The notes under the pieces were generated by a model. That model saw nothing but the letters and a program-made list of their open reading frames with translations. It was not told the DNA's origin and did not search any database. DNA of 64,000 bases from Acidihalobacter sp. (lineage in GTDB: Bacteria > Pseudomonadota > Gammaproteobacteria > DSM-5130 > Acidihalobacteraceae): assembly GCA_027013225.1 (NCBI GenBank), contig JALUXU010000063.1:1-64000 (forward strand). Direction: 5' to 3'. Below, piece after piece: positions 1 to 64,000 of the stretch (within the stretch, counting starts at the first letter, position 1; each line of letters begins with the position of its first letter). The translations under genes and the position numbers were made by a program.

Positions 1-25
1 AACTGTTCGGGTTGTGGTCAGATGA

Positions 26-88
26 GGGGGAGGCGATCCGTGCTGCTAGCGGTGTGCGTCACCAAGGCTGTGTCGACCTACCTCCCCC
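26..88 (+). other. Possible structured RNA or long hairpin
   Basis: An 8-bp perfect inverted repeat (GGGGGAGG at 26-33, CCTCCCCC at 81-88) closes a region of about 47 nt in which I see no convincing reading frame. An intrinsic terminator follows about 90 bp later. I compared it by eye with 6S RNA, tmRNA and RNase P RNA and could not match it. The first 273 bp hold no gene I can support. It could be the 3' part of an RNA gene that begins before the window. Confidence 0.25.
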
Positions 89-170
89 GAGCCTCAACAT
101 AACGCTTTTTGGATATACAAGGCTGTCTTTGTGGATTGAGTGCCCATCTCGATGCGGAAGGGCGATGAGA

Positions 171-200
171 AAAAAGCCCCGCACATTGGCGGGGCTTTTT
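171..200. terminator. Bidirectional intrinsic terminator
   Basis: A 7-bp perfect GC stem (GCCCCGC 176-182, GCGGGGC 189-195) with a 6-nt loop is flanked by A5 on the left and T5 on the right, so it can stop transcription on both strands. On the minus strand it lies 74 nt beyond the stop of the DUF1641-like gene. On the plus strand it would end any transcript entering from the left edge. Confidence 0.85.
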
Positions 201-273
201 GTATGCTGACAAACAAAATGATATTGCAAATCAGCACATTTTCATTTTTAAGCGTACGGATGGGATTTCCGGA

Positions 274-1512
274 TTAGTCTTTGTTACCCCGTAAGAACCG
301 ATAGGCGAATTCGATAACAAAGCGCAGCAGATACTGAGTCTTACTGGAAAACACGATTCCAAGCAGGCCGAACAGCCCGCCACTCTTTTGTTCGGTGCCT
401 TCCATGACCTTGAATGTAGCGTCCAGCGCTGGCAATGCGCCAGCGATCTGGGGCTGGTAACGCTTCGCCAGTACGGCGCCCTGTTCGATCCATGCCTTGA
501 GTTCTTCATCTTCCGGAATGTGAGGTTCGAGCGTGGTCAGTACAGTGTTCACTTTGCGCAACAGGCCGGTGCGATTGACCGTGCCCAGCATGGTGATCAA
601 TTCGGGAATCATCTTGTCCAGGCCGGCATCGTGGGCACCTTGAAGCATCTCTCTGATACGGCCCTTCAGGTTCCCACTGTCCCCTTTGATGATTTCGGCC
701 GCCAGGATACCGATTTCATACCACCCAACTGCGCCTTCGCGAATTTTGGCGCCTATGGTGCTGAAATCGAGCTCTTTCCAGATTTCAGGGGCTGTGTCGC
801 TCAATGTGGCGAATACAACGCCCAATTGCGCTCCCCAATACTCGGCTTGATCGAGCACCCACTCGACCCGTTCGCCCAGAGTTTCTGCGTCGCCCTGGGC
901 CAGGTTCTTGGCGCGCATGGCGATATGCCACCATTGGTCGGCAATATCTTCCAGCACGGCCACCTTGTCCGGGATGTCCATGGCGATGACTTGTTCGCCG
1001 ATGATGCGTGCGCCTTCGCGGGCAGTATCCATCCAGTAGCGAAGGTTGACATTCAGGCTGGAGAGGCGCTGACCAAGAGATTCAGCATCAATGTCGGTGG
1101 TAAGCTCGCCGATTTGTTGCAGCAGGGGGGGGAGTACTTTCAGCAAGCCGCTGGTGTGCAGGGCACCCAAAAGGTTGATGAGTTCGGGCGTGGTTTCCTG
1201 GATTTTGGCCGCTTCGAGCGAATTCAAGGTGGCGTCCAGGCTGTTTTTCAGGTCTTCGGCGGAATGAATACCAAAAAACTCGCTAATTTCCTTGAGGGTG
1301 TCGATCAGTGCTTCAATTTGCCCACCGACATTTTCGGCGAACTCGCCAATATCGACGGTGTCACCAATTGAATCAAGAGCAGTTTGCGCCAGTTTGAGCA
1401 GTTCGGTGATTTGATTGGCTGCATCGCCGACTTTCCCAAGACCTTCTATCTGTGTGGGTGTCAGAGTGACTTGTGCGTCTTTTTCTTGCAGTTTCAGTGC
1501 AGCATTCGACAT
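274..1512 (-). CDS. DUF1641-like protein with internal duplication
   Basis: A 412-residue acidic, probably all-helical protein of unknown function without signal peptide. The C-terminal GGLFGLLGIVFSSKTQYLL segment (about residues 378-396) resembles the glycine-rich end of DUF1641 proteins. A motif of the form PELI-x-x-LG-x4-(S/T)GLL occurs twice, near residues 109-124 and 303-318, which suggests an internal duplication. The start is ATG with an AGAGAGG ribosome-binding site 11 nt upstream. DUF1641 proteins are often found near sulfide:quinone or formate oxidoreductases, but no such partner lies in this window. The family call rests on motif resemblance only; that the frame is coding is well supported. 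Confidence 0.6.
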   Translation of the reverse strand: MSNAALKLQEKDAQVTLTPTQIEGLGKVGDAANQITELLKLAQTALDSIGDTVDIGEFAENVGGQIEALIDTLKEISEFFGIHSAEDLKNSLDATLNSLEAAKIQETTPELINLLGALHTSGLLKVLPPLLQQIGELTTDIDAESLGQRLSSLNVNLRYWMDTAREGARIIGEQVIAMDIPDKVAVLEDIADQWWHIAMRAKNLAQGDAETLGERVEWVLDQAEYWGAQLGVVFATLSDTAPEIWKELDFSTIGAKIREGAVGWYEIGILAAEIIKGDSGNLKGRIREMLQGAHDAGLDKMIPELITMLGTVNRTGLLRKVNTVLTTLEPHIPEDEELKAWIEQGAVLAKRYQPQIAGALPALDATFKVMEGTEQKSGGLFGLLGIVFSSKTQYLLRFVIEFAYRFLRGNKD

Positions 1513-1716
1513 CGTTGCATTGCCTCTCTTTGGGTCTGATTAATGGGCGGGTTGTAATTTGATTTGACTCACGGATTCATATTTTGCCACTTTTTGTCTA
1601 TCCGCGCAGAGTAGCTGGCCATGTTCCTCAAGTGCGGCGAGAACTGACCGATAATATGGAAAGCCATGTCGATTGATGTTGTGGCCATGATCCGATTGAT
1701 TCAACGAGTGTTAGTG

Positions 1717-1800
1717 AATCGCTGATTATTGCTGATGCGAAAAGAATGCAGCCAATGCCTATTCGGTCTACAGATGCCGGATAGGTATTGATCAGCGATT
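1717..1800 (+). promoter_or_regulatory. Nested stem-loop in leader of the MotY-like gene
   Basis: An outer 10-bp inverted repeat (AATCGCTGAT 1717-1726, ATCAGCGATT 1791-1800) encloses a 14-bp inner stem (1753-1766 with 1777-1790, two G-U pairs, 10-nt loop). The outer right arm ends in a T5 run, and the GGAGGA ribosome-binding site at 1805-1810 follows at once. The word GCTGAT also occurs at 1731-1736, so alternative pairing is possible. The layout suits an attenuator or a translation-control hairpin. The rest of 1513-1819 shows nothing else recognisable. Confidence 0.5.
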
Positions 1801-1819
1801 TTTGGGAGGATATTCCGTA

Positions 1820-2752
1820 ATGAGCGTGGTCTCAAGTCGTATGCAACAGCAAAAAACTTATTCGTGCATAAAATCAAGCAAACTTCAGATCAAGTGCAGC
1901 TTGTTGGTATTAGCCTGTTTGCTGTTGGCTTTCAGCACTCAATCCGCTGCCAAAAAGGTAGTTTTTCACAATTCCCTGACCGCGATTCACTGGAAATTGG
2001 AGCGCGGCGAGTTTGCCTGCCGCCTCACACAAACTCTTTACGACTATGGTCGCGCGGACTTGTTGATGTTTCGTGATGGGACGCTGCGTTTTCGGGTCCA
2101 CGCCATGCCCGGGCTTTATATCGGTCAGATAGTGAGAGTCACTGTGGCGCCTTCGCCATGGCAGTCGGGAAGGACAGAGGTATTGGCTCTGCGGTCGGAG
2201 CGGCGCGGGCTGCCGGTATCGCTCGGCGATGAGGCCGCCAGCAGAGTATTGCTGGCTTTTGCCAATGGCCGGGCCATGAGATTTGTATACCCAGTCGATC
2301 GCTCACCCACAGTTGAGGTGGAGATTGATTCCATTGGTTTTCGGCAGGAATTGGGCCGCTTGCAGACGTGTGCTGCCGCCCTGCCTGAAGTGAACTTCTC
2401 CCAGTTCGCCAAAACCCGGGTGTTTTTCCCTGAAGGTTCGACTCAATTGAGCTCAATGGCCAAACAGAAGCTCAAGAGGTTGACGTCATTCATCAAGGCG
2501 TTTGGAGAGGTTAAAATGCTTATCCTCGTGGGCCATACGGACAATGTGGGCAGCTATGCTTTCAACCTCAGATTGGGGGAGCGCCGTGCGCAAAGGGTTG
2601 CAGAATTTTTGCGATCACAGGGTATGAAGCAGCCGATTGAAGTGAGATCATCGGGGGAGGCCGATCCCCTTGAATCCAATAGTACGCCTGAAGGTCGCGC
2701 TCGGAACCGTCGAGTGACGATCATTTTGGTTCGTGCTAATGCGATCCAATGA
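1820..2752 (+). CDS. MotY-like OmpA-family envelope protein
   Basis: A 310-residue exported protein. A basic N-terminus and hydrophobic segment (about residues 26-40) ending in QSAA look like a signal peptide. Residues about 50-190 resemble the N-terminal domain of the sodium-type flagellar stator protein MotY (W-x-L-x5-FACRL, then YGRADLLMFRDG). Residues about 200-305 form an OmpA/MotB-type peptidoglycan-binding domain with GHTDNVGS and ARNRRV. MotY forms the T-ring that holds stators around the motor. No other flagellar gene is in the window, so a general envelope role is also possible. ATG 1820 is chosen for its GGAGGA at 1805-1810; an in-frame TTG at 1802 is less likely. Confidence 0.8.
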   Translation: MSVVSSRMQQQKTYSCIKSSKLQIKCSLLVLACLLLAFSTQSAAKKVVFHNSLTAIHWKLERGEFACRLTQTLYDYGRADLLMFRDGTLRFRVHAMPGLYIGQIVRVTVAPSPWQSGRTEVLALRSERRGLPVSLGDEAASRVLLAFANGRAMRFVYPVDRSPTVEVEIDSIGFRQELGRLQTCAAALPEVNFSQFAKTRVFFPEGSTQLSSMAKQKLKRLTSFIKAFGEVKMLILVGHTDNVGSYAFNLRLGERRAQRVAEFLRSQGMKQPIEVRSSGEADPLESNSTPEGRARNRRVTIILVRANAIQ

Positions 2753-2961
2753 AGAAAAGGGCAGGCAAAGTTATACTTTCGCTTCCTAGGGGGCGTTGGT
2801 ATTTCAGTCATAGGGCGGCAGGAAAAACGAAAACGGAATTGAAAGCGCCCGCGCTGGGTGAGTCCGGGGGCTGGGTGGATATTTTCCCTTTCGCACTTCA
2901 TGCCCGCTTGAATACGCTGTTCAGCAGTTGACCTCGGCGTTACAAATATTGGAGATTCCAG

Positions 2962-4173
2962 ATGTCAGATGTGCGTAAAGTTGTTTTGGCCTATTCCGGG
3001 GGGTTGGATACCTCGGTGATTCTCAAATGGCTGCAAGAGACGTATGGCTGTGAGGTGATTACCTTTACCGCTGATATTGGCCAGGGGGAAGAAGTCGAGC
3101 CAGCCCGCGAAAAAGCCCGTAAGCTGGGCGTAGAGAAAATCTATATAGAGGATTTGCGTGAAACCTTCGTGCGCGATTTCGTATTTCCGATGTTTCGTGC
3201 GAATGCGGTGTATGAAGGCGAATATCTGCTTGGAACGTCTATTGCGCGGCCATTGATCGCAAAGCGGTTGGTGGAAATCGCGGATGAAGTGGGGGCCGAT
3301 GCCATCGCTCATGGCGCCACAGGCAAAGGCAATGACCAGGTGCGCTTTGAGCTTGGCGCCTATGCGCTCAAGCCGGGAATCAAAGTAATCGCGCCTTGGC
3401 GGGAATGGGATCTAAATTCGCGTGAACGCTTGCTTGCCTATGCCGAACAGCATGGGATTCCCGTGGAGCGGCATGGCAAAAAATCGCCCTATTCTATGGA
3501 TGCCAATCTCCTCCATATTTCCTATGAAGGGGGAATATTGGAGGATCCTTGGGCTGAGCCGGAAGAATCCATGTGGCGCTGGACTGTGTCGCCTGAAAAA
3601 GCTCAGGACCAACCTGTCTATATCGAGCTGGGCTTTGCCAAGGGTGATGTCGTAAGCATCGACGGCGTGCCTATGAGCCCGGCGGCGGTGCTCGCGCGTT
3701 TGAATGAGATCGGCGGAGCAAACGGGATTGGCCGACTTGATATCGTCGAAAATCGTTTTGTGGGCATGAAGTCGCGCGGATGTTATGAAACGCCGGGAGG
3801 CACCATCATGCTCAAGGCACACCGCGCGATCGAATCGCTCGCTCTGGATCGCGAAGCGGCGCACCTGAAAGATGAGATTATGCCGCGCTATGCCACCTTG
3901 ATTTACAACGGCTATTGGTGGAGTCCCGAACGACGCATGTTGCAATCTCTGATAGATGATTCACAAGCCCATGTAAACGGCGTGGTCAGGCTCAAGCTCT
4001 ACAAGGGAAATGTGACGGTGGTGGGGCGCAAATCAGAAGATAGTTTGTTTGATGCAAACATCGCAACATTCGAAGATGATGCCGGCGCTTATGATCAAAA
4101 AGACGCTGCTGGTTTCATCAAGCTAAATGCTTTGCGTTTGCGTATCGAAGCGGCCCGAGGACGCATTCTTTAG
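2962..4173 (+). CDS. argG: Argininosuccinate synthase
   Basis: Joins citrulline and aspartate, using ATP, in the next-to-last step of arginine synthesis; cytosolic. The 403-residue length is normal for the bacterial type. The N-terminal pyrophosphatase loop SGGLDTS (residues 12-18) is intact. So are the [14 protein letters not shown] region that binds citrulline and aspartate and the later [11 protein letters not shown] segment. The start is supported by GGAG about 9 nt upstream. mlaA follows after only 3 nt, so the two may share a transcript. I saw no clear arginine-repressor box in front of it. Confidence 0.97.
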
Positions 4174-4176
4174 GCC

Positions 4177-4962
4177 ATGGAACGTAAGGAACCATGTGTG
4201 AGGAGATATTCGCTTGCATTGCCGGTTCTGGTACTCATTGGCTTGCTGCTCGGCGGTTGCGCCAGCACCGGCATGTCTGGCTCCAATGATCCTTTGCAGG
4301 GCTACAACCGCGCCATGTTCGCCTTCAACATGGCGGTTGATAAACACGCCTTGCGTCCCGTGGCCAAGGCTTATGCCAAGGTGGCCCCATCGTTCCTGCG
4401 CGGTCGGGTGAGTGATTTTTTCTCCAACCTGGGGGATGTTTCAACGACCGTGAATGCGGCTCTCCAGGGAAAACCTCAGGCATTGGGAGATCTTACGCGT
4501 TTTCTCATGAATACCACCTTCGGGCTTGGCGGCCTGTTTGATGTGGCCACGCCATTGGGTCTCCCCGCACATCATGAAGATATCGGCATGACGTTGGCGA
4601 CTTGGGGTGTGCCGGAAGGCCCTTATGTCGTTTTGCCGTTTTTCGGCCCCAGTACCTTGCGTAATGCTCCTGCTCCTGTGATTGATGGTTATTTCTTCAA
4701 TCCCCTGACGTATTACCCGCGCCCTCTCACTGACGAGGGATTGGCGGTTCTGGACGTTGTCAACCTGCGGGCCAAGTTGCTGCCCTTCGATTCCTTGATA
4801 GATCAGTCGCCCGATCCCTATATCTACGTCAAAGAGGTCTATCTGCAGCAACGTCGCTATTTGCTTGAGCAAAACAACCCCAAGCCGGCAAACAAAAAGC
4901 CTTCTCTTACGTCCTTGCAGAAACAATTGCTGGAGATGGAATCGCCTGACGCTGGCTCATGA
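4177..4962 (+). CDS. mlaA: Outer-membrane lipid asymmetry lipoprotein MlaA (VacJ)
   Basis: MlaA sits in the outer membrane next to porins and removes misplaced phospholipids from the outer leaflet, passing them to MlaC and the MlaFEDB transporter. The 261-residue protein has a lipoprotein signal ending in LLGGC, so Cys28 would be lipidated. The family signature follows: NDPLQGYNRAMFAFN, then NTTFGLGGLFD and the GVPEGPYVVLPFFGPS segment. It starts 3 nt after argG. A GTG at 4198 with AAGGA upstream would give a shorter, more typical signal peptide and is a credible alternative. It converges on a cardiolipin-synthase-like gene, another phospholipid function. Confidence 0.93.
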   Translation: MERKEPCVRRYSLALPVLVLIGLLLGGCASTGMSGSNDPLQGYNRAMFAFNMAVDKHALRPVAKAYAKVAPSFLRGRVSDFFSNLGDVSTTVNAALQGKPQALGDLTRFLMNTTFGLGGLFDVATPLGLPAHHEDIGMTLATWGVPEGPYVVLPFFGPSTLRNAPAPVIDGYFFNPLTYYPRPLTDEGLAVLDVVNLRAKLLPFDSLIDQSPDPYIYVKEVYLQQRRYLLEQNNPKPANKKPSLTSLQKQLLEMESPDAGS

Positions 4963-4968
4963 GGGTTT

Positions 4969-6147
4969 TCAGTCGCGCCAGTCCCGGGGAGGGTTGCGGC
5001 GGGGGTTGCGCAGACCGCGGCGGTAATTGTGTCGAGCAAGCCAGTCGCTGAGAAGCCCCCAGAACCACTCTTGCAGTCGGACCCAGCGGCTGCGTGACTG
5101 CCATTGATCGAGAGTGATTTCCTTGGATTCGGCCAGATCGGTGCGAAATGTTTCCAGACAGGATTCCAGAGTGTTGACATCTTCGATGCCCAAATTGGCT
5201 TCCTCATTCCAGCGCAGCGTCCAGTGATCGAGGTTGGCTGACCCCAGGCTGACCCAGTCGTCACACACATAAAGTTTTACATGGGTGAAACGCGGCTGGT
5301 ATTCGTGAATGCGGACGCCGGCTCTCAATAGACGCCCGTAATGCCTTCGCCCCGCATAGCGGGCAAAATCATGATCTGTCTTGGGGCCGGGTAAAATGAG
5401 GCGCACCTCTACGCCTTTTTTGGCGGCATGTCTCAAGGCGAAGGACAAAACGCGCGGCGGGACGAAATAGGCGACACTGATCAATACACGTTGCTGCGCC
5501 TGACGAATGCGGTGAATGAGGGTCGCCAGGATTTGCCCCCGATGCCTATGCTGGACAAGAACTTGCGCGCCGCCGGTGCCAAACTCATAGACATCCGGTT
5601 TTTGGAACTTCGGCAAAGTGCTCTTATCGGCGCCACTATGATTCCAGAGGCGGGCAAATTCTTTTTGCAGATCGACTAGACAATCTCCGTGGATTTCGAG
5701 CATCAGATCATGCCACCAGTCTTGGGGTTCGCTCCATGGATCGAAATCATCGGTCAAGCCCGCGCCGCCGATAAAGCCTGTTTGGCCGTCGGCAATGAGC
5801 AATTTGCGGTGATCACGGCACAGATTTCTTTGTAATGGGCCGATCCGTATCGGGTTAAAAAAACGTAATTTCACGCCGGCAGCGAGAAGCCGGTGCCGAT
5901 CGTGTAAACTAAGATTGAGAGAGCCGAAGTCATCCAACAGAACGCATACGTGAACCTTGCGCTTGCGTGCCCTGCAAAGCGCATCTATGAAACGATCCAT
6001 CAATTGTCCCGATGCGCATAGATACATTTCCAGCAAAATATAGAAGCGGGCAGAACTGATGGCTGTTAGCATGGCCGGGATGAACCGATCGCCGTCAACC
6101 AACAACTTAAAGCGATTGTGAGCGTGTCTTGGGTAAGGGCTGTACAT
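4969..6147 (-). CDS. Cardiolipin synthase-like phospholipase D enzyme
   Basis: A 392-residue protein of the phospholipase D superfamily with two complete HKD motifs, HRKLLIAD (residues 113-120) and HVKLYVCD (289-296). Both are followed by the usual GG/GSAN segments. It lacks the two N-terminal membrane helices of ClsA and is closer in architecture to ClsB/ClsC, which make cardiolipin from phosphatidylglycerol plus a second phospholipid. Two arginine-rich stretches at the C-terminus could bind membrane. Its stop lies 6 nt from the convergent mlaA stop. The superfamily is certain; the exact substrate is inferred. Confidence 0.88.
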   Translation of the reverse strand: MYSPYPRHAHNRFKLLVDGDRFIPAMLTAISSARFYILLEMYLCASGQLMDRFIDALCRARKRKVHVCVLLDDFGSLNLSLHDRHRLLAAGVKLRFFNPIRIGPLQRNLCRDHRKLLIADGQTGFIGGAGLTDDFDPWSEPQDWWHDLMLEIHGDCLVDLQKEFARLWNHSGADKSTLPKFQKPDVYEFGTGGAQVLVQHRHRGQILATLIHRIRQAQQRVLISVAYFVPPRVLSFALRHAAKKGVEVRLILPGPKTDHDFARYAGRRHYGRLLRAGVRIHEYQPRFTHVKLYVCDDWVSLGSANLDHWTLRWNEEANLGIEDVNTLESCLETFRTDLAESKEITLDQWQSRSRWVRLQEWFWGLLSDWLARHNYRRGLRNPRRNPPRDWRD

Positions 6148-6164
6148 GGTTCAATGCATCCACT

Positions 6165-6219
6165 TGGTTTTTTTGACGGCGACGGATCTTTACTGGCCGG
6201 GAAGGTTTGAAAAAAACCA
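6165..6219. repeat. Inverted repeat between divergent cls-like and mpl genes
   Basis: A 12-bp inverted repeat with one mismatch, tggtttttttga at 6165-6176 and tgaaaaaaacca at 6208-6219, is centred in the 111-bp gap between two divergent genes. Spacing and position fit a shared control site, or a hairpin in the mpl leader. I cannot assign a regulator. Confidence 0.35.
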
Positions 6220-6258
6220 GAAATCCTACTGCGAATCAACGTAGAAGCGAAGCGTTAC

Positions 6259-7638
6259 ATGCATATCCACATTCTCGGTATCGGTGGTGCTTTTATGGGC
6301 GGCCTGGCTCAGATTGCCAAGCGTGCAGGTCATGAAGTCTCGGGTAGCGATCATAAGCTTTATCCCCCCATGAGCACGCAACTCGAGCACGCTGGAATTG
6401 AAGTCTACGAAGGTTACGATTCACAGCAGATTCATGCTGGGATCGATCTTGTGGTCGTTGGCAATGTCATGCGGCGCGGCCTGCCGGTAGTGGAATCCTT
6501 GTTGAATCGAGGAATCGATTACACTTCCGGACCGCAATGGCTGGCCGAGCATATACTGCGCGATAAATGGGTATTGGCAGTGGCGGGCACCCATGGGAAA
6601 ACCACTACAAGCAGCTTGTTGGCTCACATACTGGATCAGGCCGGCTTGGCGCCTGGATTTCTGATCGGCGGCGTGCCCAAAAATTTTGCTGTTTCGGCCC
6701 GTTTAAGCGAGAGTCCTTTTTTCGTTATAGAAGCCGATGAATACGACACGGCATTTTTCGACAAGCGTTCCAAATTTGTTCATTATCGGCCTAGAACGCT
6801 GGTATTGAACAATCTTGAATTCGATCATGCTGATATTTTCCCCAATCTTGCCGCCATCCAGCGTCAATTTCATCATTTGATCAGAATCGTGCCAGGAAAT
6901 GGACTGATCGTGCACTCTTCTTCCGACGAGGCGCTCAACGAGGCCATCGATATGGGATGCTGGACGCCGAGGATAGGTTTTGGCATGGCGGATGATGTTT
7001 CCTCAGACTGGCAGGCGCGCCTTCTTTGTGAAGATGGCAGCCGTTTCGAAATTCTGCATGAGGGGCAGTCGCAGGGTGAGGTGGAATGGGAGTTGTTGGG
7101 CCGCCACAATGTCCTCAATGCGCTCGCAGCCGTTCTTGCCGCTCGACATGCGGGCGTTACTCTACAGACCTCACTTGAGGCCGTATCGAGCTTTCAGGGC
7201 GTGGCGCGGCGGATGCAGCTGGTGGGAGTGGCCAACGGTATTCACCTCTATGATGATTTTGCTCATCACCCCACCGCGATCGCGACTACTTTGGAAGGAC
7301 TGCGCGCCCGTTATCCCCGCGCCCGTCTGATCGCGGTAATGGAGCCACGTTCCAATACCATGCGCATGGGCGCGCATCGCCACCAGCTGGCGCCTTCTTT
7401 GAAGGCGGCTGACCGGGTGTTTCTCTATCAATCCGAAGACCTGGGGTGGTCGCTTGAAGAAGTCAGTGAAACCTTGGGGCCGCGTGCCTGCGTGAGTCGA
7501 GATACCGATTCCTTGCTCGCTTTGCTAAAAAAGGAATTGAGGTTTGAGGATCATGTCGTGTTCATGAGCAATGGCAGTTTTGACCGTTTGCCTGCGCGTA
7601 CCCTTGAGGCACTCGAGGGGAGGGGTGGGGACGAATGA
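6259..7638 (+). CDS. mpl: UDP-MurNAc:L-Ala-gamma-D-Glu-meso-DAP ligase
   Basis: Mpl attaches the recycled murein tripeptide to UDP-N-acetylmuramate, returning cell-wall turnover products to peptidoglycan synthesis; cytosolic. The 459-residue protein starts with the Mur-ligase Rossmann motif HILGIGGAFMGG. The ATP loop is GTHGKTTT (residues 110-117). EADEYDTAFFDKRSKF and NNLEFDHADIF follow, and the C-terminal DDFAHHPTA is typical of Mpl and MurC. Lack of the MurC-specific pattern and the length favour Mpl. It overlaps ubiX by 4 nt (ATGA). MupP, another murein-recycling enzyme, lies at 49 kb. Confidence 0.95.
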   Translation: MHIHILGIGGAFMGGLAQIAKRAGHEVSGSDHKLYPPMSTQLEHAGIEVYEGYDSQQIHAGIDLVVVGNVMRRGLPVVESLLNRGIDYTSGPQWLAEHILRDKWVLAVAGTHGKTTTSSLLAHILDQAGLAPGFLIGGVPKNFAVSARLSESPFFVIEADEYDTAFFDKRSKFVHYRPRTLVLNNLEFDHADIFPNLAAIQRQFHHLIRIVPGNGLIVHSSSDEALNEAIDMGCWTPRIGFGMADDVSSDWQARLLCEDGSRFEILHEGQSQGEVEWELLGRHNVLNALAAVLAARHAGVTLQTSLEAVSSFQGVARRMQLVGVANGIHLYDDFAHHPTAIATTLEGLRARYPRARLIAVMEPRSNTMRMGAHRHQLAPSLKAADRVFLYQSEDLGWSLEEVSETLGPRACVSRDTDSLLALLKKELRFEDHVVFMSNGSFDRLPARTLEALEGRGGDE

Positions 7639-8267
7639 AATCGTCGCTGCAAAGCGTAACCCTGGCGATGACTGGCGCATCAGGAGCGCAATACGGTTTG
7701 CGCCTGCTGGAGTGCCTTTTGGAGGCGGGCGTCCATGTGTATGTTCTCATATCTCAACCGGCCAAGGTGGTGCTGCACATGGAAACCGATTTGCATTTGC
7801 CCGGCCGTCCGCGAGAGATCGAGCGTGTCTTGCGCGGGCGATTTCAAGACAAAGCCGGTCAGCTCGAAGTTCTCGGAGAAAAACAATGGACTGCGCCGAT
7901 CGCCAGCGGTTCCGCTGTTGCAGACGCGATGGTCATTTGTCCCTGTACTACCGGCACGCTTTCGGCGATCGCCACGGGTGCTTCCCGTTCATTGATTGAA
8001 CGCGCCGCCGATGTAACGCTCAAGGAAAAACGCAAGCTGCTCGTGGTTCTCAGGGAAACGCCGCTATCCGAGATCCACCTGGAAAACATGTTGCGCCTGA
8101 GCCGGATGAATGCTGTCGTATTGCCAGCCAGTCCTGGTTTCTATCACCGTCCACAGCGGGTGGAGGATCTGGTGGATTTCATCGTGACGCGGGTATTGGA
8201 TCATCTTGGCGTGCCCAATAATCTTTTGCCGCGTTGGGGGGACAAGCGAGGCGGATCAACAGAGTGA
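7635..8267 (+). CDS. ubiX: Flavin prenyltransferase UbiX
   Basis: UbiX prenylates FMN with dimethylallyl phosphate to make the cofactor of the UbiD decarboxylase in ubiquinone synthesis. The 210-residue length is normal. Recognisable parts are the N-terminal nucleotide-binding MTGASGAQYGLRLLE, the SGS and VICPCTTGTLSAIATG segments, and LLVVLRETPLSEIHL containing the conserved RETP. The start overlaps the mpl stop (ATGA), so translation is probably coupled. ubiG, another ubiquinone gene, lies at 50 kb. UbiD is not in the window. Confidence 0.95.
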   Translation: MKSSLQSVTLAMTGASGAQYGLRLLECLLEAGVHVYVLISQPAKVVLHMETDLHLPGRPREIERVLRGRFQDKAGQLEVLGEKQWTAPIASGSAVADAMVICPCTTGTLSAIATGASRSLIERAADVTLKEKRKLLVVLRETPLSEIHLENMLRLSRMNAVVLPASPGFYHRPQRVEDLVDFIVTRVLDHLGVPNNLLPRWGDKRGGSTE

Positions 8268-8279
8268 ATCACGCAAAGC

Positions 8280-8309
8280 TTGGGGCGGCTTATGGGGGTA
8301 GTGTATGCT
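8280..8309 (+). promoter_or_regulatory. Candidate sigma-70 promoter for the thioredoxin-fold gene
   Basis: TTGGGG at 8280-8285 and TATGCT at 8304-8309 are 18 bp apart, in the gap after ubiX and 37 bp ahead of the next start codon. The -35 match is weak. Confidence 0.35.
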
Positions 8310-8345
8310 TTAGGTTTATGAATGCTGTCCGGCGAGGAGACCCAC

Positions 8346-8738
8346 ATGGCAACGATTGAACTAAATGAGCAGAATTTCGAAAAAACCGTTACTGAAAATG
8401 ACATCGTAATCGTAGACTTTTGGGCTAGCTGGTGCGCGCCATGCCGTGCTTTCGCGCCAACGTTCGAAGCGGCTTCTGAAAAGCACCCGGATATCGTCTT
8501 CGGAAAAGTGAATACCGAAGAAGCCCAGAGTTTGGCGGCGGCCTTTCAGATACGCTCGATACCCACGCTAATGATTTTCAGAGAACAGGTCATTCTCTTT
8601 GCTCAACCGGGAATGCTATCCCCAGCGCAGCTCGAGGAAGTGATAGAAAAGGTGCGCGAGATCGATATGGAGCAGGTCAGGGAGGATATACGCAAGCAGC
8701 AACAAGAACAGGAATCATCCCAACAGCAACAGTCCTGA
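8346..8738 (+). CDS. Thioredoxin family protein
   Basis: A 130-residue cytosolic protein with a complete thioredoxin fold. The active site is WCAPC (Cys30, Cys33), and IRSIPTLMIF holds the cis-proline loop. The CAPC dipeptide differs from the CGPC of classical thioredoxin and is common in thioredoxin paralogues. An extra C-terminal tail of about 25 residues is rich in glutamine and probably disordered. ATG 8346 is chosen for the GAGGAGA at 8333-8339; an ATG at 8322 lies upstream of that site. It probably reduces or isomerises specific targets rather than acting as the main thioredoxin. Confidence 0.9.
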   Translation: MATIELNEQNFEKTVTENDIVIVDFWASWCAPCRAFAPTFEAASEKHPDIVFGKVNTEEAQSLAAAFQIRSIPTLMIFREQVILFAQPGMLSPAQLEEVIEKVREIDMEQVREDIRKQQQEQESSQQQQS

Positions 8739-8893
8739 GCCTAAAAGGCGCGGCTGAACCTCATCAGGCGCTGAATGGGCTCTGCCGCATCCAATCAGGC
8801 TATATGCAACCCGGTTTAACTTGGTTGCTGTCAATGAGCAGACAGGGTCTCTTTTGCCAAAGATGGAAGCCGGCGCGGGTTTGTTATGCCGCA

Positions 8894-8922
8894 TTGATTT
8901 GATTTGAATCACCCTGTATCGT
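8894..8922 (+). promoter_or_regulatory. Candidate sigma-70 promoter for the FHA gene
   Basis: TTGATT at 8894-8899 and TATCGT at 8917-8922 have a 17-bp spacer and lie 35 bp before the FHA start codon. The rest of the 8739-8957 gap shows nothing I recognise. Confidence 0.4.
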
Positions 8923-8957
8923 CTGGGGGAAAAAGAAACGTAAGGATTATTGTAGCC

Positions 8958-9422
8958 ATGTCTGAAAGGCATAAACACGAACGTCGGCGGTGGGATCATA
9001 AGGTGACATTCCCTCTAATAGACGATGAAGGCCGCCTCGTAACCCACAATCGCCGCAGGGTGATAGACCGTAGAATCCATCTCCAGGTCGAATTGCGGGA
9101 ATTGCGCATCAGGTATCAGGGACGGGATTACGTAGTACACGAGGCGCCTTTCACTCTTGGGCGGCAAAAAGATTGTGATATCGTCGTGCGGGATCCACGC
9201 GTCTCGCGGCACCATGCACGCATAGAGCGCAGAGCGGTTGCTTTTGTATTCATCGACGCCAGTCTGAATGGCTCCTATATTGAATTTCATGGTTCGAATG
9301 AAGCCGAGCGTGTTTTGAAAGGCGAGCGAGATCTCACGAAGCCCGGGATGATCCGTCTTGGACGCCCTTTCGAAACAGAGTCAGATCGGAATGGAGATGC
9401 GATTTATTTCGATCTGGCTTGA
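8958..9422 (+). CDS. FHA-domain protein
   Basis: A 154-residue protein. Residues 1-45 are very basic (HKHERRRWDHK, NRRRVIDRRI). Residues about 58-150 form a forkhead-associated phosphothreonine-binding domain with the expected GRQKDCDIVV, SRHHARIE and NGSYIEF motifs, so the phosphate-binding residues appear present. FHA proteins bind phosphorylated partners, usually with a Ser/Thr kinase nearby or in type VI secretion. Neither is encoded in this window, so its partner must be elsewhere. ATG 8958 has TAAGGA about 12 nt upstream. It converges on the epimerase gene. Confidence 0.88.
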   Translation: MSERHKHERRRWDHKVTFPLIDDEGRLVTHNRRRVIDRRIHLQVELRELRIRYQGRDYVVHEAPFTLGRQKDCDIVVRDPRVSRHHARIERRAVAFVFIDASLNGSYIEFHGSNEAERVLKGERDLTKPGMIRLGRPFETESDRNGDAIYFDLA

Positions 9423-9462
9423 GAAGCCTGACCGTATTTAGCGCCGCTTTTTGAAATGCTTT

Positions 9463-10470
9463 TCAAGCAGAATAATATTTTTTGTACCATTCCACGAAGC
9501 GCGCGATACCGTCCTCGACGGAAGTTGAGGGTTTATAGTCCACGTCCTTGACCAAGTCGCTGACATCCGCATAGGTATCCGGCACGTCGCCCGGCTGCAG
9601 GGGTAGCAGATTCATTTGCGCCTTGCGGCCAAGACAATTTTCCAGTACCTCGATATAGTGCATGAGTTCGATCGGTTGGTTGTTTCCGATGTTGTACAGT
9701 CGGTAGGGCGCGCGGCTGCTGGCTGGGTCGGGAGAGTCTCCTGACCACTCTTGATTTGGCTGGGCAGTATGATCCAAGGTGCGAATGACGCCCTCTACAA
9801 TGTCGTCGATATAGGTGAAATCCCGCCTGTGTTTGCCGTAATTGAATACATCTATCGGCTCACTGGCTAAAATCTTGCGGGTGAACAGGAACAGCGCCAT
9901 ATCCGGTCGGCCCCATGGGCCATATACGGTGAAAAAACGCAAGCCGGTGGTCGGCAGGCCATAGAGGTGGCTGTAGGTGTGTGCCATCAATTCATTGGCT
10001 TTCTTGCTGGCCGCATACAGGCTGACCGGATGATCGACATTGTCATGCACCGAAAAAGGCATCCGCGTATTGGCACCATAAACCGAACTTGATGAAGCAT
10101 AGACAAGGTGTTCGACCTCGTGATGCCGACAGGCTTCCAGGATATTGGCGAAACCGACGAGATTGGTTTCCACGTAAGCGTGCGGATTCTCAATCGAATG
10201 GCGAACTCCTGCCTGGGCAGCTAAATTAACCACCCGCTGAGGCCGGTATCGCTTGAATGCCTCATCCACGGCCGTACGATCCGCGATATCCACACGCAGA
10301 TCGGAATAGCCTGGGAAAGCCAAGGTGCGTGCCAGGCGGGCTTGTTTGAGCCGGATATCATAATAATCGTTCAAATTGTCGATACCGATAACTTCATCCC
10401 CTCGCTCAAGAAGTCGCAAAGCGAGGGCTGATCCGATAAAGCCGGCGCTGCCGGTGATGAGTACGCGCAT
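9463..10470 (-). CDS. NAD-dependent nucleotide-sugar epimerase, UDP-glucuronate 4-epimerase type
   Basis: A 335-residue short-chain dehydrogenase/reductase of the extended type. It opens with the NAD loop [19 protein letters not shown] and continues with [18 protein letters not shown], a pattern typical of UDP-glucuronate 4-epimerases. YASSSSVYG and the catalytic [11 protein letters not shown] (Tyr, Lys) are intact. It probably makes UDP-galacturonate or a related sugar for lipopolysaccharide or capsule. ATG 10470 is supported by AAGGAAAAC upstream; the frame stays open into the upstream gene. It lies 22 nt after the dehydrogenase and is surely co-transcribed with it. Confidence 0.88.
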
Positions 10471-10492
10471 ATCTTGTTTTCCTTGCGGATTT

Positions 10493-11776
10493 TTATAATC
10501 TGCCGTCGACTTCCTCGAGCGGCAGGACGGATTTGACGTCGAACATGACGCCGTTGGATTTCGCGAATTTGCGCAGACCTTTCGCTCCCAGGCGGCGGAA
10601 TTGTTCGTGCGCAACAGCTAGAATGATCGCATCGTACGCGCCCTGAGGGGGAGACTCGACAGGGCGGATGCCGTATTCGCGTTCAGCCTCGTCGGGATCG
10701 ACCCAGGGATCGTAGACGTCTATCCGCGCATGATATTGCTTGAATTCCTCGATCACATCCACGACCCGGGTATTCCGTAAATCAGGGCAGTTTTCCTTGA
10801 AGGTCAGTCCCAATATCAGAATGTTCGCTCCGACCACGTGAATGCGTCGTTGAGTCATGAGCTTGAGTACGCGTTCGGCCACATAGGGCCCCATGCCGTC
10901 ATTGATGCGGCGGCCCGCATGTATCATTTCGGGATGGTGGCCGATTTCTTGCGCCTTGTGCGTCAGGTAATAAGGATCCACGCCGATACAATGGCCGCCG
11001 ACCAGCCCGGGACGGAACGGGAGGAAGTTCCATTTCGTCCCCGCCGCTTCAAGCACGTGTTGAGTATCGATGCCAAGGCGATGGAACAGCATGGCCAGTT
11101 CGTTGATCAATGCAATGTTGACATCGCGTTGCGTGTTTTCTATGACTTTTGCGGCTTCGGCTACGCGGATGCTCGGCGCGCGATGGGTGCCGACCGTAAC
11201 GATGGATGAGTACAGCGCGTCGATGTAATCCGCCGCCTCGGGCGTCGAGCCTGAAGTGATTTTGCGGATAGTCGGAATGCGGTGTTCGTGATCGCCCGGA
11301 TTGACGCGTTCAGGGCTGTATCCTACAAAAAAATCGCGATTGAAGCGCAAGCCTGATTCGCGTTCCAGGATGGGAGTGCACATTTCTTCGGTGGCACCTG
11401 GATACACGGTGGATTCATAGATTACAACATCGCCTGCAGACAGCAATCCGCCCACGCTCTTGCTGGCGGCTTCCAGAGGACCGAGATCGGGGCGCTTATG
11501 GCGGTCCACCGGGGTGGGCACGGTGATGACATAGACGTTGCATTCGCGCAGCTCATCCAAAACGGTGCTGAAACGCAAATGCGGGACTGAACGTAATTCC
11601 TCTTCATCCACTTCCAGCGTGTGATCGCGTCCTTCGCGCAGTTCCTCAATACGTTTGGAGTCGATGTCGAATCCCAGAGTGGGCCATTTTTTGCCAAACT
11701 CAACCGCCAGTGGCAATCCTACATAGCCAAGGCCGATTATGCCAATGCGCGTTTTATCAAGATCAAGCACGGTCAT
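10493..11776 (-). CDS. UDP-sugar 6-dehydrogenase (TviB/WbpO-like)
   Basis: Oxidises the C6 hydroxyl of a UDP-sugar to the uronic acid with two NAD+. The 427-residue protein has the N-terminal Rossmann motif [19 protein letters not shown]. The central [20 protein letters not shown] segment holds the catalytic cysteine, and a C-terminal sugar-binding domain carries [14 protein letters not shown]. These patterns match the UDP-N-acetyl-hexosamine dehydrogenases used in surface polysaccharide synthesis, rather than UDP-glucose dehydrogenase. With the epimerase it would supply a uronic-acid-type precursor. The start is uncertain: ATG 11776 has AGGG directly before it, while ATG 11800 has no visible site. 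Confidence 0.9.
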
Positions 11777-11914
11777 CCCTGCCAAAAAAGAAGAGGGCAT
11801 ATTCTACATGCAAGAATCGCCGATAGGAGCCGCCAAGTGAGAACAAGTCAAAAACATTTGCTCTAAGCCGCCTCCCATTGAGATGAGCATGCTTTTTTCC
11901 TCTATCCGTTTCGC

Positions 11915-12484
11915 CTATTGGATATGGTTGATAATGGCGGCTAATTTGTCCGCGCTGGGGGCGCCGACGAACAAATAATCGTTTCCATCATCGCCTTTGA
12001 AAACGGCGACGGGGATACCGCGAATGCCCACGGATTCGAGGAGGGCGGCATTTTTACGCAGCTTTTCCACGATGGATGGGGAAGGGTTTTTGATGGGTTC
12101 AATACCACCGCCCGGGGTATTGCCGAAATTCCAGTCGGCTTCACTTTGATAGAGCGCCTGGATGGGGTGTTTGGCCTGCAGTATGGCCGCCGCTTTTCCG
12201 AGGCTGCTGGCGGTAAGGATGCCTACGGGAATCCAGCGCACTTGGAGTTTGTTTTCTTTGACAAAAGGCCGCAATTCCTCGAAGAGTCGATGGCAATACG
12301 GGCAATTCGGATCGAAAAATACGTACATGATATGTTGGCTATGGCCTTCGCTGAACCATGTGGCCTGATCGATGTTCGATAGAATTTGCTTGGCGCGCTG
12401 ATCGGCGTGTGCCGGCAGACTGGAAAAAGCCACGGCAAGCGACAGGATAAGTCCGGCCATGCGTGGAATGAGGCTGAGTTTCAT
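11915..12484 (-). CDS. Periplasmic DsbC/DsbG-like thiol-disulfide protein without dimerisation domain
   Basis: A 189-residue exported protein with a signal peptide ending near PAHA (residue 27). The thioredoxin fold begins almost at once: FFDPNCPYCHRLFEEL gives the CPYC redox centre (Cys61, Cys64), and GIRGIPVAVF holds the cis-proline. LQVRWIPVGIL and the long helical insert resemble DsbG and DsbC, but the N-terminal dimerisation domain of about 60 residues is missing. A monomer may act as oxidase or reductase rather than isomerase. ATG 12484 has GAGGA upstream. It lies upstream of the sugar genes on the same strand. Confidence 0.85.
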   Translation of the reverse strand: MKLSLIPRMAGLILSLAVAFSSLPAHADQRAKQILSNIDQATWFSEGHSQHIMYVFFDPNCPYCHRLFEELRPFVKENKLQVRWIPVGILTASSLGKAAAILQAKHPIQALYQSEADWNFGNTPGGGIEPIKNPSPSIVEKLRKNAALLESVGIRGIPVAVFKGDDGNDYLFVGAPSADKLAAIINHIQ

Positions 12485-12651
12485 TGACTGCGTCCTCGTT
12501 TTAGATTTGAAGCGGATGCAAAAAAGTATTCCTGAATTATATTGATGTGCGGCAAGCATGGCATATTCCACAGGGGCGCCCGAACTCAGTGTAAACTGTT
12601 CTCCCTCCGTTCGCCCTGACGTTGGCAAAACAATTTAAGAGTGCAATTCTG

Positions 12652-14472
12652 ATGGACCATTTTCAGACAAATGCCGGTGTGAAGGCGAATCAACGCTTCG
12701 ACAAGGCATTTTTCAGAGAAGTCTGGCGCTTGGCCAGGCCTTATTTTTCTGAGTCCCATGAACGCTGGCAAGCTCTTGGTCTGCTTTTGCTCATCGTTCT
12801 GATTACCTTGGGGCAGGTCTATCTCAATCTGCGCATCACCAACTGGTACAACAGTTTTTACAACGCGTTACAAAATTACGACAGTGCCGGATTTTGGCGA
12901 TTGATGGGTGTGTTTGCGATTCTGGCGAGCATTTTTATCGCCCTTAGTGTGTATCAAAGTTATCTTACTCAATTACTGGATCTTCGCTGGAGGCGTTGGC
13001 TGACGGGCGCTTTCTTGAATCGTTACCTTGCCGCGCGCACCTATTATCACCTCGAGGTTTTCAAACGCGGCCAGGACAACCCCGATCAACGAATCGCCGA
13101 TGATCTTTCCGCTTTCGCTCAGTACACCACCAGCCTGTTTACCGGCATGCTCAGCGCCATTGCCAATCTCGTGGCATTTATCGGGCTGCTGTGGGTGCTT
13201 TCAGCCAAGGTGGTGGTGCCGTGGGGCGGCGGCGAGCATCATGTGGCTGGTTTTCTGGTATGGGTGGCTTTGATCTACGCCGTGATTTGGACGTGGGTGG
13301 CGGCCAAAGTCGGTAATCCTCTGATTCATCTGAATTATCATCAACAGCGTCTGCAGGCGGATTTTCGTTTCAGCCTGATGCGATTGCGCGAAAACAGCGA
13401 GGCCGTTGCCTTATATGGAGGCGAGGCCAATGAGCGCGCTAATTTCGATCGGCGCTTTGATCATGTATTTGGTAATTACAAGCGATTGATCTTAAGACAA
13501 AAGCGATTCAATTGGTTTAGCAATTATTTTTCCCAGGTGGCAATCATTCTGCCGTTTCTGGCTGCGGCCTCCGCATATTTCGCCAAAGCAGTGCCGCTGG
13601 GGTTTCTCATGCAGATCAGTTCGGCTTTTGGCAACGTGCAGAACTCATTCGCCTATATCGCTCAAAGTTACGATAGCTTCGCCAACTGGCACGCCGTTGT
13701 TGACCGTTTGCGGGGTTTTCTGGGGGTGATGGATGAAATCGAGACAATGCAGGGCGGTGTCAGCCGGATCGTTCGCCGCAGAGGAAAACACTTGAAAGTC
13801 CGTGATCTCACGGTGAGGTTGCCCAACGGACAGGTCATCGTCAGTCACCTCACGATGGACGTCGCACCGGCAGAAAGAGTGCTCGTCACCGGGCCATCGG
13901 GTACCGGGAAAAGCACGCTGATGCGGGTATTGGCGGGCATATGGCCTTTCGGCGAAGGGGGCATAGAAATCCCGGACGGCAATCAGAGCTTGTTTTTGCC
14001 TCAGAAACCTTATTTGCCGCTTGGCAGCCTGCGCGCCGCCTTACTCTATCCGGCGGGCAGTCCAGCGACATCGGACGAACTCTTGCATGCCGTTCTTGAA
14101 GCCGTCGGCTTGCCTGAGCTGATTCCACACTTGGGGGAAATGGAACCCTGGTCGCAACTTTTGTCGCTGGGTGAACAGCAGCGCCTTGCTATTGCCCGTG
14201 TGTTGCTGTTGCAACCACGCTACGTCTTTCTTGATGAGGCGACTTCGGCACTGGACGAGCCTTCGGAACGCGCCCTTTACCGATTACTGACAGAGGCATT
14301 GCCCCGGACAGCCATTATCAGCGTGGGTCATCGCAGCACCCTGTTCGCTTTTCATACCCGCCGCTTGCACCTTTTTGGGGGAGGGCGCTGGGAAGACACG
14401 CCTCTGGCGTCAAGCCAGGAAGAAAACGGCGCGCTGCCAGGCAAGGAGGCTGGCGGCGCGCACTCAGGTTGA
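12652..14472 (+). CDS. ABC transporter, fused SbmA/BacA-like membrane domain and ATPase (YddA type)
   Basis: An inner-membrane transporter of about 606 residues. The N-terminal half carries about six membrane segments and the SbmA/BacA signature (TNWYNSFYNALQ; LTGAFLNRYLAARTYYHL). The C-terminal half is an ABC ATPase with Walker A GPSGTGKST (residues 414-422), signature LSLGEQQRLA and Walker B YVFLDEATSALDE. This is the YddA/ABCD-like architecture, related to peptide and very-long-chain fatty acid transport; the substrate is unknown. ATG 12652 is used; an upstream TTG at 12622 is possible. It is divergent from the DsbG-like gene. Confidence 0.88.
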   Translation: MDHFQTNAGVKANQRFDKAFFREVWRLARPYFSESHERWQALGLLLLIVLITLGQVYLNLRITNWYNSFYNALQNYDSAGFWRLMGVFAILASIFIALSVYQSYLTQLLDLRWRRWLTGAFLNRYLAARTYYHLEVFKRGQDNPDQRIADDLSAFAQYTTSLFTGMLSAIANLVAFIGLLWVLSAKVVVPWGGGEHHVAGFLVWVALIYAVIWTWVAAKVGNPLIHLNYHQQRLQADFRFSLMRLRENSEAVALYGGEANERANFDRRFDHVFGNYKRLILRQKRFNWFSNYFSQVAIILPFLAAASAYFAKAVPLGFLMQISSAFGNVQNSFAYIAQSYDSFANWHAVVDRLRGFLGVMDEIETMQGGVSRIVRRRGKHLKVRDLTVRLPNGQVIVSHLTMDVAPAERVLVTGPSGTGKSTLMRVLAGIWPFGEGGIEIPDGNQSLFLPQKPYLPLGSLRAALLYPAGSPATSDELLHAVLEAVGLPELIPHLGEMEPWSQLLSLGEQQRLAIARVLLLQPRYVFLDEATSALDEPSERALYRLLTEALPRTAIISVGHRSTLFAFHTRRLHLFGGGRWEDTPLASSQEENGALPGKEAGGAHSG

Positions 14473-14501
14473 ACGCGTACACTTGATAACAGGATCGATT
14501 C

Positions 14502-15641
14502 ATGTCTGGCAACAGCTTAGGAAAACTTTTTACCGTCACCACCTTCGGCGAAAGTCACGGCCCGGCAATCGGATGCGTGATTGATGGCTGCCCGCCGGGA
14601 TTGGCCTTGAGCGAAGCCGATCTGCAGGCGGATCTGGAACGCCGCAGACCCGGGAAAACACGCCATACTACACAAAGGCGCGAACCGGATTCAGTACGTA
14701 TTCTCTCGGGGGTATTCGAGGGCAAGACCACCGGCACCCCCATCGGTCTTTTGATCGAGAATGTCGATCAGCGTTCAAAGGATTATGGCAAGATCATGGA
14801 TCGATTTCGCCCTGGACATGCTGATTACACGTATTACAAGAAATTCGGCCTGCGGGATTACCGTGGCGGCGGGCGTTCATCGGCGCGGGAGACGGCAATG
14901 CGGGTGGCAGCAGGCGCTATCGCCAAAAAATATCTTCGCGAACGCTATAACGTGACTATACACGGCTATCTGGCCCAGCTTGGCCCCATCGCGCCAGATG
15001 CCTTCGACTGGGAAGCGGTGGAACTCAATCCATTCTTTTTCCCCGATGCCGGCAAGGTGCCGGCGTTGGAGGCCTATATGGACGCCTTGCGTAAATCCGG
15101 CGATTCCATCGGCGCCCGCGTCAATGTGGTGGCTGAAGGTGTGCCACCGGGGTGGGGCGAACCGGTCTTTGACCGGCTCGATGCCGACATTGCCCATGCC
15201 ATGATGAGCATTAATGCCGTCAAAGGGGTGGAAATCGGGGCTGGTTTCGCCAGTATTGAGCAAAAAGGCAGTGCGCATCGCGACGAGATCACGCCCGAAG
15301 GATTCCTGAGCAATAATGCCGGCGGCGTGCTCGGGGGCATTTCCACGGGGCAACCAATCACGGTCAGTATCGCCCTCAAACCCACGTCCAGCCTGCGTCT
15401 TCCATGCCGCTCTGTGAATCGGCAGGGAGAGCCAGTCGATGTTGTCACCGAGGGGCGTCACGATCCCTGTGTCGGCATTCGCGCCACGCCCATCGCAGAA
15501 GCGATGGTGGCCATCGTATTGATGGATCACATGCTTCGTCAGCGGGCACAGAATGCGGATGTGCATACTGATCTGCCGGATATTCCAGCTGCGGCGGAAC
15601 AGCCTACCGGAAAACGGGACGGCGGCGAGACACCTGACTAG
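14502..15641 (+). CDS. aroC: Chorismate synthase
   Basis: Last step of the shikimate pathway, turning 5-enolpyruvylshikimate-3-phosphate into chorismate with reduced FMN as cofactor. The conserved signatures are present: [18 protein letters not shown] near the start, the arginine-rich [20 protein letters not shown], and [20 protein letters not shown] near the end. At 379 residues it has about 20 extra polar residues at the C-terminus ([20 protein letters not shown]), which looks disordered. The downstream aromatic genes pheA, tyrA and aroA lie at 59-63 kb. Confidence 0.97.
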
Positions 15642-15671
15642 ACATTTTTCTCTGGCTGGCGATTCAAGTTC

Positions 15672-16532
15672 GTGTTCTCCTATCAGCATGTTTATCATGT
15701 CGGCAACCACGCCGATGTGCTCAAGCATATCGTGCTGGTGCAGCTGTTATCGGCCTTGAGGCGGAAGGAAAAGCCTTTTTTCGTGCTGGACACCCACGCT
15801 GGTGAAGGTATTTATGCACTGGATGATGCACGCGCAAAAAGACTAGGTGAATTCCGCGAGGGTGTCGCTCGCTTATGGGGAACATCCGGCCTGCATCCGG
15901 CCATTGATGAATGGCTTGGCCAGGTCAAGGTGGAAAATCCAACGGGCGAACTGCAGCGGTATCCGGGCTCACCGCGTCTGATCGCCCGTCAACTGCGGCC
16001 TCAAGATAAATTTATCGCCGTGGAAGGGCATCCCGAGGCGTTTGCGGGTTTGCGTCGCGCTTTGCAGCCGTACGCTGGAGCATATGCCGAACAGGGCGAT
16101 GCCTGGAGGTCGATCAAGGCGTATTTGCCGCCTGATGCGGGACGGGGCTTGATCTTGATTGATCCAAGCTATGAAACTCGCGCCGAGACCGCTGCGATCG
16201 AGCGGGCGCTAAAGCTGATAAACAAACGCTTCAGGCAAGGGATTGTAGCGGTATGGTACCCTTTGCTGCCGCACAAGCCGCTCACCCGCTGGTTGGAAGC
16301 GCTTGCCGCGGCTGGTATCGCAGACATTCTGCTGGCCGAGTTGAGGGTGAGTGAAACAAAAAAGACGCGAGGTTTGTATGGCAGCGGCATGCTCGTGGTC
16401 AATCCTCCCTGGGGGCTTGCCCAAGCCTTGAGCGAATGTCTGCCCTTTGTGCATTCCCGCCTGAGCGCAGGAGGGCATGGCGGTTGCTGCGTGCGGACAC
16501 TGGTCGACGAACGAGGCCGGGCACCTGAATGA
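15672..16532 (+). CDS. rlmJ: 23S rRNA (adenine2030-N6)-methyltransferase
   Basis: RlmJ methylates A2030 of 23S rRNA. The 286-residue protein begins FSYQHVYHVGNHADVLKHIV, the family's characteristic start. It then has LDTHAGEGIY and a catalytic LILIDPSYE, matching the DPPY-type motif of N6-adenine methyltransferases. The start codon is GTG with only a weak ribosome-binding site. The last four bases overlap the start of the MFS gene (ATGA). The final 20 residues are rich in glycine, cysteine and arginine, longer than I would expect. Confidence 0.93.
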   Translation: MFSYQHVYHVGNHADVLKHIVLVQLLSALRRKEKPFFVLDTHAGEGIYALDDARAKRLGEFREGVARLWGTSGLHPAIDEWLGQVKVENPTGELQRYPGSPRLIARQLRPQDKFIAVEGHPEAFAGLRRALQPYAGAYAEQGDAWRSIKAYLPPDAGRGLILIDPSYETRAETAAIERALKLINKRFRQGIVAVWYPLLPHKPLTRWLEALAAAGIADILLAELRVSETKKTRGLYGSGMLVVNPPWGLAQALSECLPFVHSRLSAGGHGGCCVRTLVDERGRAPE

Positions 16533-17716
16533 AGCCGTCGATTCGCTCTCATGGCGTGCCATCGTTCCCTTATTGGTGGCTTTCCGGCTTCTATCTCGTA
16601 TATTTCATGGTTACGGGCGCATTCATACCCTATTGGGGCCTGTATCTAAATCAGTTGGGTTATACGCCGGTCATTATCGGCCTCTTGATGGCGCTTCCTA
16701 TGGCGACCAAGATCGTCGCCCCTTTCTTTTGGGGTTGGTTGGCTGACCGTAAGGCTCAAAGAATTCGATTTGTCCGCTTGGGGACAGGGCTCGCGGCGCT
16801 CAGCTTCAGCGTTTTGTTTATCGATCACAGCTTATTCTGGTTGGCGTTGGTGATCGCGACGTTCAGTTTTTTCTGGAATGCCGTTCTGCCTCAATTCGAA
16901 GCAGTGACGCTGGGGCATCTGGGCTCGGCGGACCATCACTACAGCCGCATTCGATTATGGGGTTCTATCGGCTTTGTCGTCAGCGTCATTTTGCTTGGCT
17001 GGCTATTCGGGATGGTCGCTGTGAGCTGGTTGGTGCCGGTGCTGGCGGGATTGTTGGCGTTATTGTGGTTGAGCAGTTTGCTGGTGCCGTCGCCGCCCGC
17101 TGAAGCCCATGACTCGCTGGGCAATGAGCGGTTTTGGGCTGTACTTCGCCGCCCAGCGGTAGCGGCTTTGTTGGTGACTTGTCTGTTGCTGCAGGCCAGC
17201 CACGGTCCTTATTACGCTTTTTTCACGCTTTATCTTCGCGAACACGGCTATGCCTCCGCACTTATAGGTCAACTCTGGGCGCTTGGAGTGGTGGCGGAAA
17301 TCATCGTATTCGTATATATGCCGAGGCTGTTGTTGAGATTCGGCGCACGCCGCCTGCTATTGTTCGCCCTCCTGGCCACGGTTGCGCGCTGGTTGTTGAT
17401 CGCAACCGAGGTGGATCATCTCGGCGTGCTCGTATTCAGCCAAACCCTGCATGCGGCGAGTTACGGCGTTTACCATGCATCGGCCATTCACTTGATCAAT
17501 CGTTATTTTCCCGGGCGGCTGCAGGGTCGTGGCCAAGCACTGTATTCAAGCGCCAGTTTTGGCCTCGGTGGCGCGCTGGGCGCTTTGGCAAGCGGCTACA
17601 TTTGGAGTGGGGTTTCGCCAGCGGCAAGTTTTTTTCTTGGGGCGATCTTCGCCGCCTGCGGATGGGGGGTGGCGTATGCCGGTATAGAAACCGGCAAAGG
17701 CCATGTCCTCGACTAA
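16529..17716 (+). CDS. MFS permease, HcaT/phenylpropionate type
   Basis: A 395-residue inner-membrane protein with about 12 hydrophobic segments. The N-terminal YWWLSGFYLVYFMVTGAFIP segment and WGWLADRKAQRIR (loop 2-3 MFS motif) match the HcaT/LacY-like branch annotated as 3-phenylpropionate transporters. The true substrate is unknown. It overlaps rlmJ by 4 nt and ends 140 bp before bioF. A role in uptake of a biotin precursor is only a position-based guess. Confidence 0.85.
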   Translation: MKPSIRSHGVPSFPYWWLSGFYLVYFMVTGAFIPYWGLYLNQLGYTPVIIGLLMALPMATKIVAPFFWGWLADRKAQRIRFVRLGTGLAALSFSVLFIDHSLFWLALVIATFSFFWNAVLPQFEAVTLGHLGSADHHYSRIRLWGSIGFVVSVILLGWLFGMVAVSWLVPVLAGLLALLWLSSLLVPSPPAEAHDSLGNERFWAVLRRPAVAALLVTCLLLQASHGPYYAFFTLYLREHGYASALIGQLWALGVVAEIIVFVYMPRLLLRFGARRLLLFALLATVARWLLIATEVDHLGVLVFSQTLHAASYGVYHASAIHLINRYFPGRLQGRGQALYSSASFGLGGALGALASGYIWSGVSPAASFFLGAIFAACGWGVAYAGIETGKGHVLD

Positions 17717-17856
17717 GAAGTTCATCAAAAACAATGCCTTATTCGATGGAGTCATCCGTGGTTCCCATTTTCGTTCCGATTGATGCGAAACTACCGCTGT
17801 CTTATTCTTGCCAATCACCACAGATGTTCTCTGCCCCGAATGAAGGCTATAAAACT

Positions 17857-18993
17857 ATGCCGCAATTGACGCGCTATGCTTCGCTTCTCGATGCTCTGGC
17901 GAAGCGGAACCGCAGGCGAATTCTAAGGCCAGGCGATGGCTTGGATTTCTCCTCTAACGATTATCTTGGGCTGGCAAATTCTCCATGGCTAAAGCAAGCC
18001 GCTATGGAGGCACTCGAATGCGGAGTACCGGCAGGATCGGGCGGCTCACGGTTGTTGCGCGGCAACCATCCCGAGCATGCCGCGCTGGAAGAAGAGGCCG
18101 CTGCGTTCTTTGGAGCCGAAGCCGCCTTGTTCATGGGAGGGGGCTTTCAGGCCAATCAGGCCGTCTTTTCCAGTCTGCCCGCTGGTGACGATCTCGTGAT
18201 CTACGATGAATTCATCCATGCCAGTGTTCACGAAGGCATGCGTCTGGGGCGCGCTCGCACGGCCGCATTTGCTCATAATGCGGTGGATCATGCCCGCAAG
18301 ATCGCCCGCCGCTGGCGCGAAGAAGGTGGGCGCGGCACTCTGTGGATAGCCGTTGAGAGTCTCTATTCCATGGAGGGCGATTTCGCACCGCTTGCGGAGC
18401 TGGCGGCGCTGGCGACAGAAACGGATGCCTTACTGATAGTGGACGAAGCTCATGCCACGGGGGTCTTTGGGCCGCAGGGACGCGGCTTGGCGCATGGATT
18501 GATCGATCTTCCTCATATTTCCATCCATACCTGCGGTAAAGCCCTGGGGATTGCCGGTGGATTGATTCTTGCTCCCCGGGTATTGATCGACACCTTGATC
18601 AATCGTGCCCGTCCTTTCATATTCGCCACTTCGCCGCCTCCTTTGACCGCTGCCTTGGTGAGAGCGTCACTGCGTCTTTTGCAAGCAAAGCCAGAGCTTC
18701 AGGAGGTAGCGATAGCACGTATCTCCCATGCGCACCGAGAGGCGGCTAGAACGTGTGGCTTGAGCGGCTTTGAGAGTCAAGTAATGCCGGTGATACTAGG
18801 CGAAGACAAAACGGCCATGAGACATGCTGCCGCCTTGCAAGCGGCTGGATTCGATGTGCGTGGTATTCGCCCACCCACAGTGCCGCGGGGGACGGCAAGG
18901 TTGCGTATTTCCATCACGGGTAATGTGGACAATCAGGCCATCACCGGCCTGTTTGAGACATTGGGCCGTCAGTTACAGGAGGACGCCGGATGA
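17857..18993 (+). CDS. bioF: 8-amino-7-oxononanoate synthase
   Basis: Condenses pimeloyl-ACP with alanine, using pyridoxal phosphate, in biotin synthesis. The 378-residue protein has LDFSSNDYLGLANSPWL and GSGGSRLLRGNHPEH. The PLP-binding aspartate lies in LIVDEAHATGVFG, and the Schiff-base lysine in HTCGKALGIAGG is Lys228. ATG 17857 is chosen for GAAGG 10 nt upstream; the frame is open much further into the MFS gene, but that part is a shadow. First gene of a tight bioF-D-A-G-C run. I looked for a BirA-type operator upstream and saw none. Confidence 0.95.
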   Translation: MPQLTRYASLLDALAKRNRRRILRPGDGLDFSSNDYLGLANSPWLKQAAMEALECGVPAGSGGSRLLRGNHPEHAALEEEAAAFFGAEAALFMGGGFQANQAVFSSLPAGDDLVIYDEFIHASVHEGMRLGRARTAAFAHNAVDHARKIARRWREEGGRGTLWIAVESLYSMEGDFAPLAELAALATETDALLIVDEAHATGVFGPQGRGLAHGLIDLPHISIHTCGKALGIAGGLILAPRVLIDTLINRARPFIFATSPPPLTAALVRASLRLLQAKPELQEVAIARISHAHREAARTCGLSGFESQVMPVILGEDKTAMRHAAALQAAGFDVRGIRPPTVPRGTARLRISITGNVDNQAITGLFETLGRQLQEDAG

Positions 18994-19664
18994 ACGCGGT
19001 GGTGGTCACCGGCACGGATACCGATGTGGGAAAAACCGTATTCAGTGCCGGCTTGTGTGCCCAGCTGAAGGCCAGTTACTGGAAGCCCGTGCAGGCCGGC
19101 CTTGACGGCGAAACCGACAGCGAAGTCGTGGCCCGACTCAGTGGCTGCACGATCCTGCCAGAAGTGTATCGTTTGCGCCGTCCGGCTTCGCCGCATCTTG
19201 CGGCGCAAAGCGAAGGCATACGCATCGTCCCCCAGGCGCTTTCCCTGCCGCGATGCCGCACGCCGGTGGTGATCGAGACAGCGGGCGGTCTGATGGCGCC
19301 CCTCAACCGGCAGATGCTCTACCTCGATATGATCGACCGCTGGGGACAGCCGTTGATTTTGTGCGCACGGACGCGCCTTGGCACTATCAACCACACCTTG
19401 CTGTCTCTGATGGCCTTGCGAAGTCGCGGGTGTCGGATACTGGGCGTGGTTTTCATCGGTGATGCCGAGCCAGAGGTCGAATCCAGCATTCTGGAAATGG
19501 GCGGGGTCACCGGCCTGGGTCGCCTGCCTTTTCTTGCCGAGCTCGACGCCAAAAGCTTGTCTGCTGCGATGGAACGCCTTGATCTCGACCCGGTTCGGGC
19601 GGTTTTCGATCAATCATGTAATAGGGTCGATGAGAAAAATGAAACCTTCCGATCTGAGTCTTGA
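18990..19664 (+). CDS. bioD: Dethiobiotin synthetase
   Basis: Closes the ureido ring of dethiobiotin from 7,8-diaminopelargonate, CO2 and ATP. The 224-residue protein has the ATP loop GTDTDVGKT (residues 8-16), the substrate-binding SYWKPVQAG and the VIETAGGLMAPL segment, as expected. It overlaps bioF by 4 nt and bioA by 1 nt, so the cluster is probably translationally coupled. Confidence 0.95.
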   Translation: MNAVVVTGTDTDVGKTVFSAGLCAQLKASYWKPVQAGLDGETDSEVVARLSGCTILPEVYRLRRPASPHLAAQSEGIRIVPQALSLPRCRTPVVIETAGGLMAPLNRQMLYLDMIDRWGQPLILCARTRLGTINHTLLSLMALRSRGCRILGVVFIGDAEPEVESSILEMGGVTGLGRLPFLAELDAKSLSAAMERLDLDPVRAVFDQSCNRVDEKNETFRSES

Positions 19665-21004
19665 TGACTGAAGAGACTTTCGTGCCGAAAAGCAATATCA
19701 ATTTTCCATTTAAGACGGCATCCGACTGGATGGATTTCGATCGCCGACACCTGTGGCATCCCTATTCGAGCGCCTTGCACCCTGATCCAAGATATCTCGT
19801 GCGTGAGGCCGATGGTATTTGGCTCGTCCTTGAAGATGGCAGCCGAATTATCGATGGCATGTCTTCATGGTGGTGCGCGATTCATGGGCACCGCCATCCG
19901 GCGATCGTCGGGGCGATGCAGGCGCAACTGGAACGCATGCCGCACGTCATGTTTGGCGGCCTCACGCATGAACCCGCGATTTCGCTGGCTCAACGGCTGC
20001 TCAGTCGGCTGCCTTCCTCGCTGGGGCACGTTTTCTATTGCGACAGTGGCTCGGTGGCGGTGGAAGTCGCGATGAAAATGGCGGTTCAGTACCAAATCGC
20101 CAGCGGGGAAAACCAGCGCGCGCATTTTGCCGCCATACGCCGCGGCTATCATGGAGACACGTGGAAGGCGATGAGCGTGTGCGATCCCGACACCGGCATG
20201 CACGGGTTTTTTGGAGCCGCCCTGACGCCCCAGTTTTTTCTGCCTGCGCCGCCAATCGCTTTTGGCAGCGCCTGGAGCGATGATCCGAAAGAGAATGGCT
20301 TGGGCGCATTGGAAGATTTATTGAGGATGCATGGGAAGAAAATCGCCGCTTTGATTCTCGAGCCTGTAGTGCAGGGTGCCGGTGGAATGCGCTTTTATCA
20401 TCCGAAATTCTTACAGATGGCCCATGCCTTGTGCAAAAGCCATGGCGTATTGCTTATATTCGATGAGATTGCCACCGGTTTCGGCCGCACGGGAAAATGG
20501 TTCGCCATGGAGCATTGCCAAGTGACGCCGGATATCCTTTGCCTTGGCAAGGCGTTGACGGGCGGCCATATTTCCATGGCGGTGACGATCGCCTCCAAGG
20601 CGGTCGCCGCCGGAATTTCCGCTGGCGAGCCGGGCGTATTCATGCACGGACCGACGTTCATGGCGAATCCCCTGGCGTGTTCCGCCGCGATTGCCAGCCT
20701 TGATTTATTGGCTACAGGCGACTGGCAAGCACAGGTCGAAGCGATCGAGGCGCAACTGACTGTTGAGCTTGAAAGTGCCCGAAGATTACCCGGGGTCGAG
20801 GATGTGCGCGTTTTGGGGGCCATCGGTGTGATTGAACTCGACAGGCAGGTCGATATGGAAAAAGCACATCGTCTCGCCCGCAAGACAGGGGTGTATCTGC
20901 GCCCCTTTGGGCGGACGGTCTATGCCATGCCCCCTTTTATCATCGATCCTGACGCATTGTCGCAGGTGAGCGCGGCGATGCTGCAACTCGCAAAAAGGGT
21001 CTGA
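19664..21004 (+). CDS. bioA: Adenosylmethionine-8-amino-7-oxononanoate transaminase
   Basis: Transfers an amino group to 8-amino-7-oxononanoate to give 7,8-diaminopelargonate. The 446-residue class III aminotransferase carries LWHPYSSALHPDP, DGMSSWWCAIHGH, YHGDTWKAMSV and the PLP lysine in CLGKALTGGHISMA (Lys296). The WHPY and SSWW patterns are typical of BioA using S-adenosylmethionine as amino donor. It starts on the bioD stop (TGATG) and its stop overlaps the bioG start in the same way. Confidence 0.96.
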   Translation: MTEETFVPKSNINFPFKTASDWMDFDRRHLWHPYSSALHPDPRYLVREADGIWLVLEDGSRIIDGMSSWWCAIHGHRHPAIVGAMQAQLERMPHVMFGGLTHEPAISLAQRLLSRLPSSLGHVFYCDSGSVAVEVAMKMAVQYQIASGENQRAHFAAIRRGYHGDTWKAMSVCDPDTGMHGFFGAALTPQFFLPAPPIAFGSAWSDDPKENGLGALEDLLRMHGKKIAALILEPVVQGAGGMRFYHPKFLQMAHALCKSHGVLLIFDEIATGFGRTGKWFAMEHCQVTPDILCLGKALTGGHISMAVTIASKAVAAGISAGEPGVFMHGPTFMANPLACSAAIASLDLLATGDWQAQVEAIEAQLTVELESARRLPGVEDVRVLGAIGVIELDRQVDMEKAHRLARKTGVYLRPFGRTVYAMPPFIIDPDALSQVSAAMLQLAKRV

Positions 21005-21624
21005 TGCGAAGCCTTTGGCTGCAACGCGAAGGTCACGATGCGCTCATCGTCGTATTCGGAGGTTGGGCGCTGGGCCCCGCGCCCTTTGCTCATTTGCAAG
21101 GCGCGCAGGATGTCTTGTTCATGGACGATTATCGTCGTCTTGAGAACTCGATCGAAGAAATCAAAGCCTATTATCGCTGCTATCTGGTGGCGTTTTCATT
21201 TGGCGTAGCGGCAGCGGCTCGCTGGATGCGCCTTCATGGTGACGTTTTTCACCGCAAGGTGGCCGTCAACGGGACACTCTACCCAACAGATGCCAGGCGA
21301 GGTATTCCTGCGGCTCGGGTCAGGGCGACGGCCAGGCGTTTATCCCAAGACAATCTGGCGCGTTTCGTCGAACATTGCGGCGCGCCGCCGCTGCAGATGC
21401 CTGCCGACATCGAGCGGTTGAGAGAAGAGCTGCTTGGCGTGTGCGCCTGGCCTTTCGATGCATCCGCATCTTTCGAGACCGTATGGCTTTCCTTGGACGA
21501 CAGGATTTTCCCGCCCGCGAACATGGAGCGCGCATGGCAAGAATCCGCCGTGACTCCAATCCGTATTCAGGGGCCGCATGCGCCTTTTTCTCGCTGGACG
21601 GCGTGGGAGGAGCTGCTTGCATGA
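21004..21624 (+). CDS. bioG: Pimeloyl-ACP methyl ester esterase, BioG type
   Basis: Removes the methyl group from pimeloyl-ACP methyl ester, ending the disguised fatty-acid phase of pimelate synthesis. It replaces BioH. The 206-residue alpha/beta-hydrolase has the BioG/DUF452 start (FGGWALGPAPF). Its triad candidates are Ser65 in VAFSFGVAAA, Asp165 or Asp166 in LDDRIFP, and His192 in GPHAPF. The shortened cap and the position directly before bioC are typical of bioG. It overlaps bioA by 1 nt and bioC by 4 nt. Confidence 0.9.
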   Translation: MRSLWLQREGHDALIVVFGGWALGPAPFAHLQGAQDVLFMDDYRRLENSIEEIKAYYRCYLVAFSFGVAAAARWMRLHGDVFHRKVAVNGTLYPTDARRGIPAARVRATARRLSQDNLARFVEHCGAPPLQMPADIERLREELLGVCAWPFDASASFETVWLSLDDRIFPPANMERAWQESAVTPIRIQGPHAPFSRWTAWEELLA

Positions 21625-22409
21625 ATTCAAGCGGAATCGATGCGGATCGTTACGCACGCGTGAGCGCCTGCTTTAGGCGCAGCCTGGAAAGTTATGATGC
21701 GCAGGCTATCGTGCAGGGGTTTATCGCTCGCCATTTGGTAGAGCGGCTGTTGCATGTTGGTCTGCCTGTCCGTCTTGAACAGGCATTCGAATTCGGGTGC
21801 GGGACAGGAAAACTGAGCCGAACTCTCGCCACTCGTTTCTCCCTCGGACGACTTTGGCTGAATGATCTGGTGATGGAGGCGCGTTCCTGCTGCGAAGGCA
21901 TTGCCGCCGACACGATCGAGTTTCTTTCGGGCCCTGTGGAAATGCTGGCTTTCCCGTCTTCTTTGGATCTGATCTGCTCTACTTCCACTCTTCAATGGAT
22001 TGAGTCGATCGCAGGCGTAATGACGAAAAGCGCCGCCGCTTTACGTCCGGGCGGGGTACTTGCGCTTTCCACCTATGGGCCGCGTCAGTTCGAGGAGTTG
22101 CGTCTCCTTGGATTAATGGCGGGGGCGCCGGCTTTGCGGGATGAGGCGGCATTGATCTGCGCCCTTCCCGACGGGGTCGAGCGCATTGAGAGCGGCAGTT
22201 TTACGCGCCGGCTTTGGTTCCCTGGACCGTATGAAGTGCTCCAGCATCTTCGCGCCACGGGAGTAAACGGTATGGCTTCGGGCGGCTGGACGCGGGCGCA
22301 GCTGGGGCGATTCGAGCAGGCCTACAAGGAGCGCTTCGCCAAGCCGGGGCGAGGGGTGCCGCTCACCTACGCGCCGGTATGGTTGATCGCCAAAAAGACA
22401 GGCGCCTGA
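21621..22409 (+). CDS. bioC: Malonyl-ACP O-methyltransferase
   Basis: Methylates the free carboxyl of malonyl-ACP so that the fatty-acid machinery can build the pimeloyl chain. The 262-residue SAM-dependent enzyme has motif I FEFGCGTGKLSRTL, the STSTLQWIE segment typical of BioC, and LRPGGVLALSTYGP. The start ATG overlaps the bioG stop; the frame is open further upstream but that part belongs to bioG. The gene ends 13 bp from the convergent bioB. Confidence 0.93.
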   Translation: MNSSGIDADRYARVSACFRRSLESYDAQAIVQGFIARHLVERLLHVGLPVRLEQAFEFGCGTGKLSRTLATRFSLGRLWLNDLVMEARSCCEGIAADTIEFLSGPVEMLAFPSSLDLICSTSTLQWIESIAGVMTKSAAALRPGGVLALSTYGPRQFEELRLLGLMAGAPALRDEAALICALPDGVERIESGSFTRRLWFPGPYEVLQHLRATGVNGMASGGWTRAQLGRFEQAYKERFAKPGRGVPLTYAPVWLIAKKTGA

Positions 22410-22422
22410 AAACCGTATTGTC

Positions 22423-23418
22423 TCATTCGGCGTAGGGACGCAAACCCAGTCTGGCGAACAGGTGTTTGTCGCGTACGGTTTGAGGATTGTCAGTCGTGAG
22501 CAGACGGTCACCGTAGAAAATAGAATTGGCGCCAGCCAGAAAGCAAAGTGCTTGCATGGCGTCATCCAGGCTTTCCCGACCAGCGGAAAGTCGTACCCAG
22601 GCACGCGGCATGGCGATACGCGCCACGGCGATGGTGCGCACGAATTCAAACGGATCCAGATCCGGCGCGTCGGCCAGTGGCGTGCCTTCGACCTTGACCA
22701 GCGAATTGATCGGCACCGACTCCGGATAAGGCGAGAGGTTGGCAAGCTGGGCGATGAGCGCCGCCCGATCGCGGCGCGTTTCCCCCATGCCGACGATGCC
22801 GCCGCAGCAGATCTTCATCCCGGCCGCGCGTACATGTTCCAAGGTGCGAAGACGCTCCTCGTAAGTACGGGTGGTGATGATGTGACCATAGAATTCCGGA
22901 GAGGTATCGAGATTGTGATTGTAGTAGTCGAGTCCAGCCTCTTTGAGTTTCATTGCCTGGTCTTCGCGCAGCATGCCTAACGTGGCGCAGGTTTCCAATC
23001 CCAGAGATTTAACCTCCGCCACGATTTTGGCAACTTTCTCGAGGTTACGATCCTTTGGTTCCCGCCAGGCGGCTCCCATGCAAAACCGGCTTGCGCCTTG
23101 GGCTTTCGCCTCGCGAGCGGCCTTCAAGACCGCCTCCGGCTCCATCAAATGGGTTGCCGCCAGGGTTTTTTCATGGCGGGCCGATTGCGGACAATAGCCG
23201 CAATCTTCGGCGCAGCCGCCGGTTTTGATGGACAACAGGCTCGAAAGCTGGACGGTGTTCGGATCGTGGTTTGCGCGATGCACTTGTTGAGCCTGGTATA
23301 GAAGGTCGGCAAACGGCAGCGCAAACAGATCGACCAACCGCTCGACGGTCCATCCGTCGGAGTTGTTTGTATCTGTAGAGGAGGTTTTCTCGAAACGGTG
23401 CAAAGTCTCTTGGTGCAT
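22423..23418 (-). CDS. bioB: Biotin synthase
   Basis: A radical-SAM enzyme that inserts sulfur into dethiobiotin, the final step of biotin synthesis. The 331-residue protein has the cluster motif CAEDCGYC (Cys69, Cys73, Cys76), preceded by [19 protein letters not shown] and [10 protein letters not shown] follow as in the family. It is the only biotin gene here on the minus strand, pointing at bioC, so it must be expressed separately from bioFDAGC. Upstream on its strand lies mfd after a 117-bp gap. Confidence 0.97.
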
Positions 23419-23535
23419 GGTCTCACTACTCGCGAAATAGCCAGGTCATGGCCGGCTTTTGGTCAATGAAAGTGGCATGATAAGGGGGGTGGAGCCGTTG
23501 GGAAAGCGTCACTGTCATGCTTGTTGCCACTCGCC

Positions 23536-26500
23536 TCAGTTTTTTAGTGCCTCGATAATTTCCCCGATGGTACGCAGGCGATCTTCGATCGCGGGCATTT
23601 TTGCGAACACCTTGAGTTTGTATGGGCCTTCCAGTTTGTAGCGTTTGGGATTCGACTGCAAAAGCAGAATGAGTTTTCCGGGATCCACTGGGGTCTGTTC
23701 GGAAAAGATCAGGCGCGCTCCATGAGCGCTCATATCAAGTTTGTGAATGCCCAGTGGAGTGAGTTTGAGCTTGAGTTCAGTGACCGCGAACAGGTTTTTA
23801 GCCGCAGGCGGCAGCAGGCCGAAGCGATCGATCAGCTCCACTTGCAATTCACGCAGTTCGTCTTCGGTTTTCGCACTGGCGATACGCTTGTAAAGTATCA
23901 AGCGGGCATGGATGTCATTGACGTAGTCATCCGGTAGCAGGGCGCTCACTCCGAGATCGACCTCGGTTCCTTGATCCAGAGGACGATCGAGTTCAGGAAG
24001 CTTGCCAGCCTTGAGAGCGGCCACGGCGCGTTCGAGCAGCTCATTGTAAAGTGAGAAGCCGATTTCGTGGATCTGCCCGCTTTGATCCTCGCCGAGCAAT
24101 TCACCCGCGCCACGAATTTCCAGGTCATGGGTGGCGAGACTGAAGCCGACGCCCAGATCTCCAAGGGTTTCAATGGCCTCGATGCGCTTGACCGCATCCG
24201 CTGTCATGGCCTTGCGTGGCGGAACGATGAGGTACGCGTAGGCGCGGTGATGAGATCGGCCGACGCGACCCCTGAGCTGGTGTAGCTGGGCGAGGCCAAG
24301 TTTGTCGGCGCGGTCGATGATGATGGTGTTGGCATTGGGTACATCGATGCCGCTTTCGATGATGGTGGTGGTGACCAGCACGTCATAGCGGCGATGGTAG
24401 AAATCCAGCATCACTTGTTCGAGTTCCCGTTCGCGCATCTGTCCATGCGCGATCTGGATGCGTGCCCGCGGCAAGAGCTTTTGCAGGTCTCTCGCTGCCG
24501 GTTCTATAGTCTTTACCTCGTTGTGCAGAAAATAGACCTGGCCGCCGCGACCGAGTTCGCGCGCACAGGCTTCCATGATCACGCTGGGATTCCATTCGTG
24601 TACAAAGGTTCTGATCTGATGGCGCCGCGGTGGCGGCGTGGCAATGATCGATAGATCACGCAAGCCAGAAAGCGACATGTTCAATGTGCGCGGAATCGGG
24701 GTGGCTGTGAGCGTGAGCAGATCGACTTCGGCACGCAATTGTTTCAGACGCTCTTTGTGGCGAACCCCAAAGCGATGCTCTTCGTCGATGATGGCAAGGC
24801 CAAGGCGCTTGAATCGAACCTCGGGAGCAAGCAATTTGTGGGTGCCGATGACAATATCGACAGAGCCGTTGGCGATGTTCTCGAGCGTGTTTTTTTGTTC
24901 GGACTTGCCGCGAAAGCGCGACAATGAATCGATCCGTACCGGCCAATCGGCGAAACGGTCGCGAAAATTCTTCACATGCTGTTCGGCCAACAGCGTGGTC
25001 GGCACCAACACCGCTACCTGATAGCCGTTTTGCACTACGGCGAAGGCCGCACGCATGGCCACTTCGGTCTTGCCAAAACCCACATCGCCGCAAACAACGC
25101 GGTCCATCGGAGTAGGCGCGGCAAGGTCGGCGAGCACGGCGTCTATGGCGCTTTGTTGATCCGGTGTTTCTTCAAAAGGGAAGGAGGCTGCGAAGGCGGC
25201 GTATTCTTCGTTGTCTATCGGGAAAGAATGCCCTTGGCGGGCCGCGCGGCGCGCGTTGATCTCCAGCAGCTCTGCGGCGGCGTCGGCGGCTTTTTCAGCA
25301 GCACGCTTGCGCTGGCGTTGCCATTGATCACCGCCCAGCTTGTGCAAGGGGGCTTCATTCGGGCTGGCGCCGGTGTAACGGCTGATCAGATGCAGGGAGG
25401 CCACCGGCACGTATAAGCGATCGCCGCCTGCGTATTCTATGGCGAGAAATTCGGTTTCATTGCCACTTCCGGCGATATCCAGTTTCATCAGCCCCCGATA
25501 GCGACCGACGCCATGATCTTCATGCACCACCGGCGCGCCGATTTGGAGATCGGTCAGATCGCGGATGACTGCATCGGCGTCCCGGGTGGCGCGGCGTTGA
25601 CGGCGGCGCTGGCGAGCCCGTTCGCCAAGCAGTTCATTCTCGCTCACGATGGCGAGGTTGGCTCCGCGCAGGAGAACGCCCTTTCCCAATGGCGCCACGG
25701 TGATTGCCAGACGCTCCGGGGATCGCAAGAATTCTATCCAGCTGTCGACTTGACGGGGCTGAATTCCGAATCCGCGCAAGGTGTCGTTCAGCGCCTCGCG
25801 GCGCCCTGTCGATTCGGCCACGAACAATACGCGGGCGGGTTGATCATCGAGAAACTTCTTAAGACTCGCCGCAGGGTGTTCGGCGCGCGGCTGCAGCCGA
25901 AGAGGCGGCAAAGCAGCCGCGTCCGCATCGATTTCATCGGCGTGCTCATTGCTCTGGCGCGATAGCAACTGCAAGCGCGGAAAACGGCGCAGCGAGGCTG
26001 AAAATTCCTCGGACGTCAAGAAGGGTTCTTCGGGGGGCAAGAGGGGTCTTTCGATGTCATGCTGTCGCTGTTCATAACGTTCCGCGACTTCCTGCAAGAA
26101 ATTTTGCGCTGCGGCTTCCACATCCCGGGTGAGAATGAGCAGGCTGTTTTCAGCAAGATAATCGAATAAGGTGGCTGTGTGTTCGAAAAACAGCGGCAAA
26201 TAATATTCGATGCCGCCCGGCGGCTGCCCTTCACTGACGCCGCGGTAAATCTGACTGGCTTGCGGATCACCTTCGAAACGTTCCCGGTAACGCCGGCGGA
26301 AATACTTTATCGCCTGTTCGTCGAACGGGAACTCGTGACCCGGCATAAGTTCGACACTCTCCAGAGGATCGGCAGAGCGCTGCGTTTCCGGATCGAATTC
26401 TCGCAGGCTCTCGATCTCCTCATCGAACAAATCGATGCGGATGGGTAAAGGGCGCCCCATGGGATAGAGATCGAGTAATTCCCCGCGTACAGCGAATTCC

Positions 26501-27021
26501 CCATGACTCATGACCTGGGAAACGGCGCGATATCCTGTTGCTTCCAGTTCACGTCGAAAGCGCTCGAGATCTAGACGCTGGCCTTTTTTCAGGTTCAGCA
26601 CCCGCCCGCGGATAAATTCCGGTGGCGCCAGGCGGTGCAGCAGTGTGCCGACCGGCACGATCAAGACCCCCCGACGTAGGGAAGGAAGGCGATGAAGTAC
26701 GCTCAGTCGTTGAGAAACGATGTCATCATGGGGTGAAAACACATCATAGGGCAGAGTTTCCCAATCTTCGAGATGCATTACTGGAAAAGCGTTTCCAGCA
26801 AAAAATTCGAGCGTATTTTCGAGTTCCCAGGCGCTTTGGGTGTCTGGGGTCAGCAGTAATACCGGCCCTGGGTGTTTCGCTGCCGCCTCTGCGGCGGCGA
26901 GTCCAAGTGCTGTGGTCGGCAGATGGGCCAAGGTGTCGACCGCGCCTTTATTGGAAGGAAGCGGCACATGAAAGTTGGGGATAGGTGAAAAATCACCCTG
27001 ATCTTTATGGATAGAAGGCAT
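23536..27021 (-). CDS. mfd: Transcription-repair coupling factor
   Basis: Mfd pushes stalled RNA polymerase off damaged DNA and recruits UvrA. The 1161-residue protein is full length. It has an N-terminal UvrB-like module (LHLEDWETLPYDVFSPHDD) and the RNA-polymerase interaction region around VHEDHGVGRYRGL. The helicase has Walker A CGDVGFGKTE, DEEHRFG and TATPIPRTLNMS, then motifs V-VI in GIDVPNANTIII and QLRGRVGRS. The C-terminal regulatory domain is present. The start is the first ATG; the next gene upstream on this strand is tRNA-Val. Confidence 0.98.
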   Translation of the reverse strand: MPSIHKDQGDFSPIPNFHVPLPSNKGAVDTLAHLPTTALGLAAAEAAAKHPGPVLLLTPDTQSAWELENTLEFFAGNAFPVMHLEDWETLPYDVFSPHDDIVSQRLSVLHRLPSLRRGVLIVPVGTLLHRLAPPEFIRGRVLNLKKGQRLDLERFRRELEATGYRAVSQVMSHGEFAVRGELLDLYPMGRPLPIRIDLFDEEIESLREFDPETQRSADPLESVELMPGHEFPFDEQAIKYFRRRYRERFEGDPQASQIYRGVSEGQPPGGIEYYLPLFFEHTATLFDYLAENSLLILTRDVEAAAQNFLQEVAERYEQRQHDIERPLLPPEEPFLTSEEFSASLRRFPRLQLLSRQSNEHADEIDADAAALPPLRLQPRAEHPAASLKKFLDDQPARVLFVAESTGRREALNDTLRGFGIQPRQVDSWIEFLRSPERLAITVAPLGKGVLLRGANLAIVSENELLGERARQRRRQRRATRDADAVIRDLTDLQIGAPVVHEDHGVGRYRGLMKLDIAGSGNETEFLAIEYAGGDRLYVPVASLHLISRYTGASPNEAPLHKLGGDQWQRQRKRAAEKAADAAAELLEINARRAARQGHSFPIDNEEYAAFAASFPFEETPDQQSAIDAVLADLAAPTPMDRVVCGDVGFGKTEVAMRAAFAVVQNGYQVAVLVPTTLLAEQHVKNFRDRFADWPVRIDSLSRFRGKSEQKNTLENIANGSVDIVIGTHKLLAPEVRFKRLGLAIIDEEHRFGVRHKERLKQLRAEVDLLTLTATPIPRTLNMSLSGLRDLSIIATPPPRRHQIRTFVHEWNPSVIMEACARELGRGGQVYFLHNEVKTIEPAARDLQKLLPRARIQIAHGQMRERELEQVMLDFYHRRYDVLVTTTIIESGIDVPNANTIIIDRADKLGLAQLHQLRGRVGRSHHRAYAYLIVPPRKAMTADAVKRIEAIETLGDLGVGFSLATHDLEIRGAGELLGEDQSGQIHEIGFSLYNELLERAVAALKAGKLPELDRPLDQGTEVDLGVSALLPDDYVNDIHARLILYKRIASAKTEDELRELQVELIDRFGLLPPAAKNLFAVTELKLKLTPLGIHKLDMSAHGARLIFSEQTPVDPGKLILLLQSNPKRYKLEGPYKLKVFAKMPAIEDRLRTIGEIIEALKN

Positions 27022-27260
27022 CGGCTGAAACGTGGGGTTTTGAAAGGGGCGGATTTTACCTTGCCCTGGCCCCGATAGTTCACTGGGTGATCGCCGGAAG
27101 GCGTATTCTCAGCAAATATTCCTTGCGAGCGAATATCTCGGAAATTTTATCTTACCCCAAGGGTGAAAGATTCGCGCCAAGACCGTCACAATCAGGAGTT
27201 GAAGATTATGCAGCGAAGGGAAGCCTAATTGGATGGCCAGTGGAGGCTGATGAGGGAAAC

Positions 27261-27337
27261 TGGTAGGCGCGATTGGACTCGAACCAACGACCCCCACCAT
27301 GTCAAGGTGGTGCTCTAACCAGCTGAGCTACGCGCCT
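27261..27337 (-). tRNA. tRNA-Val (anticodon GAC)
   Basis: The reverse complement folds into a complete 77-nt cloverleaf. The acceptor stem is AGGCGCG/CGCGCCT, the D arm is GCTC/GAGC, and the anticodon stem CCACC/GGTGG has loop TTGACAT (GAC at 27301-27303). The T arm holds GGTTCGAGTCC, the discriminator base is A, and the 3' CCA is encoded. It stands alone between mfd and the oxidoreductase gene, with its own promoter. Confidence 0.97.
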
Positions 27338-27352
27338 AATCAGAATTTGCGT

Positions 27353-27381
27353 ATCCTAGCGAATCCGCTTGCAAACAGCAA
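27353..27381 (-). promoter_or_regulatory. Sigma-70 promoter of tRNA-Val, with overlapping palindrome
   Basis: On the minus strand TTGCTG (27376-27381) and TAGGAT (27353-27358) are 17 bp apart, about 16 bp before the tRNA. A perfect 7-bp inverted repeat with 5-nt loop, CGCTTGC/GCAAGCG (27366-27384), covers the -35 element. It may be a hairpin at the end of the upstream oxidoreductase transcript or an operator. Confidence 0.6.
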
Positions 27382-27405
27382 GCGCTCTGAACGCAAGACT
27401 CAGGT

Positions 27406-28638
27406 TCATGTAATCCAGGCATTACTGGGATAGCCGTAGCGTTCCCAGGTGCCGGTCACACCCTTGTCCGTGACAACGATGCGATCCACCCATTTCACTG
27501 ATTTATATCCATACATGGGAGGCACCACCAAGCGGATGGGATAGCCGCCTTCACGCGGCAGTGGTGCGCCGTTGATACGCCAAGCGAGGATCACGCCAGG
27601 AAGACTGGCTTGTTCCAGCGTAAGTTCATCCACATACGTCCCGTCGGCGGAATGAAAAATCAGATGGGTCGCGGAGGATTGGGTGCCGGCTAGCGTGAGC
27701 AAGGTATTGAGCCGCATGCCCGTCCAGAGTACGTCCGGCACGCTCCAGCCGGTAACGCAAGTAAAAGTGCGCCGCACCGACACCATCCCAAGGGCTTCCA
27801 GTTCTTTCAGGCTGAGCGAAAGTGGCCGTTCCACCAGCCCCTCCACCCGCAGGCGGTAGGTGGCGGGGTCTATGGTGGGGTAACTTCCGGTGAAAGTGTA
27901 ATAAGCGGGGAATACCGGCGCTCGCGGGACGTGTGGCGTGCCTGCGGCAGGGTTGGGGGGCGCGCTTTCGGCGGCGCGCAGGGTTGCGCTGCGGCGCAGG
28001 CGGGCATTGCCCAGCAGGCTCAGGGTGCCGGTGGCCAGCCCGCCCAGCCCAAGAAGTCCTAGCACGCTGCTGCGGCGGCGATAGTCGAAACGTGCGTTCA
28101 GCGGATGCTGCTGCTGAAAGGAGAATAGGCGCAGCAAGGCGTGGAAGCCGATCCAGGCAAACCATATCCAGGCGGCCCAGCCGTGGATGCCGAACGCCAC
28201 CGCATCCCAGCTGCGGGGGAAGCGGCCGGGCAGCCACAAGGCGAAGCCGGTGAGCGCCACCAGAGCGCTGAGCAAGCCGGTGATCAGCCAGTCGATGCGC
28301 CGCGCCCGCCGCGGCCTGCCGATCGCTCCCAGCGCCGCGGCCAGCAACAGCGCCGCAAATGCGATGCCCAGCCACACATGCAGGTTTTTCATGAGGCGTA
28401 GCCAGGGGATGAGGATAGCGTGCCAGGGTGGGTAATAGAGCGCCACGCCGCTGACCATCAGCAGCGGGAAGGCCAGGATCAAAAAGCCATGCGTGAGCGC
28501 CAGTGGGCGCGGCCAGCGGCCGTGCCGCAGCACGGCGCCCAGCGCCGGCCAGTGACGCACCAGCGCGCCGCGCTCAAACAGCACGGCGGCCAGCAGCAGC
28601 AAAGGAATGGATGCGAAAAGCCACAGCGGTGAGGGCAT
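27406..28638 (-). CDS. Cytochrome b561-like membrane domain fused to a SUOX/YedY-type molybdopterin domain
   Basis: A 410-residue fusion. Residues 1-175 hold five hydrophobic segments with histidines fit for haem b (His50, His87, His152, His166). Residues 187-210 are a sixth segment, preceded by RRR and reading SSVLGLLGLGG, like a twin-arginine signal. Residues about 240-410 form an oxidoreductase molybdopterin-binding domain with TFTCVTGWSV, where Cys294 would bind molybdenum, and GYPIRLVVPPMYGYKSVKW. It combines what MsrP (YedY) and MsrQ (YedZ) do as two proteins. ATG 28638 has AAGAGG upstream. The substrate is unknown. Confidence 0.85.
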   Translation of the reverse strand: MPSPLWLFASIPLLLLAAVLFERGALVRHWPALGAVLRHGRWPRPLALTHGFLILAFPLLMVSGVALYYPPWHAILIPWLRLMKNLHVWLGIAFAALLLAAALGAIGRPRRARRIDWLITGLLSALVALTGFALWLPGRFPRSWDAVAFGIHGWAAWIWFAWIGFHALLRLFSFQQQHPLNARFDYRRRSSVLGLLGLGGLATGTLSLLGNARLRRSATLRAAESAPPNPAAGTPHVPRAPVFPAYYTFTGSYPTIDPATYRLRVEGLVERPLSLSLKELEALGMVSVRRTFTCVTGWSVPDVLWTGMRLNTLLTLAGTQSSATHLIFHSADGTYVDELTLEQASLPGVILAWRINGAPLPREGGYPIRLVVPPMYGYKSVKWVDRIVVTDKGVTGTWERYGYPSNAWIT

Positions 28639-28969
28639 GTCGTTGCCTCTTGAAGGGTGGGTGGGTAAACCGGCGCAGGCTATGAGATCGTGATCACGTA
28701 TACGCCAACACCCGGAGCGGAAGAATATTCCCCATCTGCCGAATGCATGTCTGTCACGGACAGGCGGCATTTGAGCGCTTGCTTAGCTAATGCCTAAAGT
28801 GTCCATATCGATCTTTTATTTGGCCCATCTTGGGCAATGGGGAGGCCATGATTTTGTTTGGGTTGCAGCGTTTCAGGTTCGGTCTTCTGGCCTGGTTGGG
28901 CTCGCCAACGGGTTCTTGTGCAGGCCGGACGAAATCACGTTTCCCATGGCAACGAAAGGAGAAAACCGC

Positions 28970-29176
28970 ATGCATCAGATCAACCACGCAGAACTGATCC
29001 TTCCCTTCTGGGCCGCTCTGATGGCGGAAGACCTGCTGGCCGAGGAAGCCATGCAACGGATAGAACTGGGCGAGCTGGAGCTGTTACGCTTTCGGGTGGA
29101 GCGCTTCGAACGGCTCGCCATCGCCGCCCGCCTGATCGAGCGCAAACTGCCATTCGATGCCCGTATCCATCGCTAG
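28970..29176 (+). CDS. Small hypothetical protein
   Basis: A 68-residue, strongly helical and charged protein (LMAEDLLAEEAMQRIELGEL, then RFRVERFERLAIAARLIERK). I do not recognise a family. The reading frame has a good AAGGAGAA ribosome-binding site at 28956-28963 directly before the ATG, which is the main reason to accept it. No signal peptide or membrane segment. It stands alone on the plus strand between two minus-strand genes. Confidence 0.5.
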   Translation: MHQINHAELILPFWAALMAEDLLAEEAMQRIELGELELLRFRVERFERLAIAARLIERKLPFDARIHR

Positions 29177-29324
29177 AAAGCGCCTTTGCCAGGGCAGATC
29201 GCCGTTTTGCGCGAGGCGGAGGAATTGCGTCAGTAGGCGCGGCGCTTGCGGTGGCGGCGCGTGCATTGCAGGGCAAAGAAGGCCGGTCATGACCGAACAC
29301 AAGGGGCAATAGCATAGCCAGATT

Positions 29325-29350
29325 CGGAAAAGTGGCGGGTTTTTCCCGCC
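29325..29350 (-). terminator. Probable terminator of the MscS gene
   Basis: A perfect 6-bp GC stem (29334-29339 with 29345-29350) and 5-nt loop. Read on the minus strand, a TTTT run follows the stem after 2 nt. It lies about 63 nt beyond the MscS stop. The rest of 29177-29412 shows no gene I can support. Confidence 0.45.
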
Positions 29351-29412
29351 GCTGCGATCGGCCGTCTGCCTGGTTGCTGCCGTTGGTTTTGCCTTTGTTG
29401 TTCGTCCTGGCC

Positions 29413-30258
29413 TCAGCCGCTCGCTGCCGGCTTCGTCTGCAGGTGAACATCCATCTGCGGATAGGGGATGTTGATGCCTTCGGCGTCGAAGCGGGTCTTC
29501 AGGGTTTCCAGCAGGTCGCAGCGGGTATTCCAGTAATCCGAGGCTGCGACCCACGGACGTATGAACAGGTTGACGCTGCTATCGCCTAGATCCATCACCC
29601 CCCAAGTGGCGGCGGGATCTTTCAATATCCGTTCGTCAGCAGCGAGCACCGACTCGATCACCTGCTTGGCCTTGCGGATGTCGTCGTCATAACCGATGCC
29701 GATCACTAGATCGATGCGGCGGGTATCGCGCGCCGAGTAATTGGTGATGACGCCGTTGTAGATATGCCCGTTGGGCACTGTGATCTCACGGTTGTCGGGC
29801 GTGCGCAACACCGAATTGAACACGCGGATGTGTTCCACCACGCCGGTGACGCCCCCGGCCTCGACGAAATCCCCCGATTTGAACGGGCGGAACACCAGCA
29901 GCAGCACGCCGGCGGCGAAATTGGAAAGCGAGCTTTGCAGGGCCAGACCGACAGCCAGACCGGCGGCACCCAAAATCGCGATCAGCGAAGTGGTCTGCAC
30001 CCCGAGCTGTCCCAGCGCAATGATGACCACCACCACCCGAAGCAGGATTCTGAGGATGGAGTCGAGGAAGCGCACCAGCATGGAATCCATGCGTGCTGCG
30101 GAAAGTGCCTTGGCTGTTAAACGGGTGACCACGCCCGTCAGCCATAGACCTATGAAGAGTATTGCTAACGCTGCCGCTAGCTTGAATCCCCAGGGAATGC
30201 CGTATTCCTGAGCAAGCACATGCCAGTTGAGATTGCCTTGATCGAAGAGTTTATTCAC
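29413..30258 (-). CDS. mscS: Small-conductance mechanosensitive channel
   Basis: An inner-membrane channel that opens under membrane tension and releases solutes in osmotic downshock. The 281-residue protein has three hydrophobic segments. The pore helix region is GAAGLAVGLALQSSLSNFAAGVLL in essence (glycine-alanine packing as in E. coli TM3), followed by LLVFRPFKSGDFVE and VPNGHIYNGVITNYS of the beta domain. GTG 30258 is preferred because AAGGG lies 5 nt upstream; a GTG seven codons earlier (30279) has no site. Confidence 0.93.
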   Translation of the reverse strand: MNKLFDQGNLNWHVLAQEYGIPWGFKLAAALAILFIGLWLTGVVTRLTAKALSAARMDSMLVRFLDSILRILLRVVVVIIALGQLGVQTTSLIAILGAAGLAVGLALQSSLSNFAAGVLLLVFRPFKSGDFVEAGGVTGVVEHIRVFNSVLRTPDNREITVPNGHIYNGVITNYSARDTRRIDLVIGIGYDDDIRKAKQVIESVLAADERILKDPAATWGVMDLGDSSVNLFIRPWVAASDYWNTRCDLLETLKTRFDAEGINIPYPQMDVHLQTKPAASG

Positions 30259-30467
30259 GGATGCCCTTTTGATATTCACTCATTATATTGGAATTTAGAA
30301 TGTTAATTGACGGTCAGCTATTCATGTTGAATTTTTCCCTTGGTCAGCGTGCCGAACAACTGCCAGATGCGCCTGCCCGGATGTATCGGAGTTGCGCGCC
30401 TCTCGATTGACTGGGGCTGCGGCAATGAAATATTATGACACATAGTGCAGCGCCTAAGACAGGCGGC

Positions 30468-30473
30468 TAGAAT
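30468..30473 (+). promoter_or_regulatory. Candidate -10 element of ffs
   Basis: TAGAAT lies 8 bp before the start of the 4.5S RNA. No good -35 box is seen at 16-18 bp (GTGCAG at best). Apart from ffs and this element, the 30280-30616 gap shows nothing else. Confidence 0.35.
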
Positions 30474-30481
30474 TCGTTTAT

Positions 30482-30591
30482 GGTGGCTCGTATCGGTTCC
30501 CCGCGACGATACGCTGTGAACCCCGCCAGGCCCGGAAGGGAGCAACGGCAGCAGCGAACTCGTGCGCCGGGGAGGGCTGGTACGGGCCGCC
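30482..30591 (+). ncRNA. ffs: 4.5S signal recognition particle RNA
   Basis: The RNA core of the signal recognition particle, which binds Ffh. A rod-like hairpin of about 110 nt has GGTGGCTCG (30482-30490) pairing with CGGGCCGCC at the 3' end. The conserved SRP core is clear: CAGGCCCGGAAGGGAGCA on one side and GCAGC...CGTGCGCCGGG on the other, with the GGAA tetraloop. A six-T run (30596-30601) after CCC makes the closing stem a likely terminator. It precedes dnaX, a common gammaproteobacterial neighbourhood. Confidence 0.95.
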
Positions 30592-30616
30592 TCCCTTTTT
30601 TAGGGACTTCCTTCCG

Positions 30617-32299
30617 TTGAGCGTTACATTGAGCTACCAAGCCCTCGCACGCAAATGGCGTCCCCGCCGCTTCGACGAACTGGTCGGACAAGCTCCGGTG
30701 CGTCGTGCCTTGATCAACGCGCTCGACAGCGGGCGGATCCACCCGGCTTATCTGTTTACCGGCACGCGTGGAGTAGGCAAGACCACGCTTGCGCGCCTGT
30801 TGGCGAAGTGCCTCAATTGCGAACAGGGCGTGAGTTCCACCCCTTGTGGAGAATGCCGCTCCTGCCGCGAGATCGATGAGGGGCGCTTCATCGACTTGAT
30901 CGAAGTGGATGCGGCCTCCCGCACCAAAGTCGAGGATACGCGGGAGTTACTGGAAAACGTGCAATATGCTCCAGTCCATGGGCGCTACAAGGTCTATCTC
31001 ATCGACGAAGTGCATATGCTTTCCGGGCATAGCTTCAATGCGCTGTTGAAAACACTCGAAGAACCGCCAGCGCATGTTCAATTTTTGCTTGCCACAACCG
31101 ATCCGCAAAAGCTTCCGGCCACGATTCTGTCGCGCTGCGTGCAGTTCGCCCTCAGGCGGATTTCCGATGAGGACATCGCCCAGCATCTGAGCCGGGTTCT
31201 GCAAAACGAAGGAATGAAGGGCGAACCGGGCGGCATACGGTTGCTGGCGTCCGCCGCCGATGGCAGTTTACGCGACGCCCTGAGCCTGCTCGATCAAGCT
31301 ATTGCGTTTGGTGGTGGGCAAGTGACCGAAAGCGAAGTCAGGGAAATGCTCGGCACCGTCCCCCGTGAGGCAGTATTCCCTTTGTTGCATGCTCTGGCTA
31401 AAAGAGACGGAGCAAGGCTCATGGCGGCGGTGAAGCCGCTGGATGAGATGGCTGCGGACTATTTCTTGGTGCTTGCGGAACTGCTCACTGTGTTGCATCG
31501 CGTGGCATTGCTTCAGCTGGTTCCTTCGGCTTTGCAGGAAGAATCATCTGAATTGCATGCTCTTGCCGCCGAATTTTCGCCGCAGGACGTGCAACTCTTT
31601 TACCAGATCATTCTTATCGGCCGCCGTGATTTGCCGTTCGCCGCCGATCCTCGGAGCGGATTTGAGATGATTCTTTTGCGGATGCTGGCCTTTCAACCGG
31701 CGGGGGATGAAGTGATTGATCCCGGTCATCCGCCGAAAGGGCGAGACGTGCTTCCAAAGTCCTCATCGCAACCTGCTTTTTCGCTTTCTTTAAAAGATGA
31801 GCAAAACCGTGGTTCGAAAGGGCATAAAGGCGAAGCTCCCCCAACGCCAAGTTTTCCATCTGAAGAAACAGGGCAAACCAACGATGCTATTGCGGACACT
31901 CTGGATTGGGCTGGCCGGCTTTCTCTGTTGAAATTGCGAGGTCTGACGGCTGAGCTGGCCAGCCATTGCGTGCTTGAATCGATCGATGGCGGCCGATATC
32001 GCCTGAGTCTGGCGCGAAAATTCGAAGGATTGCTCACGGAGACGAGCAAAAAACGTTTGACTGAAGCCTTAGCCAAGCTTGATGGTCAATCCGTTCGCCT
32101 TGAATTTCGCGTTGTCGAGGAAAATGAGGATACGCCTGCAGCACAACGTGAGCGCGAAGCGGCCAGGAATCGGATGGAAGCGGAGAAGGCGATAGAAAAC
32201 GATGTGCTGGTCGGCGCCTTGAAAGAACGATTCAATGGGAAGATCATTCCCGGTTCGATTGAAGCCGTTTCCGATGAAGAACGATCAAAACAGAGGTAA
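30617..32299 (+). CDS. dnaX: DNA polymerase III tau (and possibly gamma) subunit
   Basis: The clamp-loader ATPase that loads the sliding clamp and ties the replisome together. The 560-residue protein has Walker A GTRGVGKT (49-56), the four-cysteine zinc module [26 protein letters not shown] and the sensor segment [11 protein letters not shown]. Domains I-III end near residue 365, then a polar linker and the tau-specific C-terminus. The start is uncertain: TTG 30617 has AGGGA upstream, while TTG 30629 gives the family's usual [13 protein letters not shown] possible -1 frameshift site lies at 31789-31795. First gene of dnaX-ybaB-recR. Confidence 0.96.
31789..31800 (+). promoter_or_regulatory. 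Possible programmed -1 frameshift site in dnaX
   Basis: The in-frame heptamer T-TTA-AAA (31789-31795) fits the X-XXY-YYZ slippery pattern. After a -1 slip the ribosome reads AGA then stops at TGA (31798-31800), giving a protein of about 394 residues, close to where gamma would end. No Shine-Dalgarno-like stimulator and only a weak downstream stem are seen. Confidence 0.35.
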
Positions 32300-32304
32300 T
32301 CAAG

Positions 32305-32628
32305 ATGAAAGGTGCGATAGGGAATTTAATGAAGCAGGCCCAGAAGATGCAGGCTGAAATGCAAAAGGCCCAGGAAGAACTCGCTACCATGGAGGTCACC
32401 GGAGAGGCGGGTGGCGGACTGGTCAGTATCGTCATGACGGGGCGGCACGAAGCGCGACGTGTACATATCGATTCGAGTCTGCTGAGCGATGACAAAGACA
32501 TGCTGGAAGATTTGGTGGCGGCAGCAATAAATGATGCGGCCCATAAGATCGACGCTGCCACCAAGGAGCGTTTCGCCAATATGGCTGCCGGCGTCAATCT
32601 TCCGCCGGGCATGAATCTGCCCTTCTGA
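32305..32628 (+). CDS. ybaB: YbaB/EbfC family nucleoid-associated protein
   Basis: A 107-residue dimeric DNA-binding protein that helps organise the nucleoid and influences expression of many genes. The family pattern is clear: [21 protein letters not shown] coiled coil in essence, [33 protein letters not shown] and a glycine-rich, methionine-containing end. GAGGT lies 6 nt upstream of the ATG. It sits between dnaX and recR as in most proteobacteria and is almost certainly in one operon with them. Confidence 0.95.
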
Positions 32629-32641
32629 ATGATTGCCCGGC

Positions 32642-33238
32642 ATGAGTATCACTCCACTACTCGAGCAGTTGATCGAGGCACTGAGGTGTCAACCCGGTGT
32701 CGGCCCTCGGTCCGCCAGCCGCATCGCTTTCCACCTGCTTGAGCGCGATCGGCACAAAGCATTGCATCTTGCCGAGATATTGCGCCAGGCTGTGGAGCGA
32801 CTCGGGCATTGTGAGCAGTGTCGCAATTTCAGCGAAACCCCGCTGTGCTCCATATGCTCTGATCCGCGCCGTCAATCCGATCTCCTTTGCGTGGTGGAAA
32901 ATCCGGCCCAGCTCGCCGCGATGGACCATGCTATTCATTTTCGCGGGCGTTATCATGTACTCATGGGTCGGTTGTCGCCTCTGGACGGTATCGGACCTGA
33001 GGAATTGGGCATGGACCGGCTGGAGCAGCGCTTGCGAGAGGGAGAGATCAAGGAGATGGTTTTGGCGATCAGCCCTAGCGTGGAAGGAGAAGTCACGGCG
33101 CATTACATCAGTGAGATGGCACATCCCTTCGGCGTCAGGGTGACCCGGCTGGCGCAGGGTGTGCCCATGGGAGGTGAGCTCGAATCCCTTGATAGCGGCA
33201 CTTTGACGCGAGCTTTCGAATTGCGCCGTGAATATTAA
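32642..33238 (+). CDS. recR: Recombination protein RecR
   Basis: RecR works with RecO and RecF to load RecA at gaps in single-stranded DNA. The 198-residue protein has the helix-hairpin-helix (LRCQPGVGPRSASRIAFHLL), the zinc finger CEQCRNFSETPLCSIC, and a Toprim domain with LLCVVENPAQLAAMD. A C-terminal GVPMGGELESLDSGTLTRA segment follows. ATG 32642 gives the usual start; a TTG at 32633 is in frame. It follows ybaB after 13 nt. Confidence 0.96.
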   Translation: MSITPLLEQLIEALRCQPGVGPRSASRIAFHLLERDRHKALHLAEILRQAVERLGHCEQCRNFSETPLCSICSDPRRQSDLLCVVENPAQLAAMDHAIHFRGRYHVLMGRLSPLDGIGPEELGMDRLEQRLREGEIKEMVLAISPSVEGEVTAHYISEMAHPFGVRVTRLAQGVPMGGELESLDSGTLTRAFELRREY

Positions 33239-33282
33239 CAACAGGCCGTTAAAGTATCCCTGAATATAAGGAGATGAACTCG

Positions 33283-33627
33283 ATGTCAGAGTGTTTGTTT
33301 TGCAAGATAGCCAACCGTGAGATTCCCGCCGAAATTGTGTATGAAGACAAAGACGCGGTGGTGTTTCGCGATATAAACCCGCAGGCGCCAACTCATGTGT
33401 TGATCATCCCGAGAAAACATATACCGACGCTGAATGATCTGGCGCCAGAGGATGCCGAACTGATTGGGCGCCTCCATATAGTCGCCAAGGAGGTGGCTGC
33501 ACAGGCTGGCATCGCGGAAGCGGGTTATCGGGTGGTGATCAACTGTAATGCTCAGGCCGGACAAACGGTTTTCCATCTGCATCTACATTTGCTCGGAGGA
33601 CGGGCGATGCGCTGGCCTCCCGGCTGA
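33283..33627 (+). CDS. hinT: HIT-family purine nucleoside phosphoramidase (HinT)
   Basis: HinT hydrolyses adenosine phosphoramidates such as AMP-lysine. The 114-residue protein begins CLFCKIANREIPAEIVYED and ends with the histidine triad HLHLHLLGGR (His98, His100, His102). ATG 33283 is chosen because AAGGAG (33268-33273) lies 9 nt upstream; the ATG at 33274 touches that site. Its last 89 bases overlap, on the other strand, the end of a small membrane protein gene. Confidence 0.94.
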   Translation: MSECLFCKIANREIPAEIVYEDKDAVVFRDINPQAPTHVLIIPRKHIPTLNDLAPEDAELIGRLHIVAKEVAAQAGIAEAGYRVVINCNAQAGQTVFHLHLHLLGGRAMRWPPG

Positions 33628-33859
33628 GTACTTCGCCGAGCTGAGCGAAGCGGGCATCATACCCTCGCTGGTCGATGACCTTGACGCTGAGCAGAATGGC
33701 CATGAGGACATAGCTCAACAGCGAAAGCAAACTCCATCGGAACAGAGCCTTACGCCGTGAGGATGCCCATGCGAGGCGAGGTTTGTGCGCGCCGATCAAA
33801 GCCAGCCCGAGAAACACCAGCGACAGGCCGAGGAAAAGAAGAATCAATGCATTCATCAT
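33539..33859 (-). CDS. Small membrane protein, unknown
   Basis: A 106-residue protein with two hydrophobic segments (about residues 3-23 and 42-60) separated by a basic stretch (HKPRLAWASSRRKALFRW), and a soluble tail of about 45 residues. Topology would put the short basic loop in the cytoplasm. I do not recognise a family. The gene fills an otherwise empty 235-bp gap, but its last 29 codons overlap hinT on the opposite strand, so the real stop is worth doubting. It lies just downstream of rsgA on the same strand. Confidence 0.5.
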   Translation of the reverse strand: MMNALILLFLGLSLVFLGLALIGAHKPRLAWASSRRKALFRWSLLSLLSYVLMAILLSVKVIDQRGYDARFAQLGEVLSREASASPVLRANVDADGKPFVRPEHYS

Positions 33860-33862
33860 GAG

Positions 33863-34774
33863 TCAAGAGCGCTTTGTTTCAGCGTATATTTCAAGGTAAT
33901 GGCGTAGACGTGTTGAGGTGATGCGCCCCTCATTCACGGCGAATTTAATCGCACAACCCGGTTCGGCCGTGTGCTGGCAATCATGGAACCGGCAATGGAG
34001 TGCTTCACCGGTGATTTCCGGAAATGCGACTGCCAAAGCGTTTGCTTTTGCCTGGTAAGGCGAAAAACCACGTACGCCCGGAGAATCGATTAGCTCGCCG
34101 CTGCTATCCAAGCCATAGAGTCGGGCCAGACTGGTGGCATGACAGCCCTCGCCATGCACAGCGGATAGTTGTCCGATACGAATGTCGATGTCTGGAATCA
34201 AGGCGCGTGCGAGAGATGATTTTCCAACTCCGGATTGTCCAGCGAGCAGGGTGGTTTTGCCTTGCAGGTGTTTTTCAATTTCATCGATTCCCTCGCCAGT
34301 TGCTGCGCTGACGTGAATTACAGGGAAACCCAGTCCTGTATAGAGAGCCGCCGTGCTTTCCATCAACTCGTCTCTAGCCGTTTCGAGTAAATCGACTTTG
34401 TTAATCACAATGACCGCTTCGGAGGGCATGGCGGCGATCGCGGCGAGATAGCGGTCTATCATCCGCAAGTCGGGTGCGGGGCAGGGTGCGATTACGATCA
34501 GCACCTGATCAATATTTGCTGCCGTTGCCAGCGGGCGGCCCCGATGGTTGGGACGCAGCAGGATGTTTTTTCTAGGCCTGAGGCCGACAACGACGCGTTT
34601 CTCTTGCGAATGGTCTTCGAAGTTAACAAAATCTCCGCACACGGCGGCGCGCAGATGAGGAGGCTGATCTTTGGCTAGATTGCGGCGCGCCACTGCTCTT
34701 CGCAACTCTCCGTCGCCCATTCTTAGAATCAGTTCCGCCCCGAAGCGGGCAGCGACCCGCGCGACTTCGTTCAC
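33863..34774 (-). CDS. rsgA: Ribosome small subunit-dependent GTPase
   Basis: RsgA is a late 30S assembly GTPase. The 303-residue protein has an OB-fold region near the N-terminus and a circularly permuted GTPase order: G4 INKVDLL, then G1 GQSGVGKSSL, then G3 DSPGVRGF. The zinc motif CRFHDCQHTAEPGC closes it. GTG 34774 overlaps the stop of the dehydratase gene (GTGA), giving translational coupling. The frame is open further upstream but that part is inside the dehydratase gene. The N-terminus is shorter than in E. coli, which is common. Confidence 0.93.
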   Translation of the reverse strand: MNEVARVAARFGAELILRMGDGELRRAVARRNLAKDQPPHLRAAVCGDFVNFEDHSQEKRVVVGLRPRKNILLRPNHRGRPLATAANIDQVLIVIAPCPAPDLRMIDRYLAAIAAMPSEAVIVINKVDLLETARDELMESTAALYTGLGFPVIHVSAATGEGIDEIEKHLQGKTTLLAGQSGVGKSSLARALIPDIDIRIGQLSAVHGEGCHATSLARLYGLDSSGELIDSPGVRGFSPYQAKANALAVAFPEITGEALHCRFHDCQHTAEPGCAIKFAVNEGRITSTRLRHYLEIYAETKRS

Positions 34775-35118
34775 GCAACCAGCTCGTCGACTTTGGCGGC
34801 ACAAATAAAGTCGTTTTCCGAAAGGCCGTCGATGGCATGGGTGCTGTATTTTACTTGGCAATAGTTATAACCGGCCTCAAGATCGGGATGATGATTCTCG
34901 CGATGAGCGATCCAGGCACAGGCATTGACAAAAGCCATGGTTTCAAAAAAGTTGGCGAAATTAAAAACGCGCGTTATCTCCTTGGAATCCTCAGAAAGCG
35001 TCCAACCGGAATGCAATTGTTTCATCAGTTCCAGGATTTTGGCGCGATCCAAAGGCGCTATGACTCCTTCGCAAGGTTTGCATTTTTTGGTAGTCAGTTC
35101 ACAGTGCGCTTCAGTCAT
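34771..35118 (-). CDS. phhB: Pterin-4a-carbinolamine dehydratase
   Basis: Dehydrates 4a-hydroxytetrahydropterin, regenerating pterin cofactor after aromatic hydroxylation; some bacterial members have other, less clear roles. The 115-residue protein has GWTLSEDSKEITRVFNF, IAHRENHHPDLEAGYNYCQV with the conserved His-His-Pro, and THAIDGLSENDF. AAGGAG lies 8 nt before the ATG. No phenylalanine hydroxylase gene is in the window. It overlaps rsgA by 4 nt. Confidence 0.93.
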   Translation of the reverse strand: MTEAHCELTTKKCKPCEGVIAPLDRAKILELMKQLHSGWTLSEDSKEITRVFNFANFFETMAFVNACAWIAHRENHHPDLEAGYNYCQVKYSTHAIDGLSENDFICAAKVDELVA

Positions 35119-35217
35119 TGCGATATCTCCTTGACTCTTACTTTATCAGCGACCGGATGAGCGGGTCGTACCCCTGGGCTAGGGAGCTGCCGCCAGAGTT
35201 GATGGGTTCGTGGCGCA

Positions 35218-36495
35218 TCATCCCGAGGAGGTTTGGATGAGGGCATCATCCGGCCCGGAGGCATCCAGCAAGTGCCGGATGCGGATGGGGGCAGGAGGAT
35301 GCGAGTCATAAAAGGCCGAGTACAGTGGGTCGGGCGTCAAGGTGCTGGCATTGTCCCTATAGAGTTTGATCAGGGCATTGATAAGTGGCCTGGCACCGGT
35401 GAAAGATCTGGCGTAATCATCGGCCTGGAATTCCTGAGTTCGAGATCTCCAGGAGAACAGAGGAGTGAGGAAAAAGGTAAATTGCGGCAGAGCAATAATG
35501 AACAATACCAATGCCATCCAGGTGGACGGATGCATTACTCCCAGATCCAAATAGAACCAGCTTTGCTGCATGAGCCACGCCAGCAAGGCAAAGGCGCCCA
35601 GGCTCGATGCCGTCATCATCAGCATGCTGATCAATATATGATGACGGCGAAAATGCCCCAGTTCGTGGGCAAGGACGGCTTCGATTTCCTCAGGGGTGAG
35701 CGCCTCGAGTAAAGTGTCATAGAAAACGATGCGTTTATTGCGCCCAAATCCAGTGAAATAGGCATTGCCATGTCCAGAGCGGCGCGATCCATCCATGACG
35801 AATATACCGTTGGAATGGAAACCCGAGCGTTGTAGCAGCTTCGAGATGCGATTGCGCAGCTCGGGGTTGTCGAGTGGTGTAAATTTATTGAATAGCGGCG
35901 CGATGAAACGCGGATACGCCCAGGTCATACCCAGGCTGAAAACCATCCACACCACCCAAACCCATAGCCACCAGAGCGAGCCCATGGCCTGCATCAGCCA
36001 AAGAACGGCCAACACTAAAGGAACGCCGATAAGTACAGTCAAGACAGATTGCTTGAATAAATCCACAAGAAATAGTTTGATGGTGGTGCGATTAAAACCA
36101 TATTTGGCTTCGATTACGAACGTACGCCATAGAGTAAACGGCAGTTCAAGGAGTCCCATCAGCAAAAAAACGCTGATGAGAACGCCAGTGCCGGTGAACA
36201 AAGCGGGGATATGTAGCGAGAGCCAAGCCCTGTCGAGCGCATCGAGTCCTCCGCCGAGTGTCCATATCAGGACGACCGCCGCTTCGACGGCGTTTTCAAA
36301 CATGCTGAAATAAGCTCGCTCGATCGTGTAAGCGGCCGCTATTTGATGTGAATCGAGCGAAATGGCGCGGGCGAACGGCTCAGGAACACTCGCCCGATAT
36401 GCGCGCACATGGCGGATCTGACGCAAGCTCAACCATAGCCGTAAGCCAAGGCCAAGGAGTACGGCGAGCAGAAATGCAAGAGTAAATGGGGGCAT
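35218..36495 (-). CDS. M48 family zinc metallopeptidase, Ste24-like
   Basis: An integral-membrane peptidase of 425 residues resembling CAAX prenyl protease 1 (Ste24). It has about seven hydrophobic segments, the zinc motif HELGH (277-281), and the third ligand region QEFQADDYA about 80 residues later. The N-terminal half with RTFVIEAKYGFNRTT matches the M48 N-terminal domain of this branch. In bacteria, which do not prenylate CAAX proteins, these enzymes probably take part in membrane protein quality control. It is divergent from orn with a 246-bp gap in which I see no RNA gene. Confidence 0.9.
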   Translation of the reverse strand: MPPFTLAFLLAVLLGLGLRLWLSLRQIRHVRAYRASVPEPFARAISLDSHQIAAAYTIERAYFSMFENAVEAAVVLIWTLGGGLDALDRAWLSLHIPALFTGTGVLISVFLLMGLLELPFTLWRTFVIEAKYGFNRTTIKLFLVDLFKQSVLTVLIGVPLVLAVLWLMQAMGSLWWLWVWVVWMVFSLGMTWAYPRFIAPLFNKFTPLDNPELRNRISKLLQRSGFHSNGIFVMDGSRRSGHGNAYFTGFGRNKRIVFYDTLLEALTPEEIEAVLAHELGHFRRHHILISMLMMTASSLGAFALLAWLMQQSWFYLDLGVMHPSTWMALVLFIIALPQFTFFLTPLFSWRSRTQEFQADDYARSFTGARPLINALIKLYRDNASTLTPDPLYSAFYDSHPPAPIRIRHLLDASGPDDALIQTSSG

Positions 36496-36741
36496 TTGAT
36501 TCGATTGTGCTGGAAATTGAGATGTATTGTACCTTTAATTCCGGAAGATGCATTACTTGGGACCTGAACCCGCCTATTACATCTATCCGCTTTCTGGCGT
36601 TAAGTCTTCTCTTATTCAGAGAGGGTTGATTCAAAGCGATCGGTTCGATGCCCTCACCGCATCCTGAAGATGAAATTCGGGTTAAAACGGCAAATGCCGT
36701 AAGATAGAACGATTGGTAAACTTTGACTAAAAGGATTCATC

Positions 36742-37287
36742 ATGGCACGCAGCTCCGACAATCTGATTTGGATCGATCTAGAAATGACGGGCCTCGATCC
36801 CTCTCGTGATGAAATCATTGAAATCGCCACGATCGTGACCGACAAGGATTTGAATATTCTGGCTGAAGGTCCTGTGCTTGCGATCAGGCAACCGGAATCC
36901 ATGCTGGCCTCCATGGATGAATGGAATCAGCGCCACCACGGGCAATCTGGTTTGCTGGAACGCGTGCGTGCCAGCGCGTGCGATACGGCATGCGCCGAAG
37001 CGCGTACATTGGCGTTCCTGAAGGAATGGGTTCCACCGAAGGTTTCACCCATGTGCGGTAACAGCATCTGCCAGGATCGTCGTTTCATGGCGCGCTTGAT
37101 GTCGGAACTGGAAGCTTACTTTCATTATCGCAATCTGGACGTCAGCACATTGAAGGAGCTGGCTAAGCGCTGGTATCCCGAGGTGGCTGAGGGGATCAAA
37201 AAGGATTCGCGCCATTTGGCGCTCGAAGACGTGCGCGATTCAATCGAGGAATTGCGTTACTACAGACAGCATTTATTCAGGGTCTGA
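36742..37287 (+). CDS. orn: Oligoribonuclease
   Basis: Degrades the last two- to five-nucleotide RNA pieces, including pGpG from cyclic-di-GMP breakdown. The 181-residue protein is a DEDDh exonuclease: [11 protein letters not shown] (motif I), [11 protein letters not shown] (motif II) and [20 protein letters not shown] (motif III with the catalytic His). AAGGA lies about 9 nt upstream of ATG. The enzyme is characteristic of gamma- and betaproteobacteria. The neighbouring rsgA-orn association is also common there. Confidence 0.96.
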
Positions 37288-37336
37288 ACAGGGCGGGAAA
37301 GGCGCTCCGCGAGCAGATGTTCATGTGTGTCCGTTT

Positions 37337-37636
37337 TTATGGAAAGACCTGTTTGAAAGGGCGCACTTTCACTCGTGCATAGACGCCGGCCGCTTTATAA
37401 GGGTCTTCGTTCGCCCATGCTTCAGCGGCGCTCAGGGAGTCGAATTCAGCTACCACCAGGCTGCCGCTGAAACCGGCTGGTCCAGGGTCAGGGGTATCAA
37501 TGGCGGGAAGTGGGCCTGCCAGCACCAATCGGCCGGCATCGAGCAGCGCCTGGAGACGGGCGAGATGCGCGGGGCGAGCCGCCAGGCGCCTATCCAGGCT
37601 GTTGGGTGTGTCTTCGGCAAGAATGGCGTAAAGCAT
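37337..37636 (-). CDS. yciI: YciI family protein
   Basis: A 99-residue ferredoxin-fold protein of the YCII family, with the pattern [39 protein letters not shown] and [19 protein letters not shown]. The catalytic-like His and Asp of the family are present. Its biochemical role is not settled. It follows yciB after 9 nt on the same strand, an arrangement also seen in E. coli. Confidence 0.9.
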
Positions 37637-37645
37637 GGCGGCGCG

Positions 37646-38272
37646 TTACTCGTTGTTGGCCGGCTCCGCTTCCTGCATGAAGCGAGCAAGATACAAAGCT
37701 TGCACTACAATGAAGGCGATGCTCAGGCCCAGCATGCCGAAAAGTTTGAAGTCCACCCAGATTTCCTGGCTGAATTGATAGGCCACCCAGATATTGAGCG
37801 CGCCGGATAGGAAGAAAAAGCCGACCCAGCCGAGGTTGAGGCGCCTCCATATGAGTGGAGGTACGTGGATGGCGTGAGACATGAGGCGTTCAACCAAGGG
37901 TTTTTTACCGACAAACTGGCTTCCAAGAAAAGCGATTCCGAACAACCAGTTGATTGCGGTAGGCTTCCATTTGATGAATTCTGGGTTGTGCAAGTAAAGC
38001 GTGGCTCCGCCAAACAAAGCGATCAGCACCAGGGAAACAAGATGCATGGTTTCAAAACGTTTGTGCCTCAACCAATAAAATCCCACCTGGACAAATGAAG
38101 CCACTATAGCCACTGCAGTGGCTAGATATATGGCGTCTCCATGCTCACCCGGAACCAGCGTTAATGGCAGCCATGGGTTGATGGCATGAATCGCTTCCGG
38201 CGGGATCGCCCCATAGAATTTATAGACGATGAAAAACAGAATTACCGGGAAAAAATCGTATAACAGTTTCAC
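37646..38272 (-). CDS. yciB: Inner-membrane septation protein YciB
   Basis: A 208-residue polytopic inner-membrane protein with five to six hydrophobic segments. It begins MKLLYDFFPVILFFIVYKF, typical of YciB (IspA/IspZ). KPTAINWLFGIAFLGSQFVGKKPL and LNLGWVGFFFLSGALNIWVA are further family signatures. YciB takes part in cell-envelope synthesis during septation. The C-terminal EAEPANNE tail is polar. The 265-bp gap upstream (38273-38537) holds no gene that I can support. Confidence 0.93.
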   Translation of the reverse strand: MKLLYDFFPVILFFIVYKFYGAIPPEAIHAINPWLPLTLVPGEHGDAIYLATAVAIVASFVQVGFYWLRHKRFETMHLVSLVLIALFGGATLYLHNPEFIKWKPTAINWLFGIAFLGSQFVGKKPLVERLMSHAIHVPPLIWRRLNLGWVGFFFLSGALNIWVAYQFSQEIWVDFKLFGMLGLSIAFIVVQALYLARFMQEAEPANNE

Positions 38273-38537
38273 AAGAACAAACCCGACTTAGATAATCAAT
38301 TTATTGAAAGAATACGCCATACTGAACTGCGCGTCACTTGCTGACAAGGTATGATACATGCAAAGAAAACCCTGATTATGGGGGGCGGTAGTGTATTGCA
38401 AGGCAATCGTGGCGTTTGAAACTTACCTGTCTGCCTGATGGGCGTTGCATCTTGAGCAAGTCTGCTTGGCACTGAATTCATCTTGTTTAATTTAATGAGC
38501 GCCTCCGAGATAATTTGTAAAAAATACTTGAGCCGTA

Positions 38538-39164
38538 ATGAGCCAGTTTTTCACTATACATCCGATCAATCCCCAATTACGCTTGATCCGTCAGGCGGTT
38601 GAGATCGTGCGTAATGGTGGCGTGATCGTCTATCCAACCGACTCCTGCTATGCCATCGGCTGCGCTTTAGGCAACAAGGCCGCCCAGGAGCGAATTCGCC
38701 GGATTCGGCAACTTGATGCCAACCACCACTTTACTTTGGTGTGCCGCGATTTATCGGAAATCTCCGCCTACGCCAAAGTCGATGATTTTTCCTATCGTTT
38801 AATGAAGCAACTGACTCCCGGCCCCTATACTTTTCTTTTGCCGGCCACGCGCGAAGTCCCGCGCCGCTTGCAGAATCCAAAACGCAAGAGCATCGGGTTG
38901 CGCGTGCCTGAGAATCCAATTTCTCAATGTCTGCTGGAAGAATTAGGCGAGCCCTTGATGAGCAGTACACTGCTCCTACCGGGCGATGAGCATCCTCTGA
39001 CCGATGCCATGGAGATCCGCGAACGCCTGGAACGCCAGGTTGAGCTAATCATAGACGGCGGAAATTGCGGCCTTGAGCCTACCACCATCGTAGATTTGTA
39101 TGGCGGCACGCCGGAGATCTTGCGGCAAGGGAAAGGTGATGTTGCCCATCTGCCTGGAGTCTGA
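38538..39164 (+). CDS. yciO: YrdC/Sua5-domain protein, YciO type
   Basis: A 208-residue protein with a YrdC-fold domain, related to the enzymes making threonylcarbamoyl-AMP for the tRNA t6A modification. Features are GGVIVYPTDSCYAIGCAL, RIRQLDANHHFTLVCRDL, TPGPYTFLLPATREVPRR and IGLRVPENPISQCLL. The PTDSCYA wording and the HHF pattern place it in the YciO branch rather than TsaC proper, so its own reaction is uncertain. It is divergent from yciB. Confidence 0.88.
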   Translation: MSQFFTIHPINPQLRLIRQAVEIVRNGGVIVYPTDSCYAIGCALGNKAAQERIRRIRQLDANHHFTLVCRDLSEISAYAKVDDFSYRLMKQLTPGPYTFLLPATREVPRRLQNPKRKSIGLRVPENPISQCLLEELGEPLMSSTLLLPGDEHPLTDAMEIRERLERQVELIIDGGNCGLEPTTIVDLYGGTPEILRQGKGDVAHLPGV

Positions 39165-39305
39165 TGGCTTTATGAACACTCTACGGCGATGAAAAGTGGA
39201 CCGCAGTCTCTGTTTGCCTTGTTACACTTCCTTAACAGGGCAGGTTCCTCCAGTGCTGAATGACATCCTTCAACTTTCACCAAGATAAGGCATAATTTCG
39301 CAACC

Positions 39306-39974
39306 ATGAACCTTGATCAAATCATTCAAGCTGCCAGTATCTGGATTCTGCCGGTTCTTTTCGCGGTGACGCTGCATGAGGCGGCGCATGGTTATGCGGC
39401 TAAACTGCTGGGCGACACCACTGCCCAGATGTTGGGTCGCTTGAGCCTCAATCCGCTGCGGCATGTCGATTTGGTTGGCACGATTATCGTGCCGGCGGCG
39501 CTGCTTTTGATGCACAGCCCGTTTCTCTTCGGTTGGGCCAAGCCGGTGCCCGTGAATTTCAACAACCTGAGGCATCCACGTCGCGACATGGCATTGGTCG
39601 CAGCGGCGGGTCCGGGCGCTAATCTGTTGATGGCTCTGGGTTGGGCGATCATTATGAAAATCGGCGTCGCCTTGGTCATGGGGGGACTCATGTGGGCTGA
39701 ACCGATGGTGCTCATGGGGGAAGCCGGTATCATTTTTAATCTGGTGCTCATGGTCTTGAACTTGTTGCCCATTCCTCCGCTGGATGGTGGGCGGGTGCTG
39801 GCCGGGCTGGTGCCTGCTCGCATGGCGGATGTGCTGGACAGAATCGAGCCGTATGGCATGCTGATTCTCATAATTCTTTTGATTACTCCCGTGTTGGGCT
39901 TCATCCTCTACCCTTCCGTCAGTTGGCTCAACCACATCATATATGGAGTGTTCGGCCTGCCTTCCCTTTCATAG
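39306..39974 (+). CDS. Site-2 protease family membrane metallopeptidase
   Basis: A 222-residue M50-type intramembrane peptidase. The zinc motif HEAAH (24-28) lies in the first membrane segment, and the third ligand is in NLLPIPPLDGGRVLAGL near the C-terminal third. A MALVAAAGPGANLLMAL segment resembles other short bacterial S2P-like proteins. It lacks the PDZ domain of RseP. Its substrate is unknown. It is placed before trpS-scpA-scpB, as in many proteobacteria, but with 173 bp between. Confidence 0.9.
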   Translation: MNLDQIIQAASIWILPVLFAVTLHEAAHGYAAKLLGDTTAQMLGRLSLNPLRHVDLVGTIIVPAALLLMHSPFLFGWAKPVPVNFNNLRHPRRDMALVAAAGPGANLLMALGWAIIMKIGVALVMGGLMWAEPMVLMGEAGIIFNLVLMVLNLLPIPPLDGGRVLAGLVPARMADVLDRIEPYGMLILIILLITPVLGFILYPSVSWLNHIIYGVFGLPSLS

Positions 39975-40147
39975 AAGCCTGTCGGATAGGGGTTTGGCGT
40001 GGCGAGTGGCGGAACTGATTTTGAGCTCATATGAGGAAAAATAGTTCTCCGAAGAAAACCAATATCTATTCGCTGCCGTGATTTCTTTCTGAAGCCGATG
40101 GGTTTCCAGACATGATGACTCATCCAACGAGGTAAATAGCGCATCCC

Positions 40148-41365
40148 ATGAATTCTGCCGCACCTGCCAATAATCGCGTGCTATCCGGCATGCGCCCCAC
40201 CGGACGCCTGCATCTAGGACATTATCATGGCGTTCTCAAAAACTGGGTCGAATTGCAACACACGCATGAATGCTTTTTTTTCGTGGCCGATCTCCATGCT
40301 CTGACGACCCATTATGAGAATCCACGCGGTATTCCGGACAGTGCCTATGAAATGGTGATCGACTGGCTGGCGGCGGGTGTAAATCCAAGCTCGGCTACTA
40401 TATTCGTGCAATCCTGGGTTCCACAGCATGCGGAGTTGCATCTGTTGCTATCCATGTCGACCCCTTTGGGATGGCTGGAACGCGTTCCCAGCTTCAAAGA
40501 CCAGCAGGAGCAACTCAAAGACAAGGATCTTGCGACTTACGGCTTTCTCGGCTATCCGGTGTTGATGAGCGCCGATATTCTGCTCTATCGGGCAGGGCAA
40601 GTCCCCGTGGGAGAGGATCAGGTGCCTCATCTCGAGGTAACGCGTGAAGTGGCCCGGCGCTTTAATCATCTCTATGGCCGCGAACATGACTTCACCGAAC
40701 GGGCGGAACAGGCCGTAAGCAAAATGGGCAAGAAAAATGCTCGCCTGTACCGCGAACTGCGTCGCCGCTACCAAGAGCAGGGTGATGCGGAGGCGCTTGA
40801 TGTGGCGCGCGCACTGCTCGAAGCTCAGCAAAACATTTCTCTGGGTGACCGCGAACGTCTGTTCGGCTATCTGGAAGGCGGTGGCCGCATCATCCTGCCT
40901 GAACCTCAACCTTTGCTGACGCCCGCTTCGAAGATGCCGGGGCTGGATGGACGCAAGATGTCGAAGTCTTACCACAATACTATCGCTCTACGTGATTCTC
41001 CTGAAGTGGTTGAACATAAGATTCGCACCATGCCCACCGATCCGGCGCGGGTAAGGCGCACTGATCCGGGCGATCCAGAGGAGTGTCCTGTGTGGCAATT
41101 GCACCAAGTCTATTCGGACGATAGAACCCGCGCCTGGGCGCAAGAAGGCTGCCGCAGCGCTGGCATCGGATGCGTCGAATGCAAGCAACCGGTGATCAAG
41201 GCGGTTCTGCATGAACTCAAGCCCTTCCAGGAGCGCGCAGCGGAATTTGAAGCCGATCCGGGCTTGGTACGCATCATTCTCAACGAAGGCACGCAGGCGG
41301 CACGGGAGCAAGCCGAGGAGACCATGGATGAAGTACGGCGCGCTATGGGGCTGGTTTATCGTTGA
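40148..41365 (+). CDS. trpS: Tryptophanyl-tRNA synthetase, long form with Cys cluster
   Basis: Charges tRNA-Trp. The 405-residue protein has the HIGH-like TGRLHLGHYHG (18-28) and KMSKS (270-274). It is about 70 residues longer than E. coli TrpS: an insertion near 180-250 precedes KMSKS, and the anticodon-binding part contains four cysteines spaced C-x21-C-x6-C-x2-C (Cys313, 335, 342, 345). This spacing is close to that reported for iron-sulfur TrpS enzymes. It overlaps the possible upstream start of scpA. Confidence 0.95.
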   Translation: MNSAAPANNRVLSGMRPTGRLHLGHYHGVLKNWVELQHTHECFFFVADLHALTTHYENPRGIPDSAYEMVIDWLAAGVNPSSATIFVQSWVPQHAELHLLLSMSTPLGWLERVPSFKDQQEQLKDKDLATYGFLGYPVLMSADILLYRAGQVPVGEDQVPHLEVTREVARRFNHLYGREHDFTERAEQAVSKMGKKNARLYRELRRRYQEQGDAEALDVARALLEAQQNISLGDRERLFGYLEGGGRIILPEPQPLLTPASKMPGLDGRKMSKSYHNTIALRDSPEVVEHKIRTMPTDPARVRRTDPGDPEECPVWQLHQVYSDDRTRAWAQEGCRSAGIGCVECKQPVIKAVLHELKPFQERAAEFEADPGLVRIILNEGTQAAREQAEETMDEVRRAMGLVYR

Positions 41366-41382
41366 GTGGGGAGAGTGTGAAG

Positions 41383-42168
41383 GTGATCGAGCTTGAGGTA
41401 GAACATCCGCCGCTGGCGCGAATACGAGGCGAGCCGTTGGGCGAGCCACCGAACGACCTTTATATTCCACCCGATGCCTTGCAAGTGTTTCTGGAGGCTT
41501 TCGAGGGCCCGCTTGATCTGCTGCTCTATCTGATAAAACGGCAAAACCTCGATATCTTAGATATACCCATTGCCGAGATCACCCGCCAATATATGGAGTA
41601 CATTGACTTGATGCGGGAATTACGTCTCGAGCTTGCAGCCGAATACCTGCTCATGGCCGCTTTGCTGGCGGAAATCAAATCTCGTCTACTGCTCCCGCGT
41701 CCCCCAGCTGAAGAAAACGAAGAAGACCCGCGTGCCGAGCTGATCAGGCGTCTGCAGGAATACGAACGCATCCGTCATGCGGCCGAGGCACTGGATGCAC
41801 TGCCTCGCCTAGAGCGGGATTTGGCGCAGGCATCGGCATGGCCACCTGAAGACATGCGCAAGCCGCCTGCGCCTGAAGTTGATCTTCGTGAGGTGCTATT
41901 GGCATTGCGGGAGGTCATGGCGCGGGCGCAAATGTTTTCTCATCATCACATCCACAAGGAACCTCTCTCGGTGCGAGAGCGAATGTCACGGGTACTCGAT
42001 TGCTTGGGTGATGAATTCTACGAGTTCACCCGCTTTTTCGATGCGAGCGAAGGCAGGCGGGGCGTAGTGGTCACTCTGTTGGCATTGCTGGAATTACTCA
42101 AGAGTCAGCTCATTGAATTGATGCAGGACACTCCTTTCGCTCCCATCTATGTGCGGCGCGTTGCTTGA
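41383..42168 (+). CDS. scpA: Segregation and condensation protein A
   Basis: The kleisin subunit of the Smc-ScpAB chromosome condensin. The 261-residue protein has the kleisin N-terminal motif FEGPLDLLLYLIKRQNLDILDIP in essence, then AAEYLLMAALLAEIKSRLLLP. The C-terminal winged helix contains GVVVTLLALLELLKSQLI. The start is uncertain: GTG 41383 has GGGGAG 9 nt upstream, while TTG 41362 overlaps the trpS stop. It overlaps or touches scpB. Co-occurrence of scpAB implies an Smc protein elsewhere in the genome. Confidence 0.92.
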   Translation: MIELEVEHPPLARIRGEPLGEPPNDLYIPPDALQVFLEAFEGPLDLLLYLIKRQNLDILDIPIAEITRQYMEYIDLMRELRLELAAEYLLMAALLAEIKSRLLLPRPPAEENEEDPRAELIRRLQEYERIRHAAEALDALPRLERDLAQASAWPPEDMRKPPAPEVDLREVLLALREVMARAQMFSHHHIHKEPLSVRERMSRVLDCLGDEFYEFTRFFDASEGRRGVVVTLLALLELLKSQLIELMQDTPFAPIYVRRVA

Positions 42169-42173
42169 AGTCC

Positions 42174-42728
42174 ATGGACGAACAGCGACTCAAGCTGATT
42201 CTCGAGGCCGCGTTATTAGCGGCCGCCGAACCTCTGTCGCTGGAGCGAATGCAAAAATTGTTTGCAGGCGAGGAAGAGGTTCCTGACCGCCATGCTCTGC
42301 GTAAGGTGTTGGCTGCGCTGGCCTCGGAGTGTGACGTGCGCGCATACGAGCTCAAAGAGGTGGCCAGCGGTTTCCGCTTTCAGATTCGCCAGTCCTTGGC
42401 GCCCTGGGTGAACCGTTTGTGGGAAGAACGTCCCCAACGCTATTCTCGCGCCATTCTGGAAACACTGGCTTTGATCGCTTATCGTCAGCCCGTTACCCGA
42501 GGCGAAATCGAGGACATCCGCGGCGTCAGCGTGAGCAGCAATATCATCAAGACCCTCATTGAGCGCGAGTGGATCCGGGTGGTGGGGCATAGAGAAGTGC
42601 CTGGCAGGCCGGCGCTATATGCCACAACCAAAGCGTTCCTGGATTATTTCAATCTCAAGTCTCTGGACGAGTTGCCATCGTTGATCGAGCTCAAGGATCA
42701 CGCAGTGAATGAAGATGAGCCGGAATGA
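42174..42728 (+). CDS. scpB: Segregation and condensation protein B
   Basis: ScpB binds ScpA in the Smc condensin. The 184-residue protein consists of two winged-helix domains: KLILEAALLAAAEPLSLERM at the start and RAILETLALIAYRQPVTRGE with IEDIRGVSVSSNIIKTL in the second half, all typical. VGHREVPGRPALYATT is the usual ending before a short acidic tail. ATG 42174 is used; TTG 42165 would overlap the scpA stop. It converges on moaB with a 7-bp gap. Confidence 0.93.
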   Translation: MDEQRLKLILEAALLAAAEPLSLERMQKLFAGEEEVPDRHALRKVLAALASECDVRAYELKEVASGFRFQIRQSLAPWVNRLWEERPQRYSRAILETLALIAYRQPVTRGEIEDIRGVSVSSNIIKTLIEREWIRVVGHREVPGRPALYATTKAFLDYFNLKSLDELPSLIELKDHAVNEDEPE

Positions 42729-42735
42729 ATCCGGA

Positions 42736-43257
42736 TTACCTTTCTTGTAGCCTCGGTATCAACATCGCTAGATTGCAGGGACGGGTGCGGTGATCGAGTT
42801 GCGCCTCGATGAGCTTATCCCAGCCAGTGCGGCAGGCGCCGGAAGAACCGGGCAGGCAGAAGATGTAAGTGCCGTTGGCCACGCCGGCCAACGCCCGCGA
42901 CTGGAGGCTCGAGGTTTTTATCTCTTCGAAGGAAAGCATGCGAAACAGTTCGCCGAAGCCGCTGATCTGCTTGTCCAGTAGTACCTCTATGGCTTCCGGC
43001 GTGCCGTCGCGGCCGGTCACGCCAGTGCCCCCAGTGCTCAGTACGGCATGCACGTCGGGGTCCGCGATCCAGCGCGAGACAGTAGCGCGGATGCGGTAGA
43101 TATCGTCGGGTTCTATGGCTTTTTCCGCCAGTTTGTGGCCAGCTTTTTGCAGCCTTTCGACCAGTAGCCGCCCAGACGTATCGTCGGCTTCGGTGCGGGT
43201 GTCGGACACTGTCAATACGGCGATGTTCAATGGAATGAAGTTGTTGTCTTTGTTCAT
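42736..43257 (-). CDS. moaB: Molybdenum cofactor biosynthesis protein B
   Basis: MoaB/MogA-fold protein that binds molybdopterin; in many bacteria it adenylylates the pterin before molybdenum insertion. The 173-residue protein has [37 protein letters not shown] and [27 protein letters not shown], the full family pattern. Its product would be needed for the molybdopterin oxidoreductase at 27-28 kb, the only likely user in this window. Confidence 0.94.
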
Positions 43258-43457
43258 CGATTGCCTCTTGTGATGGGGAAATTCATTTTCCGTGTGGTGA
43301 AACCATACGGCAAGGCTTATATGCTAACAAGGCTGTTGTTGTCGCTCCGGCGAGTGTGGGGTCAGGGAGAAAACGAACGAAAAAAGCAGATTGAAGACCG
43401 TGAATAACTATTTTGAGCGCTTTTTTAATGCCTGGTCATGCCTGAGAGTAGAATTTC

Positions 43458-43620
43458 CAGGACCACGTCATCTAACCGTGGGGGAGCGGGTGTCTGCTTG
43501 GGAAAACGCGGTGAATACATCCCTGTAGGGTCGACGGCGGCCTCCTTGCCGCCTACGTTTTCCAAGCAGACGCCCGCTCCGCTTTTCGACTGCTTACGAA
43601 TTTAGATGACAGGGCCTTGG
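43458..43620. repeat. MITE-like inverted-repeat element
   Basis: The 393-bp gap between moaB and rluB contains an element of about 163 bp with nested symmetry. The outer ends are GTCATCTAA (43467-43475) and TTAGATGAC (43602-43610), a perfect 9-bp inverted repeat. Inside, arms at 43484-43508 and 43556-43579 are near-perfect complements (one indel, one mismatch), around a GGCGGC/GCCGCC hairpin (43536-43553). TAGAATTTC occurs directly on each side (43449-43457 and 43621-43629), like a target-site duplication. No coding capacity. No second copy was noticed in the window. Confidence 0.6.
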
Positions 43621-43650
43621 TAGAATTTCAACTACTGCTACACTTGCCCT

Positions 43651-44463
43651 ATGAAATCTTTTCCATCTTCAGAACGATTGCAGAAATTGCTGGCCCGCGC
43701 GGGGATCGGCTCCCGGCGAGAAATCGAGCGGTGGATCGTCGCTGGTGAAATCTCGGTCAACGGCCAAAAGGCGACCCTCGGCATGCATGCTTCGTCTCAG
43801 GATCGTATCAAGTTGCGCGGCCGCTTACTGAGTCTGCCATCCACCCGAAAAATCACTCCGAGAGTGTTGATCTATAACAAACCCGAAGGTGAGGTTTGCG
43901 CCCGCCGCGATCCGCAAAACCGGCCTACCGTCTTTAGGAATTTGCCCACTGGGCGCTGGATTGGCGTGGGCCGCTTAGACATCAATACGCAGGGACTTTT
44001 GTTGTTCACCAATGACGGCAGGTTGGCGCATCAGCTGATGCATCCAGCGACTGGCGTAAAGCGCGAATATGCGGTTCGGCTGCGGGGCGAGCTGGATGAA
44101 TCGCAAATGCGGCGTCTGCTGGAAGGGGTGAGGCTGGAGGATGGCCCCGCGCGTTTCGAGGCGATCAAGGCCGCTCGACAGGGCGAAGGCATAAATCAAT
44201 GGTATCACGTGATCCTGAGGGAAGGCCGTCAGCGAGAAGTGCGCCGTCTAATGGAAGCCGTGGGCTTGCCGGTGAGCCGACTGATCCGCGTGCGCTATGG
44301 TAACGTCGAGTTGCCCAGGGGGTTGCGAAGCGGTAAGTGGAGAGCTCTGGATGAGCCCGCTTTGCAAGCCCTGTATGCGCTCGCGGGTCTGGAATATGCC
44401 GCGCCTTCAGCCACGCAAAATCACCGGCGCCAGACACGCGTTCATCGCCGTCGCCCTCGTTAG
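43651..44463 (+). CDS. rluB: 23S rRNA pseudouridine synthase, RluB/RluE family
   Basis: Makes pseudouridine 2605 in 23S rRNA if it is RluB. The 270-residue protein has an N-terminal S4 domain (RLQKLLARAGIGSRREIERW). The catalytic domain contains GRLDINTQGLLLFTNDG, with the conserved Asp, plus the PEGEVCARRDP and EGRQREVRRLMEAVG motifs. The last 20 residues are basic (RRQTRVHRRRPR) and probably bind RNA. It lies downstream of scpB in many proteobacteria; here moaB and a repeat element are interposed. It converges on the next gene with a 10-bp gap. Confidence 0.92.
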   Translation: MKSFPSSERLQKLLARAGIGSRREIERWIVAGEISVNGQKATLGMHASSQDRIKLRGRLLSLPSTRKITPRVLIYNKPEGEVCARRDPQNRPTVFRNLPTGRWIGVGRLDINTQGLLLFTNDGRLAHQLMHPATGVKREYAVRLRGELDESQMRRLLEGVRLEDGPARFEAIKAARQGEGINQWYHVILREGRQREVRRLMEAVGLPVSRLIRVRYGNVELPRGLRSGKWRALDEPALQALYALAGLEYAAPSATQNHRRQTRVHRRRPR

Positions 44464-44473
44464 CTCCATTGCG

Positions 44474-45319
44474 TCATTTGCCCGATTCGCGCCATTGGGT
44501 CCGCCAGGAGATCCATAATTTTCGCAGCGGAGTGAGGCGTATGGAGTGTTCAAGCAGGCGAAAACCGTCACGCTCGATCTCGTCAAGTTGCCGCAAACGG
44601 ATTTCGGCCAGCGCGATCTGGCTGCATAGGGTAGAGCGTTCTTCGGCCGGAAGACGCTGCAAGGCACGGCGATAGTACGATTTCACGCGCTTTGCTTGAA
44701 AAGCGAACAGCTCACGTATGGCGGTGTTAGTAGAATCTCCCCGCAGCTTTTCGGGAGCCACTCCAAATCGATGGAGTTCGTCCATCGGGATATAGATCCG
44801 TCCATTGCGCGCATGTTCGCGTACCTTGACAAGAAGCAAGTCGAAAAACTGCATCGCCAGGCCGAGATCGACGGCAAAATCGAGCGTTTCGCTTCGTGTT
44901 GCGCCCAGTATATCGGCCACGAGCATGTATAGCGTTGCGCTGCTGCGATGGGCATAGAGGGAAAGTTCGGTAAACCCGGGGTAGGCGTCATAGTCCAAAT
45001 CCATCCGCGCGGCGGCGATCAGCTTGTCCAATTGTTCTTGGGGAATGGTTTTGGCAGCGAAGGCGTCTGTCAGGGCGTGGCTGACCGGGTGTTGCGGACT
45101 CCCAGCGGCAAGCCGCGACAGTTCTTCTTGCCACCAGTCGATGCGGGCCTGGGGCACTGCAGGCTCAAAGCGCTTGCCCACTGACTCCGCCAGTTCAAGA
45201 CGCAAGGCGTGTAGGGCAAAGATTCCCTGGCGCTGCAAAGGAGGCAAAAACAGGGTGCTGTAATGCAATGCCGAACCGGCAGGCGCGGCTTTGTTCTGGC
45301 AATATTCTGCGGGAGTCAT
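44474..45319 (-). CDS. Squalene/phytoene synthase-like protein with degenerate active site
   Basis: A 281-residue all-helical protein of the squalene/phytoene synthase fold. [15 protein letters not shown] (173-187) is clear, but both aspartate-rich motifs that bind prenyl diphosphate via magnesium are degraded. The first reads ALRLELAES (38-46). The second reads [19 protein letters not shown], lacking the RDV-x2-D pattern. It therefore resembles the NDUFAF6-like branch, which in mitochondria assists complex I assembly without catalysis. No hopanoid or carotenoid gene is nearby. Only 36 bp separate it from the divergent oxoprolinase. Confidence 0.75.
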
Positions 45320-45355
45320 GCAAGCAGTTTACTATCATCGATTGCAAAGCCTAAG

Positions 45356-48300
45356 ATGGACGAGCCTATGACGAACTGGCAATTCTGGATCGACCGTGGC
45401 GGCACTTTCACCGACATCGTCGCTCACACGCCTGAAGGGCGGCTTATTACGCACAAATTGTTGTCGGAAAATTCCGGTGCCTATGCAGACGCCGCGGTGC
45501 AGGGAATCCGCGATTTGCTTGGTCTCACAGCCAGCGATCCCCTGCCGGTTGATTGCATAGAAGCTGTTAAGATGGGAACCACCGTGGCCACCAATGCCTT
45601 GTTGGAACGGCGCGGCGAACCCACCTTGCTGCTGATCACCCAGGGATTCGCGGATGCGCTGGAAATCGGCGAGCAGGCCCGCCCACGCTTGTTCGACCGG
45701 CATATTATCAAGCCAGGCGTTTTGTATGCCGAAGTGGCGGAAATGCGCGAGCGACTCGGTGCCGATGGTGAACGGCTAATCGCACTGGATGAGGCTGAAT
45801 TGCGCGCATCTCTCGCCCAATCGCGTGCGCGTGGTCTTAACGCCGTGGCGATAGTGGGACTGCACGCCTACCGACACCCTCTCCATGAACGCCGTGCCGC
45901 TGAGATGGCACGCGAACTTGGATTCGAACAGGTTTCAGTCAGCCACGAGGTCAGTCCCTTGATCAAACTGGTGGCGCGCGGCCAGACAACCGTGGCAGAC
46001 GCCTATCTTTCACCCGTGCTACGCCGTTACGTCGATCAAATGACCACAGCTCTGCCCGGCGTCAGGTTGCAATTCATGTGCTCCCACGGGGGGCTCACCG
46101 ACGCGGTGCTATTCCAGGGCAAGGATGCGATTCTCTCCGGGCCGGCTGGCGGCCTCGTCGGGGCGGTGGAAAGCGCCCGCAGAGCAGGTTTCGAGCGGGT
46201 GATCAGTTTCGATATGGGTGGAACTTCCACCGATGTGGCACATTGGGCAGGTGAATATGAACGCGCTTTCGACACCGAAGTCGCCGGCGTGCATCTGCGC
46301 GTGCCCATGCTGCAAATTCACACCGTGGCGGCCGGCGGCGGTTCCGTATGTCGCTACGAGGACAATCGCTTGCAAGTCGGCCCTCAGAGCGCTGGCGCCG
46401 ATCCGGGCCCTGCCTGTTATCGTCGCGGCGGCCCCTTGACTGTGACCGATTGCAACCTCCTGTTGGGACGTTTGCAAGCGGATTTTTTTTCGGCCATTTT
46501 CGGAGTGGGACGGGATCAGTCGCTGGACGAGGAGGCGGTGCGCGCATCCTTCGCCGCGCTGACCGAAGATATATGCGCGCAGACTGGAATCATGCGCACG
46601 GCGGAGGACATAGCTGCTGGTTTTTTGCGCATTGCGGTGGAAAACATGACTAATGCCATCAAAAAAATATCCCTGCAGCGAGGCTATGATCTCGATGGTT
46701 ATGTGCTGGTCGCCTTCGGCGGTGCTGGTGGACAGCATGCCTGCGCCGTGGCCGACGCGCTGGGCATGCGGGAAGTGTTGCTACCGCCGCTGGCCGGCGT
46801 ACTGTCCGCCTATGGCATGGGTCTGGCGGAAGTGCGCACATTACGTGAACGTTCTATGGAAATTCCGTTGGCAAACGGCATGGAAGCGCTTGTCGCCGCC
46901 CTTGAGGAATTGGAACGCGCGGCCTCGTCTGAACTGCAAGCCCAATGTGTAGGCGCTTCTCGTATCCACTTGCAGCGGCGTGTACAGCTACGCTATGCCG
47001 GCTCGGACACAGCGCTGGAAATTTCCTATCAACACGACCCAAAAGCACTTGTTTCGGCTTTTGCTGACGCCCACTTGCGCCGCTATGGATTCGAACTGCC
47101 GGAAAAACCTTTGGTGATTGCCGCTGCGGTGGTCGAGGCCAGCGGCCGTCAATTCGAGGCGCCATCTGCTGTAACCGCACCTGCGAGTCGGCCGGGCAGC
47201 GTACTCGGCCAGGTAAAGGTCTGGTTTGCAGGCAACTGGCGGGAGACATCCGTTTACGCACGTGAGGAATGTGCCGCTGGTCAGCGCATCACCGGCCCTG
47301 CGATAGTGCGTGAAGCGACGGCGACCACAGTGATCGAACCGGGATGGGAGGGGCGAGTCCGTGCAGGGGGCGAACTGGTTCTGCGCAGGATTGTGTCTCC
47401 GCCGCGCCGAGAAGCGATTGGCACGCATTGTGATCCGGTGATGCTGGAGGTGTTTAATAACCGTTTCATGGCTATTGCCGAGCAAATGGGATATACGCTG
47501 CAAAATGCCGCTCACTCGGTGAACATCAAAGAACGCCTGGATTTTTCCTGTGCGGTGTTCGATGGAGCAGGGCGGCTGGTTGCAAACGCCCCGCACGTGC
47601 CGGTGCATCTCGGCTCCATGGGGGAAAGCGTGCGAGCCGTGATCGCTGTGGCAGATGGAGGCCGGCCTGACCGAGCAGATACGCGCGATGCCGTTGCGCC
47701 AATTCGCAAGCCTCGCCCCGGAGACGTTTGGGTGCTCAATGATCCCTATCACGGCGGAACACATCTTCCGGACATCACTGTGGTGGCCCCGGTGATGGAT
47801 ACGACTGGCGAACAGGTCCTGTTCTGGGTGGCCGCGCGAGGGCATCACGCCGACATCGGCGGCCTGACACCGGGCTCCATGCCGGCGGACTCGCGCACAC
47901 TCGAAGAAGAAGGCGTATTGCTGGATCGCATGAAGCTCGTCGAAAATGGCCGGTTCCGTGAAAAAGAGATGCGTCGCGCCTTGAGTCGGGGGAGATGGCC
48001 AGCACGCAATCCAGAGCAGAACATTGCTGATCTGCGCGCCCAAGTAGCGGCGACCACCACTGGCGTCCAGGCATTGCATGAGCTGATCGCGCAATTTTCC
48101 CTCGAAACCGTGCAAGCCTACATGCTGCATGTGCAGGTCAACGCTGAGGAATCGGTGCGCCGCGCCATCGAGGCGCTGCATGACGGTCGATTCGCATATG
48201 AGATGGACAATGGAGCAACGATCGCTGTCGACATACGCATCGATCGAAAACGGCGCGCAGCAACCATTGATTTTTCCGCAAGCAGTCATCAAAGAAAGGA

Positions 48301-49006
48301 TAATTTCAATGCGCCGTTGGCGGTGTGTCGCGCGGCAGTGCTGTATGTCTTCAGGACGCTGGTGGATGTGGATATTCCGCTCAACGAAGGTTGTCTGGCG
48401 CCGCTCGAACTTATCGTGCCGCGAAGATCGATGCTAAATCCTGTGGCGCCGGCCGCAGTGGTGGCCGGCAATGTAGAGACCAGCCAGGTGATCGTGGACG
48501 CGCTCTATGGCGCGCTCGGGATGATGGCTGCGGCCCAAGGCACCATGAACAACACTACCTTTGGAAATGCGCAGTATCAATATTACGAAACCGTCGCCGG
48601 CGGCACGGGTGCCGGCCCCGATTTTCCCGGTGCGGACGCGGTTCAATCGCACATGACGAATTCGCGGATTACCGATCCAGAGGTCCTGGAATTGCGCTAT
48701 CCGGTGCGTGTGGAGACTTTCACCGTGCGACGCGGCTCGGGCGGTAACGGTCGGCATCGAGGCGGCGACGGCGCGATCCGCCGTCTGCGTTTTCTTGAAC
48801 CCATGGAGTTGGTTATTCTCGCCAATCGCCGTAAGACAGCGCCTTTCGGGTTGGCAGGCGGCCAAGCCGGTGCGCGCGGGCGCAATTGGATCGAGCGTGC
48901 GGATGGGCGCATTGAAGTCCTCAATGCCTGTGACCGACGGAGTGTCGGAGTGGGCGATGTCTGGGTGCTGGAAACGCCGGGAGGGGGGGGTTACGGGGCG
49001 GTATGA
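45356..49006 (+). CDS. 5-oxoprolinase / hydantoinase, fused A and B domains
   Basis: An ATP-dependent amide-ring-opening enzyme of 1216 residues. The N-terminal HyuA-like half (to about residue 690) has the actin-type [27 protein letters not shown] and [11 protein letters not shown]. The C-terminal HyuB-like half runs from [20 protein letters not shown] to the closing ETPGGGGYG. Prokaryotic hydantoinases often keep the halves separate; the fused form matches eukaryote-like 5-oxoprolinase. The substrate, 5-oxoproline or a hydantoin, cannot be told from sequence. The start may also be ATG 45368. Confidence 0.9.
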
Positions 49007-49013
49007 AAGCAGG

Positions 49014-49691
49014 TCAGATCGATCGCAGCCACACGAGCACATCGGCGGGCTTATGCAAGAGATGATCGGCGCCCCAGATTTCCGGATGGTCGTCTGCGCC
49101 GATGTAACCCCAGCACGCCACGGCGGTGGTCATGCCGGCCGCTCGCCCTGAGGCGATATCGCGTTCGGCGTCTCCTATATACACGCACTGTGCGGGGGCA
49201 AGGCCGCACTGAGCGGCCGCATGTATCAGAGGGTCGGGATAAGGTTTTCGCCTGGGGAGCGTGTCACCGCTCACGATACAGCAACAGCGCTGATTGATAT
49301 GAAGGGCGCGCAGCAGGGGTTGGGTAAGAAAGGTGGGCTTGTTGGTGACCACGCCCCAACTCATGCCGGCTTTTTCCAGCGTTTCCAACACCCTTTCCAT
49401 GCCTGGGAATAGTTTCGTGTCGCGACACAGCGTTTCGGTGTAATGGCCGAGAAATCGTTGACGCAATGCCTCCGCCTGGTCATCGGCGAGGTTTTTGCCG
49501 AAACCGGTCTTGATCATGGCCTTGCTGCCGTGTGAGACCTCTCCTCGTATCTTTTCGAATGGCAATGGCGCGAGACCTTCATCGACGCGCAGGGCGTTGA
49601 GTGCTGTGGCCATATCGGGCGCGGTGTCCAAGAGTGTGCCGTCGAGATCGAACAACACACCGCGCACAGTCCGCTCAGGCGGGAATGGCAT
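49014..49691 (-). CDS. mupP: N-acetylmuramic acid 6-phosphate phosphatase (MupP), HAD family
   Basis: A 225-residue HAD hydrolase with [13 protein letters not shown] (motif I), VVTNKP (motif II), the lysine of RRKPYPDP and VYIGDAERD (motif IV). It was long annotated as phosphoglycolate phosphatase. Position directly after ubiG is the same as that of Pseudomonas MupP, which dephosphorylates MurNAc-6-phosphate in murein recycling, so that function is preferred. It overlaps ubiG by 17 nt if ATG 49691 is used; GTG 49667 would avoid this. mpl at 6 kb belongs to the same recycling theme. Confidence 0.85.
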
Positions 49692-50385
49692 GCACGAGAT
49701 AGTTGGCTGAAACGTCGTTGCTGAGTTGGTATTCGCGGCTCAGAGGATTGTATGACATGCCGCTGATATGAGCGGTTTCGAGGCCGGCGGCGCGAATCGC
49801 CTCGTCAAGCTCGGAAGGACGGATGAAACGGCGGTATTCATGTGTACCGCGCGGCAACATGCGCAGCAGATACTCCGCTCCGACGATGGCCAGCAAAAAG
49901 GATTTTGGAGTGCGGTTCAGCGTCGAGAAAAACACATTTCCATCCGGTTTTACCAAGCGGGCGCAGGCGCTTACCACCGATTCTGGATGGGGGACGTGTT
50001 CCAGCATTTCCATGCAGGTGACGATATCGAAGCTGGCGGGGTGTTCCTCAGCAAGCGCTTCGGCCGTGATCCGGCGATAATCGACCTTCACGCCGCTTTC
50101 CAGGCCATGCAACTTGGCCACTTGCAGTGGCGCTTCGCCCATGTCTATGCCGGTGACCTCGGCACCGCGCGCAGCCATGGCCTCGCTCAAAATGCCGCCG
50201 CCACAGCCGACGTCGAGTACCTTTTTGCCTTCCAAAGCACCGGCGTGCATTCCTATGAAATGCAACCGTAGCGGATTGATCTCATGCAGGGGTTGAAACT
50301 CACCGTCCTTGTCCCACCAGCGATGGGCAAGTTCTTCGAATTTGCCGATTTCGTGCGGATCGATGTTGGCTTGGATATCAGTCAT
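49675..50385 (-). CDS. ubiG: Ubiquinone biosynthesis O-methyltransferase
   Basis: Performs both O-methylations of ubiquinone synthesis using SAM. The 236-residue protein has the N-terminal [24 protein letters not shown] pattern in essence, motif [17 protein letters not shown], and [35 protein letters not shown] follows. All are family hallmarks. It overlaps mupP. With ubiX at 7.6 kb this is the second ubiquinone gene in the window. Confidence 0.96.
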
Positions 50386-50434
50386 GGCTATGAGGTGAGT
50401 TAAAAAAGCAGAATAAAGTGTACCATTGGCCAGG

Positions 50435-50481
50435 CATTTTACGCAGTTAGGCGTAAAATGAAAATTTAAGCTGAATTTTCA
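50435..50481. repeat. Two adjacent palindromes upstream of the aminotransferase gene
   Basis: CATTTTACGC (50435-50444) and GCGTAAAATG (50451-50460) form a perfect 10-bp inverted repeat. A second one, TGAAAATT/AATTTTCA with 7-nt loop, starts at 50459 and so overlaps it by two bases. They lie in the 330-bp gap between the divergent ubiG and aminotransferase genes, 51 bp beyond the ubiG start. The rest of the gap (50482-50715) shows nothing I recognise. Confidence 0.45.
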
Positions 50482-50715
50482 CGCAGATGCTCATGGCAGA
50501 TAATCAAGACGCTGATTTCCCGTGACATTGTTTGCGTACCAGAAAGCTACGGGACACAACTCGGCCGATGCTGGGCGCGACTCGTACCGCTCCAGTCACT
50601 ATCAAGCGATATATCTTCGCTTATCAATAGTCTGTCTCGGCACGATCCTCGCGTTCTTAGGGTGAAGCCTTCGGGTTGAGCGATATAGTCTTTCATCTCT
50701 TTCGGAGTTTTCCAA

Positions 50716-51927
50716 ATGACCCTGTTTTCCAATCTTGAACTGGCACCGCGTGATCCCATTCTGGGGTTGAATGAAGCTTTTGCAGCGGATCCGCGTCCCG
50801 AGAAGATCAATTTGGGGGTGGGCGTTTATTACGATGCCCAAGGTCGTCTGCCCTTACTGCGTTCGGTGCGCGATGCAGAAGCCAGTCTTTGCGAAACGCC
50901 AAAACCTTACCCCTATTTGCCTATTGATGGTTTGCCCGCCTATAACCATGCGGCCCAGGAGTTGCTTTTAGGCAAGGACTCGGAAGTGATCGCCGCCGGT
51001 CGGGCGGTAACAGTGCAATCTGTTGGCGGCACCGGCGCCTTGAAGATAGGCGCCGATTTTCTCCATCGACTTTCCCCATCGGCGACAGCGGCTGTCAGCA
51101 ATCCGACTTGGGAGAATCATCGCGCTATTTTCGAGGGCTCGGGATTCGCCGTGAATGAGTATACTTATTATGGTCCCGAGAAAAGGGCATTGAATTTCGA
51201 GGGCATGCTGCATGATTTGCAGGCACTGCCCGCCGGGAGCGTTATTGTTTTGCATGCCTGTTGCCACAATCCTACAGGCATCGACCTGAACGAAGATCAA
51301 TGGGGCATTCTGATCGAGCAAATACGTGTAGCCAAGCTGGTGCCTTTCCTCGACTTGGCTTATCAAGGATTCGCTGAGGATTTGGAAGCGGATGCAAAGG
51401 CCGTGCGTCTGTTCGCTGCAAGTGGCCTTCCGGTTTTCATTGCGCAGTCATTTTCCAAGACTTTTTCTCTCTATGGAGAGCGGGTCGGAGCATTGACGGT
51501 GATCGCTCAAGATGCCGAAGAGGCGACACGTATACTTTCGCAATTGAAACGGGTTATACGTGCCAATTATTCCAATCCGCCTACCCACGGCGCCTTGTTG
51601 GTTTCCACTGTGTTGAATTCGCCCAGGTTGCGTGAAATATGGGCGGATGAATTGCAGGGGATGCGCGAGCGTGTCCGCGGCATGCGGCGTGGTTTGGTGG
51701 CGAGAATCGCGGCGCATGGGGATCCGGCTGATTATAGTTTTATCGTTCGCCAGAAAGGGATGTTTTCCTATTCCGGCTTGAGCAAGGAAAAAGTGCGGCG
51801 GTTGCGTGAAGAATACGCTATCTACGCTCTGGATTCCGGGCGCCTATGTATAGCCGCGTTGAACGAAGATAATATCGATCGGGTGGCCAAGGCCATTGCT
51901 GAGATCGACAAGGAAAGCAAGGAATAA
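50716..51927 (+). CDS. Aromatic/aspartate aminotransferase
   Basis: A class I PLP aminotransferase of 403 residues, of the AspC/TyrB type. It has KINLGVGVYYDAQGRLPLLR near the start, HACCHNPTGIDL, LDLAYQGFAED and the Schiff-base lysine in SFSKTFSLYGERVGAL. It cannot be split between aspartate and aromatic specificity by eye. The Pseudomonas version of this cluster has hisC2 beside pheA for the final transamination; here hisC2 is missing, so this enzyme may supply phenylalanine and tyrosine transamination. Confidence 0.9.
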   Translation: MTLFSNLELAPRDPILGLNEAFAADPRPEKINLGVGVYYDAQGRLPLLRSVRDAEASLCETPKPYPYLPIDGLPAYNHAAQELLLGKDSEVIAAGRAVTVQSVGGTGALKIGADFLHRLSPSATAAVSNPTWENHRAIFEGSGFAVNEYTYYGPEKRALNFEGMLHDLQALPAGSVIVLHACCHNPTGIDLNEDQWGILIEQIRVAKLVPFLDLAYQGFAEDLEADAKAVRLFAASGLPVFIAQSFSKTFSLYGERVGALTVIAQDAEEATRILSQLKRVIRANYSNPPTHGALLVSTVLNSPRLREIWADELQGMRERVRGMRRGLVARIAAHGDPADYSFIVRQKGMFSYSGLSKEKVRRLREEYAIYALDSGRLCIAALNEDNIDRVAKAIAEIDKESKE

Positions 51928-52028
51928 AAAGTCGAGAAAGGCGACGCCTGCGAGCAACGGGTGCAAATGTTTCGGCCGGCTATCGATAAGAATCATAGAG
52001 CGCGCTAATTGAGCATCTATAAACGGGT

Positions 52029-53342
52029 CTAGACAAGACGGCGGCGCCAGCTTTCGGCTGTGGCGAGGAGAGATTCCACGTCCATCCCGATCAATTCGCC
52101 TTCGATCAATTGTGGCCGTCCGCCCACCCAGACATGCGTAACGCACTCGCGGCCGGTGGCATAGACGAGTTGCGAGATCGGATCGTACACCGGTTGCGTT
52201 TCGATGCGGCGAAGATCGACCGCGACCAGATCCGCCGCCTTGCCGATTTCTATCGAACCCGTGACCCGTTCGAGCCCCAATGCTTTAGCGCCGGCGAACG
52301 TGGCCATGCGCAAGGCGTGTGCGGCGGGGAGCGCCTCCGCCCTTCCCGCGACACCTTTTGCCAGCAGGGCGGCGGTGCGCATTTCGTCCCACATGTCGAG
52401 ATCGTTGTTGCTGGCCGCTCCGTCAGTGCCCAGAGCGACGTTTACCCCCGCATCGACGAGGCGGGCCACGGGGCAGAAGCCGCTGGCCAGCTTCAGATTG
52501 GATTGCGGGCAATGCACCACGTTGGCGCCGCGTTCGGCCAGAAGTTTGATCTCTCCATCTTCCAGTTGAGTCATGTGCACGGCCAGCAGATGGGGGCCGA
52601 CGAGGCCGAGATGGTCCAGCCGCGCCAGCGGTCGGCATCCGTGCGCGGCAACATGCTCGCGTACTTCTGCGGCGGTCTCCTGCACATGGATGTGTACGGG
52701 GAGACCGAGTTCTTCAGAGAGGGTACGGATTCTTTCCAGCGGGGCGTCGGAAACCGTATACAGCGCATGGGGTGCGAAACCGACGCTTATCAGACGATCA
52801 TCCTTGTGCGCGTCCAGGACTGCGCTCAGTCCTTTGGTGATGTATTCGTCGGCATTCCGGGCCCAGGCGGTAGGGAAGTCCACGACGATCATGCCGATAT
52901 GAGCGCGCATGCCAAGCGAGCCGACTGTATGCGCCGCGACTTCCGGAAAGAAGTACATATCGTTGAAACAGGTGGTGCCGCTGCGCAACATTTCGGCGAT
53001 GGCGAGCATCGTTCCGTCATGGACGAATTCTGCGCTCACCCAGCGGCTTTCTGCGGGCCAGATGTGTTCGCGCAACCAGCGTTCGAGCGGGAGATCGTCT
53101 GCCAGGCCGCGCAACAGACTCATGGCCGCATGGGTGTGCGCATTGATCAGGCCGGGAATCAGGGCGTGCCCCGGCAAGTCATGCTCGGCCTCGGGGTGAT
53201 ATTTCCTGCGGGCTTGCGCGACGGGTAGAATATCGAGAATACGTTGGCCTCGGATGGCGACAGCATGCTGCTGAAGCACTCTTCCGACCGGTTCGACCGG
53301 AATGATCCATTGTGCGCTGATCAGGCTATCGATGGTTTCCAT
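52029..53342 (-). CDS. mtaD: 5-methylthioadenosine / S-adenosylhomocysteine deaminase
   Basis: Deaminates methylthioadenosine to methylthioinosine, the first step of the salvage route known from Pseudomonas. The 437-residue amidohydrolase has the metal-binding [15 protein letters not shown], the [12 protein letters not shown] and LLAVHMTQL histidines, and [17 protein letters not shown]. The N-terminus ([14 protein letters not shown]) is typical of the family. The frame is open another 97 codons upstream but overlaps mtnA; ATG 53342 is taken. It is divergent from mtnA with a 72-bp gap. Confidence 0.93.
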
Positions 53343-53414
53343 GATGCCGGACGATACCGGCGCAAAGGTCTCCCGGCAAGGGCCATCGCCACTTTTCGCA
53401 GCTTGGAAATCACC

Positions 53415-54443
53415 ATGACTCAACATTTGCACGATAAAGTACGCGCCCTGGAATGGGGCGGCGATCACTTGCGCTTGCTTGATCAGCGCTGTTTGCCGGA
53501 GCGCGAGGTCTGGCTGCAACTGAATACTTCCGGGGCGGTGGCAGAAGCCATACGCGAGATGGCGGTACGCGGGGCGCCGGCTATCGGTATCGCTGCCGCC
53601 TACGGGGCCGTGCTGGCAGCCAGAGAGGCGCACGGCGATCGGGATAGATTTATGCGTCTTTTAGCCGCGATGGGCGAGGCGCGCCCAACGGCGGTCAATC
53701 TGGAGTGGGCACTCAAGCGCATGCGCGCATTGATCGAGCGGCCCGCGCCGGCCGAATGGGCGGATGTTTTGTTGCTGGAAGCGCATGCCATTCACGCGGC
53801 CGATATCGCCGCCAACCGCCGCATGGGCGAGCTCGGCAGCGCGCTGATCCAGAGCGGTGGTGTGCTGACTCATTGTAATACGGGTTCTCTGGCGACCGGT
53901 GGTTATGGTACGGCGCTTGGCGTTATTCGCAGTGCTTGGGCGGCGAACCGGATCGACCGTGTTTATGCCGATGAAACCCGTCCCTGGCTGCAGGGTTCGC
54001 GTTTGACAGCATGGGAACTGGTGCGTGACGGCATTCCGGTGACTGTGCTCTGCGAGGGTGCAGCCGCCGGCTTGATGGCGGCAGGGAAGATAGACTGGGT
54101 GATCGTGGGAGCGGACCGGATCGCGGACAACGGCGACGTCGCCAACAAGATAGGCACATATGGCTTGGCGGTGCTGGCACGCCATCATGGGATCAGGTTC
54201 ATGGTAGTGGCGCCGCTTTCGACAGTGGATAGGCATACGCCTTCCGGCAAGCACATACCCATCGAAACGCGTAGCGGTGAAGAAGTATTGTCCTGTGCGG
54301 GAAAACCTACCGCCGCCGAGGGCTCGCGCGCATGGAATCCGGTGTTTGATGTGACTCCCGCCGGCTTGATCGATGTCATTGTGACAGAGGCGGGCATTGT
54401 CGAAAATCCGGCGGCAAATGGCATGAAGTCGTTGTTCGCCTGA
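53415..54443 (+). CDS. mtnA: Methylthioribose-1-phosphate isomerase
   Basis: Converts methylthioribose-1-phosphate to methylthioribulose-1-phosphate in methionine salvage. The 342-residue protein has [38 protein letters not shown] with the catalytic cysteine, and [35 protein letters not shown] carries the catalytic aspartate. ATG 53415 is taken; the frame is open upstream over the mtaD gene. The phosphorylase linking MtaD to MtnA is not in the window. Confidence 0.95.
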
Positions 54444-54540
54444 GCCTGTGGTTGCGCCGTCCGCTGCCGGGTTCGCGCTGGCTTATCGCGCATGCAAGTG
54501 TTCAACGCCTGAATGCAAGCTTTCCCATGCCGCTATGTGG

Positions 54541-54546
54541 TAAAAT
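54541..54546 (+). promoter_or_regulatory. Candidate -10 element of gyrA
   Basis: TAAAAT lies 32 bp before the gyrA start codon in an AT-rich stretch (54538-54570). The best upstream -35, TTTCCC at 54521, is only 14 bp away, so this is a weak call. Confidence 0.25.
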
Positions 54547-54578
54547 TTTCGCTTATTTTTTCAAGGATTGACCCCTGA

Positions 54579-57161
54579 ATGGCTGAGTTTGCGAAAGAGC
54601 TTTTGTCGGTAAATCTAGAAGATGAAATGCGCCAGTCCTATCTGGATTACGCTATGAGCGTAATCATAGGGCGGGCGCTTCCAGATGTGCGCGATGGCTT
54701 GAAGCCCGTTCACAGGCGGGTTCTCTATGGCATGCTCGAGGGCGGCTACGATTGGAACAAGCCCTACAAGAAGTCCGCCCGTCTCGTGGGTGATGTGATG
54801 GGTAAGTATCATCCGCACGGGGATTCTGCCATTTACGACACTATCGTGCGCATGGCTCAGCCTTTTTCGCTGCGCTATCCACTGGTCGATGGACAAGGTA
54901 ATTTCGGCTCCGTTGATGGCGATCCGCCGGCTGCAATGCGTTACACGGAAGTGCGGATGGCGCGCATCACGCACGAGCTTCTCGCTGACATCGATAAGGA
55001 GACGGTCGATTTCGTACCGAACTACGATGGCTCCGAGTTGGAGCCGACCGTTTTGCCGACCCGCCTCCCCAATCTGTTGATCAATGGATCGGCCGGCATC
55101 GCCGTGGGCATGGCGACCAATATCCCGCCGCACAATCTTGGCGAAGTGATCGATGCCTGCATGGCGTTGATTGAAAAACCCGGTATCCGCGTCGAAGAGC
55201 TGATGCGCCACCTGCCGGGACCTGATTTCCCTACCGCCGGTATCATCAACGGCGCGCACGGCATTGTCGAGGCTTACCGAACAGGGCGCGGGCGTATCTA
55301 TGTGCGTGCGCGCTCGCATATCGAGACGGACGAACGCACCGGACGTCAGGCGATCGTAGTCACGGAATTGCCCTATCAGGTCAACAAGGCCCGCCTGCTG
55401 GAGAAGATTGCAGAGCTGGTCAAGGAGAAAAAACTCGAGGGGATTGCCGAACTGCGTGACGAGTCCGACAAGGACGGCATGCGTATGGTCATCGATCTCA
55501 AGCGCGGCGAAGTGCCTGAGGTGGTGCTAAACAATTTGTATCAGCACACCCAGATGCAGAACGTGTTCGGCATTAACATGGTGGCTCTGGTCGATGGCCA
55601 ACCACGCCTCCTTGATCTCAAGTCGATGCTGGAGGCCTTTTTGCGCCATCGCCGCGAAGTGGTCACCCGGCGCACGATTTACGAACTGAGGAAGGCGCGG
55701 GAAAGGGCGCATGTGTTGGAAGGTCAGGCGGTGGCCTTGGCAAATATTGACGAAGTCATCGCGCTTATTCGTGCTTCGGCCAGTCCCGCAGTGGCCAAGG
55801 CCGCCTTGTTGGCGCGCAGCTGGAAACCCGGTGCGGTCATGGACATGCTCTCCCGTGCTGGTGCCCAGGCATCGCGCCCGGAAGGCTTGAGCGATGAGTA
55901 TGGTCTACACGGCGATGGCTATCGTCTTTCGGAAGTCCAGGCGCAGGCGATTCTTGATCTGCGTTTGCATCGTCTGACGGGGTTGGAGCGGGACAAGATC
56001 GTTGATGAGTATAAGAATCTCCTCGAAGGCATCACCCAATTATTGGAGATTCTCTCCAATCCCGGGCGCTTGATGGAGGTGATCCGCGAGGAACTCGAAG
56101 CCATACGGGGACAGTTCGCCGATGCGCGACGCAGCGAGATCGTGCAGCGCAAGATCGACCTTACGCTGGAGGATTTGATCAGCGAAGAAGACGTCGTGGT
56201 TACCCTGTCTCACGCCGGATATGCCAAGGCTCAGCCGTTAAGCAGTTATCGCGCTCAGCGGCGTGGCGGTCGAGGCAAGGCGGCCACTCGAATGCGCCAG
56301 GAAGATTTTGTCGATCGCCTGTTTGTGGCGAATACCCATGATATCTTGCTGTGTTTTTCCAGTCGCGGGCGGCTTTATTGGCTGAAAGTCTATGAATTAC
56401 CCCAAGCCGGCCGTGAGGCGCGTGGCAAACCCATTGTCAACTTGTTGCCGTTGGAGGAAGGCGAGCGCATCAACGCGGTTTTGCCGGTAAAGGATTTCAA
56501 TGATGAAAGCTATATTTTTATGGCGACTTCCAGTGGCACGGTAAAGAAAACGCCGCTGAAGGAATTTTCCCGCCCCCGGAACAGCGGCATCATTGCTCTC
56601 GACCTGCGTGAAAACGACTATCTTGTTGGGGTGGCGGTAACACAGGGGAACCAGGATGTCATGCTGTTTAGCAATGCTGGTAAAGCCATACGCTTTTCGG
56701 AAGCCGAAGTTCGCTCCATGGGACGCACGGCTTGTGGCGTTCGCGGCATGCGCTTGCAGGAAAACCAATGCGTTATTTCCTTGATCGTGGTGCAAGAAGG
56801 AGCGACGGTACTGACCGCAACCGAAAATGCTTATGGAAAGCGCACGCCTGTCTCCGAATATCCGCGCCGCGGACGGGGTGGGCAGGGGGTGATCGCCATT
56901 CAGACCAGCAAACGTAACGGTGCGATGGTCGGCGCTGTGCAACTCAATGAAGAAGACGAAGTGATGCTGATTTCCAACGGCGGAACTCTGGTGCGGACGC
57001 CAGCGCGGGATATTTCGATCGTGGGCCGCAATACCCAGGGAGTTCGTCTGATGCGTCTGGATAAAGGGGAAAAGCTTGTCGAGGTCGTGCGCATCGAAGG
57101 TGACGAGGAGGCGGATCAGGGCGACACGACCGAGGCGCCCAATGGAGAGGAAGAGAAATGA
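54579..57161 (+). CDS. gyrA: DNA gyrase subunit A
   Basis: The DNA-cutting and religating subunit of gyrase. The 860-residue protein keeps E. coli numbering exactly at its N-terminus: catalytic Tyr122 in RYTEV, and Ser83 and Asp87 of the quinolone region in [10 protein letters not shown], both in the susceptible state. The GyrA box QRRGGRG, needed to wrap DNA, starts near residue 560, and the beta-pinwheel domain follows with an acidic C-terminal tail. It overlaps serC by 4 nt (ATGA), as in the Pseudomonas order. Confidence 0.98.
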
Positions 57162-58240
57162 GCCGGGTTTACAATTTCAGCGCCGGTCCGGCCACCATGC
57201 CCCAGTGGGTGCTGGATCGGGTGCGTGACGAATTGCGGGATTGGGGTGGCACGGGGATGTCGGTCATGGAGATGAGTCACCGGGGCGAGGCATTTGCCTC
57301 GATAGCCGCGCAGGCACAATCCGATCTTCGCGAACTGCTTGGCATTCCAGACCATTTCAAGGTTTTGTTTCTCCAAGGTGGAGCGACGGCTCAATTTGCC
57401 TTGGTGCCCATGAATCTCTTGTCACAAGGGGTGGGCGCTGATTATGTGATCACCGGCGTGTGGTCTGAAAAAGCGCTTGCCGAGGCGCGCCGGTATGGCG
57501 AAGTCCATGTCGCCGCTGATTCAAGAGCCAGCCGTTTCACCACTATACCCGCCCCCGAGAAGTGGAGTCTGCGCCCGGGGTCCGCCTATGTTCATTACAC
57601 CCCCAATGAGACTATCCACGGAGTGGAATTTCACTGGATACCGGAAGTAGGCGAAGTGCCATTGGTGGCGGATATGTCATCGACCTTGTTATCCCGTCCG
57701 CTCGAGGTGGAGCGCTTTGGGCTGATTTATGCAGGTGCGCAAAAAAACATCGGTCCGGCCGGGTTGACGCTGGTGATCGTGCGCGAAGATCTTCTCGGCC
57801 ATGCGTTTCCTGACACGCCGACAGTGTTCGATTACCAGGTTCAGGCGGATCATGATTCCATGTATAACACACCTCCTACTTTCGCCTGGTATGTGGCCGG
57901 TCTGGTATTTCAATGGCTGCGTGAGCAGGGAGGGCTGGAGGCAATGGCTGAGGCGAACCGCCGTAAGGCGGAAAAACTCTATCGCACCATTGATTCCTCA
58001 GGTTTTTACCGTAATCCGGTGGATCCAGGATGCCGCTCATGGATGAATGTGCCTTTTGTTCTCAAGGATCCAAGCCTCGATGTCATGTTCCTTAAAGAGG
58101 CAGCCGACGCGGGATTGGTGGGGCTCAAGGGGCATCGCTCGGTGGGCGGTATGCGCGCCAGCATCTACAATGCGATGCCCGAGGCAGGGGTCGATGCCCT
58201 GATCGACTTCATGCGGGATTTCGAAAACCGACACGCTTGA
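57158..58240 (+). CDS. serC: Phosphoserine aminotransferase
   Basis: Makes phosphoserine from phosphohydroxypyruvate, and also serves pyridoxine synthesis. The 360-residue class V aminotransferase begins [16 protein letters not shown]. It has [28 protein letters not shown] and the PLP lysine in [17 protein letters not shown]. The C-terminal [20 protein letters not shown] is conserved. It overlaps gyrA and is followed after 10 nt by its pathway partner, a phosphoglycerate dehydrogenase. Confidence 0.97.
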
Positions 58241-58250
58241 GGATGTCTCC

Positions 58251-59438
58251 ATGGCTTCTGACGCGCTGGAGCGGAAATTCGGCATTCTTACCCTCGATGC
58301 GATCTCGCCCCGCGGTCTGTTGCGTTTCCCTCCTGAACGTTACCAAGTCGGCGATACAATCGCCCAACCAGATGCTATTTTGCTGCGGTCGCATGACCTG
58401 CATAACATGTCAATCCCATCCAGTCTTCTAGCCGTGGCGCGCGCCGGTGCCGGCGTGAACAACATTCCAATCGCCAAGCTTGATGAACTTGGCGTGGCCG
58501 TATTCAACACGCCTGGCGCAAATGCCAATGCGGTCAAGGAGCTGGTTATTGCCGCCATGCTTGTGGCAGCTCGCAATCTATGCGCCGCATGGAAATATGC
58601 CGCTGCCTTGAGCGATGATGAGGGCACGATCGTTCGGCGGGTCGAACAGGAAAAAAAGCGCTTTTCAGGATTCGAATTGGCAAATAAAACCTTGGGCGTC
58701 GTCGGTCTTGGGGCGGTCGGAGTGAAAGTCGCCAATGCAGCCGCCGAGCTGGGAATGGAAGTGATAGGCTACGATCCTGCGATAACCGTTGAGCGCGCTT
58801 GGCAGTTGTCGTCCCGCGTCAGGCAGGCCGGCGGCCTGGAGGAGGTTTTGCGGGCGCCGGATTTTTTGAGCCTGCATGTGCCGTTGTTGGAGTCAACCAG
58901 GCAGCTCATGGATGCCAAAAGGATCGCGCTGTTGAAGCAGGGAAGCGTTTTGTTGAATTTTTCCAGACCTGAAGTCGTTGACGCCAAAGCGGTGTCGACC
59001 GCGTTGCAAGCGAATCGACTGCATGCCTATGTAAGCGATTTCCCTTTGCCGGAATTGCAAGGGCAACCTAAAGCCATTACTTTCCCTCATCTCGGCGCAT
59101 CCACTGTTGAGGCGGAAGAAAATTGTGCGATTATGGCCGCTGAGCAGTTGCGTGATTACCTGGAAAACGGCAATGTTCGCCAATCCGTCAATTTTCCGGA
59201 TATCCGCCTTGAGCGCTCCGGCGTATCACGTCTCGCGGTAATAAACCGGAATGTTCCTGACAGGTTGGGCCGGATTTCCCACTATTTGGGGCAGGCGGGC
59301 GTAAACATATTGCATTTGGTCAATGAATCCAAAGGAAATCTGGCGTGTACGCTGGTCGATGTGGATGCCCCCATCGATACGACGGTCGTCGATACTATCG
59401 CGGCTATAGAGGGTGTGCTAAGGGTGCGGGTTTTGTGA
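58251..59438 (+). CDS. serA: D-3-phosphoglycerate dehydrogenase
   Basis: Oxidises 3-phosphoglycerate, the first step of serine synthesis. The 395-residue 2-hydroxyacid dehydrogenase has GAGVNNIPIAKLDELGVAVF, VKELVIAAMLVAARN, the NAD motif GVVGLGAVGVKVANAAAELG and the His in PHLGASTVEAEEN. A C-terminal ACT domain (about 320-395) should give serine feedback control. The arginine of the SRPEVVD segment replaces the usual ARG text but keeps Arg. Its place between serC and pheA is unusual compared with Pseudomonas, where hisC2 lies beside pheA. Confidence 0.92.
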   Translation: MASDALERKFGILTLDAISPRGLLRFPPERYQVGDTIAQPDAILLRSHDLHNMSIPSSLLAVARAGAGVNNIPIAKLDELGVAVFNTPGANANAVKELVIAAMLVAARNLCAAWKYAAALSDDEGTIVRRVEQEKKRFSGFELANKTLGVVGLGAVGVKVANAAAELGMEVIGYDPAITVERAWQLSSRVRQAGGLEEVLRAPDFLSLHVPLLESTRQLMDAKRIALLKQGSVLLNFSRPEVVDAKAVSTALQANRLHAYVSDFPLPELQGQPKAITFPHLGASTVEAEENCAIMAAEQLRDYLENGNVRQSVNFPDIRLERSGVSRLAVINRNVPDRLGRISHYLGQAGVNILHLVNESKGNLACTLVDVDAPIDTTVVDTIAAIEGVLRVRVL

Positions 59439-59445
59439 GGTAATG

Positions 59446-60531
59446 ATGACGGAAGCTGAAAAACTCAAAGAATTGCGTGAGCGGATTGATGCGGTTGACG
59501 AACGGCTGATTGATCTGATCAGCGAAAGAGCCCGTTGCGCCGAAGAGGTAGCGAAGATCAAGCGAGCGGATGGGGCGAATAACGATTTGTATCGACCGGA
59601 AAGGGAGGCGCAGATTTTGCGGCGCGTTCAGGAAGGAAATCCGGGCCCCTTAAGCGGTGAAACCCTGGCCAGATTGTTTCGCGAGATCATGTCGGCTTGT
59701 TTGGCTCTTGAGGCGCGTTTGAAGATCGCTTTTTTGGGTCCGGCGGGAACCTACACACATGCCTCGGTACTCAAACATTTCGGGCGTGATGTCGGGCTGG
59801 CGCCGATGAGTTCGCTGTCCGAAGTGTTTCGTGAAGTCGAGGCCGGCAGCTGTCAATACGGTGTGGTGCCCATTGAGAATTCAACCGAGGGCGTGGTCAG
59901 TCATACCTTGGATCTGTTTGTGCAATCGCCGCTCAAGGTGTGCGGCGAAGTCTTGATGCGGATTCATCATAATTTGCTCAGTCAGCATGAGCAGCTGGGT
60001 GATATCAAACGCGTGTACGCCCATCAGCAGGCACTGGCCCAATGCCGGCGGTGGCTGGATGTCAATTTACCCCAGGCAGAACGTGTGGCGCTGTCCAGCA
60101 ATGCCGAAGCGGCGCGCCGCGCTGCCGCGGACACTGGTACGGCGGCTATTGCGGGTGATACAGCCGCCGAACTGTATGGTTTGAATATCTTGCAACGCAA
60201 TATCGAGGATCATCCGGACAATACTACTCGATTTCTCGTTATCGGCACGCAAACGGTTCCTCCCAGCGGGGATGACAAAACAACTGTCCTCGTGTCGACC
60301 GCCAATCGTCCTGGTGCCTTACATCGCTTGCTGACTCCACTGGCTCTCAATAATGTCAGCATGACGCGCATTGAATCCCGTCCCTCCCGGTGCGTGAATT
60401 GGGAATACGTCTATTTTCTCGATATTGAAGGGCACGCCGAAGATCCCAAGGTTAAGGCCGCCTTGGCTGGTTTGCGCCAGGAGGCGGAATTGTTCCGCAT
60501 ACTGGGCGCTTATCCTAGAGCTGTTTTGTGA
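59446..60531 (+). CDS. pheA: Bifunctional chorismate mutase / prephenate dehydratase
   Basis: Makes phenylpyruvate from chorismate. The 361-residue protein has an AroQ-type chorismate mutase (about 1-90, with LRERIDAVDERLIDLISERA), a prephenate dehydratase domain (about 95-270, with FLGPAGTYTHASVLKHFG and PIENSTEGVVSHTLDLF), and an ACT domain with the phenylalanine-binding SRPSRCVNWEYVYFLD. The ATG at 59446 has GAGG 5 nt upstream; ATG 59443 is just before. The following tyrA starts 28 nt on. Confidence 0.96.
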   Translation: MTEAEKLKELRERIDAVDERLIDLISERARCAEEVAKIKRADGANNDLYRPEREAQILRRVQEGNPGPLSGETLARLFREIMSACLALEARLKIAFLGPAGTYTHASVLKHFGRDVGLAPMSSLSEVFREVEAGSCQYGVVPIENSTEGVVSHTLDLFVQSPLKVCGEVLMRIHHNLLSQHEQLGDIKRVYAHQQALAQCRRWLDVNLPQAERVALSSNAEAARRAAADTGTAAIAGDTAAELYGLNILQRNIEDHPDNTTRFLVIGTQTVPPSGDDKTTVLVSTANRPGALHRLLTPLALNNVSMTRIESRPSRCVNWEYVYFLDIEGHAEDPKVKAALAGLRQEAELFRILGAYPRAVL

Positions 60532-60559
60532 TGGCGTGCGATTGCAAGCGGGGGCGGCG

Positions 60560-61417
60560 ATGATTGGCCGCGTAGCTTTGATCGGCATGGGCATGATCGG
60601 CGGATCTCTGGCTGCGGCCTTGCGGCAACATAAGTTGTGCGAGGAAATCACGGCTTACGATGTCGATCGCAAGGCACTCATCAAGGCTTTTGATCTCAAG
60701 CTGATAGACAATTCCGCCGTATCACCGTGCGAAGCCGTACGCCAGGCCGACGTTGTCGTTCTGGCTGTGCCTGTAGGAGCGACGGAAGAGATTTGTTGTT
60801 CAATGCGAGATTGCCTCCCGGAACAGGCCGTTCTCACGGATGTGGGCAGCGTCAAAGAGGATGTGGTCAAGGCGGTTGAGCGCGGCCTGGGCTTTTTGCC
60901 CAGCGGCTTTGTGCCCGGTCATCCAATTGCGGGTAAGGAACTCTCTGGCATAGAGGCCGCCAGCGAGGATCTTTTCTTCGGGCGTAGAGTGATACTTACC
61001 CCTACTTCTGAAACCTCTCCGGAGTCCCTGGCCTTGATAAGGCAAATGTGGGAGGGCGTAGGCGCGGTTGTGGAAGAAATGGCGATTGAGTATCACGATG
61101 AGGTCCTGGCCGCGACCAGTCATCTCCCGCATCTATTGGCTTTCGCTTTGGTTGAAAGTTTGGCGAAGATGGGGGGCAGTGAAGATATCTTTCGTTATGC
61201 AGCGGGTGGATTCCGCGATTTCACCCGGATTGCGTCCAGTGATCCAACAATGTGGCGTGATATCTGTTTAAGCAATCGGAATGCCATTCTTGAAGTATTG
61301 AATCGTTTCGAAGACGATTTGCACCAACTTTCTCAGGCCATTGCCAAGGGGGACGCGGCTCTTTTGTTGGATACCTTCCGGCATGCCAAGCAGACCCGCG
61401 ATTATTTTTGCCACTAA
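60560..61417 (+). CDS. tyrA: Prephenate/arogenate dehydrogenase
   Basis: Oxidative decarboxylation towards tyrosine. The 285-residue protein has the dinucleotide loop VALIGMGMIGGSLAAAL, the DVVVLAVPVGATEEI region, and LTDVGSVKEDVVKAVE. GFVPGHPIAGKELSGIEAA holds the catalytic His. No ACT domain. In Pseudomonas tyrA and aroA are fused; here they are separate, with 226 bp between them. The frame is open upstream into pheA but that part is a shadow. Confidence 0.94.
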   Translation: MIGRVALIGMGMIGGSLAAALRQHKLCEEITAYDVDRKALIKAFDLKLIDNSAVSPCEAVRQADVVVLAVPVGATEEICCSMRDCLPEQAVLTDVGSVKEDVVKAVERGLGFLPSGFVPGHPIAGKELSGIEAASEDLFFGRRVILTPTSETSPESLALIRQMWEGVGAVVEEMAIEYHDEVLAATSHLPHLLAFALVESLAKMGGSEDIFRYAAGGFRDFTRIASSDPTMWRDICLSNRNAILEVLNRFEDDLHQLSQAIAKGDAALLLDTFRHAKQTRDYFCH

Positions 61418-61643
61418 GGGGGTTCGGGTTGATTCTAGTGCGATTGGATCGTGAGAAAAGTCTGCTTCGAATCGCAGGCTGTGGGCGGGGCAATGGGTTG
61501 CGAAGGTTTGATAATGCGAGGTTCGGTTCAGGTATGTCCCGCTTCATGAATCGATTGGGAGTTTCCCGGACGTTCTCGGAAGCCATGAATCGTTCTTTTA
61601 ACCAGATGGCCTGTCGAGCCATGGAATCGGTTGTAACAAAGAT

Positions 61644-62954
61644 ATGAGTCTGGATTATAGAGTCACCGGCGGCGGCCCGCTCAGGGGCAGCCTGCGAGTC
61701 CCTGGGGACAAGTCAATTTCTCATCGTTCGATCATGTTCGGTGCGCTCGCCGAGGGTGAGATCGAAGTCAATGGATTCTTGGAAGGAACGGATTGCCTCG
61801 CTACTTTGTCGGCTTTTCGCCAGCTCGGCGTGCGCATAGATACCCTGGCAGCCGGGCATGTGCGTATCCATGGTGTCGGCTTGCACGGCCTTCAGGCTGC
61901 ACGGCAGCCTTTGGATCTTGGGAATTCTGGTACGGCCATGCGATTAATGACCGGCATCCTCGCGGGCCAGCCTTTCGACTCGGTTTTGATTGGTGATGAA
62001 TCGCTTTCCAGGCGTCCAATGCGGCGTGTTACCGAACCCCTCAAACGCATGGGTGCTAGTATTGAGACCACGGAAGCGGGGACCCCGCCCATTCATATTT
62101 ATGGCGGCCGGGAGCTTGTCGGCATTGAATATATGATGCCTGTGGCCAGCGCCCAGGTTAAGTCGGCTGTGCTGCTCGCCGGCCTTTATGCGCACGGAAA
62201 AACTTGTGTCACCGAGCCGGCGCCAACGCGCGATCATACAGAGCGCATGCTGATGGGTATGGGATATGGGCTCGAACGCCAGGAGCATGTCGTCTGTTTG
62301 CACGGAGGCGGTCATTTGTGTGGTGGCCGCATCAATGTGCCGGCCGATATTTCTTCAGCAGCCTTCTTCATGGTGGGCGCCAGCGTAACTCCTGGTTCCG
62401 ATCTTCTCTTGGAACATGTAGGCATGAATCCAACCCGCATCGGCGTGATTGAAATCTTGCGTCTAATGGGAGCGAACATCGAATTGCTTAATGAAAGAGA
62501 AGAAAGCGCAGAGCCGGTTGCGGATATAAGAGTACGTCATGCCGCTTTGCAGGGAATCGATATACCCGAAGCACTCGTGCCCCTTGCTATTGATGAGTTT
62601 CCAGTGTTGTTTGTCGCGGCCGCCTGCGCCCAAGGCGTGACGCGTCTTTCAGGAGCTGCTGAGCTGCGCGTCAAAGAAAGTGATCGTATTCAGGTCATGG
62701 CGGATGGGCTTCAAGCCCTGGGGATAAGAACAGAAGTCATGCCGGATGGTCTTGTGATCGAAGGGCGTGGATATTTTGATGGCGGAGAAGTCGAAACCCA
62801 TGGCGATCATCGTGTGGCCATGGCCTTTGTAATCGCGGGGCTAGTGGCGCGGGGTGAAATCATTATTCATGATTGCGCAAACGTGGAAACCTCATTCCCA
62901 TCTTTCCTCGCATCAGCCCAGCATGCCGGCATCGACGTCGAGGCATGGACATGA
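61644..62954 (+). CDS. aroA: 3-phosphoshikimate 1-carboxyvinyltransferase (EPSP synthase)
   Basis: Adds enolpyruvyl to shikimate-3-phosphate. The 436-residue protein has the N-terminal RVPGDKSISHRSIMFGALA, the LGNSGTAMRLMTGILAGQPF segment, SAQVKSAVLLAGLYAHG and LRVKESDRI with HGDHRVAMAFVIAGL. The phosphoenolpyruvate-site wording (NSGTAMRLM; not the plant-type NAGTAMR) places it in the class II-like group often reported to tolerate glyphosate, but that needs testing. There is no good ribosome-binding site, so translation may depend on upstream context. It overlaps cmk by 4 nt. Confidence 0.95.
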   Translation: MSLDYRVTGGGPLRGSLRVPGDKSISHRSIMFGALAEGEIEVNGFLEGTDCLATLSAFRQLGVRIDTLAAGHVRIHGVGLHGLQAARQPLDLGNSGTAMRLMTGILAGQPFDSVLIGDESLSRRPMRRVTEPLKRMGASIETTEAGTPPIHIYGGRELVGIEYMMPVASAQVKSAVLLAGLYAHGKTCVTEPAPTRDHTERMLMGMGYGLERQEHVVCLHGGGHLCGGRINVPADISSAAFFMVGASVTPGSDLLLEHVGMNPTRIGVIEILRLMGANIELLNEREESAEPVADIRVRHAALQGIDIPEALVPLAIDEFPVLFVAAACAQGVTRLSGAAELRVKESDRIQVMADGLQALGIRTEVMPDGLVIEGRGYFDGGEVETHGDHRVAMAFVIAGLVARGEIIIHDCANVETSFPSFLASAQHAGIDVEAWT

Positions 62955-63637
62955 GTACTATGCCGCCAGTGATCACTATCGATGGACCGAGCGGGTCGGG
63001 GAAAGGAACGATTAGTCGGATGTTGGCACGGCGGCTCAGTTGGAATTGGTTGGATAGTGGCGCGCTCTACCGTTTGTTGGCCCTGTCGGCGCGTCAAGCG
63101 GGAATTTCCCTGAATGACGAAAGCGCGTTGGAGCGATTGGCCGGAGAAATGCACATAGAATTTTCACTGGAAGGTGAAGAAACGCGCGTATTGCTGAATG
63201 GCGAGGATGTCAGTATGGCGATACGCAGCGAAGCCTGTGCGTCGGACGCTTCTCGGGTGGCGGCCTTGCCCGCAGTGCGAAAGGCGTTGCTCCACCTCCA
63301 ACGGGCATTCAGAACTGAGCCGGGTCTGGTCGCCGATGGCCGCGATATGGGAACTGTAGTGTTTCCTGATGCCGGGATAAAAATCTTTCTTACCGCGAGT
63401 GCCCACGCCCGCGCCGAAAGAAGGTGGAAGCAATTGAAAGTACAGGGTATCAATGCTAGCATTGATGCAATAACGGATGAGCTAAAAGCACGTGACTTGA
63501 GGGATGAACAGCGGAAAATGTCTCCCTTGAGACCCGCGAGTGATGCCGTGGTCGTCGATTCCACCGATAAGAGCATCCCTGAGGTATTGAGCTGTGTTCT
63601 TGATTTGGTGGAAAAACGCGGTATTCATGTCGTATGA
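62951..63637 (+). CDS. cmk: Cytidylate kinase
   Basis: Phosphorylates CMP and dCMP. The 228-residue protein has the P-loop DGPSGSGKGT (11-20), LDSGALYRLLALSA, GRDMGTVVFPDAGIKIFLTA and the arginine-rich lid DLRDEQRKMSPLRPA. The start ATG overlaps the aroA stop, so the two are coupled. The aroA-cmk-rpsA order is widely conserved in proteobacteria. Confidence 0.96.
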   Translation: MSTMPPVITIDGPSGSGKGTISRMLARRLSWNWLDSGALYRLLALSARQAGISLNDESALERLAGEMHIEFSLEGEETRVLLNGEDVSMAIRSEACASDASRVAALPAVRKALLHLQRAFRTEPGLVADGRDMGTVVFPDAGIKIFLTASAHARAERRWKQLKVQGINASIDAITDELKARDLRDEQRKMSPLRPASDAVVVDSTDKSIPEVLSCVLDLVEKRGIHVV

Positions 63638-63705
63638 ATGGCGATGCCGTGAATTTTCAGGTCTGGGATCTGATGAATTTATGGCGGCATCTTTTTTAAT
63701 CTAAC

Positions 63706-63726
63706 CTGTCGTACATTGCACGACAG
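63706..63726 (+). promoter_or_regulatory. Leader hairpin of rpsA
   Basis: CTGTCGT and ACGACAG form a perfect 7-bp stem with a 7-nt loop, 21 bp before the rpsA start. rpsA leaders in gammaproteobacteria lack a good ribosome-binding site and fold into hairpins used for S1 autoregulation; this one fits that pattern. Confidence 0.5.
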
Positions 63727-63747
63727 ACTTTGCGAGTAACTTATTTC

Positions 63748-64000
63748 ATGAGTGAGAGTTTTGCACAACTTCTAGAAGAAAGCATGGCCCATACCGAAAT
63801 GAAGCCTGGGGCTATCTTGAACGCCACTGTGCTTGATATCACGCCGGACGTCGTCGTGGTCAATGCCGGCCTGAAATCCGAAGGGGTCATTCCCACGGAG
63901 GAGTTTTACAACGATCGTGGAGAACTGGAAGTCCAGGTGGGTGATGTCATAGAGGTCGCTTTGGATGCGGTCGAAGACGGTTTCGGCGAAACGCGGCTCT
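63748..64000 (+). CDS. rpsA: 30S ribosomal protein S1 (partial, runs off window)
   Basis: S1 binds mRNA on the 30S subunit through several S1 domains. The first 84 residues are visible: [31 protein letters not shown], then [19 protein letters not shown], the first S1/OB repeat. The 3' end lies outside the window. There is no clear Shine-Dalgarno site, as expected for rpsA, and a hairpin precedes it. Position after cmk supports the call. Confidence 0.96.

Follow-up and report, generated by a model that had tools for sequence, protein, structure and literature searches.

What is the inverted-repeat element that separates a moaB-like gene from an rluB-like gene in Acidihalobacter sp., and what does it carry? 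In the window, the whole 64,000-nucleotide stretch of DNA analysed here, the moaB-like gene (42736-43257, minus strand; named from the first reading of the sequence and from synteny) and the rluB-like gene (43651-44463, plus strand) are divergent neighbours. The element adjoins rluB, is 162 bp in length (43458-43619, plus strand) and runs from CAGGACC to GGCCTTG. Its left terminal inverted repeat is CAGGACCACGTCATCTAA (43458-43475, plus strand); the right one (43602-43619, minus strand) reads TTAGATGACAGGGCCTTG on the plus strand and CAAGGCCCTGTCATCTAA on the minus strand. Inside these lie two 23-nt arms (43483-43505 and 43558-43580, both given on the plus strand), which have two mismatches and form the long stem of an embedded palindrome, and the arms enclose a conserved core of 52 nt (43506-43557, minus strand). 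The central GGCGGC...GCCGCC hairpin described in the earlier note is present. The only open frame across the element has 55 codons and was judged to be due to chance. To the left of the element, at 43320-43360, is one end of another repeat (TAACAAGGCTGTTGTTGTCGCTC...), which is multi-copy in a genome of the same genus (G001); the gap between moaB and rluB has thus apparently received two insertions.

The earlier note had proposed an inverted-repeat element with a possible target duplication beside rluB. This element is real, and the duplication, counted there as 9 bp, measures 10 bp, with GTAGAATTTC at 43448-43457 and identically at 43620-43629. When the genome to which the window belongs (2.27 Mb in 73 contigs) was screened, 36 matching pieces were found, so the pattern is not due to chance. 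Full-length copies make up 23 of these pieces; the remainder are incomplete, and some of them are internal deletions ~48 and ~83 bp in length. The full-length copies are ~84-92% identical to the window copy, apart from two with an inverted centre, which are ~74-75% identical. Perfect 10-bp direct repeats flank 13 of the 23 copies, each repeat being different, and at 20 of the 23 at least 8 of the 10 positions agree; when the left flank of one copy was compared with the right flank of another, no more than 7 of 10 matched. The copies thus share their ends but differ in their flanks and short direct repeats, the pattern that the earlier note had named as support for a mobile element. The element is short, non-coding and multi-copy, with terminal inverted repeats and target-site duplication: it is a MITE that has inserted and spread in many copies.

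One further copy (L020) has a low direct-repeat score for the sole reason that its left end contains a nested 109-bp palindrome; ATGCTTTCAG is present on both sides of the composite of MITE and nested palindrome. This palindrome, GACATGATGTTTTGACC...GGTCAAAACATCATGTC, has TA ends and is inserted at a TA in the MITE copy (L020; L125, G000:C24:37099-37370). It resembles an IS630/Tc1-type MITE, and part of another copy adjoins L016. In two further copies, L024 and L025 (G000:C27:8698-8867 and C57:93825-93987), the segment between the arms is inverted relative to the MITE ends, as expected if the arms had recombined or served for template switching.

The site itself was compared with that of relatives. 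The MITE is absent from the four family relatives searched. In G001, the relative whose intergenic DNA was aligned, only a short spacer that lacks the element lies between moaB and rluB, and the other relatives have the two genes in this order too, as expected of an insertion between these two genes. The relatives examined showed no exact empty site carrying GTAGAATTTC once, since even the nearest of them has intergenic DNA that has diverged too far.

Which transposase could have mobilized the MITE? The consensus ends of the family are CAGGACCACGTCATCTAA (CAGGACC) at the left and CAGGGCCCTGTCATCTAA (CAGGGCCCTG) at the right. We measured three annotated ISAs1-family elements, ISVa13, ISPa60 and an Acidiphilium copy: all have CAGGG ends and a perfect duplication of 10 bp, and the ends of ISRm21 are also CAGGG. 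The MITE shares the 10-bp target duplication and the CAGGG start, while comparison of its end with the best ISAs1 ends sampled gave 6-7 differences in 18 positions. With its CAGG...CCTG ends and 10-bp duplication, ISAs1 is the best attribution, and the ends and duplication length suggest that this is likely a MITE of ISAs1 type. PF13808, the diagnostic ISAs1 domain, is absent from the window's own genome and from the four relatives, and none of the DDE_Tnp_1 (PF01609) genes found carries MITE ends, so that no full transposon partner was found here; a MITE relic does not require one. Most simply, the family is an orphaned relic: an ISAs1-family transposase, since lost from the genome, would most likely have moved the non-autonomous MITE. 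Insertion of the MITE between moaB and rluB duplicated 10 bp. Where MITE ends occur in isolation, IS3- and IS30-like fragments lie next to them; with their translations judged by eye, these were taken to be neighbouring remnants and not partners. The ends of the E. coli H-repeat were too degenerate to serve for comparison. A pattern search of viral contigs for MITE ends gave six isolated matches, none with a partner end.

For the centre of the MITE, the earlier note proposed a likeness to short intergenic repeats of Gammaproteobacteria, and correctly so, with the part common to the class being the inner 52-nt core only. When the consensus was searched against 369 genomes of Gammaproteobacteria from 271 genera, it gave matches in 52 genomes and 47 genera, nearly always confined to consensus positions 49-100. 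Named carriers are Marinobacter nauticus, M. salarius, M. lipolyticus, M. confluentis, Halopseudomonas xinjiangensis, Dasania sp. and Pseudomonas linyingensis. The matches are flanked by near-perfect inverted repeats of ~20-40 bp, the sequence of which varies between genomes and often between loci as well. One genome (G242) has ~22 cores within 395 kb, some with arms that are perfect over 38-41 bp, and the window's own genome has one extra core outside the MITE, with different arms (C69:121743). Since the core is common to the class and its arms are specific to the locus, the MITE in the window has captured one copy, which forms its inner arms and core; a class-wide palindrome is embedded in the MITE.

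This palindrome is apparently both widespread and undescribed. An Rfam search of the core gave no match above the gathering score; matches to Ysr224 and to miRNA hairpins were far below theirs and were judged to be chance products of long perfect stems. Searches of E. coli genomes, plasmids, phages and viral contigs gave no copy of the core, although its absence from the plasmid and phage collections is weak evidence, these being poor in carrier hosts. Some arm families move as whole units. An example is a second MITE-like family in G242 (L177 1584-1717, L225-L244), consisting of 134-bp palindromes with the same core and the ends TACTAATGAGTCAC...GTGACTCAGTAATA, of which there are at least 20 copies and in which no target duplication beyond TA is visible. 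Insertion of the core might generate inverted arms through snap-back copying; the same-genus relative examined for this idea, G370, is only ~70% identical, and one arm family transposes in whole units of 134 bp. A first look at another genome, G252, gave 475 core candidates, and one core copy there (L133) has ~48 extra bases, containing a further palindrome, inserted at the loop of hairpin 2.

To describe the fold we used a gapless alignment (A2) of 36 core copies from ~30 genomes, on the strand opposite to that shown for the window. The core forms a three-way junction of 18 pairs, with 95.8% of cells paired and changes on both sides at 13 of the 18 pairs. Covariation is 0.345, compared with 0.118 in shuffles (0 of 500 reaching it) and no more than 0.07 in slid controls. 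Both hairpins are capped by loops of six bases. In 32 of the 36 copies CANGGANG is exact in both loops, and such variation as there is falls almost wholly at its N positions. The GGA triplets are at columns 16-18 and 39-41, which places the two sites ~20 nt apart, and hairpin 1 is commonly UACAGGGAUGU. In the window, on the minus strand, the first CANGGANG site is the hairpin 2 loop CAAGGAGG (43541-43548) and the second is the hairpin 1 loop CAGGGATG, within TACAGGGATGTA (43518-43525). A later set, comprising the named-genome copies (four Marinobacter, Halopseudomonas, Dasania and one Pseudomonas), was fetched after the idea about the loops had formed; here the hairpin 2 stem is often replaced (AAAAACAGGGATGTTTTT, CGCCAGGGATGGCG) and the loops are retained.

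These paired loops, overlooked in the earlier note, match the type bound by CsrA/RsmA. The rules for such sites include a SELEX consensus, RUACARGGAUGU, and presentation as an ANGGAN hexaloop, and a CsrA dimer can bridge two sites that are 10-63 nt apart, with an optimum above 18 nt (PMC7652899, PMC3791407). The core has GGA within ANGGAN hairpin hexaloops and a spacing within the 10-63 nt range. We consider it probable, at roughly 0.6, that the core is a bivalent CsrA-binding RNA element captured by the MITE. Some conserved positions outside the loops, for example GUAUUNAC, are not explained by CsrA.

Might the MITE instead be an ordinary one, with a centre that is an old, functionless REP-like insertion and arms kept symmetrical by template-switch correction? 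The arms differ among the copies of one genome and yet stay complementary, as correction of quasi-palindromes predicts, and the inverted inter-arm segments of L024 and L025 fit as well. Furthermore, both CsrA-type loops are kept in just 17 of the 23 copies in the window's own genome. The window copy itself has GACCC in place of GAGCC in hairpin 1, a change that in the predicted fold allows CCC-GGG pairing, so that the GGA of the second loop is no longer free; together with the count of loops kept, this suggests that the MITE may be partly decayed in its own genome. However, across distant genera the loops are far more constrained than the stems, and correction alone does not predict a strand asymmetry of the wobbles. 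We regard a functionless centre as unlikely.

Such an asymmetry is present. Selection on the arms as RNA should leave more G-U than A-C mismatches on the active strand. On the GGA strand, G-U outnumbers A-C by 79 to 52 in the arms of the first set and by 13 to 5 inside the core. The later set agrees in direction, with 29 against 4 (p=1e-5), although related copies within a genome were counted separately and the p values are thus optimistic. This bears on a second alternative, that the core is a DNA-level signal in which an HUH/RAYT-like transposase, or some other DNA-binding dimer, recognises two hairpins extruded on one strand, and that the loops are conserved for such recognition rather than for CsrA. 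Dispersed multi-copy palindromes with conserved tips do resemble REP/RAYT systems (PMC3733652), GTAG is often found just ahead of the stem, and the arms can be perfect at the DNA level. However, DNA hairpins do not favour an excess of G-U over A-C, GTAG is not conserved, with GTAC, GTAA, GCAG and GGGG also found, and the exact CANGGANG pattern, in which the free positions are its Ns, would then be a coincidence. A DNA signal is in our view improbable, and binding of CsrA to RNA remains the preferred reading of the core.

Other features of the genomes favour that reading less. The orientation of the GGA strand to neighbouring genes is unbiased (tandem arrangements 11 versus 9 and 7 versus 5), which counts against a role as RNA. 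In other genomes the cores avoid divergent promoter regions, whereas the MITE copies in the window's own genome do not (7 divergent). The csrA gene is present in this genome (C68:9747) and was found in 47 of the 52 genomes with a core match, compared with 19 of the 21 without. Among the five exceptions, three genomes are 75-88% complete and the match in another, G239, is only 26 bp; csrA was also not found in G199, although this genome has real cores and a completeness of 98%. To our knowledge csrA is nearly universal in Gammaproteobacteria, so its presence is compatible with the reading and discriminates little. The most suggestive outside evidence is by analogy. In a pull-down from P. putida, the RNAs bound in vivo by RsmA, RsmE and RsmI came both from a long palindromic intergenic region and from the intergenic DNA next to copies of ISPpu8, and the authors gave no explanation for them (PMC7937890).

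How might such an element act? The centre of the MITE is a captured copy of the gammaproteobacterial palindrome, with long arms that vary by locus and a conserved 52-nt tip. On the minus strand this tip would act as RNA, offering one CsrA/RsmA dimer its two sites ~20 nt apart. Read-through transcripts might then bind and titrate CsrA, or themselves become CsrA targets, and the spread of the MITE would have scattered predicted CsrA sites over the genome. More tentatively, the repeats of the class as a whole, of which a genome has tens to hundreds, may encode bivalent CsrA/RsmA hairpins, and the copy captured and dispersed by the MITE in this lineage may be a distributed CsrA sponge or a transposon-built regulon; we put this forward as a possibility. 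If the core does bind CsrA, then the unexplained intergenic palindromes of Marinobacter and many Gammaproteobacteria would be a distributed system for titrating or targeting CsrA, and mobile elements would be a direct route to the rewiring of post-transcriptional regulons. For the palindromic RNAs reported to be bound by Rsm proteins in P. putida, the core likewise supplies something definite to test.

Several known systems are close to what is described here. The ISAs1 family and the MITEs derived from it resemble the present element in their CAGGG ends and in duplicating 10 bp of target. Unlike ISAs1 elements, the present MITE lacks a transposase and carries a CsrA-like core, and the inner part of its terminal repeat differs (GTCATCTAA versus CGCATGAA). 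The REP/BIME sequences of the GTAG super-family (PMC3733652) are, like the core, short, palindromic, intergenic, gammaproteobacterial and present in many copies, and the core likewise often has GTAG at the foot of hairpin 2. In contrast to them, it has two hairpins and long locus-variable arms, its GTAG is not conserved, and its loops are conserved as CANGGANG. In CsrA-titrating sRNAs of the CsrB/RsmZ type, as in the core, each RNA has several hairpins that end in ANGGAN hexaloops, whereas the core element has two sites, is dispersed in tens to hundreds of copies and has no Rfam match above the gathering score. Finally, the Rsm-bound RNAs near ISPpu8 in P. putida (PMC7937890) are long, palindromic, intergenic and linked to a mobile element, and it is by this description that we liken them to the core.
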